Virus record (IMG/VR): IMGVR_UViG_3300048925_000238
Location: 1 to 37,403 of that record
Length of the DNA: 37,403 bases
Direction: 5' to 3' (one strand)
Source of the DNA: a virus
How positions within the stretch are numbered: the stretch's first letter is position 1; each line of letters opens with the position of its first letter. The notes under the pieces were generated by a model. The model was not told the origin of the DNA. It made no database searches and saw only the letters and a program-made list of their open reading frames with translations. The position numbers and the translations under genes were made by a program. Shown here piece by piece: positions 1 to 37,403 of the stretch.

Positions 1-20
1 CGATCAGTTCCCGCTGATCG
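1..20 (-). terminator. Hairpin 20 nt past the tail-fibre stop, possible late-operon terminator
   Basis: CGATCAG (1-7) and CTGATCG (14-20) form a perfect 7-bp stem around a 6-base loop. It lies just beyond the stop codon of the last leftward gene. A U-rich tail, if there is one, would be to the left of the window, so terminator function is inferred. Confidence 0.4.
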
Positions 21-40
21 GCCAGCGCCCAGTTCTTGCA

Positions 41-1477
41 CTACTTGCCGGACTCAAGGACAGCCAGGCGCTGCTCGATGTCGGCCAGACGCAGCTCGGC
101 CGCCTCTCGCTCGCGGCGGTCACGGCGGGCCGTCGCGGCCAGAATCCAGGCGTGCAACTCGGAGATGCGGAAGCTGTAACGGTCACCGGCGGCAATCGCA
201 GGTTGGACCAGCTCGCGCCCGGCCTCGACCGCCTCCTTCAGCACGACTCGCCCGCCAGGCATGGCCAGTTGGATCAGCTCACGTCGTGCGGGAACGATGA
301 TCTCGCCGGCGTCGTCGAGTTCCGCAGGAACATCTGCCCATTGCTCTGGCACTGCCGGCCATTCGATGACCTCGGCCGCCTCAGCGGGCCATTCCCTCCA
401 CACCTCATCCTGGGCCGGCCAGGCGTCGTAGCAGAATACGCCGTAGCTGAAGGCCTCGAGTTCGTGCTTCTCCATGATCGCGATCGCTGCCTGGACGGAG
501 GGGCCTGCGTGCCAGCGCGCCGCATCGCCCTCTTCTGCAATGCGCGCGAGCCACTGCCACTTCATGGGCAGCTCGTTGATTTCCAGGAAAGCTGCCTCCT
601 CCGCGTCCGTCATGGGCACGAGAGGCGTCTTTAGGCGTTCGTCCGACGTGTTGATCGTGCCGTTGGTCGCGCACACCTGGGTCCACAGATTGGACGGTGT
701 GCCGCACGACATGGTGTTGTTCTGCACGGGGTAGAAGTGCGCATCCATGCGCCAGCCGCCGGGCGGAGCAGTCGATCCAACAGCCGTACTGGCCAGCATG
801 CGCACGAAGCCAGCCCCGAAGTGGATGTCATGGCGGTACTGATTGTTGACGTCCGCTGGGTCGCCACTCCGACCGACAATCCCGGGGATGCCCGTCGGCG
901 ACTGGATCTCCACGCCACCGATAGTGCCGGTGCGCTGGGTGATCGATCCTGTGAAAAGGGATGCGCCAGAGAAGGTCTTGTTGCCTGCGATCGACTGTGA
1001 GCCAGAGTCGTTGACCGCCCCAAGGCTGGACAAGGTGGCCAGCTTGGCTGCCTGCAAGCCTCCGAAGATCATGCTGCCATCGGCATTTAGAGCTACCTGA
1101 CCAGTAACGGATGCCGCGTTATTGGGGCGCAACAGCAGGCCACCGCTTCCAGAAGCTGCGTTGCCAGCAACAATCGCCGTACCGACGCTGTTGGCAGTAA
1201 TCGCCCCCACGTCGGCCGCAACACCATCGCCGAAGCGTAGCTGCTGAGAAACGGGCAGGCGCATGCCGATGTTGAGTACAGGGCGGCCGGTGAAGGTCTT
1301 TACGCCGCCGATGGATTCATCACCCGTCGTATGCACCACGCTGTCGTCGGAGGCCATTCCTGCCCGAATCGCGCTGACCAGCACCTTCACGTTGCTGCCC
1401 CCTTGGAAAGCAGGAATCGCCTCATTACCGGTGAGCGCAGCGGCGTTGGGGAGGCCAGAGATCTTTACGTCGACCAT
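41..1477 (-). CDS. Tail fibre with C-terminal S74-type intramolecular chaperone
   Basis: This 478-residue protein is the last gene of the leftward tail operon. The N-terminal 60 residues resemble fibre attachment regions. The middle is Gly/Ala/Ser/Asn-rich and repetitive, with two 'G(N/V)KTF(S/T)G' motifs typical of trimeric fibre shafts. Near residue 280 the motif TSDERLK marks the start of a peptidase S74 (endosialidase-type) chaperone. In that family the domain trimerises the shaft and then cuts itself off just before the Ser, using a Ser-Lys pair. The last 40 residues are charged and probably coiled coil. The ATG follows a GGAG ribosome site that overlaps the stop of the upstream tip gene. 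The receptor is unknown. No fibre-assembly chaperone is visible downstream before the window ends. Confidence 0.85.
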   Translation of the reverse strand: MVDVKISGLPNAAALTGNEAIPAFQGGSNVKVLVSAIRAGMASDDSVVHTTGDESIGGVKTFTGRPVLNIGMRLPVSQQLRFGDGVAADVGAITANSVGTAIVAGNAASGSGGLLLRPNNAASVTGQVALNADGSMIFGGLQAAKLATLSSLGAVNDSGSQSIAGNKTFSGASLFTGSITQRTGTIGGVEIQSPTGIPGIVGRSGDPADVNNQYRHDIHFGAGFVRMLASTAVGSTAPPGGWRMDAHFYPVQNNTMSCGTPSNLWTQVCATNGTINTSDERLKTPLVPMTDAEEAAFLEINELPMKWQWLARIAEEGDAARWHAGPSVQAAIAIMEKHELEAFSYGVFCYDAWPAQDEVWREWPAEAAEVIEWPAVPEQWADVPAELDDAGEIIVPARRELIQLAMPGGRVVLKEAVEAGRELVQPAIAAGDRYSFRISELHAWILAATARRDRREREAAELRLADIEQRLAVLESGK

Positions 1478-1482
1478 TTTCG

Positions 1483-3741
1483 TTACTCCAGAATCAGGGG
1501 GTCGCCCGCTTCGGTGACCAGGCGATCGCCTGCCTCGGTCACCAGCTGCGCGCGGTACAGGAAGGTGTGCTGCTGGATCTGCCAGCTGCGGTAGCCATCA
1601 CGGATGGCTTCGACTTCGACACGGATCTGCTTTCCACCACTGCCGGCGGGCGGCGTGTAGGTGTCGGTCGTGCCGCTGATCGCGGCCTGCGTTCGCACCA
1701 ATGCCCCGGCGAGGTACCAGCGAACGGTGTAGGTGGTGCCAGGCTCCGGCCCGATGTTGCCCTGCGTGGTGTCGACCAGCTGGTCGGCCTGCAGGATGCG
1801 ATCGCGGTGCGCCCACTGCACCGTCAGTTCGGTGCCGAAGGTCCACAGCTCCGGCGGGTAGGCCTCACCCTGCACGCGCAAGCGGCCGGGCGGATAGGGC
1901 CGGATCTGGCGACGCTGCAGCGTCAGCCCGATCGTCGTAGCCAGATCCGGATTCAGCTCGCCCTGGCTGGTGCGGGTGATCAGCTTCGCCTGGGGCGATT
2001 CGTTGGCCAGGTACTCGCGCCCGTCGAAGCCGACGTATTCGTCGGTGAACCACACCCGCGTACCCACGGCATGCGGCATCGGCACCGTGTCAACGCAACC
2101 ACGGGCCACGGTCAGCGTCGCGGCCACCGGGTCGATCGACACCACGCGGACCAGCTCGTCATCGATCAACGCCTCGGTGCCGACCTCGATCATGTCCAGG
2201 CTGACGCCGGCGGACAGTGCGATCGCCGTTGTGGTGGCCGTCATTGCGGTGATCAGCAGGCCAGTGGGGGCGAAGTCGGCCGCGCCCGCCTCGGCGAACG
2301 GCGCACTTCCCAGCCGGGTCTGCAGCGTGTAGCCGAACGCCACCGAGGTCGGCCGTACACCGATCGAGGTCAGGTAGCCAACGTCAGGCGATACCGCAGC
2401 CAGCTCCGACGCCCCAAGCGTCGTGGCCAGGTCGCGGTAGCTGGCCTCCTGCAGGCGCTGCACGGTGACCGGCTTGGGCTTGGTATCCGGCTCCACCCAG
2501 GCGCTGTCCGAGGGCTGGATGTAGCTGGCAGCGGCCATGCCGGCGACGTCCTGGACGACGGTCAACACCACGGCCGTGTCGGTCTGTGTGCCGTCGTCGA
2601 CGTCCAGGATGCGCACTGGCATGCGGGCAACGCCGCGCCGTGGCCACGACAGGGCACGCACCTGCCCGCGTTTGAAGGGGCCGGCATCCTGGCGTACCCG
2701 GATCTTCACCCTGCAGGGCAAGCTGCTCACTGCCGCCACTTCGCGCGCCGCAACCCGCCCCGCGAGCGCAGCGTTCCACAGGCCGGGATAGTTCTTGCGA
2801 CTGCTGACGACCCGGCCCTGCGCCTGAACGCTGGCCAGATTCTGGTAGGTGACAGCTGCGTCCTTGTTGGTGGCGATATCCCGGTAGACGACCGTGATCT
2901 CGTTGACGCTGCCTTCCAGCATCGGCTGCTGCCACTCCAGCAGCTCGATGATGTTCGCCGGGCCGATCTCTTCCAGGGTGGCTGGGTCATAGTCCGGCCG
3001 CACCAGCACCAGCTCGGTCAGCCCCGTCACCGGATCCTCGATGCGCATGCCACCTATGTGGTCGCACACCATGTCCATGAACTCGCCTGCAGGAACTGAT
3101 CGGGACCACTTCAGGCACAGGCCGAACCCTTCGTTCTTCAACGTCTGTGCCGCCTTGCGGAAGCTCTCGTCGTTGATCACGTCGATCGGGTGGCCCATGC
3201 CCTCCGTGCGCACCTGATAGATGATGTGGGCTGGGTTCATCCCTTCATCGATCTGCACCAGGTCGCCCTGCCATAGCCCCTTTTTCCAGCCTTGGCGCCA
3301 GCGCGAGACCTTCTTCGTCCAGTTCTTGATGTACGGGTTCATGGCCGACACCTGGCCATTGAAAACCGTCGTGAACAGGCCACGGGCAGCTGGCCACGGG
3401 CCGGGCACCAGCGACTGCAGATAGGTGCTTGGCATCTGGGCGGGCTCGCCCATGCGCACCTCCAGCGTGCCGACGATGCCGCCTTCGCCCTTGTCGCCGC
3501 CGAAGACCTCCGGCGCCAGGATCGTGATCGATCGAGATGCGGTAATCGGGCCGGTGGCAGGCACCGTCCTGGGGATGTTCATCCCGAGCACCTTGGTCCA
3601 CGCCGTTTGCGCGCTACCGTCCCAGACCTTGCGGTCGCCGACGCGGATCTCCCGCAGCGCGTCCACCGGGCCGAGGCATTCGCCCATATAGAGGGCCATG
3701 TAGTAGCGATAGCCTACGGTCTGTTTCTTGCCACTACCCAC
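1483..3741 (-). CDS. Tail tip / central hub protein (gpJ-like)
   Basis: This 752-residue protein sits between the small tip proteins and the fibre, the position of the central tail tip protein in lambda-like siphophages. The N-terminal third (GYRYYMALYMGECLGPVDAL and following) fits phage tail proteins that form the hub ring; residues about 200-400 resemble a tail hub fold; the C-terminal part looks like beta-sandwich (fibronectin-like) modules. It ends with a tandem repeat of LVTEAGD. The likely start is GTG, overlapping the preceding gene by 8 nt. By analogy it closes the tube, contacts the tape measure and carries the fibre. Assignment rests on position, length and general resemblance; no catalytic motif was found. 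Confidence 0.75.
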   Translation of the reverse strand: MGSGKKQTVGYRYYMALYMGECLGPVDALREIRVGDRKVWDGSAQTAWTKVLGMNIPRTVPATGPITASRSITILAPEVFGGDKGEGGIVGTLEVRMGEPAQMPSTYLQSLVPGPWPAARGLFTTVFNGQVSAMNPYIKNWTKKVSRWRQGWKKGLWQGDLVQIDEGMNPAHIIYQVRTEGMGHPIDVINDESFRKAAQTLKNEGFGLCLKWSRSVPAGEFMDMVCDHIGGMRIEDPVTGLTELVLVRPDYDPATLEEIGPANIIELLEWQQPMLEGSVNEITVVYRDIATNKDAAVTYQNLASVQAQGRVVSSRKNYPGLWNAALAGRVAAREVAAVSSLPCRVKIRVRQDAGPFKRGQVRALSWPRRGVARMPVRILDVDDGTQTDTAVVLTVVQDVAGMAAASYIQPSDSAWVEPDTKPKPVTVQRLQEASYRDLATTLGASELAAVSPDVGYLTSIGVRPTSVAFGYTLQTRLGSAPFAEAGAADFAPTGLLITAMTATTTAIALSAGVSLDMIEVGTEALIDDELVRVVSIDPVAATLTVARGCVDTVPMPHAVGTRVWFTDEYVGFDGREYLANESPQAKLITRTSQGELNPDLATTIGLTLQRRQIRPYPPGRLRVQGEAYPPELWTFGTELTVQWAHRDRILQADQLVDTTQGNIGPEPGTTYTVRWYLAGALVRTQAAISGTTDTYTPPAGSGGKQIRVEVEAIRDGYRSWQIQQHTFLYRAQLVTEAGDRLVTEAGDPLILE

Positions 3742-3961
3742 GGCCAGCCTCCTCGCGAGCGATCGCTGCCAAGCGCCGTGCGAAGGCGTCGTCCAGTGCT
3801 TCGAACTGCTCTACCGGCAGGCCTTCATCCAGGAAGCGACGCAGATCCAGACCGTGACGATCCATCCAGCTGCGGATGCCGGCGGCGCACAGCACGCCGC
3901 TGTGTTCGCCCAGCTTGGCCGCGCGGGCGTGCTCGACGGTAACCAGGACAGGACGATCCAT
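3734..3961 (-). CDS. Small conserved tail-region protein, function unknown
   Basis: A 75-residue soluble protein, rich in Ala, Arg and Glu, with no signal peptide or membrane segment. The central motif SWMDRHGLDLRRFL and the C-terminal helix (FARRLAAIAREEAGRG) suggest a small helical protein. The ATG overlaps the stop of the preceding gene (TGATG), and its end overlaps the start of the tip hub by 8 nt, so it is translationally coupled on both sides. Its constant position between the tip genes suggests a tail-tip assembly factor, but the sequence alone does not show a function. Confidence 0.75.
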   Translation of the reverse strand: MDRPVLVTVEHARAAKLGEHSGVLCAAGIRSWMDRHGLDLRRFLDEGLPVEQFEALDDAFARRLAAIAREEAGRG

Positions 3962-4191
3962 CACTTCTTGCCACCCTTGACCTTGATCGGCGTGGTGCGC
4001 AGATCGCCGTAGAACAGCACGTTGGGATCATCGATCCAGTTCGTACCGAAGACCATGCTGCACTCGCGACCGTCCTCGGCGGTGGGGACATTGAAGTCCT
4101 CCAGGGCGGCCGGCTTCGGAACCGTAGGCTTCGGGCGCATCACGTAACTGACGATCAGCGCCACGATCATTACGACGATTTGAACCCACAT
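3961..4191 (-). CDS. Small tail-tip assembly protein with N-terminal membrane segment
   Basis: A 76-residue protein. Residues 2-18 are a hydrophobic helix, followed by a Pro/Lys stretch (RPKPTVPKPAAL) and then the motif VPTAEDGRECSMVFGT, which resembles the 'VPTA-EG-PI-VVFGT' signature of small proteins encoded beside the tip genes of D3112-like siphophages. The ATG has a good ribosome site (AAAGGAG, 6 nt spacer). By position it should act in tip assembly or tail maturation, possibly at the membrane. A role in virion structure is equally possible. Confidence 0.75.
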   Translation of the reverse strand: MWVQIVVMIVALIVSYVMRPKPTVPKPAALEDFNVPTAEDGRECSMVFGTNWIDDPNVLFYGDLRTTPIKVKGGKK

Positions 4192-4202
4192 GGGAGGCTC
4201 CT

Positions 4203-4985
4203 TTAGAAGATGGGATCGGGTCCGAAGGGGTTCTTCGGCGGGATGGTGTGCTGGCCGCCGTAGTTCAGCGCGTTGTTGAACTTCTCGTGGCAGATCTGCA
4301 GGGCGTGGCCACAGCCGGGGTAGGCAGACACCAGTGCGCCCGCAGCGAGCGGCGCTGCGGTAAGCAAGGTGAGGGTCGGGCCAACATGGCCCACCACGAA
4401 GCGATACTCGATGGCCGTGCCCTGCACCCACTTGATGAAGCCGCCGACGAACCAACCGTCCGGCTTCGCCGCGAAGGCAGTGGACGTGATCGTCTGAGCG
4501 GATGCGGCCGACAACACGCCATCGACCCGGAACAGCTCCGGATTCAGGCCGCAATCGGCATCGAACAGCGCGAACGGGCACTGCGCCTGCCAGCATCGGC
4601 GAAGGCCGTTCGTCGCGGCGGCGCCGGCATTGCTCTGGCAGGTCAGGATCAGATCATTCTGTCGCTCGCTGAAGTCGCTCAGCACTCCATTCCAGGTGCC
4701 TCGGATCGCGCCGTCGCTCTTCCGGATCCGTCGCCACCGAACAATGATCCGATCGGTCGGCGGATAGGGCCGCAGCACCGATGCCAACGTGAGGGACAGC
4801 GGTACAGTCACCTCAAGATTGGACCTGGCCTCCTGGGCAGACTGGCCAAGTCGGCCGCGCTTGATTGCCTCGGGGCTGAACGACTGCGAGTCGTAGATCT
4901 CCACCCGATCGCTGGACGTGTAGCGCCAGCGCTGGGAACCACGCCCAAACTCATACAGCTCAACATGGCGGGAGAACAGGCTCAC
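4203..4985 (-). CDS. Tail tip protein, phage BR0599 / DUF2163 family
   Basis: This 260-residue protein has the family's hallmarks: an N-terminal beta-rich domain with repeated 'P.S......R' strands; a cluster of cysteines (RRCWQAQCPFALFDADCG, residues about 130-147); and the C-terminal signature GCGHALQICHEKFNNALNYG followed by IPPKNPF. In lambda-like and gene-transfer-agent tails, members of this group form a tip ring that binds an iron-sulphur cluster or metal through the cysteines (lambda gpL-like). The GTG start overlaps the upstream stop (GTGA). Context between the tip protein and the small membrane protein agrees. Confidence 0.85.
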   Translation of the reverse strand: MSLFSRHVELYEFGRGSQRWRYTSSDRVEIYDSQSFSPEAIKRGRLGQSAQEARSNLEVTVPLSLTLASVLRPYPPTDRIIVRWRRIRKSDGAIRGTWNGVLSDFSERQNDLILTCQSNAGAAATNGLRRCWQAQCPFALFDADCGLNPELFRVDGVLSAASAQTITSTAFAAKPDGWFVGGFIKWVQGTAIEYRFVVGHVGPTLTLLTAAPLAAGALVSAYPGCGHALQICHEKFNNALNYGGQHTIPPKNPFGPDPIF

Positions 4986-6682
4986 GGTTCGCTCTCCTCA
5001 GCGCCAATGCCGGCGAAGGACACGCGGCAACGCGCGACGCCCTCACCATCGGTTTCATGGGACAGCTCCACGGTGTCGGAACTGAGGCGGGCCAGCACCA
5101 TCCAGCTGATCAAGCGGATGGCACTCGGCTGCAGGGCGATGCCGTGCGGCGCGTCCAGCTGCAGGAACTCCCGCTGTGGATCCAGCTCCGTGGCCTCAAT
5201 CAGCTGCCGGTACAGCACCTGGCCACTGAACAGTTCGATGCGTAGGTGACGACGACCGGCCTGGGCGCGCCCGAAGCGGGCCACGCCTGCCCACGCCACC
5301 ACGATGCCGCTGGAGGTGGTCAGGGCTGGCTCAACCAGCTCCAGGTCATCGGCCCAAGACGGCACCCACAGCGCAGCCGCGCGGCCCTGCAACCAGTACA
5401 GCAGGCTGCGCAGATTGGCCTGCTCGGTGCGCCCCCAGGTTTGCCAGGCGTGCGACTGCAGTGGCCATGCCTTGCCGGTGATGTCATCGACGGCAACAGG
5501 GCCGATATCGCCATCGATCACCACCAGCTGCCGGCCGAACTCGGCCGTCTGCGCCTGGTCGAGGTCGGGGCGCTGCTCCAGCACAGGTCGACCGCGATAG
5601 ACCGCCGCCGGCGCCGCTGCTGGCCAGTCGCAGGTCTCCACCGCAGCCAGGCGCACGGTCGACCGCATGACCTGGTCGGTCACGCGTTCCAGGCTGGGGG
5701 TCTCGGCAATGCGAGCTGTCCTGCAGGGCAGCACCCGTGTGCCAGGTGCCCAGGCGTTGGCCGTGGGGCGGGCCAGCTGCAGACTGTCGGCGGCAATGTC
5801 GGCCACTTCCACCAGCTCGTAGGTGGTGACGTCCTTCCAAAGCATGGCCAGGCCGCCGGGGCGGTAGTCGCGCTGCGTAGCGGCCTGTACCGGGATGGAC
5901 TGCACACCCAGCGCCAGGCGCGCACTCAGCCACGACACGTCGTTCCAGACCGGCAGCGCCCAGGTACGCGCCGACCAGTCGAACAGCGCGTGTTCAAGCA
6001 CCTGGCGCTCGCGCCGGTCGGCCAGCACGCTGAACTCCCAAGAGCGCCTCGGCGAGCCACGCAATGGGAATCGGGCTTCGCCGCCGCCGATCGACTGCTG
6101 GACGTCGGTCGCCCAGGCCAGCGTTTCGGTGACAGGCCGCTCCCAATCCGGCGGCAGCATCCAAGCCGACATGCGATTGCCGGTAATCGTGACGGTGCGG
6201 CGCCCCAGGGCCACGAAGTCGTAGGACAGCGACGCCGCGATTACCGGCGGACCTTCTGTCGTGACCGACAGCTGCCAACGGCGCAACTGCAGGGCCGAGA
6301 ATGCCAACGGCGGGGCGCCAGGACCTACCAGCTCGACGCCTTCGCCGTTCTCAAGGGTCACCGACGCCAGGGTCTGCTGCTGGAGGTATGAATTCCAGAC
6401 CTGGACGTAGCGCACCTGGTTGGTGACCAGGTTGCCCAGGTCAATGCGCAGAGGCAGGACGTGGATCTTGTAGTACCAGTCATCGAACGAGCTGCGCAGG
6501 TTCGGACCAGCAGACCGCTGCTCGGGTTCCACCACCGTGGCCTCATGGCCAGGCCCCACGTAGAAGCCAGCGCCGGCCAGCGCAGAGCGGAACTGCAGCG
6601 GGATCCTGGTGCGCGGGATACTCAGGTTGGCGCTGCGCCAGTTCGGTCCCGTGCTGCTCTGGGTGGAAAGAATGACGCCCAT
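4982..6682 (-). CDS. Large tail-tip / distal tail structural protein
   Basis: A 566-residue, Trp- and Val-rich, beta-rich protein without signal peptide or membrane segment. The ATG at 6682 overlaps the stop of the upstream gene (TGATG), so the open frame further upstream is not used. It contains repeated segments of similar type (RSWEFSVLADRRERQVLEHAL near residue 230; LRSLLYWLQGRAAALWVPSW near 440), which look like two copies of a distal-tail (Dit)-type beta-sandwich. Position between the paired 324-residue proteins and the BR0599 protein fits an adaptor between tail tube and tip hub. Function is inferred from synteny with D3112-like siphophages. Confidence 0.7.
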   Translation of the reverse strand: MGVILSTQSSTGPNWRSANLSIPRTRIPLQFRSALAGAGFYVGPGHEATVVEPEQRSAGPNLRSSFDDWYYKIHVLPLRIDLGNLVTNQVRYVQVWNSYLQQQTLASVTLENGEGVELVGPGAPPLAFSALQLRRWQLSVTTEGPPVIAASLSYDFVALGRRTVTITGNRMSAWMLPPDWERPVTETLAWATDVQQSIGGGEARFPLRGSPRRSWEFSVLADRRERQVLEHALFDWSARTWALPVWNDVSWLSARLALGVQSIPVQAATQRDYRPGGLAMLWKDVTTYELVEVADIAADSLQLARPTANAWAPGTRVLPCRTARIAETPSLERVTDQVMRSTVRLAAVETCDWPAAAPAAVYRGRPVLEQRPDLDQAQTAEFGRQLVVIDGDIGPVAVDDITGKAWPLQSHAWQTWGRTEQANLRSLLYWLQGRAAALWVPSWADDLELVEPALTTSSGIVVAWAGVARFGRAQAGRRHLRIELFSGQVLYRQLIEATELDPQREFLQLDAPHGIALQPSAIRLISWMVLARLSSDTVELSHETDGEGVARCRVSFAGIGAEESEP

Positions 6683-7656
6683 CAGGACTTCCGCACCGCC
6701 CAGCCATAGTTGCCGCTTGCTGGCGGTGCGTTGGTGTTGCTGCTCATCGCCAACTTGCGCAGCCAGGGGAACACCACCCAAGTCTCGTCTGCGATCGTGA
6801 CTTCCTGCTCGGGCTCCAACCTGTCCATGTAACAAGCGCGCAGGCCGATGACATGGCCGATCGGGGAGTGGTAAGGCGTGGTGCCAGGCCGCCGGACGGT
6901 CAACTGGATCGGCTGAAACACGCTGCGGCCAGAGAAGGTGTTGTCATCCGCGCCAGCAAGCACGTAGCCAAGCCACATGCTGTCGTAGCTGTCCGACGTC
7001 GTTGCTTGGTAGATCGACCCAACACCACTACCGGCCTGACCTTCCGCACCCAGCGTTCCACCGAAGTAGTTGCACAGCTGGTGGTAGCTGTTGCTCCTTC
7101 CGTCCTCAATGCAATCGGCGCGAACATGGCCACAGCCGGTGTTGCTGGTGTTGTTGCCGAACAGGACCACGTTGGACCCGTTGGGCCCGATCAGTCCGCT
7201 CCAGCCACCGGTGCGTGCCCAATAGGTTCCATCGACATAGGTACCGCCCGCGTAGCTGCCAGCCTTCTCCAGCACGCCGAATGCGTGATGACGGTATTCG
7301 CCAGCGACTGCCTGAGCGATCGCGGCATGGATCGCGGTCCCGTTGGAGAAGAGTTTCAGGCGCGGGAAGGGGCCGGTCAGCTCGTAGGACAAGATGTCGC
7401 GAGGAGACGCCAACGGCTGCTGCGCCGGGGTCGCGCCTCCGTCGTAGCCAATGGAGATGCGCGATCGCAGGCTGTCCTGACCGGTATTGAACAGGTGCAC
7501 ATAATCCGATACTCCAGGAATGCGGACCGTGGCAGTGCGATTGGCACCTGACAGCGTATTGCGTTCGACGGTCCAGCCATTGGCCTGCGCGAACTGCACG
7601 ACCAGGTCGATCAGCGTCTGGACGTTCGGGACATTGTTGAACTCGGCGTATGCCAT
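6682..7656 (-). CDS. Tail-associated virion protein, second of a similar-sized pair
   Basis: A 324-residue protein directly downstream of a second 324-residue protein. It begins with a short helical segment (LIDLVVQFAQANGWTV), then a beta-rich domain rich in Gly, Ser, Asn and Tyr, as in exposed virion proteins. No enzymatic motif is apparent. Its partner starts with a comparable helix (LRDFLTTNAALVAANQQWQVV) and shares the order of helix, beta strands and a Gly/Tyr/Trp-rich middle, so an old duplication is plausible although identity is low. Both likely belong to the tail-tip region. A host-surface binding role is possible but not shown. Confidence 0.65.
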   Translation of the reverse strand: MAYAEFNNVPNVQTLIDLVVQFAQANGWTVERNTLSGANRTATVRIPGVSDYVHLFNTGQDSLRSRISIGYDGGATPAQQPLASPRDILSYELTGPFPRLKLFSNGTAIHAAIAQAVAGEYRHHAFGVLEKAGSYAGGTYVDGTYWARTGGWSGLIGPNGSNVVLFGNNTSNTGCGHVRADCIEDGRSNSYHQLCNYFGGTLGAEGQAGSGVGSIYQATTSDSYDSMWLGYVLAGADDNTFSGRSVFQPIQLTVRRPGTTPYHSPIGHVIGLRACYMDRLEPEQEVTIADETWVVFPWLRKLAMSSNTNAPPASGNYGWAVRKS

Positions 7657-7659
7657 TTT

Positions 7660-8634
7660 TCACTCCAAAGCAAAGGCGGCGTATTCGCCGTCGCCGGTTC
7701 GATACACGTTCGGCACCAGCAGGTAGTCCACACCATTCACGGTCACGATCTGCTCTGCCGTGGCGCCAAAGGCTGGTGTGTAGAAGACGCCATCGAAGCT
7801 GCCGAAGAACTGCCCGCGCTCTGGCATGTCGCCGACCTGCCCACCTCGGTCGTAGTTGCCAGGCACCCAGCCAATGCCGACGAGCTGGCCACGTTGCAGC
7901 CAACGCTGACCGTCAAGGCAGTTCCGGAAGTTCTGCTGACGGACGCCACGTGACCACGGCAAGGTCATTCGCGCGGTCGTCAAGGTGCTGCCGCTGTAGG
8001 AGTTCCGAATCGGCATCCACGCCTGGACCGGACTGAACAGATACCCCTGACTCAAGGCCAGGTTGCCGCTGCCATCAGCGTTCGCGTTCCAGAAGTTCGA
8101 ATGCTGGTAGGTGTCCAGCGACGCCTGCGCGTTCCTCCCCAGGAAGGACGCGCCGATGAACAACGGATAGCTCCAATCCCCCGGCAGGTGCTCCGGCAAG
8201 ATGAAGCCGCCATACATGGCGTCGTAGCGACCATTGATGCGGGTGATCACCTTGAAGCAACGACCGTTGGCGATGAACCAGTACTTGATGGGCGAGTTCA
8301 CGCCCAAGATCGAGATGTAGTTCGAATTGGCGCCAGGCGGGTCGATGCTCGGCAGCGCGGGGTTGTACGCAACGTGGCCGCGCAGGGTCATGTTGTAGTA
8401 GTTGCTGGCCGGCACGACCCACGCCAGCAGCGACAGATAGATCTCATCTTCACCAGCGAGCCCGCGTCCCTTCAGTGACACGAAATCGTTGGCCGCGATC
8501 GGGCCGCTGGCCACGCCGCCCACCACCTGCCACTGCTGGTTCGCTGCCACCAGTGCCGCGTTGGTGGTCAGGAAGTCCCGCAGGCGGGCCATGAGGTCGG
8601 TGATGTTGGCTGCGGTGTCGGTTGCCCAGACCAT
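7660..8634 (-). CDS. Tail-associated virion protein, first of a similar-sized pair
   Basis: A 324-residue protein encoded right after the tape measure (3 nt gap) and just before its size-matched neighbour. The N-terminal helix is followed by a beta-rich domain with many aromatic and small residues (NSPIKYWFIANGRCFKV, GQFFGSFDGVFYTPAFG). No signal peptide, membrane segment or known catalytic motif is seen. The place after the tape measure is where siphophages encode distal-tail and tip proteins. I infer a tail-tip structural role; the exact position in the virion is unknown. Confidence 0.65.
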   Translation of the reverse strand: MVWATDTAANITDLMARLRDFLTTNAALVAANQQWQVVGGVASGPIAANDFVSLKGRGLAGEDEIYLSLLAWVVPASNYYNMTLRGHVAYNPALPSIDPPGANSNYISILGVNSPIKYWFIANGRCFKVITRINGRYDAMYGGFILPEHLPGDWSYPLFIGASFLGRNAQASLDTYQHSNFWNANADGSGNLALSQGYLFSPVQAWMPIRNSYSGSTLTTARMTLPWSRGVRQQNFRNCLDGQRWLQRGQLVGIGWVPGNYDRGGQVGDMPERGQFFGSFDGVFYTPAFGATAEQIVTVNGVDYLLVPNVYRTGDGEYAAFALE

Positions 8635-8636
8635 GT

Positions 8637-11600
8637 TCAGAGTCCCAATACTTGGCGGATCGCCGCAGAGTTGCGGTTGATCTTGTTGATGATGGTTGTG
8701 TCGCTGCCGGGGTCATCCAGGTACTCGCCGAACAGCTCTGGCGACACCTGGTTGATTACGCGCAAACCGAGCTGTGCAGCTGCTGCTATCGGTGTAGGCG
8801 ATGCGGCGGTAAACATGGGCGTATTGGCGATCATCGGCGTGACGACACCGCCCTCGGCGTAGCCACGCCAGCGATCGATGGCAGCCATGCCCACCTGGTT
8901 GAAGGCCGACAGGAACGCCAGCGCGCCGGGCTGGCGCACCACTTCTTGGCGATGAACAAACTCACCGGCATGAACGATGCCGGCTGGCTGGTACTTGCCA
9001 CCAGGACCGGTGTAGCCACCGACGGCATAGCTGGCTGCCGCGCCGATCGCGTTAGCGGCAGCCATCGCGGCTGCGGCTGACTGCATCTGGATGGCTGCGG
9101 CGGTCACCGCCGCCGCGCCGCTGATCAGGCCGGCACCCGAGGTGCCGAGAGCCGTTGCGCTGGTGGCCACCGCCGTGGCGCCGGCGGTGACGCCTGCAGC
9201 TGCACTCGACAATGCCGCCGCCGATGCCTGGGTGGCGGCTGCAGCTGCTGCATCGGCCCCGACGTCCACACCCTTGTCGAATACCATCGACGTGATCTTG
9301 CTGGCCAAGGCCTGCGACCACTGATCGGCGACGAACTCAGCCAGGCCAGTCGACACCGTCACGAAGAAGCTCCGCACCATGTCACCCAGGGAAGCGCTGC
9401 CGCTGGCCAGCGACATGAACGCCTCCTTGAAGGCGCTCTGGAAGGTGGTACGGACGTTCTGCTGCAGGAGGTCCGTGGTCTGCGCCATCTCCCGCAGTTT
9501 CAGCTCGATCTGCTCGACCGCCGCCAGCGCCTCGGGGTTGCCCAGGGCCGTCGCGGCTTCCCGCATTTTCGGAACCAGTTCCCGCAGGGTGACCAGCTTG
9601 GCCTGGTAGAGGTTGACGATGCGCTGCTGGGCGTCCGCTTCGGTGATGAGACCGGCCTGCAGCTCGACCTGGATGCGCTGCTGCTCCAAGGCAACCTGGC
9701 CCATCGTGCGGTTGTAGGTCTCCTGCAGGCCCTTGAGCTGGGCACTGGCTTCGGTGAGCTTCATCAGCTTGGCCACGTCGGCCGCTTCGGCGCTCTTGCC
9801 TACGTTTTCCAGCTGCTGCTGCAGGCGGCCCAGCTCCTTCACCGTCTTGGCCGCCTCGGCATCGGTGCCGGTGCCCTGCAGCTGCGCCAGCTGCAGGCGC
9901 ACGTCGACCATCTTCTTGGCCATCTCCACGCGCTGGCGCTCGCTGTCGAGCAGCTGCGCCTGGTCGACCAATTGGGACTTCAGTCCTTCGCTGGCGTTCT
10001 TGTAGGCGCCTTCCTCGATCTCATAGCGGATACGCGCGGCTTCGCCTGCCTTGGTTTCGCCCTCCTGCAGGTCGCCCAGCATGGACACCTGCTTGGCCAG
10101 GTTGTCCAGCTCGCGCTGGGCAGCGGTTTCGGCCTTCTCGCCCTCGGTCTTGCCCGGCTTGCGCGTGCGGCTACGGTCCTTGTATTGCTCCTGCAGCTGC
10201 TTGAGTGCCTTGTCATAGGCACCGCCCTTGATGCTGCCGTCGGCGCCGAAGACGACGTCGCGCAGCAGAGCAGGATCGGTGTTGCCTGCTGCAGCACCGT
10301 CACGCAATGCGCGGAACTTCTTACCCAGCTCGTCGACCGCCTTCGCCAGCTTCTCCGCCTTCGGTGCGCCGCTGTCGAGCTGGTCCTGGATGGCCTTCGA
10401 TGCGGCCACGGCCTTGCTCTGCACCTCCTGGTTGGCCTTGTCGGCCGCCGCCCGCTGTTCCAGGGCAACCTTCTCTGACTCCAGCGCGGCGATGCGAGCC
10501 TTGGTCTGCTGCTCACCTGCCGCACCTCGGGTGGCGTCACCAGGGATCGGGCTGTTGCGCAAGGCCTGGAAGAACGCCAGGTCCTCACGCAGCGAGCTGA
10601 GGCGTGCCTCCACGTCAGTGCGGCCGACGTCCTTCATTGCCTGCCAGGTGCGCAGCACCGCGCCCTTGACGCCTTCCCAAGCCTGCTCCAGGAAGCCGGC
10701 CGACTGGCGGGCCTCCTCTACTCGCTGCTTGTGGACCTCGGCGAAGGCGCTGATGGCCAGACGTGCGGCGTCGGTTTGGCGGCCCTGATCCTCCAGGGCG
10801 CGAACGTGGTCGTACACCTCCAGCGTCAGGAAGTTGTACTGCTGGTTCAGTTCGGCCAGCGTCGCCGACGGAGCCTTGGCCAACTCGATGACCTTGGCTG
10901 TCGTCTTCTCGATGCTGTCGCCAGTGAGCGTGGACATGTCCACAGCGGCTTGGGCTGCCTCCGCCAGCGAATCGCTGGCGACCTGGCCGGAGCCGGCCAG
11001 TCCCTTCAAGGCCTGCTGGGCTTTCCCGTACTCGCCAGTGGCGCCGCCCACCTGGTTGCGCAGCTCGGCCAAGTGCCCAGCCGTCGTCCCCGCCGCATTG
11101 CCGGTGGCGATCAGGGACAGCTCCAGGGCGCGGTTCTCCTGATAGCCCTTGTATGCGGCGGCTGAGAACAGGCCCAGCGTGGCCACGGCACCGCCGACGG
11201 CCACGCCCAGGGCGCCAAAGCCGGCCGCGCTGCGACTGCCCAGGTTGAGCAGCATGCTGCCGGCGCCAGAGACATTGCCCTGCAGCAGGTTGGCGCCGAC
11301 ACCGGCCAGGCTGGTGCGGACCTCGCGAGCCGACAGACTGAGATTGCGCATGCGCCGATCGGCAAGATCGACGCCATCGCTGAGCTGCTGCCAATGGGCA
11401 CGCTGGCTGGCAATGCCCACCATTGCCCGGTTGTATGCCTCGCGCGAGATGGTGCCGGCATCGACCGATCGCTTGAGCTTGGCTTCATCGGCATCGAGCC
11501 GGACCAGCGCAGCGTGGGCCGGGTCGTACACGCGCAGCAGCTGCTGCATTTGACGCTCTTCCTTGGCGCGGGCGGAAGCGGCCTGCTCCTTGCTGGCCAG

Positions 11601-12194
11601 CAGTTGCTTCTCCTGCTTGTCCAGCTTGCCGAAGACCTCGGACTGCTCCTCCACCGAGATCAGGTTGGACCGCATCACCCGATCGAGCAGCTGCTCGGTT
11701 TCGGCCAGGTCTTCAAACGAGCGGGCACCGCGCTCGACGCGCTGCTGCAGCTCGGAGATGGACTGGATCTGCTGGGTGGTGGTCGCCTGCGAGGCGTAGG
11801 CGGCCTGAACCGCCTCGCGGGAGGCCTGCGCCTGCGCGGCGGTGGCGGCGGCATGCCGGGAGGCCGCTTCGCTGTTGGACTGGCTCGACTGCACCTGGGC
11901 GTCCAGTGCCCGCTTGTAGTCTAGCGATGCCTGCACCATGTCCTGGATGCGCTTGGCCGCCTGCTCAGCCGTTTCACCCTGGCGCTGCAGGCCAGCGGCG
12001 GCGGTCTCTGCCGCCTTGCCGGTTTCGGCGACGCCCTTGGCATTGCCGACCTTGGCCAGGCCATCGGCCGCCTTCTGCGCCGAGCCGCCGATCTTCTCCA
12101 GATCCTTGTCGAGGGCCTGGACCGCGCTGCCGGCCTGGCCGAGGTCCGCTCGGATCTTGAGGGCCAGTTCCATGTTGCCGGCGTTGCGGTTCAC
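8637..12194 (-). CDS. Tail tape measure protein (lambda H type)
   Basis: The largest gene, 1185 residues. The first 350 residues are almost all Ala/Gln/Glu-rich coiled coil, followed near residue 310-370 by a hydrophobic Gly/Ala-rich stretch (probable membrane-insertion region), then more coiled coil to about residue 930. The C-terminus has the lambda gpH-type ending GGYTGPGGKYQPAGIVHAGE. Tape measures set tail length and enter the host envelope during DNA ejection. At roughly 0.15 nm per residue the predicted tail is about 170-180 nm. The GTG start follows GGAG with a 7-nt spacer. It lies immediately after the frameshifted chaperone pair, as expected. Confidence 0.93.
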   Translation of the reverse strand: MNRNAGNMELALKIRADLGQAGSAVQALDKDLEKIGGSAQKAADGLAKVGNAKGVAETGKAAETAAAGLQRQGETAEQAAKRIQDMVQASLDYKRALDAQVQSSQSNSEAASRHAAATAAQAQASREAVQAAYASQATTTQQIQSISELQQRVERGARSFEDLAETEQLLDRVMRSNLISVEEQSEVFGKLDKQEKQLLASKEQAASARAKEERQMQQLLRVYDPAHAALVRLDADEAKLKRSVDAGTISREAYNRAMVGIASQRAHWQQLSDGVDLADRRMRNLSLSAREVRTSLAGVGANLLQGNVSGAGSMLLNLGSRSAAGFGALGVAVGGAVATLGLFSAAAYKGYQENRALELSLIATGNAAGTTAGHLAELRNQVGGATGEYGKAQQALKGLAGSGQVASDSLAEAAQAAVDMSTLTGDSIEKTTAKVIELAKAPSATLAELNQQYNFLTLEVYDHVRALEDQGRQTDAARLAISAFAEVHKQRVEEARQSAGFLEQAWEGVKGAVLRTWQAMKDVGRTDVEARLSSLREDLAFFQALRNSPIPGDATRGAAGEQQTKARIAALESEKVALEQRAAADKANQEVQSKAVAASKAIQDQLDSGAPKAEKLAKAVDELGKKFRALRDGAAAGNTDPALLRDVVFGADGSIKGGAYDKALKQLQEQYKDRSRTRKPGKTEGEKAETAAQRELDNLAKQVSMLGDLQEGETKAGEAARIRYEIEEGAYKNASEGLKSQLVDQAQLLDSERQRVEMAKKMVDVRLQLAQLQGTGTDAEAAKTVKELGRLQQQLENVGKSAEAADVAKLMKLTEASAQLKGLQETYNRTMGQVALEQQRIQVELQAGLITEADAQQRIVNLYQAKLVTLRELVPKMREAATALGNPEALAAVEQIELKLREMAQTTDLLQQNVRTTFQSAFKEAFMSLASGSASLGDMVRSFFVTVSTGLAEFVADQWSQALASKITSMVFDKGVDVGADAAAAAATQASAAALSSAAAGVTAGATAVATSATALGTSGAGLISGAAAVTAAAIQMQSAAAAMAAANAIGAAASYAVGGYTGPGGKYQPAGIVHAGEFVHRQEVVRQPGALAFLSAFNQVGMAAIDRWRGYAEGGVVTPMIANTPMFTAASPTPIAAAAQLGLRVINQVSPELFGEYLDDPGSDTTIINKINRNSAAIRQVLGL

Positions 12195-12198
12195 GTGA

Positions 12199-12465
12199 TT
12201 ACTCCAGTTGCTTGGATAGATCCTTGGCTACGGCACCGCCGGCGAATGCGGCATTGATGTCGTGCAGCCTGGCGCGGCGTTCCCTGCGGCTGCGCCTGTC
12301 CTCTTCCCGGAGGAAGAGCATCAGCTGCCGCTGGGTGTATCGCCCGATGTCGGCTGGGGTTCGTCCGTACCCCGCCCGGATGAGGATGGAGTAGAGCTGG
12401 GCCCAGCCAATGACCTTGCCAGCCGCTCGGCCGCTGCCTTTCGCATCAGGCGTTCGATGAAAAAA
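12199..12465 (-). CDS. Tail assembly chaperone, frameshift (T-like) extension
   Basis: This frame has no convincing start of its own. It is reached by a -1 slip at 12459-12465 from the upstream chaperone gene and adds 86 residues, starting HRTPDAKGSG and ending KDLSKQLE. The extension is strongly basic in its middle (REEDRRSRRERRARLHD), as in other T domains that bind the tape measure or tube. The predicted fusion is 213 residues: 127 from the first frame and 86 from this one. In lambda the equivalent G/GT ratio (a few percent fusion) is essential for tail assembly. Lying right before the tape measure gene supports this reading. Confidence 0.85.
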   Translation of the reverse strand, partial: FFHRTPDAKGSGRAAGKVIGWAQLYSILIRAGYGRTPADIGRYTQRQLMLFLREEDRRSRRERRARLHDINAAFAGGAVAKDLSKQLE

Positions 12466-12839
12466 TGGCCGTTCACCTGCCACCACAGCAGCTGCAGCTG
12501 ATCGCCATCGCGGTAGCCGAGACTGCTGATCCAGTCCTTGTCCTGGTCGGTCGCTGCGGCGATCAGCACCAGCACGTCATCGATGTTGCTGGCCAGAACC
12601 TCGGCCACCGCTTCCATGCTCGGGATGACAGACGCATCGCCGAAGACGCGGTGCAGCCCTTCGACCAGCGGACGGATGTGGCGGTCCAGACGTGCGGCCT
12701 CGACGAAGCCGTACTCACGGACAGTGATCTCGCGCCCACCGATCACCGCCATGCTCTCCGGGTGCAGGATGGCCAGGTCGTCGGGAGCGCCCGTCTTGGG
12801 CGCTCCCTTCTTATCCGGGGCCTCGACCTTCTTGGCCAT
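12321..12839 (-). CDS. Tail assembly chaperone, unshifted (G-like) form
   Basis: A 172-residue protein encoded between tail tube and tape measure. The Lys/Pro-rich N-terminus is followed by a helical domain with VIGGREITVREYGFVEAARL (about residues 33-52), resembling the DUF6631-type chaperones of Mu-like siphophages. The last 45 residues, past the slip site, are Ser/Pro/Thr-rich low complexity, typical of a zero-frame tail that matters little. The ATG overlaps the tail tube stop (TGATG). It should coat and solubilise the tape measure before tube polymerisation. Confidence 0.85.
   Translation of the reverse strand: MAKKVEAPDKKGAPKTGAPDDLAILHPESMAVIGGREITVREYGFVEAARLDRHIRPLVEGLHRVFGDASVIPSMEAVAEVLASNIDDVLVLIAAATDQDKDWISSLGYRDGDQLQLLWWQVNGHFFIERLMRKAAAERLARSLAGPSSTPSSSGRGTDEPQPTSGDTPSGS
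12459..12465 (-). promoter_or_regulatory. Programmed -1 frameshift site, TTTTTTC
   Basis: On the minus strand the heptamer reads T TTT TTC in the zero frame (codons 126 and 127 of the chaperone), the canonical X XXY YYZ form. A -1 slip keeps Phe-Phe pairing and continues into the downstream frame, which runs open to 12199. It lies in the overlap of the two frames, exactly where lambda-like tail chaperones shift. Confidence 0.85.
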
Positions 12840-13603
12840 CAGGCGGCCTTCTTCTGCAGCAGGCGACCGAAGCCGCCCAGCACCGGATCGCTGGCCCTGG
12901 CCGGATCGAACAGGATCGCGGCCGACAGTGCCAGGTTGCCGTACTCCTGGTTGATCAGGCCCAGCGACTGCACCGGCGCGAAACGCGAGCGCCACAGTTC
13001 GATGACCACAGCATCGCCGGTCTCGGTGTTGATACCGTCGAACTGCAGGAACTGCACCTTGCCTGGTGCGGAGAACAGCACGGTGTTCTCGACGCCTTCA
13101 TAGCCATAGGCCGCCTTGAAGGGCTGCTGGAAGCTACCGAGGGTCTTGATCTCGACCACACCCTTGCTGTGGCCAACCAGCTCGTAGTTCGCAGCCGGCA
13201 CCGTAACCGGGGTGGTTGCGCTGTCGGTGATGACCAGGTTGGAGGCGAAAGGATGGTCCAGGCGTACCTGGTCACCCTCCACCAGGCCGGTGGGGAACAC
13301 CTCGCCGGTCACCGTGGCGGCGGCGATGTCCGCAACCGTTGCCTGGAAGCCCAGCGCGAGGTTGGCGGAGGACCAGTAGTCCAGCGTCAGGTTCAGCGCG
13401 GCGGTCGTGCCGGTGTCCAGGCGGCCGAGCTGCAGGCGCTTGCCGGAGAACGAGTCGGTCTTGTCGGTACTGTTGGTGGACAGCTCCAGGGTGGCTTCGG
13501 GAACGTTGCCGAGCCAGCGCAGCTTGCCGATCTTGCCATCGGGCTGGACGTCGGCGCTGCGGATGTAGCCCTGCAGCGAGAAAAGGGAACCGGTACCGGA
13601 CAT
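12839..13603 (-). CDS. Major tail tube protein (non-contractile tail)
   Basis: A 254-residue beta-rich protein. The ATG at 13603 follows GGAG with an 8-nt spacer; an upstream in-frame start has no ribosome site. The sequence LFSLQGYIRSADVQPDGKIG, followed by strands such as KLRWLGNVPEATLELS, resembles tail tube proteins of D3112/B3-like siphophages. The order terminator, small protein, tube, chaperone pair, tape measure is the standard siphophage order. No sheath gene is present anywhere nearby, so the tail is taken to be long and non-contractile. High copy number is expected for the product. Confidence 0.85.
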   Translation of the reverse strand: MSGTGSLFSLQGYIRSADVQPDGKIGKLRWLGNVPEATLELSTNSTDKTDSFSGKRLQLGRLDTGTTAALNLTLDYWSSANLALGFQATVADIAAATVTGEVFPTGLVEGDQVRLDHPFASNLVITDSATTPVTVPAANYELVGHSKGVVEIKTLGSFQQPFKAAYGYEGVENTVLFSAPGKVQFLQFDGINTETGDAVVIELWRSRFAPVQSLGLINQEYGNLALSAAILFDPARASDPVLGGFGRLLQKKAA

Positions 13604-13605
13604 CG

Positions 13606-13767
13606 TCACTTCTCCTTCGTATCGGCGACCACGCGGTTCGCGATCAACCACTCGCGATCAGCTTCGGACACCTTGATCTTGGCCTTGGCGTTGTACTGAA
13701 CGCCGGCGTGGGTGTGGGGCTTGTCGAGCGTGACCTCGACCAGCTTCTGGACGGGTGCTTCATTCAC
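13606..13767 (-). CDS. Small tail-region protein (DUF7210-like)
   Basis: A 53-residue protein. Its GTG start overlaps the stop of the tail terminator gene (GTGA). The sequence VEVTLDKPHTHAGVQYNAKA, followed by an acidic 'EADREWLIANRVV' end, matches a common small family encoded next to phage tail terminator and tube genes. It reads as a compact beta hairpin plus helix. Its function is unknown; the close coupling suggests a tail assembly role. It ends 2 nt before the start of the tail tube gene. Confidence 0.8.
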   Translation of the reverse strand: MNEAPVQKLVEVTLDKPHTHAGVQYNAKAKIKVSEADREWLIANRVVADTKEK

Positions 13768-14243
13768 CGCGCTGCTCCTTTGATGATGTGCTGCGTTTGA
13801 TAGATGTCGGCCCACAGCGCGATGCTGGCGTTGTAGTCCTGCAGGTCGCCCTGGACGAACTGGCAGGCGCGCGCGCCCGGCAGGTCCGGAACCCAGCCAA
13901 TCAGCGCTCCGCGTATGGCGGCCAGCACGGACTGCAGATCCTGGGCGACCTGCTCGCCGCGCTGATCGCGGTAGTTCCGCGCCGCAACCACCACGCCAAA
14001 GCTGGCGTAGGCAATCTGGCTGCTCGGTACCTGCTTGCCCGGCGGGGCGACACCCTGTTGCTGCGAAGGCGCCTTTTCCCGGGCCAGAACCAGGTAGGCG
14101 CACGGCGCCGGGAAGTCCTGGAGCGACTGCACAGCGTGGTAGTCGGCCGCGCCTTTGATAGACCGCAGCGTCTGGTTCTCCAGCAGCTTGGCGGCCACCA
14201 GGCGCTCGCGGACCAGCTCGACGTCGAAGGGCGCGGCGCTCAC
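13764..14243 (-). CDS. Tail terminator protein
   Basis: A 159-residue protein with the layout of phage tail terminators: an N-terminal helix (VELVRERLVAAKLL), a strand with PCAYLVLA, a variable loop, a second strand (SFGVVVAARNY), a helix (VLAAIRGALIGWVPD) and a final strand near LQDYNASIALWADIYQT. Such proteins form a ring that ends tube polymerisation and joins the tail to the head. The GTG start overlaps the upstream connector stop. Family assignment is from pattern recognition; position between connector and tube is exactly as expected. Confidence 0.8.
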   Translation of the reverse strand: MSAAPFDVELVRERLVAAKLLENQTLRSIKGAADYHAVQSLQDFPAPCAYLVLAREKAPSQQQGVAPPGKQVPSSQIAYASFGVVVAARNYRDQRGEQVAQDLQSVLAAIRGALIGWVPDLPGARACQFVQGDLQDYNASIALWADIYQTQHIIKGAAR

Positions 14244-14770
14244 TTGCCGTAGTCCTCCAGCGTGGAGTGAGTGAACTGTCGTGCCGGCGCGCACCACTCA
14301 GGAGAGCCACTGCTCGGAGGCGGAAGCGGATCATCGACGCCGAGCGAGAACTTGCCGTCCCTGGTCAGCTCCAGAAAGCGCAGTGCTTCCTTGTAGTCGC
14401 GCACCACCGGGTCCGTCCGGTCTTCGGTGTTGACCCGATCCTTGTGCAACAGGTAGCGGGCGATCCAGCGTGCCCAGGTCGGGACGATCGTCGGCACCGG
14501 GTTGAGCGGCACGGTGTAAGGCACCGGCTTGCGCACTACCAGGTAGCCATTGATCACGCCGTCGGCGTCGTCCAGGGCGCGCTGCACGTGCGCCGCTGCC
14601 TGGTCGGCGATCGCAACCTCCGCAGGATCGTAGCCACTGCGATCGTCACCAAGGAGCGTGGCGTCCATCAGCGCCTCATCGACGATGCGGAAGCGCTCCG
14701 GGGTGGCGACCTCGGCCAGCTCCCTGGCGAGCTTGGCGGCCGAAAGCAGGGGCAGCGTGCAGTAAGACAT
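14240..14770 (-). CDS. Head-tail connector protein, Mu gp36-like (DUF1320)
   Basis: A 176-residue mostly helical protein. It opens MSYCTLPLLSAAKLARELA and carries a central pattern of helices (VAIADQAAAHVQRALDDADG) followed by the 'INGYLVVRKPVPY' segment, characteristic of the DUF1320 group (Mu gp36). Such proteins act as adaptors below the portal. It starts with ATG 8 nt after the preceding gene and overlaps the tail terminator by 4 nt. The last 25 residues are Ser/Pro-rich and look disordered. Confidence 0.85.
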   Translation of the reverse strand: MSYCTLPLLSAAKLARELAEVATPERFRIVDEALMDATLLGDDRSGYDPAEVAIADQAAAHVQRALDDADGVINGYLVVRKPVPYTVPLNPVPTIVPTWARWIARYLLHKDRVNTEDRTDPVVRDYKEALRFLELTRDGKFSLGVDDPLPPPSSGSPEWCAPARQFTHSTLEDYGK

Positions 14771-14778
14771 GGCGGCCC

Positions 14779-15255
14779 TCAGACGTGGTCGAAGGGTTCG
14801 GCCGGTTCGGTGCCGAGCACGCCGGCGGCCTGGTAGATCGCCGCGTCGTCCTCGGAGATTTCGAGCCAGGCGGGCGGCTTCAAGACGCTGCCACGGAACT
14901 TGAACGGAGTCAGCACCTCGAAACAGACGCGCGCCGGCGCATCGTCGTCGTGCGAATGCACGCCGGCATCAAGGCCAGCACCGGCGTCGGCCGCGCCGTT
15001 CGCATCGGAGATGACGGCCAACGCAGATGCAGGAGCGTCGCTGCCCGCATCTGCGACCGGATCGTTCTCTGTCGATTCCAGCGGCTGTCCGTCGGCCGAG
15101 CCCGAGGCTGCGGCATTGTCGACGTCGGCCGAATGATTCAGCTCCGCCGTGGCGGGATCGGCAGGCTTCTCTTCCGTGACAGCCGCCGCAGCGGCCGGCT
15201 TGCTGTCCTGAACGGTATTGGGCGCGCTGGGCGGCGCAGTGCGGGGCTTGGCCAC
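14779..15255 (-). CDS. Head-region protein with disordered Ala/Asp-rich N-terminus
   Basis: A 158-residue protein. The chosen GTG at 15255 has GGAG 9 nt upstream; a possible ATG at 15306 would add 17 basic residues without a ribosome site. The first 100 residues are low complexity, rich in Ala, Asp, Glu, Pro and Ser. The last 55 (VCFEVLTPFKFRGSVLKPPA and following) form a compact domain, similar to the C-terminal part of small proteins that follow the major capsid gene in Mu-like phages (Mu gp35 position). A head completion or connector role is likely. Function is not proven. Confidence 0.7.
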   Translation of the reverse strand: MAKPRTAPPSAPNTVQDSKPAAAAAVTEEKPADPATAELNHSADVDNAAASGSADGQPLESTENDPVADAGSDAPASALAVISDANGAADAGAGLDAGVHSHDDDAPARVCFEVLTPFKFRGSVLKPPAWLEISEDDAAIYQAAGVLGTEPAEPFDHV

Positions 15256-15379
15256 GACGAGGATCTCCGAAAAGGTGTGGTGCCGTGCTCTCCGGCTGTC
15301 ACGCATGGTTCGCCGTGCTCCGCACTGCCAGGTCCGCGTTCGCCTGGTGCCGCCGCCGCTCTTGGTGTGGCGTGGGCAG

Positions 15380-15405
15380 CGCTGACGACGATCCTGTCGT
15401 CAGCG
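15380..15405 (-). terminator. Strong hairpin after the major capsid gene
   Basis: CGCTGACGAC (15380-15389) and GTCGTCAGCG (15396-15405) form a perfect 10-bp stem with the 6-base loop GATCCT. It starts 12 nt past the capsid stop on the minus strand. No T-run follows, so it more likely slows decay of the capsid mRNA or partly attenuates transcription than ends it. Confidence 0.6.
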
Positions 15406-15416
15406 GCCGGATGTAG

Positions 15417-16370
15417 TTACGCGCCGGCGCCAGCGCCCTGGATCAGGTAACCAGCGAGCATGCCGCTCATCACCGGCACGCGATCGGCGTCCACCGGGTA
15501 CACCCAGGAACGGGCGTTCTCGTCGCGGTACGGCTTGCGGACCAGCGGCATACCGGTGATCGAGTATGTGTAGCCATAGCTCGGACGCGCGTTGCTGCGG
15601 CTGTTGCCACCGGTCGGCGGAGCCACATACGCCACGATCACGTCATTGCCCCAGACGTCGCTGAGGTCATCGTCCTGGCCGCTCGCGCCGACGGCCTCGC
15701 CGACGTACACGTTCTGCACGTTCCACAGCTTGGCCAGCAGCTCGGCAGTGACCGAGTCGCGACCGGTGTACTTGAGCCGGTCGATGATCGACTTGTTGGA
15801 TTCCAGGGCAGTGAAGGACGACGCCGACAGCAGGACCGTGTTCGGGCGCACGCCGATCGAGCCACGCACCGCGTTCTTGGCTTTGCCGATGTCCTGGGTC
15901 GGATCGCTGCCATCGGCCGTCCAGATGTTGGAGCCGGCCAACGTGACCTTGTGGTCGTTGTCGTACTTGCTTGCGTCGCGAGCAAGCTCGGCGCACTCGT
16001 ACTCGTGGGCCAGTTCGTGGGTGTCCAAGACCACGTCGACCGCGTCACTTGCCAGGTCCAGACCCGGCACCTGGGCTGCATCGTTCTGGTTTTCGTCCGG
16101 CACCAGCGCCTCCAGGCCAGCCGGAGTGATGGCATAGGGCTTGCCGGCGTAGCCGAAGGTGATGCGCTTGGTCGCCGAGCCGGGGGCGCGCTTGGTGTTG
16201 TAGCGGCGGAAGCTCTCCTTGCCGAACTCCAGAATCTGGCCGCCGTAGGAGCGAACCGTGGCGATCGGGAACAGGAAGCGGCCCACGTTGCCCGGCCGCA
16301 GGTAGCCCTGCGCATGGGTGGTGAGAATGGGATCGATGACGCGGGACTGGGCAGTGGTTTGCTGGGTCAT
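15417..16370 (-). CDS. Major capsid protein
   Basis: A 317-residue protein encoded after protease/scaffold and the cement protein, in the place of Mu gpT. The sequence has the HK97-like order: N-terminal arm, extended loop region around residues 45-75 (rich in Arg/Lys/Tyr), long spine helix (DVVLDTHELAHEYECAELARDA, about 112-133), a P-domain with 'RPNTVLLSASSFTALESN' and a C-terminal A-domain with strands such as DVIVAYVAPP. It is set apart by a hairpin downstream and has its own spacing, as expected for the most highly expressed late gene. Resemblance is to capsids of B3/D3112/BcepMu-type phages. Confidence 0.9.
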   Translation of the reverse strand: MTQQTTAQSRVIDPILTTHAQGYLRPGNVGRFLFPIATVRSYGGQILEFGKESFRRYNTKRAPGSATKRITFGYAGKPYAITPAGLEALVPDENQNDAAQVPGLDLASDAVDVVLDTHELAHEYECAELARDASKYDNDHKVTLAGSNIWTADGSDPTQDIGKAKNAVRGSIGVRPNTVLLSASSFTALESNKSIIDRLKYTGRDSVTAELLAKLWNVQNVYVGEAVGASGQDDDLSDVWGNDVIVAYVAPPTGGNSRSNARPSYGYTYSITGMPLVRKPYRDENARSWVYPVDADRVPVMSGMLAGYLIQGAGAGA

Positions 16371-16423
16371 GACAAGGTCTCTTGAATTCGACGAGGGATG
16401 GGCTTAGCGCTGCGGCGTGCCGC

Positions 16424-16783
16424 TTAGCCGGCCGGCGCTGCGCTGGGGGCGTTCTGGATCAGCAGCACCTCAATGCGGTCGCCATCCGCAGCGGCACCCT
16501 GCAGCGCCTGTGCGACGGCGACGCCGGTGGTATGGGTAACCGCCTTGCCGTCACTGCCGACCTGGACGTAGGCGTTCTTCGCGATCACACCGCCGGCGGT
16601 GGCGACCGCCGTGGCCAGCACGTCGGTGTTGACCAGCTCGCCGACCTTGGCTTCGGTGGCCGTCACGCCGAAGGTGTTGCCGCCGGCGGTGGCATAGGCG
16701 CCGCCGGCGCCGACGAAGCGCTCGGCAGCCAGTGCGGCCGTGGCGGCGATGGAGAGGGAAAGCAGAGCAATCTTCTGGGTCAT
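16424..16783 (-). CDS. Capsid cement / decoration protein (DUF2190-like)
   Basis: A 119-residue Ala/Gly/Val-rich, beta-rich protein between the protease/scaffold and the major capsid gene. Phrases such as FVGAGGAYATAGGNTFGVT and GVAVAQALQGAAADGDRIEV are typical of DUF2190, a family of small capsid-stabilising proteins (lambda gpD-like position). The first 19 residues look like a weak signal peptide (AALAAERF), but the family is cytoplasmic and virion-associated, so I read this as coincidence. The ATG has CAGGAG 9 nt upstream. Confidence 0.85.
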   Translation of the reverse strand: MTQKIALLSLSIAATAALAAERFVGAGGAYATAGGNTFGVTATEAKVGELVNTDVLATAVATAGGVIAKNAYVQVGSDGKAVTHTTGVAVAQALQGAAADGDRIEVLLIQNAPSAAPAG

Positions 16784-16847
16784 GGTCGTGCGCTCCTGGC
16801 GCCTGTAGCTGCGAATGGTCTGGGTGGTGACTGGCTGTCGTTGGCGA

Positions 16848-17348
16848 TCAGCGACCGCCGACGGCCTTCACCGCGTCCAGGTACTTCACGCCTGGGTTGG
16901 TCTGCTGGTAGGCCACTGCCTTGCGGTGCAGCTCCATGCCGGCGGCATCGACCTGCAGGCCACCACCCGGCGTGGCGAAATCGGCGGGCGCCGACGTGTC
17001 GGGCAAACCGCCGCCGGATTTCTCGCTGAAGTCCATCGTCTTGGGCAGGCTGGAAAGCAGCTCGCGCAGGACCGCTTCGGCGGGCTTGGAAACCTGGGCT
17101 TCGCCCTCGGCAAAATTCAGCGGCTGGCCGCCCACAGGGAGGGCCAACAGCAGCTCAACGACACCGGCCTTCTGTCGCGGCAACAGCTTGCCGTCGTTGA
17201 CCAGGCCCTCGGCAAAGTTGGTGGCGTCTTCGCGACGCGCAACCGCCTCACGGGCGGCCAGTGCCTTCTCACGTGCTTCCAGGGCGGCAGTCTGGTTGTC
17301 CAGTTCCTGCTGGCGCTGGGCGATCTGTTCCTGGTTCTGCTGGGACAT
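16848..17348 (-). CDS. Internal-start scaffold protein (Mu gpZ-like), nested in the protease gene
   Basis: An in-frame ATG at 17348 is preceded by GGAG with a 6-nt spacer, a better site than most real starts in this operon. It would give a 166-residue protein starting MSQQNQEQIAQRQQELDNQ: a coiled coil (about 1-55) plus an acidic C-terminal region. Mu makes a separate scaffold (Z) from the 3' part of I in the same way. The position matches the boundary between protease domain and scaffold domain. Inferred from the ribosome site and the family precedent. Confidence 0.75.
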   Translation of the reverse strand: MSQQNQEQIAQRQQELDNQTAALEAREKALAAREAVARREDATNFAEGLVNDGKLLPRQKAGVVELLLALPVGGQPLNFAEGEAQVSKPAEAVLRELLSSLPKTMDFSEKSGGGLPDTSAPADFATPGGGLQVDAAGMELHRKAVAYQQTNPGVKYLDAVKAVGGR

Positions 17349-18002
17349 TTGAATCTCCGTTGTTCGTTCATCGGTGGGTTCCGCGAAAGCGGTCGAGGGT
17401 GCTCCCACACGCTCATCCGGATCACGCGTGCTTTCCGTGACCTCGCGGATCTGCCATTGCGGGATGAGCTTGTCGGCTGTTTCCAGCCCGTCTCGGTCGA
17501 TGAGGTAATCGCGCATCGACTGCAGCAAGCTGCTCAGGGTCCAGCCCAAGCGGGCGAGCGGCTGCGAGAAGCAGACCGCCTCTTCGCCTTCGGAGAAGGA
17601 CGCGGACTTCAGCCCCTTCACCGCCGGCGGCTGTGCGCCCAGGAAACCGATGTGCCGCAGGTAGAACTTGCCGGGCGTGGGATTGCCAGGCGTGTCGGGA
17701 AGGAAGATCGATGCGCTGATCTTCTTGAAACGACCCTTGTTGACCATGCCGGCGAAATCGGGGTCGACCTGGTGCGGCTCTGCGAACAGCACGCCGTCGC
17801 GACACTCCAGGGATTTACCCCAACCGTATGCCGGCAGATCCGCCTTGGGATGGCCGACAACGATCGGTGCCTCATGCAGGTCGACGCTATAGGTCTGCGC
17901 GATCTGCTGAACGTCGGCTTCGCTGAACGTAAAGGAGCGACCGTCCTCAGCGACGTGCGTTCCTGCCTTGAAGATTTCGAGAGCTGCGGCGGGCTGGTTC
18001 AT
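16848..18002 (-). CDS. Head maturation protease with C-terminal scaffold (Mu gpI-like)
   Basis: A 384-residue protein. Residues about 1-190 match the Mu I protease type (SVDLHEAPIVVGHPKADLPA near 39-58, then KKISASIFLP near 93-102). Residues about 219-384 form a Gln/Glu/Ala-rich coiled coil and an acidic tail, as in scaffolds. An in-frame start at 17348 would make the scaffold alone, the arrangement of Mu I/Z. The protease part trims scaffold and capsid during head maturation. A 225-bp gap upstream holds an element shared with the lysis operon, suggesting a second late promoter here, as in Mu. Confidence 0.88.
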   Translation of the reverse strand: MNQPAAALEIFKAGTHVAEDGRSFTFSEADVQQIAQTYSVDLHEAPIVVGHPKADLPAYGWGKSLECRDGVLFAEPHQVDPDFAGMVNKGRFKKISASIFLPDTPGNPTPGKFYLRHIGFLGAQPPAVKGLKSASFSEGEEAVCFSQPLARLGWTLSSLLQSMRDYLIDRDGLETADKLIPQWQIREVTESTRDPDERVGAPSTAFAEPTDERTTEIQMSQQNQEQIAQRQQELDNQTAALEAREKALAAREAVARREDATNFAEGLVNDGKLLPRQKAGVVELLLALPVGGQPLNFAEGEAQVSKPAEAVLRELLSSLPKTMDFSEKSGGGLPDTSAPADFATPGGGLQVDAAGMELHRKAVAYQQTNPGVKYLDAVKAVGGR

Positions 18003-18029
18003 GCCGCCATGTTCCTGTCGCGATCGCGT

Positions 18030-18049
18030 CAGGTCATTTGCACGGGTTC
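18030..18049 (-). promoter_or_regulatory. Late-promoter-like element upstream of the protease gene
   Basis: The minus strand reads GAACCCGTGCAAATGACCTG, identical at 19 of 20 positions to the element upstream of the lysis gene (26097-26116). It lies in the only sizeable gap in the head module, where Mu has its I promoter. Only 27 nt separate it from the start codon, so the -10 box must be close or the mRNA leader very short; no good -10 match is seen. The rest of the gap (18003-18227) holds no convincing gene. Confidence 0.55.
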
Positions 18050-18227
18050 ACAGCTTTTCGAGCGTCGCGCGCGTGCGGGTTTTGGCAGCTTCGAAACGCA
18101 CGCCGGCACAGATGCGTTCGATGCGGGAAGGATCGCGCAGAAAGCGGTGTCTGACACTTGCCGCACCCGAGCGATGGACCACCGTGCCACTCAGCGCACC
18201 ATCGGGCGCAGCGGCGCGCTGTCGCGC

Positions 18228-18803
18228 TCACTCGGAAAACAACCCTGCCACGTGATCGGAGGCAATGAGGATGACCTCTTGCTCGTCCTCGTTGGACAGG
18301 CCGAGCCAAGGGCGTGCGGGAATGCCGATGGTGTACGCAGGCAGGGTGACCCACTGAGCGAAGTTGGATTGTCGACGCTTCACGAACTGCGTACCGACTT
18401 CGCCGTCCCGGCCCTGGCGGAAATACACCTGCGTGGATCGTGCAGGGCGATTGATCGTTGCGCCGAACTGGTGGACAGCCCCGTAGGGCGCGTTGGTGCC
18501 GACCAGCAGCGTGTCCCCTACCACCTGATGCGCGAGCTGGTCGCCGAGCATATGGAAGTCAAAGCGGAGCATCGGAACGCCAGGACGCTTACGCTCCTTC
18601 TGGCGTCGATAGCCTGGGGAGAGCGGCGCCCAAGGCGCGCCGTCCGGCGATACCTGGCGTGCCGCTCGGTCCCGCGTTGAACGCAACAGGTACTCACCGA
18701 TGTCCTCAAGCATCGGCTGCAGTGCATCGTTGCGCAGGCCCTTGGCTGCGCTGCGAAGCGCGGGGCCTGCCGTGTCCTTGGTGATCTCGACGCGCGCGGC
18801 CAT
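18228..18803 (-). CDS. Virion morphogenesis protein (Mu gpG / tail-completion family)
   Basis: A 191-residue protein typical of the phage virion morphogenesis family: an N-terminal helix (LQPMLEDIGEYLLRSTRDRA), then the conserved segment PDGAPWAPLSPGYRRQK, and the motif VGTNAPYGAVHQFGATI (about residues 102-118), ending in IPARPWLGLS before the C-terminal helix. In Mu, gpG acts between head and tail assembly; the related P2 gpS is a tail completion protein. Its start overlaps the stop of the Mu F-like gene. It is the last gene before the gap with the second late element. Confidence 0.88.
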   Translation of the reverse strand: MAARVEITKDTAGPALRSAAKGLRNDALQPMLEDIGEYLLRSTRDRAARQVSPDGAPWAPLSPGYRRQKERKRPGVPMLRFDFHMLGDQLAHQVVGDTLLVGTNAPYGAVHQFGATINRPARSTQVYFRQGRDGEVGTQFVKRRQSNFAQWVTLPAYTIGIPARPWLGLSNEDEQEVILIASDHVAGLFSE

Positions 18804-20077
18804 TAGGGAATCTCCCCCTGGATCAGCTGCCAGCTTCCACGGTCGACCAGGCGACGAAGATCCACCGACGAAACCACGCTGGCATCCTGGATCAGGTTGG
18901 GCATGGCGGCGCTTCCTTGGACCCGAACGTCAACGACTAGGCGCTGCCGCCGATCACCTTGAAGCACGAAGCGCGCGATGCTGCTCGCGGCGTCATACAG
19001 AAGAGCGAATGGCGATCGCAGCGCGTTCGCCAGCGATGGAAGGTATGCCGCTGGCACCCGGTCCAATACCTCGGCCGCCTCAACGGCGATCGCGGCCGAC
19101 CCCAGCTCGGCCGCCTTGCTTGACAGAGCATCGACTGCACTGACCTGGAGCGCGCCAACGAGATACTGGCTGGAATGCGCGCGACCGGCTGCTGCAGCCG
19201 CGCGCCATTCGCTTAGGCCGGCCTGCAGCGCGTCCAGCGCACGGGGGCGCTCCAGCACCTGAGCAGCGGTACGCGCTGCTGGCGCGGCCGGCAGGCGCAC
19301 ATTTCGGCGCAGCGCAGCCTGTAGCGCTTCCTCGATACCGCTGCCCAGTGCAGGAGGCGTTTGTGGTCCGCCCCTGCGAGTCGGCCAACCGTCCAGACTG
19401 CGGCCGGGGGCATAGCCGAAACCCGGATCCACGCCCACCGGCGTTTCCACCAGGAACGGGCCGCCAGGACTTCGCTGCCCGACCATGCGCTGTTCAAACT
19501 CGACCGCAGGCGCCGTGTCTGGACCGTCCTTACCCAGCCGTGCCAGGTCACGATCGTTCAGCGCCTCGACATAGCACTGGCAGCCCCAGCCGTTGGCCGG
19601 GAAGAACCACTGCCACCACGGATCATCACAGTGTAGAACCATGCCATCCCAGGCCTGGTGCAGAGGCCGGGGCGTCTCGACTGCGTCGCTGTGGCGGTAG
19701 CGCCACCACGGCCTGGACTTCTTCAGGGCCTGCAGCTGATGCCATCGGCCCGCGTTGTAGCTCTGGCGCAGGTTGGTTTCGTAGATGACGCGGGAGCGCC
19801 AGTTGCGTCCACCGTTGTAGTCCCAGCCATGCGTGGCCACGATGCGGTCGAAATCGCGACGGAACTGCTCCAGCGTCACTCCATCGTCGATGGCCTTGCG
19901 GATCGCCGTGGCAAAGTCCGCCACCAGCTCATCACGGTTGGCGCCGGCGACCATGAAACCCTGGTCATGCTCCGACTCCCATACGTCCAGCCAGCTTTCC
20001 GTGACGATGTTGCGCTTGCGACGGAAGAACGCGATCTGCTGCTCGAAGGGAACTTGGCCATAGCCCACGGTCGCCAT
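18803..20077 (-). CDS. Mu F-like head morphogenesis protein with extra C-terminal domain
   Basis: A 424-residue protein. Residues 1-185 are the Mu F (gp30) minor head domain: FRRDFDRIVATHGW, then ETNLRQSYNAGRW (about 100-112), RPLHQAWDGMVLH (138-149) and NGWGCQCYVEAL (162-173). Residues about 290-424 form a separate domain with SPFALLYDAASSIARFVLQG and RQRLVVDVRVQ, resembling the PBECR-type (Barnase/EndoU/ColicinE5-like) nuclease domains known to be attached to Mu F proteins. A linker rich in Ala and Arg joins them. Mu F takes part in head assembly and travels in the virion, so the extra domain could enter the host with DNA. The nuclease assignment is a guess from fold pattern. Confidence 0.85.
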   Translation of the reverse strand: MATVGYGQVPFEQQIAFFRRKRNIVTESWLDVWESEHDQGFMVAGANRDELVADFATAIRKAIDDGVTLEQFRRDFDRIVATHGWDYNGGRNWRSRVIYETNLRQSYNAGRWHQLQALKKSRPWWRYRHSDAVETPRPLHQAWDGMVLHCDDPWWQWFFPANGWGCQCYVEALNDRDLARLGKDGPDTAPAVEFEQRMVGQRSPGGPFLVETPVGVDPGFGYAPGRSLDGWPTRRGGPQTPPALGSGIEEALQAALRRNVRLPAAPAARTAAQVLERPRALDALQAGLSEWRAAAAAGRAHSSQYLVGALQVSAVDALSSKAAELGSAAIAVEAAEVLDRVPAAYLPSLANALRSPFALLYDAASSIARFVLQGDRRQRLVVDVRVQGSAAMPNLIQDASVVSSVDLRRLVDRGSWQLIQGEIP

Positions 20078-20080
20078 CGA

Positions 20081-21601
20081 TCAGCCTCCGGCGGCGCGCT
20101 GTGCGTCATCTCGCCCGCGCAGGTGGGCGGCGCTCAGGCCAAGGGCGACGCCGTTGGCGAACTCCTCCAGACTCATCTCCGGCGCCGCTGCCAGGACCTG
20201 GTCGTACAGCTCCTCCAACGAGGTGGCGTTGTCTGTCAGCTGCTGCAGCCCCTGAACCCACGCTGCGCCGGCTTCGCGCGTTGAGCGGTCGAGCTGGGCC
20301 GTCATGCTCCCAACCTGCTGAGCGTCCGCTTCTGCGAACGCCGCCGGATAGTGACGCCGGAGCAGCGCCAGGACCGACTTTTCCGGGTCAGCGAAACGCG
20401 CGTCGTCGATGGCGGTCGGTGGCGTCTGCGGCTCGGCTGGCGGCTCCCTCAGCTCATAGTTCGGTCCATACGTCTGCTCGATGTAGACGGGCTTGGGGCG
20501 ATAGCCCAGGCGATAGAGCTTCTCGTCGCGAGATGCCGCTGCATCAAGATCCTCAGCCTCATCAGTGACCCGATAGACACGCGGGACTTCCGCGCCTGGG
20601 AAGTTCATTTCCGTCAGCCAACGGGCCGGTCCCTTGGTGAAGGACTCACAAATCAGGTCGGCATCGGCCTTGATGATGTCCCTGCGGACCTCGGCCTGCA
20701 GTTCGTCGTTGCCAAGCTTTCCGGCCGTGCCCTGCGTGCTGGCGGTCTGCCCGAGGACGACCTTCTGGATCGTGGCGTCCATGTAGTCCTGCAGTGCCTT
20801 GTAGTCCGCCGTACCGCTACGACCCGCCTCAAGCAGGTCCACTTCCATTGCCTTGGGCATGATGATGCCGCTGTCGGTCTGGATGGCGCGGGTCGCGCCC
20901 AGCAGCCTGTTCCGCTCTTCCGCAGTGGCGTTCTCGTCGTACTTGCCCACCGCCGTGGGCATGCCGAACTTCTCCAGGAAGATCAGCCAGAACTTCAATC
21001 CATTGCGCTTGAACAGCACTGGCCAGTACAGCCAATGCGCCAGGCCGAGGCCGTAGGGCTCATCGTCATGATCGGCGCCGGCGCAGTAGTTCCAGAAGTA
21101 TGGAGCCGGCGCAGGGATACCCTCAGCCATGTGGGACTGAGTGAGCAGGCGCAGATCGCCATCCTTGCCGAAGCGGAAGCGCCGGCGGTTCCGCACCTTG
21201 ATCGCACTGATCGCGATACGGTTCCCGTCAGCCTTGTAGATGATCTCTGCCGGGGCGTAGCCGTAGAAGACACCGAAGTGCATCTTGCGGGTCACGTTAT
21301 CCCAGCCGATGTCGTGGAGCTGATCGCGTAGATGATCCGCTGCTGCGCGGTCAATCGCGCGCTTTCCACCTGGCTCAACCTGCCATTCGCAGGCGACCAC
21401 TGAGTCCTGGCGCGAGCCAAACGTCGCCTTGACCTCGGGATCAGAAAGCACCTGCTCGTAGATCTGCAAGTCGTAGCCGCCGCGATTGCGCAGCACGCTG
21501 TCGAACGGAAGCATCAGTGGCCCGGTGTAGCCGCGGGTGATGTCCATTCCATCCGCAGTGGTGGCCACCTCGCGGTTCAGTTCAGGGCGGGCGGTGGTCA
21601 T
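20081..21601 (-). CDS. Portal protein, Mu gp29-like (DUF935)
   Basis: A 506-residue protein. It opens with the DUF935 pattern (ATTADGMDITRGYTGPLML, then a 'LQIYEQVLSDPEVKATFGSR' segment), continues with the portal wing and stem (FGVFYGYAPAEIIYKADGN, FWNYCAGADHDDEPYGLGL, then a glycine-poor helical stretch ending QKVVLGQTASTQGTAG), and ends with a helical C-terminus. Portal dodecamers form the DNA channel at one capsid vertex and bind the terminase. The ATG overlaps the terminase stop (ATGA), coupling the two products. Length fits the family. Confidence 0.93.
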   Translation of the reverse strand: MTTARPELNREVATTADGMDITRGYTGPLMLPFDSVLRNRGGYDLQIYEQVLSDPEVKATFGSRQDSVVACEWQVEPGGKRAIDRAAADHLRDQLHDIGWDNVTRKMHFGVFYGYAPAEIIYKADGNRIAISAIKVRNRRRFRFGKDGDLRLLTQSHMAEGIPAPAPYFWNYCAGADHDDEPYGLGLAHWLYWPVLFKRNGLKFWLIFLEKFGMPTAVGKYDENATAEERNRLLGATRAIQTDSGIIMPKAMEVDLLEAGRSGTADYKALQDYMDATIQKVVLGQTASTQGTAGKLGNDELQAEVRRDIIKADADLICESFTKGPARWLTEMNFPGAEVPRVYRVTDEAEDLDAAASRDEKLYRLGYRPKPVYIEQTYGPNYELREPPAEPQTPPTAIDDARFADPEKSVLALLRRHYPAAFAEADAQQVGSMTAQLDRSTREAGAAWVQGLQQLTDNATSLEELYDQVLAAAPEMSLEEFANGVALGLSAAHLRGRDDAQRAAGG

Positions 21602-23334
21602 GCGAAGCCTCCAAAATCATTGCCACCCGACACAGTGCCGAAGCCTCTATCGGAGGTGGTTGCTACAACTCCATCATCAAGCGCCTCGCCCACGTACACG
21701 CGCTGCCCGGTCGACTGGAACTCGATCGAGCCACGGGGCACATGATTCAGCGCCGCGAACTGCATCAGAGCGCCAGCGATAGCGCCGTCGCCGTGGCGCA
21801 CCAGGTCGGCATCTTGCAGATCCTTGCGCTCCAGTTTGGGGACCATCGGGATGCCATCGACGTACTCGACCGCTCGGTGGTCATCCTCCAGCGAGGCATC
21901 CCTGGGAAGGCTGATGAAGCCGTCTTCGAATAGCGCGATGTACTTGGGCATCCACTCGCCGTACCAGGGGCGCGACAGTGTCACCTCGTGGATGGGGCCG
22001 CCCTTGTAGCGCCCGGTCTCCTTGTCCAGCTCTGCCCTGCCGTATCGGTCGCCGGTGTACTCCATCAGCGTCTGGCCGGGGCCGGTGGCATCCCCAGCAA
22101 ACGACCAGCGCCCTGCAGCATGCGCCTTCAGAAAGTCCAGCAGCGCCCACAGGATCTGCTCCTGCTGGCGGGTGGGAGCATTGGCCAGCTCGATCAGGAA
22201 CGGCACCACGCGGCGCAGATCCTGCTCGATTCGCGCGGGCATAATGACCGAGAAGTGGCGATGGCGGGCGAAGTCCATCCCAACCGCCCAACGGCCCGTG
22301 AATGCCTTGGCGGCCGCCCTCAGTGCCGGCATCAGCTGCGTGGCAATCCAGGACGCGCACCACACCTCGCGCTCTTTCTCGGGGCGCTTCGGGAAGTCGT
22401 CATCGAAGACGATCCGCAATACCGGCCGGGTCTCCGCCATAGCGCGGTCCAGCCACACCGAGGGAATGGCCGAGCCATCGCCGTCGCGCGGGATGACGTC
22501 CAGCTCCTCACGCATCGCGGCCTTACGTGGACCGTAGGCGGAACGGATTGCGTTGTACCACTCGCGCTTTCCATCCGGCGTGGCGGTCTTGCCGCGCATG
22601 GCGCAGGCCCGCTCGTAGAGGCCGTTGGCCACGGCATCGTCGAAGCTGATCCGGATTACCTTCGCCTTTGCACCGTAGCGCCCTGCACGAATGTCCTGCA
22701 CCAGCTGGTTGAACGGGTTCTTCTTGCCCCGGTGCGTTGACCATACCCGGATGCGACCGCCCCAGATGAGCAGTGCAGTGGCAGACTCCAGCACCTTGGC
22801 GACGTCCTTGTGGAGCGCCGCTTCATCCAGGTCGACCACGCCCTGCAGGCCGTGGATATTCTCCGGACGCGAGGACAGGGCGGTGACACGGAACCCGCTG
22901 GCGAAGCGGACGCGGAACGCCTGGATCTGGCGGCTTGTGCCGTCAGGCGCCTGGTCCTGGAAGATGTGCTGTTCAACACGTGATGCCTGCCCGCGCGCGA
23001 TGATCGGCGCGAACTTGGCAACGTAGCCAATGAACTCCAGACCTTTCTCTTTCGTGTCGGCCATGTACCACACGTTGTCGCCGCCGGCTTCCTTGGAGGA
23101 AGCGGCGGTGATCGTGTCGGTCAGCGCCTGGGCGAAGGTGATGCCGGTGCGACGCCCCTTCTCACATACCGCAATATCGAGCCCTTCTTGCATCCGGATC
23201 CATTCGGACTGGTGGGCCATCAGTACGCCGGCCTCACGCGGGTCGAAGTTGGACGAGATGGTGCGGACGCTCTCTGGAAGGTCATCCCAATCCAGAACGC
23301 GCTCGGTATCCGGCAGCGGCGTCATCTCGGACAC
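21598..23334 (-). CDS. Terminase large subunit (Mu gp28-like)
   Basis: A 578-residue packaging motor. The Walker A-like loop is CEKGRRTGIT (residues 57-66), the non-classical form seen in Mu gp28. The Walker B segment is GVVDLDEAALH (165-175) with catalytic Glu171. The RNase H-like nuclease half has Asp354 (VGMDFARHRH), Asp415 (FAGDATG) and Asp516 (VRHGDGA) as metal ligands. It cuts host-flanked phage DNA and pumps it into heads; in Mu-type phages packaging starts near one phage end and runs by headful into host DNA. The start is GTG at 23334 next to the previous stop, with an ATG 9 nt inside as an alternative. Confidence 0.95.
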   Translation of the reverse strand: MSEMTPLPDTERVLDWDDLPESVRTISSNFDPREAGVLMAHQSEWIRMQEGLDIAVCEKGRRTGITFAQALTDTITAASSKEAGGDNVWYMADTKEKGLEFIGYVAKFAPIIARGQASRVEQHIFQDQAPDGTSRQIQAFRVRFASGFRVTALSSRPENIHGLQGVVDLDEAALHKDVAKVLESATALLIWGGRIRVWSTHRGKKNPFNQLVQDIRAGRYGAKAKVIRISFDDAVANGLYERACAMRGKTATPDGKREWYNAIRSAYGPRKAAMREELDVIPRDGDGSAIPSVWLDRAMAETRPVLRIVFDDDFPKRPEKEREVWCASWIATQLMPALRAAAKAFTGRWAVGMDFARHRHFSVIMPARIEQDLRRVVPFLIELANAPTRQQEQILWALLDFLKAHAAGRWSFAGDATGPGQTLMEYTGDRYGRAELDKETGRYKGGPIHEVTLSRPWYGEWMPKYIALFEDGFISLPRDASLEDDHRAVEYVDGIPMVPKLERKDLQDADLVRHGDGAIAGALMQFAALNHVPRGSIEFQSTGQRVYVGEALDDGVVATTSDRGFGTVSGGNDFGGFA

Positions 23335-23892
23335 TTAGCCGACTCCCTGCAGGACGGTGTTCCGCCAGAAGGCAACGTCGTCGGCGCCAAGGCCGCGCGC
23401 ACGTGCCGCGTCCTCCACTCGCTGCGAGGCCTCCTGAAGCGCTTTCTCCCGCACCTCAGTTGCCCACTTGTGGCGGTTCACGCTGGCACGGCTGAGGGTG
23501 GCGATGTTCTTGGCCGCCTTTCCCAGGAGCGCGATGCGCTTGCCAGGATCCTTCCCTTCTTCGTCACCCTCTTCCAGCTCCTGCAGTGCCAGCAGCGCGT
23601 CGAAGATCTCGGTCTGCACGATGCTGATGATCGCGTTGCTGCGCTCGTCGGCATCATCAGGCGCTGCCTGGCTGATCAGGCGCGCCGCTTCGGTGCTGGC
23701 CTTGACGGCGGCAAGGCGCCGCTCCAGCTTCTGGCCATAGGCGCCGACGGCGCTCTTGCCGATGCTGAAACCCTTCTCCGTGAGCCATTCGGCCAGCCCG
23801 ACGTACCCGCCGAAGCCGGAGGCAATCAGGCGGGTATCCAGCTCGGCACGGATGTCCTGGGGAAGCTGATCGATCTTGCTGGCCGGGGGCAT
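23335..23892 (-). CDS. Probable small terminase subunit (DUF3486, Mu gp27-like)
   Basis: A 185-residue, helical protein. It starts with MPPASKIDQLPQDIRAELD and continues GFGGYVGLAEWLTEKGFSIGKSAVG as a helix-turn-helix (about 27-51), the classic start of DUF3486. A coiled-coil middle (Ala/Glu/Arg-rich) and a C-terminal helix ending VAFWRNTVLQGVG follow. The family sits directly upstream of the large terminase in Mu-like phages and is taken as the DNA-recognition subunit. The start of the large subunit follows at the next base. Confidence 0.9.
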   Translation of the reverse strand: MPPASKIDQLPQDIRAELDTRLIASGFGGYVGLAEWLTEKGFSIGKSAVGAYGQKLERRLAAVKASTEAARLISQAAPDDADERSNAIISIVQTEIFDALLALQELEEGDEEGKDPGKRIALLGKAAKNIATLSRASVNRHKWATEVREKALQEASQRVEDAARARGLGADDVAFWRNTVLQGVG

Positions 23893-23896
23893 GGTG

Positions 23897-24211
23897 TCAC
23901 CAGTACCGTTCGGGCCGAGCGATGCCGGGATCGCACTGCGCGGTGTACTCGGCGATATCGGTGCCGAGGCGGGTCATGTCGGCATGCCAGCGCCCGTCCG
24001 GGCGCTTGTCCAGCTCGATCATGCGGCGGTCTTCCAGGTAGTCCAGGGCGCGACGCACCTCCAGCTGGGTGGCATCGGGATACAGGGCGTGCGCGATGCT
24101 GAGGAGGATCTCCTCGTAAGCACCGTAGGGTGCCGCGTTGTGCAGACCCAACAGCATCACCCAGCGCAGGTTCTCCCGCCGAACTTTGTCCATGTCCAAC
24201 TTAATGCTCAC
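23897..24211 (-). CDS. Mu gp26-like protein (VpaChn25_0724 family)
   Basis: A 104-residue protein. The GTG at 24211 has AAGGAG with a 6-nt spacer; upstream in-frame codons lie in the previous gene. The pattern LRWVMLLGLHNAAPYGAYEE, then EVRRALDYLEDRRMIELDKR, then MTRLGTDIAEY looks like a small winged helix-turn-helix. Homologues lie between gp25- and gp27-type genes in Mu-like phages; their role is unknown, with packaging or regulation both possible. It overlaps the preceding gene by 11 nt. Confidence 0.8.
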   Translation of the reverse strand: MSIKLDMDKVRRENLRWVMLLGLHNAAPYGAYEEILLSIAHALYPDATQLEVRRALDYLEDRRMIELDKRPDGRWHADMTRLGTDIAEYTAQCDPGIARPERYW

Positions 24212-24515
24212 GTCTTGCTCCTTGGATCTGGATCGACTTGATCTCTGAGTTGATCGCGTCGAGCTTCGCTTCAATCACCGTCTGACTGCGGATGTGGTCG
24301 TCCCTTCGCACGTACTTTTCCGCCAGTTCTGCCCGCAGCCCCAGCAGATCCACTTCCTGCTTTCGCCAGCCATCGGCGGCCTTTTCAAAGCCCGCCATGC
24401 GCTGATCGATGCTGGCCTTGACCTGGCTGATTCCCCACTTCACCAGGCCCAGCAAGGATCCGAGCAGGGCAATAGTCAGCGAGAGGACGTGCCACAGTTC
24501 CAGCTCGATCTTCAT
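24201..24515 (-). CDS. Membrane-anchored coiled-coil protein (DUF2730, Mu gp25-like)
   Basis: A 104-residue protein with one membrane helix (residues about 8-28, VLSLTIALLGSLLGLVKW) then a charged coiled coil to the C-terminus (AELAEKYVRRDDHIRSQTVIE near 62-82). It matches the DUF2730 group found between lysis and packaging genes in Mu-like phages. Since no other holin is seen in the window, a holin-like or lysis-timing role should be kept in mind, but a single helix plus a long soluble coil is unusual for a holin. The ATG overlaps the Rz1 stop. Confidence 0.8.
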   Translation of the reverse strand: MKIELELWHVLSLTIALLGSLLGLVKWGISQVKASIDQRMAGFEKAADGWRKQEVDLLGLRAELAEKYVRRDDHIRSQTVIEAKLDAINSEIKSIQIQGARREH

Positions 24516-24865
24516 TTCGTGGCGTCTCCGCCACTGAGATTGGGTTGTGACATTTTTTTGGCGCCGCCGAGCCGTCCCGATGTGGCGCGGTCATCGTTGG
24601 CCCGCTGCAGCAGCTGCTGCCACGCGGCCTCTCGCACGATCGCGTCGATCGCGCATGGAGTGAGCGTGCCGTCCTGCAAGCGGCACAGCGGCTGCGGCGG
24701 CATCGGGGCCTGCAGCGGATCGGTGAGTGCCGGGGGCAGTTCGACGTAGACGAGGACCGGCCACTCGACCAGTTCAGTGCGGGTCAGCGGTTGCTTGGTC
24801 TCCCCACAGCCCGCGAGCAAGAGCAGCGCACACAGGAGTGGTGCGAAGCACGTTGCAGTCTTCAT
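24512..24865 (-). CDS. Rz1: Outer-membrane spanin subunit (Rz1-like lipoprotein)
   Basis: A 117-residue lipoprotein: a signal peptide (residues 1-19) ends in the lipobox LLAG with Cys20 as the lipidation site. A Pro-rich stretch (PPALTDPLQAPMPPQP) follows, as in other o-spanins. It overlaps the end of the Rz gene by 92 nt in another frame, the usual embedded/overlapping layout. After the Pro-rich region it has an extra C-terminal part longer than lambda Rz1. With Rz it should fuse inner and outer membranes in the last lysis step. Confidence 0.9.
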   Translation of the reverse strand: MKTATCFAPLLCALLLLAGCGETKQPLTRTELVEWPVLVYVELPPALTDPLQAPMPPQPLCRLQDGTLTPCAIDAIVREAAWQQLLQRANDDRATSGRLGGAKKMSQPNLSGGDATK

Positions 24866-25256
24866 CGGAATCCACCTTCTTGGTCAGGGTCTGCTGGCGC
24901 TGGGCCGCCAGGCGTTCGAGTTGAGCGATGCGATCTGCACGAGCATCCAGTTCGGCGATTGCTGCGCGCTGCTGGTCCAGCTTCGAATCTGCCTCCCGTT
25001 TGAGTGCGGCCCGCAATGTGGCAACGGCATCGGCGTTGCCGGCGGCGACGTTGCGCGCGGTGTCGCGCTCCGCGCTGAGTGCGATGACCTGGTCGGACAA
25101 AGCGTTGACCCGATCGAGCTGGCTTCCCGCGCCCCACCGGTGGCCCAGCCAGAGCCCCAAGAAGAAGGCGGCAGCCACCACGGCCAAGGCGAACCGCACC
25201 ACGACCGGACCCGTGGCAGCACCCACGACGTGCTTGGCGGTCAGGTGCGGGTTCAC
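24774..25256 (-). CDS. Rz: Inner-membrane spanin subunit (Rz-like)
   Basis: A 160-residue protein. The GTG start overlaps the endolysin stop (GTGA); the open frame upstream of this is not a gene. One membrane helix (residues about 18-37, VVVRFALAVVAAAFFLGLWL) is followed by a long coiled coil (about 48-130) in the periplasm with Gln/Ala/Glu/Arg heptads, then Cys in DEDCNVLRTTPVCAAL. This is the classic i-spanin shape. The 3' end overlaps Rz1 by 92 nt. The coiled coil should contact Rz1 across the peptidoglycan once the endolysin has degraded it. Confidence 0.9.
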   Translation of the reverse strand: MNPHLTAKHVVGAATGPVVVRFALAVVAAAFFLGLWLGHRWGAGSQLDRVNALSDQVIALSAERDTARNVAAGNADAVATLRAALKREADSKLDQQRAAIAELDARADRIAQLERLAAQRQQTLTKKVDSDEDCNVLRTTPVCAALARGLWGDQATADPH

Positions 25257-25984
25257 GCGCTCACCGCCTTGCGGGCACGGCGCAGGCGCCACCAGGTGTA
25301 GATGCTGGCGCTGGCGAGTGCCATCACGCCGACCGCGATCGCAAGACGCAACCAGCTGGGCATGCCGGTGGTGGCCTGCGCCACAGCATTGACCTGCTGG
25401 ATCGCCGGCAGCACGCCCTGGATGACCGGCTGCAGCTGCTGTGCGGCCTCCACGGCGGCCATCGTGCCGCCCGCTGCGGCTGCAGTAGCAGCTGCCGTGG
25501 TGACCGACGCAGGCACGGCAACCAGTGGCTTCGCGCCGGGGTTGACGACGCCGGCCAGGCGCAGACCCTCCTCGATCACGTCCGCGCTGTAAGGCTGCTG
25601 GCCGTTCTCGTGGCGAATGATGGCCTCGATCATCGGGCGCATGCGACGGTATTCGTGGGTGTTGATGAACTGGGTCGGGGCGACACCGACGGCCCCCGCC
25701 ACGGCGCCAACGTAGGCGTCGGTGTTGTTCTCGCTCGGCGGCGCCCAGCGATCGATCAGCTGCCGCACGTTGCTGCAGCCGTGCTTGTCCTGGTAGTTGA
25801 TCAGCAGCAGGGCCATCGCGCGGATGCCCCAGGCCGGTGCCGAGAACACTTCGAAGCGCGTTTCCTTGCGCTGCTCCTCGGTCATCTGCTCGCGGGACAT
25901 GCGCCCCTGCCATTTGTTGGCAGAGTTGCGTTCGATGTTGCCCGGATTGTTGTTGCGGATGCCGCGCGTGGTCTTGGTCGTCAT
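25253..25984 (-). CDS. Endolysin with C-terminal membrane anchor
   Basis: A 243-residue protein. The N-terminal 145 residues start TTRGIRNNNPGNIERN, the opening of a lysozyme/transglycosylase-like family of phage peptidoglycan hydrolases. An Ala/Thr-rich linker (about 160-205) leads to a membrane helix (about 212-232, LRLAIAVGVMALASASIYTWW) and a basic tail (RLRRARKAVSA). No N-terminal signal is present. The positive tail suggests the C-terminus stays in the cytoplasm, which would put the enzyme outside if the helix is inserted, an export without a signal peptide. The ATG has CAGGAG with a 6-nt spacer. It is the first gene of the leftward late transcript. Confidence 0.85.
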   Translation of the reverse strand: MTTKTTRGIRNNNPGNIERNSANKWQGRMSREQMTEEQRKETRFEVFSAPAWGIRAMALLLINYQDKHGCSNVRQLIDRWAPPSENNTDAYVGAVAGAVGVAPTQFINTHEYRRMRPMIEAIIRHENGQQPYSADVIEEGLRLAGVVNPGAKPLVAVPASVTTAAATAAAAGGTMAAVEAAQQLQPVIQGVLPAIQQVNAVAQATTGMPSWLRLAIAVGVMALASASIYTWWRLRRARKAVSA

Positions 25985-26096
25985 GGCCTGCTCCTGGAAT
26001 AGAAGGGCCGACGGGACACGACGAGGAGCGCCCGTCGACCAGGCGCGCCCCGAACGCGCCGAATCGATGGGATGCAGTCTCTATTTCGACAGTGCG

Positions 26097-26116
26097 CAGG
26101 TCATTTGCACGCGTTC
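26097..26116 (-). promoter_or_regulatory. Late-promoter-like element upstream of the lysis operon
   Basis: The minus strand reads GAACGCGTGCAAATGACCTG, nearly identical to the element before the protease gene. It lies 112 nt upstream of the endolysin start, in the 173-bp gap 25985-26157, where a late promoter (Mu Plys equivalent) is expected. It also contains GTGC and GCAC 11 bp apart. The -10 region is weak, as usual for activator-dependent phage promoters. Binding by the Mor-family protein is inferred. The remainder of the gap has no gene. Confidence 0.6.
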
Positions 26117-26157
26117 CAAGCCTTCCTCGCGCGCGCGCGAGATAGTGGGCTGAAACG

Positions 26158-26181
26158 AAGAAGGCCACCCGGAGGTGGCCT
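26158..26181 (-). terminator. Rho-independent terminator of the repressor operon
   Basis: GAAGGCCACC (26158-26167) and GGTGGCCTTC (26172-26181) pair perfectly over 10 bp around a 4-base loop. On the minus strand it is followed by TTCGTTT and lies 5 nt past the stop of the BamE-like gene. It should separate repressor-operon transcripts from the lysis operon that starts just downstream. Confidence 0.88.
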
Positions 26182-26185
26182 TCAG

Positions 26186-26569
26186 TCAGTTCGCCGCGTG
26201 CAGCGCCGCAGGCTGTTCCATCAATCTCTTCCGCGCGTCGGGATCCAAGTCGACGCCGCGCAGCTGCAGGATGCGCTGGAAGGTTCCATCCGTGTTGAAC
26301 ACCAGCATCACGTGCTTGAGCTGGGTGTCAGAACGCCCGGTCCAAACACTGGACTTCGACTGGACGTGCTGCCACAGGTACGCGATTGCTCCGCTCTTGC
26401 CCACGGTCGAACTCTGTGGCTCCGCACCAAGGAGCGCGACAGCTTCGGCGAGCGTGGTCTTTCCGACTTCCAACTGAGCCAGGTTGGCAGCGTTGAAATC
26501 CTGCCCAACCGTCGCCTTTGCAGCTGTCAGTAGCAGCAGAGCGATGACTGCGAAGTACAGCTTCTTCAT
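26186..26569 (-). CDS. Secreted BamE/SmpA-like protein, co-transcribed with the repressor
   Basis: A 127-residue protein with a clear signal peptide (MKKLYFAVIALLLLTAAKA, cut near TVGQ) and no lipobox Cys. The mature part has the BamE/OmlA-type order: ANLAQLEVGKTTLAEAVALL, then GAEPQSS, YLWQHVQS, and the strands KHVMLVFNTDGTFQRI. It overlaps the repressor stop by 4 nt (ATGA), so it should be made in the lysogen. It is not needed for phage growth by any known scheme, so it is likely cargo acting on the cell envelope, for example in superinfection exclusion. The role is inferred. Confidence 0.8.
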   Translation of the reverse strand: MKKLYFAVIALLLLTAAKATVGQDFNAANLAQLEVGKTTLAEAVALLGAEPQSSTVGKSGAIAYLWQHVQSKSSVWTGRSDTQLKHVMLVFNTDGTFQRILQLRGVDLDPDARKRLMEQPAALHAAN

Positions 26570-27024
26570 GGTGACTTTCTCCTTGTCGTTTTGCGGGGCT
26601 TGACGGCGACGCTGGACTCATCCGTAGCGGTACGGATGTCGTGAACGAAACCATCGATGGTGGACTGCAGCAGGTCCGACTGGCCCAGCGCCGCACCGAC
26701 CAGGATGTCGCGGACGAGCGCCTGGTAGCTCTCTGGAAGGTCCAAGGTCGATGCCTTCTGTGACGCATCCGAAAGCAGCTTCATTCGACGGCCCAGCTCG
26801 ACTTCTGCTGGTTGGGCGAACACCGGCCCGCCGCCTGTGGCGAGGAACTCGGCGCGCACGTGTAGTTTTTCCACAAAGCCGCGCATTTCGTCCGACGACA
26901 GCTTCTTGACCCGCCCCGAGGTCAGGTTTTTTACCCGATCGATAGATATACCAAGCCTTTCAGCCAGGTCGACCTGCCTGAATCCCCCGTCTTCCATGAT
27001 CTGGCGGATGAGTGAAGAAACCAC
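26566..27024 (-). CDS. Phage repressor (c-like, helix-turn-helix)
   Basis: A 152-residue protein. The GTG at 27024 has AAGGGG with a 5-nt spacer; a TTG 15 nt upstream would lack a ribosome site. An N-terminal XRE-type helix-turn-helix (FRQVDLAERLGISIDRVKNL, about residues 15-34) binds DNA. The rest is helical, without the Ser-Lys pair of LexA-type self-cleaving repressors, and ends in a basic tail (VKPRKTTRRKSP). Its divergent position from the early operon, and operators in between, identify it as the lysogeny repressor. The absence of a cleavage domain suggests induction is not through RecA-driven self-cleavage, as in Mu. Confidence 0.88.
   Translation of the reverse strand: MVSSLIRQIMEDGGFRQVDLAERLGISIDRVKNLTSGRVKKLSSDEMRGFVEKLHVRAEFLATGGGPVFAQPAEVELGRRMKLLSDASQKASTLDLPESYQALVRDILVGAALGQSDLLQSTIDGFVHDIRTATDESSVAVKPRKTTRRKSP
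26860..26874. promoter_or_regulatory. Second operator-like site inside the repressor gene
   Basis: GTGTA (26860-26864), a 5-bp spacer, then TCCAC (26870-26874) matches the main operator (GTGTA-N5-TACAC) at 9 of 10 half-site bases. The spacer (GTTTT) also resembles the main one (CTTTT). It could bind the repressor and loop to the main site, or be chance. Confidence 0.4.
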
Positions 27025-27033
27025 ACGAACCCC

Positions 27034-27062
27034 TTGCAAGGTGTACTTTTTACACTTAGGAT
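27034..27062 (+). promoter_or_regulatory. Early promoter driving the Ner/transposase operon
   Basis: TTGCAA (27034-27039) and TAGGAT (27057-27062) are 17 bp apart and each match consensus at 4 of 6 bases, giving a start near 27069 and a leader of about 54 nt before the first early gene. The operator sits inside it. Weak boxes make this a candidate only. Confidence 0.5.
27041..27055. promoter_or_regulatory. Main repressor operator
   Basis: GTGTA (27041-27045) and TACAC (27051-27055) form a perfect inverted repeat around CTTTT. It lies between the early promoter's -35 and -10 boxes and over the -10 area of the repressor promoter, so one bound repressor dimer would shut the early operon and adjust its own synthesis. 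A half-site, TTTTACAC, is at 27086-27093, and CCTTGCAAGG (27032-27041) is a separate perfect palindrome adjacent to it. Confidence 0.65.
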
Positions 27063-27079
27063 TGTTCCGGAGTCGTCAA
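27055..27079 (-). promoter_or_regulatory. Candidate repressor promoter
   Basis: On the minus strand TTGACG (27079-27074) is a good -35 box (5 of 6). The best -10 candidates fall near the operator at a spacing of 15-19 bp and are weak. It faces the early promoter, so the two transcripts start head-on and overlap. Confidence 0.4.
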
Positions 27080-27122
27080 CGGCCCTTTTACACCCCGGCA
27101 ATAAGAACCGAAGGATAACCCA

Positions 27123-27335
27123 ATGCGTTCCACTGACCCCGGCCTTGATCTTCACAAACGTGTGCGCGCCGGCTTCGTACTGCAGGGCAAGACCCTGACC
27201 GAGTGGTGCCGTGCCAACGGCACCACTGTGACCAACGCACGTGCCGCATTGCTCGGCACCTGGAACGGCCCGAAGGGCCGCGCGATGCGCAGCCGGATCG
27301 TGAAGGCGGCCTGCATCGACCGGGTGCAGGCATGA
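27123..27335 (+). CDS. Ner-like small DNA-binding regulator
   Basis: A 70-residue basic protein, the first gene of the early operon. LHKRVRAGFVLQGKTLTEWC followed by a second helix NGTTVTNARAALLGTWNGPK looks like a helix-turn-helix. It is in the place of Mu Ner, which turns down early transcription after the first rounds. The ATG has AAGGA 8 nt upstream. Overlap with the next gene is ATGA. I do not see high similarity to Mu Ner itself; this family is common next to repressors of transposable phages of Pseudomonas/Burkholderia/Xanthomonadaceae. Confidence 0.75.
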   Translation: MRSTDPGLDLHKRVRAGFVLQGKTLTEWCRANGTTVTNARAALLGTWNGPKGRAMRSRIVKAACIDRVQA

Positions 27336-27640
27336 ACGCCCCGGCACAGCAACCCGTGCGGCGGGCGTTGCGCCTGATCTTCGCCCTCCAGGGGCACGCC
27401 TTCGACGGGCTGCGCCTCAAGCAGTTGGCCGATTCGATCAAGGCAACGCCTTCGACGGTCCTGCGTGACCTGGAGGTGCTGGCCGACGAAGGCATCGCAG
27501 AGCGCATCGCCGGCCGCGATGAGTACTGGCGCCTTTCCCCCCGACTGATCCAGCTGGCTCGCGCTCACGAACAGGAGCTGGCGCGCGTGCGCCAACGCCT
27601 GGAAGAGACCGAGCAGCGCTATTCCCGCAACCCCAACTGA
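27332..27640 (+). CDS. Winged helix-turn-helix protein (IclR-type HTH)
   Basis: A 102-residue protein. Residues about 12-65 form a winged helix typical of the IclR N-terminal domain: RALRLIFALQGHAFDGLRLK, then ADSIKATPSTVLRDLEVLAD and a wing with RDEYWRLS. No ligand-binding domain follows; a short coiled coil ends it (ELARVRQRLEETEQRY). The ATG overlaps the Ner-like stop. It could tune early or late transcription, or help assemble the transposition complex. No direct evidence for a target. Confidence 0.75.
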   Translation: MNAPAQQPVRRALRLIFALQGHAFDGLRLKQLADSIKATPSTVLRDLEVLADEGIAERIAGRDEYWRLSPRLIQLARAHEQELARVRQRLEETEQRYSRNPN

Positions 27641-27655
27641 TCGACGAGGACAGCA

Positions 27656-28573
27656 ATGACCAAGAAAGACACCGCAGGCCGCAAGGCAGTCGCACAGGCC
27701 GAGGTAGTGGGGCCGGAGTTCATTGGCAAGACCGACGCCAATGACGCGGCTCAGATGGAGCAGATGCGTGAGCGTCAGCTTGCGCTGGTTGAACAGTTCG
27801 GCGAGGGCCTTGCATGGCACCCGGACCACTACGAAGCGGCGATCCGCCGCGAGCTGCATCGCGGGTGCGAAGCGTTCCTGCGCGCTGGCAGCTACCTGCT
27901 GGTGGCTCGCGAGTGCAGCGTCCACGGCGAGTGGTCGGGAATGCTGCAGCGCCTGGGCATGGAACCGCGTCAGGCGCAACGGATGATGGAAGCGGCCCGG
28001 CGCGTGGCCGCCTTGCCGAATGCGTCGACGTCGACGCAATTGGTCACCGCGATCAAGAGCGAGAGCAAGCTCATCGAGCTGCTTTCGCTGCCGGAGGAGC
28101 AGTTCAAGGAACTGGCGGAGACCGGTGAGACCGGCGAACTGGAACTGGATGACGTCGGCAACATGTCCGTGCGCGAACTGCGCGAGGCGGTCCGTAACGC
28201 TCGCGCCGATATCGAGGCAAAAGACCAGCGAATCAGCAAGTTGTCCGATGACCTGAACAGGGAACATGAGAAGACGACCAAGGCACAGCGCCGCTGGAAG
28301 ACTGCCGAATCCGATCAACAGCTGATCATCCTCAAGCAGGCCGTCACCGAAGCCGAGCAGGCAGTCCTCGCTGCCTTGGGCAATGGCAAGGCCGGCTTGA
28401 TGGCAGCAGTCCGTGCGTGCGCCACGCACGCCTCCGAGACCGACCAGGACACCGACGCAGCGGTCTTCCTCAGCGACACCATCGGCCGACTGCTCAATGC
28501 GGTGCGCACCGTGCGTGACGACGAGGAGCTGCCGCTCTCCCTGCCGCTGGTACATGACGGCTCGGAGGCCTGA
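27656..28573 (+). CDS. DUF3102-like early protein
   Basis: A 305-residue protein. Residues about 55-130 (HPDHYEAAIRRELHRGCEA, then GSYLLVARECSVHGEWSGML, then EPRQAQRMMEAARR) fit the DUF3102 pattern seen in transposable phages, a helical domain resembling DNA-binding folds. Residues about 170-235 are a coiled coil (SKLSDDLNREHEKTTKAQRR). The C-terminal 70 residues are helical and acidic at the end. It is directly upstream of the transposase (2-nt gap), suggesting a role in transposition or replication control. Start at ATG 15 nt after the preceding gene with a GAGGAC-type ribosome site. Confidence 0.8.
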   Translation: MTKKDTAGRKAVAQAEVVGPEFIGKTDANDAAQMEQMRERQLALVEQFGEGLAWHPDHYEAAIRRELHRGCEAFLRAGSYLLVARECSVHGEWSGMLQRLGMEPRQAQRMMEAARRVAALPNASTSTQLVTAIKSESKLIELLSLPEEQFKELAETGETGELELDDVGNMSVRELREAVRNARADIEAKDQRISKLSDDLNREHEKTTKAQRRWKTAESDQQLIILKQAVTEAEQAVLAALGNGKAGLMAAVRACATHASETDQDTDAAVFLSDTIGRLLNAVRTVRDDEELPLSLPLVHDGSEA

Positions 28574-28575
28574 GC

Positions 28576-30381
28576 ATGTCCGCCGAAGCCCTCATCCAAG
28601 CGGCGGCCGGCAAACTGCTGGCGGCGCCGCACGGTAGCAAGAGCCGCATCGCGGCCGAGCTGGCCGAGCAGATGGGTTGCTCGGTTCAGACCGCCTACCG
28701 TCGCCTGCAGCAGGTGACGGGCGGCATCAAGCCCCGCAAAAAGCGATCGGATGCCGGTGAACTCGCGCTCACACGCGACGAAGCCGCCGCCATCGCCGCC
28801 CTGGTCGAAGAGACCCGGCGCCTCACCGGCACCGGCACCCTGCCGGTCGAGGACGCCGTGGAGATTCTGCGCGCAAATGACCGCATCGAAGCGCTGCGCG
28901 TCGACAAGTCCACCGGCGAACTGGTGCCGTTGAGCGTGTCCTCAATCTGCCGCGCCATTCGCGCTTACGGCTTCCATCGCGACCAGCTGGCTGCACCGAC
29001 TCCGGCTGCACGCCTGGCATCGCCGCATCCGAATCACCTCTGGCAGATCGACGCATCGGTGAGCCGCCAGTTCTACCTGGCAGCGAATGGCACCGAGGTG
29101 ATGGACAAGCGCCGCTTCTATCGCGGCAAGCCGGAGAACTTCACCAAGATCGCCGAGAACCGCTTGTGGCGCTATGCGATCACCGACCACGCGAGCGGTG
29201 CGATCGAGGTGTTCTACGTGCTGGGTGCCGAGAGCAGCGCCAATCTGCTGTCGGCCCTGATCCACGCGATGACGCGGCGCGAGATGGGCACGATGCACGG
29301 TATCCCGAAGCTGCTGATGATGGACCCCGGCAGTGCGATGGTTGCGGCGACGACGCGCAGCTTCCTGTCGGCCTGCGGCATCGAAGTGATCATCAACGAG
29401 GTCGGCAATGCCCGCGCGAAGGGCCAGGTGGAGAACGCGAACTACCTGATCGAGACCCACTTCGAAGCAATGCTCAAGGCCAGGTCGCCGGTCACCAGCC
29501 TGGAGGAGATGAACACCCTGGCCCAGCAGTGGGCGCGGGCGTACAACGCAACCCGCATCCACACCCGCACTGGCATGACCAGGCGCGATGGATGGCTGCG
29601 CATCACCCCGGACCAGCTGCGCATTGCTCCGGATGTCCAGGTACTGCGGCAGCTGGCTACCAGCACGCCGAAGGCATGCACGGTGCGTGACTGCATCATC
29701 CGCTTCCGTGGCAAGCAGTACGACGTGCGTGGCATTCCGGGCCTCATCAACGGCCAGCGCGTGGACGTGGTGGTCAACGCGCTGGAGCCGGACAACAGCG
29801 TGCGTGTGCTGATGCCGGGCGAACAGGACAGTGCGCCGATTCACTTCGTTGCACCGCGCCTGCAGCACGACGACTGGGGCTTCCTCGATACCGCTGCCCA
29901 GGTTGGCACTGAGTATCGGGCCGCGCCCGAGACGCCGGCGGACGCGGCGCGAAAGGAACTGGATCGCCTGGCGATGGAGGTCAAGAGCGACGCCGAGGCG
30001 ATCGCCGCGCGCAAGGCCCGCCGCGTGCCGTTCGGCGGCAAGGTCGACCCGATGAAGCACATTCGCGAGGCGAATGTCGCTCCCAGCCTGCCGCGATCGG
30101 GAACCCTGGCTGAGCTGGACGCGCCCCAGGTGCTGGCAGCTCAGCGCATCGAGCCCGAGGTCGTCCGGGCCGAGTTGCCCCCGCTCAACCACGTTGAGGC
30201 CGCCACGCGCCTCAAGCCGCTGGTCGAGCGGTCGGGCAATACCTGGTCACCGGAAATGTATGCACGCACCAGCCAGCGCTGGCCCGATGGTCTGCCGGTG
30301 CATGAGGTCGAGGCCTGGGCGATCGCCCTGGTCGAACCAGAGCGTGGCGGCCTGCGCGTCATCAACGGAGGTGCCGCGTGA
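28576..30381 (+). CDS. DDE transposase (MuA-equivalent, Rve core)
   Basis: A 601-residue transposase. An N-terminal helix-turn-helix (about 20-47, SKSRIAAELAEQMGCSVQTA) probably binds phage ends. The RNase H-like core has Asp159 (WQIDAS), Asp250 (LMMDPGSA) and Glu286 (KGQVENAN): the last two are 35 residues apart, the D-35-E spacing of retroviral integrases and Tn552-like transposases. A Mu C-type beta-barrel (about 365-430, RFRGKQYDVRGIPGLINGQR) and a helical C-terminus that may contact the ATPase follow. It cuts phage ends and joins them to target DNA. The family looks closer to BcepMu/Tn552-type than to MuA proper, which is recalled knowledge. It is intact. Confidence 0.95.
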   Translation: MSAEALIQAAAGKLLAAPHGSKSRIAAELAEQMGCSVQTAYRRLQQVTGGIKPRKKRSDAGELALTRDEAAAIAALVEETRRLTGTGTLPVEDAVEILRANDRIEALRVDKSTGELVPLSVSSICRAIRAYGFHRDQLAAPTPAARLASPHPNHLWQIDASVSRQFYLAANGTEVMDKRRFYRGKPENFTKIAENRLWRYAITDHASGAIEVFYVLGAESSANLLSALIHAMTRREMGTMHGIPKLLMMDPGSAMVAATTRSFLSACGIEVIINEVGNARAKGQVENANYLIETHFEAMLKARSPVTSLEEMNTLAQQWARAYNATRIHTRTGMTRRDGWLRITPDQLRIAPDVQVLRQLATSTPKACTVRDCIIRFRGKQYDVRGIPGLINGQRVDVVVNALEPDNSVRVLMPGEQDSAPIHFVAPRLQHDDWGFLDTAAQVGTEYRAAPETPADAARKELDRLAMEVKSDAEAIAARKARRVPFGGKVDPMKHIREANVAPSLPRSGTLAELDAPQVLAAQRIEPEVVRAELPPLNHVEAATRLKPLVERSGNTWSPEMYARTSQRWPDGLPVHEVEAWAIALVEPERGGLRVINGGAA

Positions 30382-31553
30382 CGCTGCGCCTGAAATCGAT
30401 CCTCGCCCGCGCCGGCATCAAGCAGGGGACGCTGGCAAAGGCAGTGTCCCTCAGCCGCCCGGCCCTGAATGCCTTGATCAACCACGGCGTGCTGCCGACC
30501 GGCTGCGACCAGCCTCGAGTCCGCTCCGCCATCTCTGTGTTCCTGCTGGAAAGCGGCGCCCCGGCCGTCGACTGGCACCTGAAGGAGGAGCCGGCGTGCG
30601 CTAACACGCCGGCCCCGGTTTCCCCACCGCAAGACCCCGATACCGCTACCGAAATCAACGACGAGGAAGACCCTATGCTACTGCGATACCAGGCACTGAC
30701 CCCACAGGCCCGTAGGCACTTCGGCCTGCCGGGCAACCCTTTCGCCGACCCCGCCAGCCACGACGAGGTCTTCCTGTCCCCGGATATCCGGTACGTGCGC
30801 GAGAGCATGTATCAGATCGCCCGCAATGGCGGTTTCGCTGCCGTGATCGGCGAGAGCGGTGCAGGCAAGTCGACCCTGCGCGAAGACATGGTCGATCGCA
30901 TCCAGCGCGAGGAGCAGGCTGTCATCGTGATCCAGCCCTATGTGCTGGCCAGCGAGGGCAGCGACAGTGTCGGCAAGACCCTTCGCAGCCACCACATCGC
31001 CGAGGCGATCATGGCAGCGGTGTCGCCGCTGGCCAAGCCAAAGAGCAGCCCGGAGGCCCGCTTCCGCCAGCTGCACGAAAGCCTGCGCGACAGCGCCCGC
31101 GCTGGCCACAGCCACGTGCTGGTGATCGAAGAGGCGCACAGCCTGCCGTTGCCCACGCTCAAGCACCTCAAGCGCTTCCGTGAATTGAAGGACGGCCTGC
31201 GCCCGCTGCTGTCGGTGATCCTGATCGGCCAGCCCGAGCTGGGCGACAAGCTTTCCGAACACAACCCGGAAGTGCGGGAGGTCGTGCAGCGCATTGAAAT
31301 CATGCACCTGCCGGCGCTCGACGGTGAGCTGGAGAACTACCTCGCGCACCGCTTCCGCCAGCTGAGCGTGCCGCTGGAAAAGATCATGGATCGCTCTGCG
31401 ATCGAGGCGCTGCGGGTGAAGCTGGTGCCACCACGCGGTACCGGAACGCTGCTGTATCCGCTGGCGGTCCAGAACACCCTGGCAGCGGCCATGAACCGTG
31501 CGGCCAACCTGGGCGTGCCGACCGTCACCGCCGACGTGGTCCGGGGGGTCTGA
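30378..31553 (+). CDS. AAA+ ATPase, target-selection partner of the transposase (MuB-like)
   Basis: A 391-residue protein. Residues 1-60 form a helix-turn-helix; a Pro/Asp/Glu-rich linker follows; then an ExeA-type AAA+ domain starting RRHFGLPGNPFADP (112-125), with Walker A GESGAGKST (158-166) and Walker B HVLVIEEAH (246-253). MuB-type ATPases polymerise on DNA, activate the transposase and choose the target away from the phage itself. The GTG overlaps the transposase stop (GTGA). A second in-frame ATG at 30675 has GAGGAAG upstream, so a shorter ATPase lacking the HTH (292 residues) may also be made. Confidence 0.93.
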   Translation: MTLRLKSILARAGIKQGTLAKAVSLSRPALNALINHGVLPTGCDQPRVRSAISVFLLESGAPAVDWHLKEEPACANTPAPVSPPQDPDTATEINDEEDPMLLRYQALTPQARRHFGLPGNPFADPASHDEVFLSPDIRYVRESMYQIARNGGFAAVIGESGAGKSTLREDMVDRIQREEQAVIVIQPYVLASEGSDSVGKTLRSHHIAEAIMAAVSPLAKPKSSPEARFRQLHESLRDSARAGHSHVLVIEEAHSLPLPTLKHLKRFRELKDGLRPLLSVILIGQPELGDKLSEHNPEVREVVQRIEIMHLPALDGELENYLAHRFRQLSVPLEKIMDRSAIEALRVKLVPPRGTGTLLYPLAVQNTLAAAMNRAANLGVPTVTADVVRGV

Positions 31554-31555
31554 GC

Positions 31556-31798
31556 ATGGCGATCGCTTCCACCGCCGAAGGCACGCAGTACCTGCGCGGA
31601 TTTGCTGTCCAGGTGCTGCGGGATGCGGAGCTGCCGCATCGCCAGGTGACGGTCATGCACCGCGACATCTTCCGCCGCGCAGGCATTGAGTGGCTGGACG
31701 GCCAGAGCATGGAAACCTGTCTGGCCGGCCTGTCCCAGCAGCAGCTGCGCGCCCTTATCGATCAGCTCCGCGACGACGACCAGGACGAGGAGGAATGA
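31556..31798 (+). CDS. Small early protein, unknown
   Basis: An 80-residue protein with a very acidic C-terminus (LRDDDQDEEE). The middle RDIFRRAGIEWLDGQSMETC and QQQLRALIDQLRDD are predicted helices. No signal, membrane segment or metal motif. It follows the ATPase by 2 nt and overlaps the next gene. The acid tail could mimic DNA or bind a basic partner, but this is speculation. Confidence 0.7.
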   Translation: MAIASTAEGTQYLRGFAVQVLRDAELPHRQVTVMHRDIFRRAGIEWLDGQSMETCLAGLSQQQLRALIDQLRDDDQDEEE

Positions 31799-32109
31799 TG
31801 GCCGCCCCGAGCATCCGCCACTGTCAGGGTGCTGCGCGCAACCGCGCCGAGCATTCGGCCAACAGCAAGCGCCGGCAGCGCATTCCGCCTGCAACCTTCG
31901 GCTGCCTGATCGGAAACGAGGTAGGTGAGCCAACCATCAGTGTTGGCGGTATCGCCACCTTTGATGGGGGGCTGCAGTACTCCCTCGCAGTCACTACGGG
32001 TGGCGACCCTGTGGTGACGTCAGAGAAGACCGGACGGCGCTGGATGATCAGCTGGCCCAACCTGGTTCGGCTCGCGGTTGCCGACGGTATTGACCAGGAG
32101 GGCGCCTGA
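31798..32109 (+). CDS. Small early protein, unknown
   Basis: A 103-residue protein. Two ATGs in a row (31795 and 31798) are possible; the second is better spaced from AGGAGG (4 nt). A basic N-terminus (ARNRAEHSANSKRRQRIPPA) is followed by a beta-rich part (TISVGGIATFDGGLQYSLAV) and WMISWPNLVRLAV. The first codons share 17 of 18 bases with the start of the gene at 32795. No family was recognised. Confidence 0.65.
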   Translation: MAAPSIRHCQGAARNRAEHSANSKRRQRIPPATFGCLIGNEVGEPTISVGGIATFDGGLQYSLAVTTGGDPVVTSEKTGRRWMISWPNLVRLAVADGIDQEGA

Positions 32110-32110
32110 C

Positions 32111-32500
32111 ATGCAGCTGGCCCTGCTACCGCAAGAGCTGTCCCCCGAGGCGGTGCTGGCGGAGCTGCAGGGCCGCCGTGGTGCCGCCAACGGCATCACT
32201 GCCCGCGACCTGGTGCATGCCGTCACGCAGCGCTTCAACACCGCCGACGAGCGTCGGCTGCGCCAGATCATCGAGAAGCTGCGTCGCGATGGGCACCCCA
32301 TCTGCGCCCACCCAGCGAACGGCTACCACCTGGCCGCCAACGCGGAAGAACTGGACCGGTGCTGCGGGTACCTGACCGGTCGCGCAATGACCTCCCTGCA
32401 GCAGGTGTGCGCCATGAAGCGCGTAGCCCTGCCGGATCTGTACGGACAACTCGGGCTGACCCAGCCCATCACCGACGAGGACACCAACGATGAACGTTGA
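32111..32500 (+). CDS. Winged-helix early protein
   Basis: A 129-residue protein. The N-terminal 90 residues read as a winged helix: ELQGRRGAANGITARDLVHA, RRLRQIIEKLRRDGHPICAH and the wing PANGYHLAANAEEL. The C-terminal part is a helix with two Cys (DRCCGYL). The chosen ATG lies 1 nt past the preceding stop. Resembles small HTH proteins of other transposable phages, function not known; transcription control or a role at replication forks is possible. Confidence 0.72.
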   Translation: MQLALLPQELSPEAVLAELQGRRGAANGITARDLVHAVTQRFNTADERRLRQIIEKLRRDGHPICAHPANGYHLAANAEELDRCCGYLTGRAMTSLQQVCAMKRVALPDLYGQLGLTQPITDEDTNDER

Positions 32501-32798
32501 TCGTAGCTCTGACATGCTCTTCGCTGCCGCCAACACCGCGCGCGAACTGGAAAACGCCGGCATCGACGTGCTGGCCCATTACAGCAACGGGCGCCGCCCG
32601 GTGCTGATCATCACCCAGCCGCCGGCCGAGATTGAAGGCCACCTCAAGCGCTGGAGCCCCAATGGCAGTGGCGGCCGCGATCGCGTGCTGGCGGCGGAGT
32701 ACCAGGGCCTGCAGCTGGAATGGACCGAGCGTCCACCGGTGGTCGTCACCATCCGCTCCAGGCGCGACACCTTCGAAAGCCGCGAGGTGGTGCTGTGA
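32490..32798 (+). CDS. Small early protein, unknown
   Basis: A 102-residue protein: an N-terminal helix (DMLFAAANTARELENAGIDV), then strands VLAHYSNGRRPVLIITQPP and LEWTERPPVVVTIRSRRD. The compact alpha-beta pattern suggests a folded single domain. It overlaps its upstream gene by 11 nt and its downstream gene by 4 nt. No motif pointing to an activity was seen. Confidence 0.7.
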   Translation: MNVDRSSDMLFAAANTARELENAGIDVLAHYSNGRRPVLIITQPPAEIEGHLKRWSPNGSGGRDRVLAAEYQGLQLEWTERPPVVVTIRSRRDTFESREVVL

Positions 32799-33277
32799 CC
32801 GCGCCGAGCATCCGCCTGCAGGCGGCCTTCGCCTCCGTGCTGGGCACCAGCATCCTCGATTCACGCACGCTGATCGACGGCGTCATGGCCCACGGTTTTG
32901 AGTACCGCGGCTACGTGCAGCACGCCCTGACCAAAGCAGTCCAGTGCGGCATGGTCGAGCATGTCGGCGGCCGACTGGCCCGGCGCTATCGCCTGAACCA
33001 GGACTGGAAGATCGACCCGAAACAGTTGGCCGCCGCCCAGGCTCAGCACGCAAAGATGGCCAGCAGCGCGCCGAAGCGCTGCGATGGCGAGCGGCGCACA
33101 CAGGGCGCTCAGCAGTACGTCGGCCCGGCGATCAACGAAGGACCGCTGCTGCCTTCGGTCGGCACGCCTTGCTTGTCGCAGGAGGAGCGCGAGGGCGAGC
33201 TGCCGCCGTACCTGGGTGGGCGCATCGTGGATTCCCTGCATTCGCACTTTGACCGAATCCTCGGCGGGGTGGAGTGA
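32795..33277 (+). CDS. Early protein with winged-helix-like N-terminus
   Basis: A 160-residue protein. The GTG start overlaps the upstream stop. Residues about 5-70 (IRLQAAFASVLGTSILDSRT, then YRGYVQHALTKAVQCGMVEH, then GGRLARRYRL) resemble a winged helix. The rest, including a low-complexity middle and a short C-terminal motif ending DSLHSHFDRILGGVE, is unassigned. Expected cytoplasmic. Probably a regulator, by fold only. Confidence 0.7.
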   Translation: MTAPSIRLQAAFASVLGTSILDSRTLIDGVMAHGFEYRGYVQHALTKAVQCGMVEHVGGRLARRYRLNQDWKIDPKQLAAAQAQHAKMASSAPKRCDGERRTQGAQQYVGPAINEGPLLPSVGTPCLSQEEREGELPPYLGGRIVDSLHSHFDRILGGVE

Positions 33278-33531
33278 TGGCTCGCACTGGCCGCCAGCGA
33301 TACGACCACCTGCGGGCCATGCGGTTTGCCCTGTGGGCCAAGGCGCAGGACCAGCGCTCCCTGACACCGCTGCGCATCGCGCGTCTGCTCGGCATTTCCC
33401 TCGACGCTGCTCGCCGATGGCGAGCCGATTGGTTCACAGCTGTCAGCCCCGTCCACGTCGAGGGCATCCCCGAGCAGCTTCGCCCCATGTACCTGCATAC
33501 CGATTCCGCCGTCCAAGGAGGCACCCAATGA
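33277..33531 (+). CDS. Small helix-turn-helix early protein
   Basis: An 84-residue protein with LTPLRIARLLGISLDAARRW as a clear helix-turn-helix (about 29-48), like those at the start of transposases and small phage regulators. Basic N-terminus; C-terminus short. The ATG overlaps the preceding stop (TGATG). It could regulate the second half of the early operon. Confidence 0.75.
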   Translation: MARTGRQRYDHLRAMRFALWAKAQDQRSLTPLRIARLLGISLDAARRWRADWFTAVSPVHVEGIPEQLRPMYLHTDSAVQGGTQ

Positions 33532-34151
33532 CCACCAGCACCATTCCCGAAGGCTATCGCGAGGATCGCAAGGGCCGCCTCGTTCAGGAGAATCAGATCG
33601 CGGCGATCGATCTTGCACGTGACCAGCTGGTCGCTGAACTGATCAGCGGCGCCAAGAAGCTGCATCAGCAGATGGCCGAGTTCCGAGGTACTGCCTTCGG
33701 CGATATCGCCGCGTTCGTGCAGCTGAGCGCCGAGCAGTACGGCGCCAGCATTGGCGGCGACAAGGGCAACGTGACCCTGATGAGCTACGACGGCCGATAC
33801 AAGATCGTCCGCGCGGTCCAGGATTCGATCCAGTTCGATGAGCGCCTGCAGGCGGCCAAGGCGCTGATCGATGAGTGCCTCAACGACTGGACCGAGGGAT
33901 CCCGGGCTGAGCTGCGCACCCTGGTGAACAACGCCTTCCGCGTCGACAACGACGGCAGCATCAAGACCGGCGAGGTACTGTCCCTGCGCCGGCTGAAGTT
34001 CGACGACCCGCGCTGGACGCAGGCGATGGCGGCGATCAGCGATGCAGTGACCGTGGTGGGCAGCAAGACCTATGTGCGCTTCTACGAGCGCGATGCACAG
34101 GGTCAGTACCAGCCCATCAGCCTGGACATCGCGGCGGTGAAGCATGTCTAA
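33528..34151 (+). CDS. DUF3164 family protein
   Basis: A 207-residue protein. The ATG at 33528 has AAGGAG with a 7-nt spacer and overlaps the previous stop; the longer open frame upstream is not used. It opens PEGYREDRKGRLVQENQIAA, which is the DUF3164 signature, and goes on with GNVTLMSYDGRYKIVRAVQD and RLKFDDPRWTQAMAAISDAV. The family is conserved in Mu-like phages at this early position and assumed to bind DNA or help replication; no activity is proven. Confidence 0.9.
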   Translation: MTTSTIPEGYREDRKGRLVQENQIAAIDLARDQLVAELISGAKKLHQQMAEFRGTAFGDIAAFVQLSAEQYGASIGGDKGNVTLMSYDGRYKIVRAVQDSIQFDERLQAAKALIDECLNDWTEGSRAELRTLVNNAFRVDNDGSIKTGEVLSLRRLKFDDPRWTQAMAAISDAVTVVGSKTYVRFYERDAQGQYQPISLDIAAVKHV

Positions 34152-34443
34152 CCACGCCCTCCACGACGCCTGTTATCTGGCGGTGCTGGCCAGCGATATT
34201 GCCGACGCCGCCGTGCGCTCCGAGGTTGAGCTGTTCGCCTACGAGCAGCGCGACGAGAACGGCCATCCGATGTTCGACACGCGGCAGGGCGCCAATTCGC
34301 CGACTGACCTGCAGCGCGTCAACAACGCGATCGCCTACATCGAGCGACGCGGTGCCGCCGCGTTCCCCTGGGTCATGAAGCGGCGCATCGACGCGCCCAC
34401 CCTGGTTCAGTTCTTCGACAAGGAGCATTCCGATGAACGGTGA
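34144..34443 (+). CDS. Small early protein, unknown
   Basis: A 99-residue, mainly helical, acidic protein (VLASDIADAAVRSEVELFAY, then SPTDLQRVNNAIAYIERRGA). It overlaps DUF3164 by 8 nt and the zinc protein by 11 nt. No membrane segment, Cys pair or known motif is seen. Position in the early operon suggests a role before late genes come on. Confidence 0.7.
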   Translation: MSNHALHDACYLAVLASDIADAAVRSEVELFAYEQRDENGHPMFDTRQGANSPTDLQRVNNAIAYIERRGAAAFPWVMKRRIDAPTLVQFFDKEHSDER

Positions 34444-34624
34444 ACAGCGACTTTCCACATGCTGCCCCAGCTGCGGCATCGCCGCGCTGTTCGCGAGCCT
34501 CGCCACGGTCGAAAGCGATCCTGAGCAGCTGGTGTTGTATGTGATCTGCCAGGAACAGGATGGCGGCTGTGGCATCGAGTACTCCTTTATCGAGCGCCTG
34601 CAGGCGCCGGGGGTGACCGCGTGA
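34433..34624 (+). CDS. Zinc-binding protein resembling Ogr/Delta late activators
   Basis: A 63-residue protein with four Cys likely to bind zinc: Cys11 and Cys14 (CCPSCG) and Cys39 and Cys46 (ICQEQDGGCGIEY). Ogr/Delta proteins of P2-like phages have CPxC, about 22 residues, then C-x4-C and an aromatic strand; here spacing is 24 and 6. In P2 and P4 these proteins activate late promoters. In a Mu-type phage this could help a Mor-family activator, or be a plain zinc ribbon. Homology is uncertain. Confidence 0.6.
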   Translation: MNGEQRLSTCCPSCGIAALFASLATVESDPEQLVLYVICQEQDGGCGIEYSFIERLQAPGVTA

Positions 34625-35079
34625 TCGCCTACTGCTGGGCCACCGGCCTGATCGAGTTCGGCGAACACCTGCCGGAACACGCAATCCTCGTTGCCAGCGG
34701 CGAAGCCGCGCAGCTGCGCAAGGTCGTCAGCGCCCGCGCCCGTCACGGCCAGGGCGAGAGCCAGGGCTGCCTGCTGGTGCCCGGCGTCCCCGAAGCGGCT
34801 GACCAGGCCGCGAAGGGTGATGCCCTGGGCCACTGGCTCGCCTGGTGCGCCCAGGCCCCGAAGGGCCTGCGCTGGGGTGCGATGGCCGCAGCTCCGGGAC
34901 GCCGCGATCCGCTCACCAAGAAGGCCCAGGTGATCGCCGTGGTCCAGGCCGGCGGCCAGATCGTTGTCGGTGACCGTCCGGGCATCCGCCGGCTGCTCGA
35001 TTCGCTCGGTGAGGAGGTTCCCGCCTGGCAGACCGCCCTTACTGCCGCTCAGGCCCAACTGTTGAAGGAGAAGAACTGA
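34621..35079 (+). CDS. Putative host-nuclease inhibitor
   Basis: A 152-residue protein. It begins IAYCWATGLIEFGEHLPEHA, with ARHGQGESQGCLLVPGVPEA and WLAWCAQAPKGLRWG further on. I recall similar proteins of transposable phages annotated as host nuclease inhibitors; that label is weakly founded. It is not a Gam-type coiled coil. GTG start overlaps the zinc-protein stop. Protecting replicating phage DNA would suit its early position next to rdgC. Confidence 0.6.
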   Translation: MIAYCWATGLIEFGEHLPEHAILVASGEAAQLRKVVSARARHGQGESQGCLLVPGVPEAADQAAKGDALGHWLAWCAQAPKGLRWGAMAAAPGRRDPLTKKAQVIAVVQAGGQIVVGDRPGIRRLLDSLGEEVPAWQTALTAAQAQLLKEKN

Positions 35080-35462
35080 TGTCTGCGCAAACCACTGCAT
35101 GCAAGCAGGTGAAGCGGTACAGGATCGAGCAGGACTGGGGTGATGCGTGGGTGATCCTGGAGATTGATCACGCCCAGCTGACCCCGGAGGTGGCCACTCA
35201 GATCAACGCATTCTGGACGGGGGCAGACGCTCGCTTGGCCGGTGCCGACGACAACCCTGTCGTCGCGGTGATCAAGATGGCCGCAGCCGACTTCATCGGT
35301 ATGGTCCTGGACGCTCGGGGCGACCTCACGTCGCGCGGCATGCAGGAGGAGTTCGATGATCAGGAAGGCTGGCCTGCTGCGCACGGCGTGAAGCTGGTCG
35401 ATTGGGACGGCCGACCGGATCTTGACTCCGCTCTTCTGCAGCTGACCGAGCTGGAGTCCTGA
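35079..35462 (+). CDS. DUF2528-like early protein
   Basis: A 127-residue, acidic, soluble protein. Segments YRIEQDWGDAWVILEIDHAQ, LTPEVATQINAFWTGADARL and VAVIKMAAADFIGMVLDARG match my recollection of DUF2528, a family found in transposable phages. It ends in acidic DLDSALLQLTELES. It starts inside the upstream stop (TGATG) and ends just before rdgC. Unknown role; its steady place next to nuclease-related genes suggests DNA metabolism. Confidence 0.65.
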   Translation: MSAQTTACKQVKRYRIEQDWGDAWVILEIDHAQLTPEVATQINAFWTGADARLAGADDNPVVAVIKMAAADFIGMVLDARGDLTSRGMQEEFDDQEGWPAAHGVKLVDWDGRPDLDSALLQLTELES

Positions 35463-35465
35463 TCA

Positions 35466-36368
35466 ATGTTCATGCGGAACGTCACGATGTTCCAGTTCTC
35501 GCCGGTGATCGACTGGTCGCAGGTGGAGAAACTGCTGCCGCTGTCTCAGCTGCAGCCGGTGGGGTCGCTGGAACTGTCGTCGCGAGGGTTCATTTCTCCG
35601 TATGGGCGTGAGAGCGGTGCGGCGTTGTCGCACCGCTCGGGCGCGTTTCTCTGGCTGGCGATCGGCACCGAGACCAAGATCATTCCGGCCGCGAGCGTCA
35701 ATGAGATGCTGGAGACGCGGCTGCAGGCGCTGGAAGCGCATGGCCAGCGTCCAGGCGGCCGCGAGCGGCGCCGCATGAAGGACGACCTGCTGCATGAGTT
35801 GCTGCCCCGCGCCCTGGTCAAGTCGGCCCGCGTGGACATGTTCGTGGACACCCAGCGAGGCATTGCGTTCGTGGACACCAGCAGCAGCACGGCCGCGAGC
35901 GACGCCGTGTCAGAAGTCAGGGGCCTGCTTGGGAGCTTCCCGGCCAGTAGGCTCCGCGCTGCGGTCGCCCCTCGTTCCGTGATGACCGGCTGGGTTGCTG
36001 GCGAGCAGCTCCCGGCCGGTCTGTCCTTGGGCGAGGAATGTGAGCTGCGCGACCCGGTTGAAGGCGGTGCCACGATCCGCTGCCAGCACCAGGAACTGCG
36101 CTGCGATGAGGTGGAAAAGCACCTTGAGGCAGGCAAGCAGGTCTATCGGCTGGCTTTGAACATGGAGGACTCCCTGTCCTTCGTGATCAGCGACGACCTG
36201 GTCATCCGGAAACTCAAGTTCCTCGACGGCGCCTTTGACTCATTGGCGGAACTGGCCGAGGACGAGCAACGGCAGGAAATGGACGCCCGCTTCGCGCTGC
36301 AGACCGGCCAGCTCAGCAGGCTGTTCGACGTCCTGCAGCTCACGTTCCAACTGGAAGAGGAGGCCTGA
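35466..36368 (+). CDS. rdgC: Recombination-associated protein RdgC (phage copy)
   Basis: A 300-residue protein with the RdgC pattern throughout: N-terminal MFMRNVTMFQFSP, then PVGSLELSSRGFISPYGRES, AFLWLAIGTETKIIPAASVN, and later GEECELRDPVEGGATIRCQH, then DLVIRKLKFLDGAFD. Cellular RdgC forms a ring-shaped dimer around DNA and limits RecA access to it. It is as long as cellular RdgC (about 300). In a replicative transposon such a ring could protect branched intermediates from recombination or nucleases. It lies immediately before GemA- and Mor-like genes, in the last third of the early operon. The ATG overlaps nothing; gap is 3 nt. Confidence 0.9.
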   Translation: MFMRNVTMFQFSPVIDWSQVEKLLPLSQLQPVGSLELSSRGFISPYGRESGAALSHRSGAFLWLAIGTETKIIPAASVNEMLETRLQALEAHGQRPGGRERRRMKDDLLHELLPRALVKSARVDMFVDTQRGIAFVDTSSSTAASDAVSEVRGLLGSFPASRLRAAVAPRSVMTGWVAGEQLPAGLSLGEECELRDPVEGGATIRCQHQELRCDEVEKHLEAGKQVYRLALNMEDSLSFVISDDLVIRKLKFLDGAFDSLAELAEDEQRQEMDARFALQTGQLSRLFDVLQLTFQLEEEA

Positions 36369-36371
36369 GCA

Positions 36372-36839
36372 ATGGCCCGCAGCCGTCCGCCAACCGACCG
36401 CCGCAAGCGCACCTTGGCGGCCATCCATGCCGCCGCCAAGGCGCTCGGCCTGGCCGAGGACGTCTACCGCGACCTGGTGCAGCGCGTGTCCGGCCAGAGC
36501 GGCCAGCCGCAGCGTAGCGCTGGCAGCTGCGACCAGCGCCAGCTGGACGCGATTGCCAATGAGCTGCGCCGCCTGGGCGGCATGCCGGCGCGCGCGGCCC
36601 GTGCTACAGAGCGCTGGGCCGGGCGTCCCAAGGGCGATCTGGCTCCCCAGCTGGCCAAGGTCGAGGCACTCCTCGCCGACGCCGGTCGGCCTTGGTCCTA
36701 CGCCCACAGCCTGGCATTGCGCATGTGCAAGGTCACCCGCATCGAGTGGTGCAACAAGGAGCAGCTGCAGAAGGTGATTGCCGCTCTCCAGTACGATGCG
36801 AACCGTCGCGCACATGCTGTACCGAAGGACGTCCCATGA
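36372..36839 (+). CDS. gemA: GemA-like regulator (DUF1018)
   Basis: A 155-residue basic protein. It begins DRRKRTLAAIHAAAKALGLA, then YRDLVQRVSGQ and, later, the pattern QLAKVEALLADAGRPWSYAH, LRMCKVTRIEWCNKEQLQKV that marks the GemA (Mu gp16) family. In Mu, GemA affects host gene expression and DNA supercoiling. It directly precedes Mor in Mu, as here; its stop overlaps the Mor-like start by 4 nt. Confidence 0.9.
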   Translation: MARSRPPTDRRKRTLAAIHAAAKALGLAEDVYRDLVQRVSGQSGQPQRSAGSCDQRQLDAIANELRRLGGMPARAARATERWAGRPKGDLAPQLAKVEALLADAGRPWSYAHSLALRMCKVTRIEWCNKEQLQKVIAALQYDANRRAHAVPKDVP

Positions 36840-37192
36840 GCAGGAACCTGATGGAAGCGCGCCGCAGTGAGCTTCTGGCCGATGCCGCCGCCCAGGCGGC
36901 TGACGTCGCCAGGGAGCTGGGGCTCGACCAGGACCGCGCCGACCAGGTAGGGGCAGCGGTTGCTGACCGGCTGGCCGAGAACTGGTCCGGCCAGGTGCTA
37001 TCGTTCCCTAAGAATCACGCCTTCAAGCTGAGCCAGCGAGAGCGTGAGATACTGGCCGCCCACCGCGACGGAGCCTCCTACGCGGAGCTGGCCAGGAAGT
37101 ACGACATGACTGAACGCGGCATCCGTAAGCTGCTCCGACGCGCCGAGCTGCGCGATCGCGACCTCCGCCAGATGGGGCTTTTCGCCCCCTGA
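36836..37192 (+). CDS. mor: Mor/C-family transcription activator of late genes
   Basis: A 118-residue protein. The N-terminal half (LLADAAAQAADVARELGLDQ, then a dimerisation region RLAENWSGQVLSFPK) is followed by a helix-turn-helix at about residues 78-104 (DGASYAELARKYDMTERGIR then KLLRRAE). This matches the Mor family: Mu Mor activates the C gene and C activates four late promoters. Only one such gene is present, so a single-step cascade is likely. It is the last early gene, so late expression waits until the early operon is fully read. The ATG overlaps the GemA stop (ATGA). Confidence 0.9.
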   Translation: MSRNLMEARRSELLADAAAQAADVARELGLDQDRADQVGAAVADRLAENWSGQVLSFPKNHAFKLSQREREILAAHRDGASYAELARKYDMTERGIRKLLRRAELRDRDLRQMGLFAP

Positions 37193-37196
37193 GCCA

Positions 37197-37213
37197 ATTG
37201 CACGTAGTGCAAT
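37197..37213 (+). terminator. Palindrome after the early operon
   Basis: ATTGCAC-GTA-GTGCAAT is a perfect 7-bp inverted repeat with a 3-base loop, 4 nt past the Mor-like stop, followed by CTCTTTG. It could be a weak terminator or a binding site: the half GTGCAA also occurs in both late elements. Confidence 0.45.
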
Positions 37214-37236
37214 CTCTTTGCGAGGCGGGCTTTCAA

Positions 37237-37262
37237 CTTCCGCCATCTTCCGGGGTCTTCCG
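37237..37262. repeat. Three CTTCCG repeats at 10-bp spacing
   Basis: CTTCCG occurs at 37237-37242, 37247-37252 and 37257-37262, exactly one helical turn apart. Such phasing places all copies on the same DNA face, as in protein-binding arrays. At the prophage edge, transposase or host-factor binding is the simplest guess. Confidence 0.7.
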
Positions 37263-37403
37263 GCTAGATATCGCAGCCTCCCCCCTGATATATCTCACCC
37301 CTGCACAGCAGCCGCCGGGTCCATACCCGGGCGTGCGGTTGGCCGTGGAGCATCGGCCGATCCCGGGCCTGCGCGTGGAACCGTCCAGGCCGTTGTACTG
37401 GCG

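What the first reader, a model, noticed from the sequence alone, without database searches (positions are those of the whole stretch)
26186..27024. Secreted BamE-like gene locked into the repressor operon
The gene overlaps the repressor by 4 nt and ends at a strong terminator, so it should be expressed in lysogens. A BamE-type periplasmic protein without a lipid anchor is not part of any known phage assembly step. Because BamE belongs to the machine that inserts outer-membrane proteins (including phage receptors), a decoy or exclusion function is plausible.
Basis: partly seen in the sequence, partly recalled or inferred. Interest (0 to 1): 0.7.

Follow-up and report, generated by a model that had tools for sequence, protein, structure and literature searches.

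The report
Secreted BamE-fold protein in prophage repressor operon
Next to its "stay dormant" switch, this Stenotrophomonas phage carries a gene for a small exported protein shaped like a bacterial outer-membrane assembly part, in a spot where related phages swap in other exported proteins together with the switch, probably to change the host's envelope and keep rival phages out; that function is not yet tested.

Summary
Window 26186-26569 (-) encodes a 127-aa protein whose ATG overlaps the repressor stop by 4 nt, with a good ribosome-binding site and a strong terminator just after it. It is phiSHP3 orf21 ("hypothetical") in a B3-like transposable phage of Stenotrophomonas. The predicted structure is a BamE fold (Z 9.0, 82 of 84 residues; the top 18 PDB entries are all BamE). 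The gene is under purifying selection (dN/dS 0.06-0.15). Homologues in other B3-like phages sit at the end of the repressor operon and are lipoproteins; here the lipobox cysteine is replaced by a signal-peptidase-I-type AKA site. BamE residues reported as needed for function are mostly lost, so a real BAM subunit is unlikely. In related phages this slot holds exported proteins of at least five unrelated families (19 of 23 loci, against 2 of 203 early-operon genes), and repressor plus exported gene can be swapped as one cassette between phages 92-97% identical on both sides. RNA-seq of the related Fc02 lysogen shows its slot gene transcribed. Best reading: a prophage-expressed, soluble periplasmic superinfection-exclusion or lysogenic-conversion protein. 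Exclusion is inferred. New variant of a known phage SmpA/OmlA lipoprotein family.

The parts
26186..26569 (-). CDS of the BamE-fold exported protein, 127 aa (phiSHP3 orf21 homologue)
   Evidence: fold; dN/dS
26513..26569 (-). Signal peptide MKKLYFAVIALLLLTAAKA, SPase-I type (AKA), no lipobox; it aligns with the lipobox of the homologous lipoproteins
   Evidence: sequence; alignments; cleavage site inferred by motif, no dedicated predictor run
26189..26512 (-). Mature domain: alpha-alpha-beta-beta-beta(-beta) BamE core (residues about 20-107) plus C-terminal helix with motif GxxLxPxxRxRLMxxPAA
   Evidence: AF2 models (pLDDT 72.7 and 82.5)
26579..26584 (-). Shine-Dalgarno AAGGAG, 9 nt before the ATG, inside the end of the repressor gene
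26566..27024 (-). Cro/CI-type HTH repressor (orf20 in phiSHP3; the ORF listing also gives a TTG start at 27039)
26566..26569 (-). 4-nt ATGA overlap between repressor stop and BamE-like start
   Evidence: conserved
26160..26183 (-). Intrinsic terminator at the end of the repressor operon, before the lysis genes
   Evidence: also present in L004 and L003
27040..27122 (.). Divergent regulatory region between repressor and ner-like gene, with two TTTTACAC copies at 27048 and 27086 (candidate operator half-sites)
27123..27335 (+). Ner-like small DNA-binding protein, first gene of the lytic operon (context)

Best explanation
The gene is the last cistron of the repressor operon of a B3-like transposable phage. 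Shown from sequence and models: it encodes a BamE-fold protein with a signal peptide that has lost the lipobox found in its homologues, and it sits in a slot where B3-like phages carry interchangeable exported proteins, exchanged together with or independently of the repressor. Inferred by analogy with Fc02: it is made in lysogens. Inferred: the mature protein is soluble in the periplasm and acts there as a superinfection-exclusion or lysogenic-conversion factor, most likely by binding an incoming phage's DNA-delivery apparatus or its receptor in the periplasm, rather than by replacing BamE in the BAM complex.
For: Operon anatomy and conservation. RNA-seq of the B3-like phage Fc02: the repc-e4 transcript covers the slot gene in the uninduced lysogen (PMC9936078); Fc02 e4 is a lipoprotein of another family (phrog_10370) whose C-terminal tail is shared with B3's BamE-like protein. 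BamE fold; phrog_3135 match E 1.7e-10; Pfam BamE matched by 7 of 12 aligned family members, best 2.8e-5. Purifying selection. Slot statistics: the first gene after the repressor is exported in 19 of 23 near B3-like loci, against 2 of 203 early-operon genes, in at least five families (phrog_3135, 10370, 2320, 29243, 14789). Cassette swap: L056 and L057 are 92-97% identical on both sides, with no detectable DNA homology over repressor plus exported gene. [quoted passage not shown]
Against: No exclusion, expression or localisation experiment is known for this gene. In Fc02 the exclusion activity tested lay in other genes (olg1, ORF10), and e4 has no assigned function. Exported prophage proteins can serve host fitness rather than exclusion. 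The 23 slot loci are not independent of each other, and export was called by a home-made rule. No PADLOC match.
Confidence: 0.5

Rival explanations
1. BAM decoy: the secreted BamE mimic binds BamD/BamA, lowers or changes insertion of outer-membrane proteins, and so removes phage receptors.
For: Nearly complete BamE fold match (Z 9.0); lysogenic slot; a domain with a similar fold is solved in complex with an outer-membrane autotransporter (PDB 9vnj).
Against: Of the E. coli BamE residues listed as needed for function (PMC10135246), C20, Q34, N36, Y37, D66, F68, F74, R78 and Q88 are not kept, while G35, W73, V76 and F95 are (alignment). The N-terminal stretch of mature BamE up to about residue 31 has no counterpart once the signal peptide is cut.
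Confidence: 0.15
2. General lysogenic conversion: the protein supports or changes the host envelope (stress, antibiotic or detergent tolerance), giving lysogens a fitness gain unrelated to other phages.
For: Exported proteins of many unrelated families in the slot; BamE/OmlA acts in envelope integrity (PMC10135246).
Against: Exchange together with the immunity repressor fits inter-phage competition better, although any lysogenic cargo could travel this way.
Confidence: 0.25
3. It is a lytic or virion-related protein (for example an entry or lysis aid) rather than a lysogeny function.
For: A related BamE-like lipoprotein gene lies directly before the tape-measure gene in a lambda-like Pseudomonas phage.
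Against: Here the gene is in the repressor operon, ahead of a terminator and separated from the lysis genes; in Fc02 the slot belongs to the lysogenic transcript.
Confidence: 0.07

Closest known systems
Phage B3 ORF22 / SmpA/OmlA-domain lipoprotein (UniProt Q5ZQZ4) and intact relatives L010-L016, L022
   Same: Same BamE-like domain (25-36% identity), same phrog_3135, same place at the end of the repressor operon, same phage kind
   Different: Relatives are lipoproteins with a GC-A lipobox and most carry a different C-terminal tail (EYQRRYREITGQ); in the B3 reference record the gene is split by a frameshift (ORF21/ORF22). The window protein has an AKA site and no cysteine.
E. coli BamE (PF04355; PDB 7nri_E, 5d0o_E)
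   Same: Fold over nearly the whole domain, Z 8.7-9.0, 16-17% identity
   Different: No lipid anchor, most reported functional surface residues lost, extra C-terminal helix, insertions before and after the second beta strand
Fc02 e4 (phrog_10370 lipoprotein)
   Same: Same slot after the repressor, exported, transcribed in the lysogen
   Different: Unrelated domain; shares only a tail motif with B3's BamE-like protein
Ltp of phage TP-J34 and Glo of Vibrio cholerae (exclusion proteins)
   Same: Ltp: exported, encoded in the lysogeny module, transcribed in the prophage state; Glo: soluble periplasmic exclusion protein (PMC3952083)
   Different: No sequence relation tested; exclusion has not been shown for the window protein

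Membership tests
BamE / SmpA-OmlA fold | alpha-alpha-beta-beta-beta BamE fold | tested here: met
   VIA-align Z 9.0, rmsd 2.4, 82 aligned of 84; top 18 entries all BamE; rows outside BamE, BLIP, OsmE, YjgB, BtiO and the 9vnj domain at 4.0 or below; first model agrees
BamE (BAM subunit, PF04355) | Pfam match for the protein itself | tested here: not met
   No PF04355 match for the window protein; 7 of 12 aligned family members match, best 2.8e-5
BamE (BAM subunit) | Lipobox cysteine (C20), outer-membrane lipid anchor | tested here: not met
   No cysteine; AKA at the lipobox position
BamE (BAM subunit) | Residues listed as needed for BamE function | tested here: not met
   N36->Q, Y37->D, D66->S, F68->V, F74->Q, R78->S, Q88->L in the alignment; list from PMC10135246. 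Core positions G35, W73, V76, F95 kept
BamE (BAM subunit) | Physical association with BamA/BamD | not testable with these tools
   Needs pull-down or complementation
phrog_3135 phage family | Profile match along the protein | tested here: met
   E 1.7e-10, residues 1-99 to positions 1-100 of 114
B3-like transposable phage | MuA/MuB-type transposition genes, ner-like/repressor switch, B3-like order | tested here: met
   94.8% to phiSHP3, described as B3-like (PMC8228603); phrog_310, 296 and 1368
Superinfection-exclusion proteins (functional class) | Expressed in the prophage state | tested here: inconclusive
   Operon anatomy here; RNA-seq only in the relative Fc02
Superinfection-exclusion proteins (functional class) | Exported to the envelope or periplasm | tested here: inconclusive
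   Signal peptide by motif and homology only; no fractionation
Superinfection-exclusion proteins (functional class) | Blocks superinfecting phage | not testable with these tools
   Needs plating assays
PADLOC defence systems | Match to a known defence protein model | tested here: not met
   No match at E 0.1

The most novel reading that the evidence does not exclude
The protein is a secreted, unanchored BamE mimic that engages BamD/BamA or a nascent outer-membrane protein and changes which receptors reach the surface, forming with the repressor one mobile immunity-plus-exclusion cassette that B3-like phages exchange as a unit.
Probability: 0.12. Interest if true: 0.85.

Novelty: new variant of a known kind. 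Interest (0 to 1): 0.5.

Why it matters
It gives a concrete place in a large group of transposable phages where envelope-directed lysogeny genes can be found by position, and it suggests that intracellular immunity (repressor) and an extracytoplasmic function (exported protein) can be inherited as one exchangeable cassette. If exclusion is shown, it would add a BamE-fold class to the short list of soluble periplasmic exclusion proteins, and would bear on host range among phages of Stenotrophomonas and Pseudomonas.

Tried and rejected
Close relatives in 84,980 species genomes: P0001 found none; the wider alignment found one Pseudomonas prophage. Sequence profile against PDB found no BamE (only CLN8 at E 0.65); the link needed structure. 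Foldseek alone was weak (best BamE E 0.17, then 0.044), so the fold claim rests on VIA-align. Window protein against NCBIfam: only chance matches (TrbE 0.013). Sigma-70 consensus scan found no promoter for the repressor operon. Rfam: nothing. Idea that all phrog_3135 relatives sit before the tape-measure gene: not supported, top hits in Pseudomonadaceae genomes have mixed neighbours. Leptolyngbya phage gene in the same slot tested as a homologue: it is an unrelated lipoprotein. The phiSHP3 research paper and, under the identifier tried, the Ps56 paper were not found in the library.

Full report
What is there. The window is a B3-like transposable siphophage record: its right 22 kb is 94.8% identical to Stenotrophomonas phage phiSHP3 and 89.3% to Bhz63, with MuA/MuB-type transposition proteins (phrog_310, phrog_296) and a phrog_1368 regulator. 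The reported gene is ORF 26186-26569 (-), 127 aa. Its ATG overlaps the TGA of the repressor (26566-27024; a TTG start at 27039 is also possible) by 4 nt, it has AAGGAG 9 nt upstream, and a 10-bp hairpin with a T-rich tail starts 2 nt after its stop. The operon runs opposite to the ner-like/transposase operon. The gene is orf21 of phiSHP3 and a hypothetical protein in Bhz63, whose submitters mark the terminator.

It is a real gene. Five other Stenotrophomonas phages or contigs carry it at 91-98% identity with the same overlap. Pairwise dN/dS is 0.06-0.15, about the same as the repressor.

It has the BamE fold. The window protein has no Pfam BamE match, but it matches phrog_3135 at 1.7e-10, and 7 of 12 aligned family members match Pfam BamE, best 2.8e-5. 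AlphaFold2 with 12 sequences gives mean pLDDT 82.5, core above 90. VIA-align puts 18 BamE entries first (Z 7.4-9.0; best rmsd 2.4 A over 82 of 84 residues), followed by BLIP, YjgB, OsmE and BtiO (Z 5.5-6.4), further BamE and BLIP-like chains and the 9vnj domain at 4.6-4.9, and unrelated rows at 4.0 or below. The first, shallower model agrees. Foldseek alone was weak. The best viral structure match is phage B3's protein, already named a SmpA/OmlA-domain lipoprotein.

It has lost the lipid anchor. The homologues in Pseudomonas-type B3-like phages (L010-L016, L022, L079, L086) have a lipobox (for example LAGCA); the window group and L056, L058 have A-K-A at that position, with no cysteine in the window protein. 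L070 has a cysteine in the signal but no canonical lipobox. On a small tree the lipobox-less proteins group together (79/93 support), so a single loss is the simplest reading; support is moderate.

It is probably not a BAM subunit. This tests conservation, not binding.

The slot. Repressors were located by a profile in nearly all of 80 transposase-anchored viral loci. In the nearer B3-like set (Fc02, the Leptolyngbya phage Lsp-JY19, L055-L073, L075, L076; 23 loci) the first gene after the repressor is exported by a simple signal/lipobox rule in 19; two of these (L061, L072) were read by hand from the translations, and L070 was counted by hand as a BamE-like exported protein although the rule called it TM. 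Not exported: L063, L065, L066, L068. Among 203 early-operon genes of the same loci only 2 pass the rule (the Fisher value printed there, 1e-18, used 17 against 6, before the hand corrections). The loci are related, so this is not an independent-sample test. The exported genes belong to phrog_3135 (BamE-like), 10370 (e4), 2320, 29243, 14789 and unassigned families. In more distant loci the next gene is usually a protein with an NNxVAGRD or GDINN motif, often with a transmembrane segment, sometimes followed by a BamE-like lipoprotein.

Cassette exchange. L056 and L057 are 92% and 97% identical on the two sides but share no detectable DNA homology from about 6385 to 7425, the stretch that holds the repressor plus exported gene (BamE-like in one, e4-like in the other); L058 and L059 show the same. 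L071 and L076 share the exported protein (91%) but not the repressor (45%), so the two can also move apart.

Expression. [quoted passage not shown] the authors give no function to e4 (PMC9936078). Fc02 e4 is a lipoprotein of phrog_10370 (that the paper's e4 is the ORF annotated Fc02_20 follows from its position). Expression of the window gene in its own lysogen is therefore inferred.

Function. Position, export, selection and cassette exchange fit a lysogeny-expressed envelope factor. Superinfection exclusion is the most likely role, with precedents in Ltp (lysogeny module, lipoprotein, blocks injection; lipid-free form has wider range) and the soluble periplasmic Glo protein (PMC3952083). Host-envelope conversion is the main rival, a BAM decoy a less likely one. 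None has been tested. Confidence in the BamE fold and the exported slot is high, in lysogenic expression good, in exclusion about one half.

Novelty. BamE-domain genes in phages are known, so this is a new variant: a non-lipidated form, plus the observation that it occupies an exchangeable exported-protein slot.

Noticed in passing
L007 11022-11524 (phage B3 NC_006548): B3 ORF21 and ORF22 look like one BamE-like lipoprotein gene split by a frameshift in the reference record; intact copies exist in L010-L013.
   Followed up: partly
L007 10406-10993, L010 4177-4809, L022 3864-4938, L079 5248-5619, L087 6711-7142: A motif NNxVAGRD[YF]xE recurs at the C-terminus of some B3-like repressors and at the N-terminus of the next gene (membrane protein); function unknown.
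   Followed up: no
L021 3956-4270: A BamE-like lipoprotein gene lies directly before the tape-measure gene in Pseudomonas phage SC_8_H2H8_2017.
   Followed up: partly
L056-L059, repressor region: Repressor plus exported gene exchanged as one block between otherwise 92-97% identical phages.
   Followed up: yes
window 27048 and 27086: Two TTTTACAC copies 38 nt apart in the switch region, candidate operator half-sites.
   Followed up: no
L052 853-1827: In a Pseudomonas prophage a second lipoprotein gene follows the BamE-like one, suggesting an operon of exported proteins behind the repressor.
   Followed up: no
L008 11160-11663 and L007 11138-11524: Fc02 e4 and B3's BamE-like protein share a C-terminal tail (LDELNxMQLPYxEYQRRYREITGQ) on unrelated domains.
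   Followed up: partly
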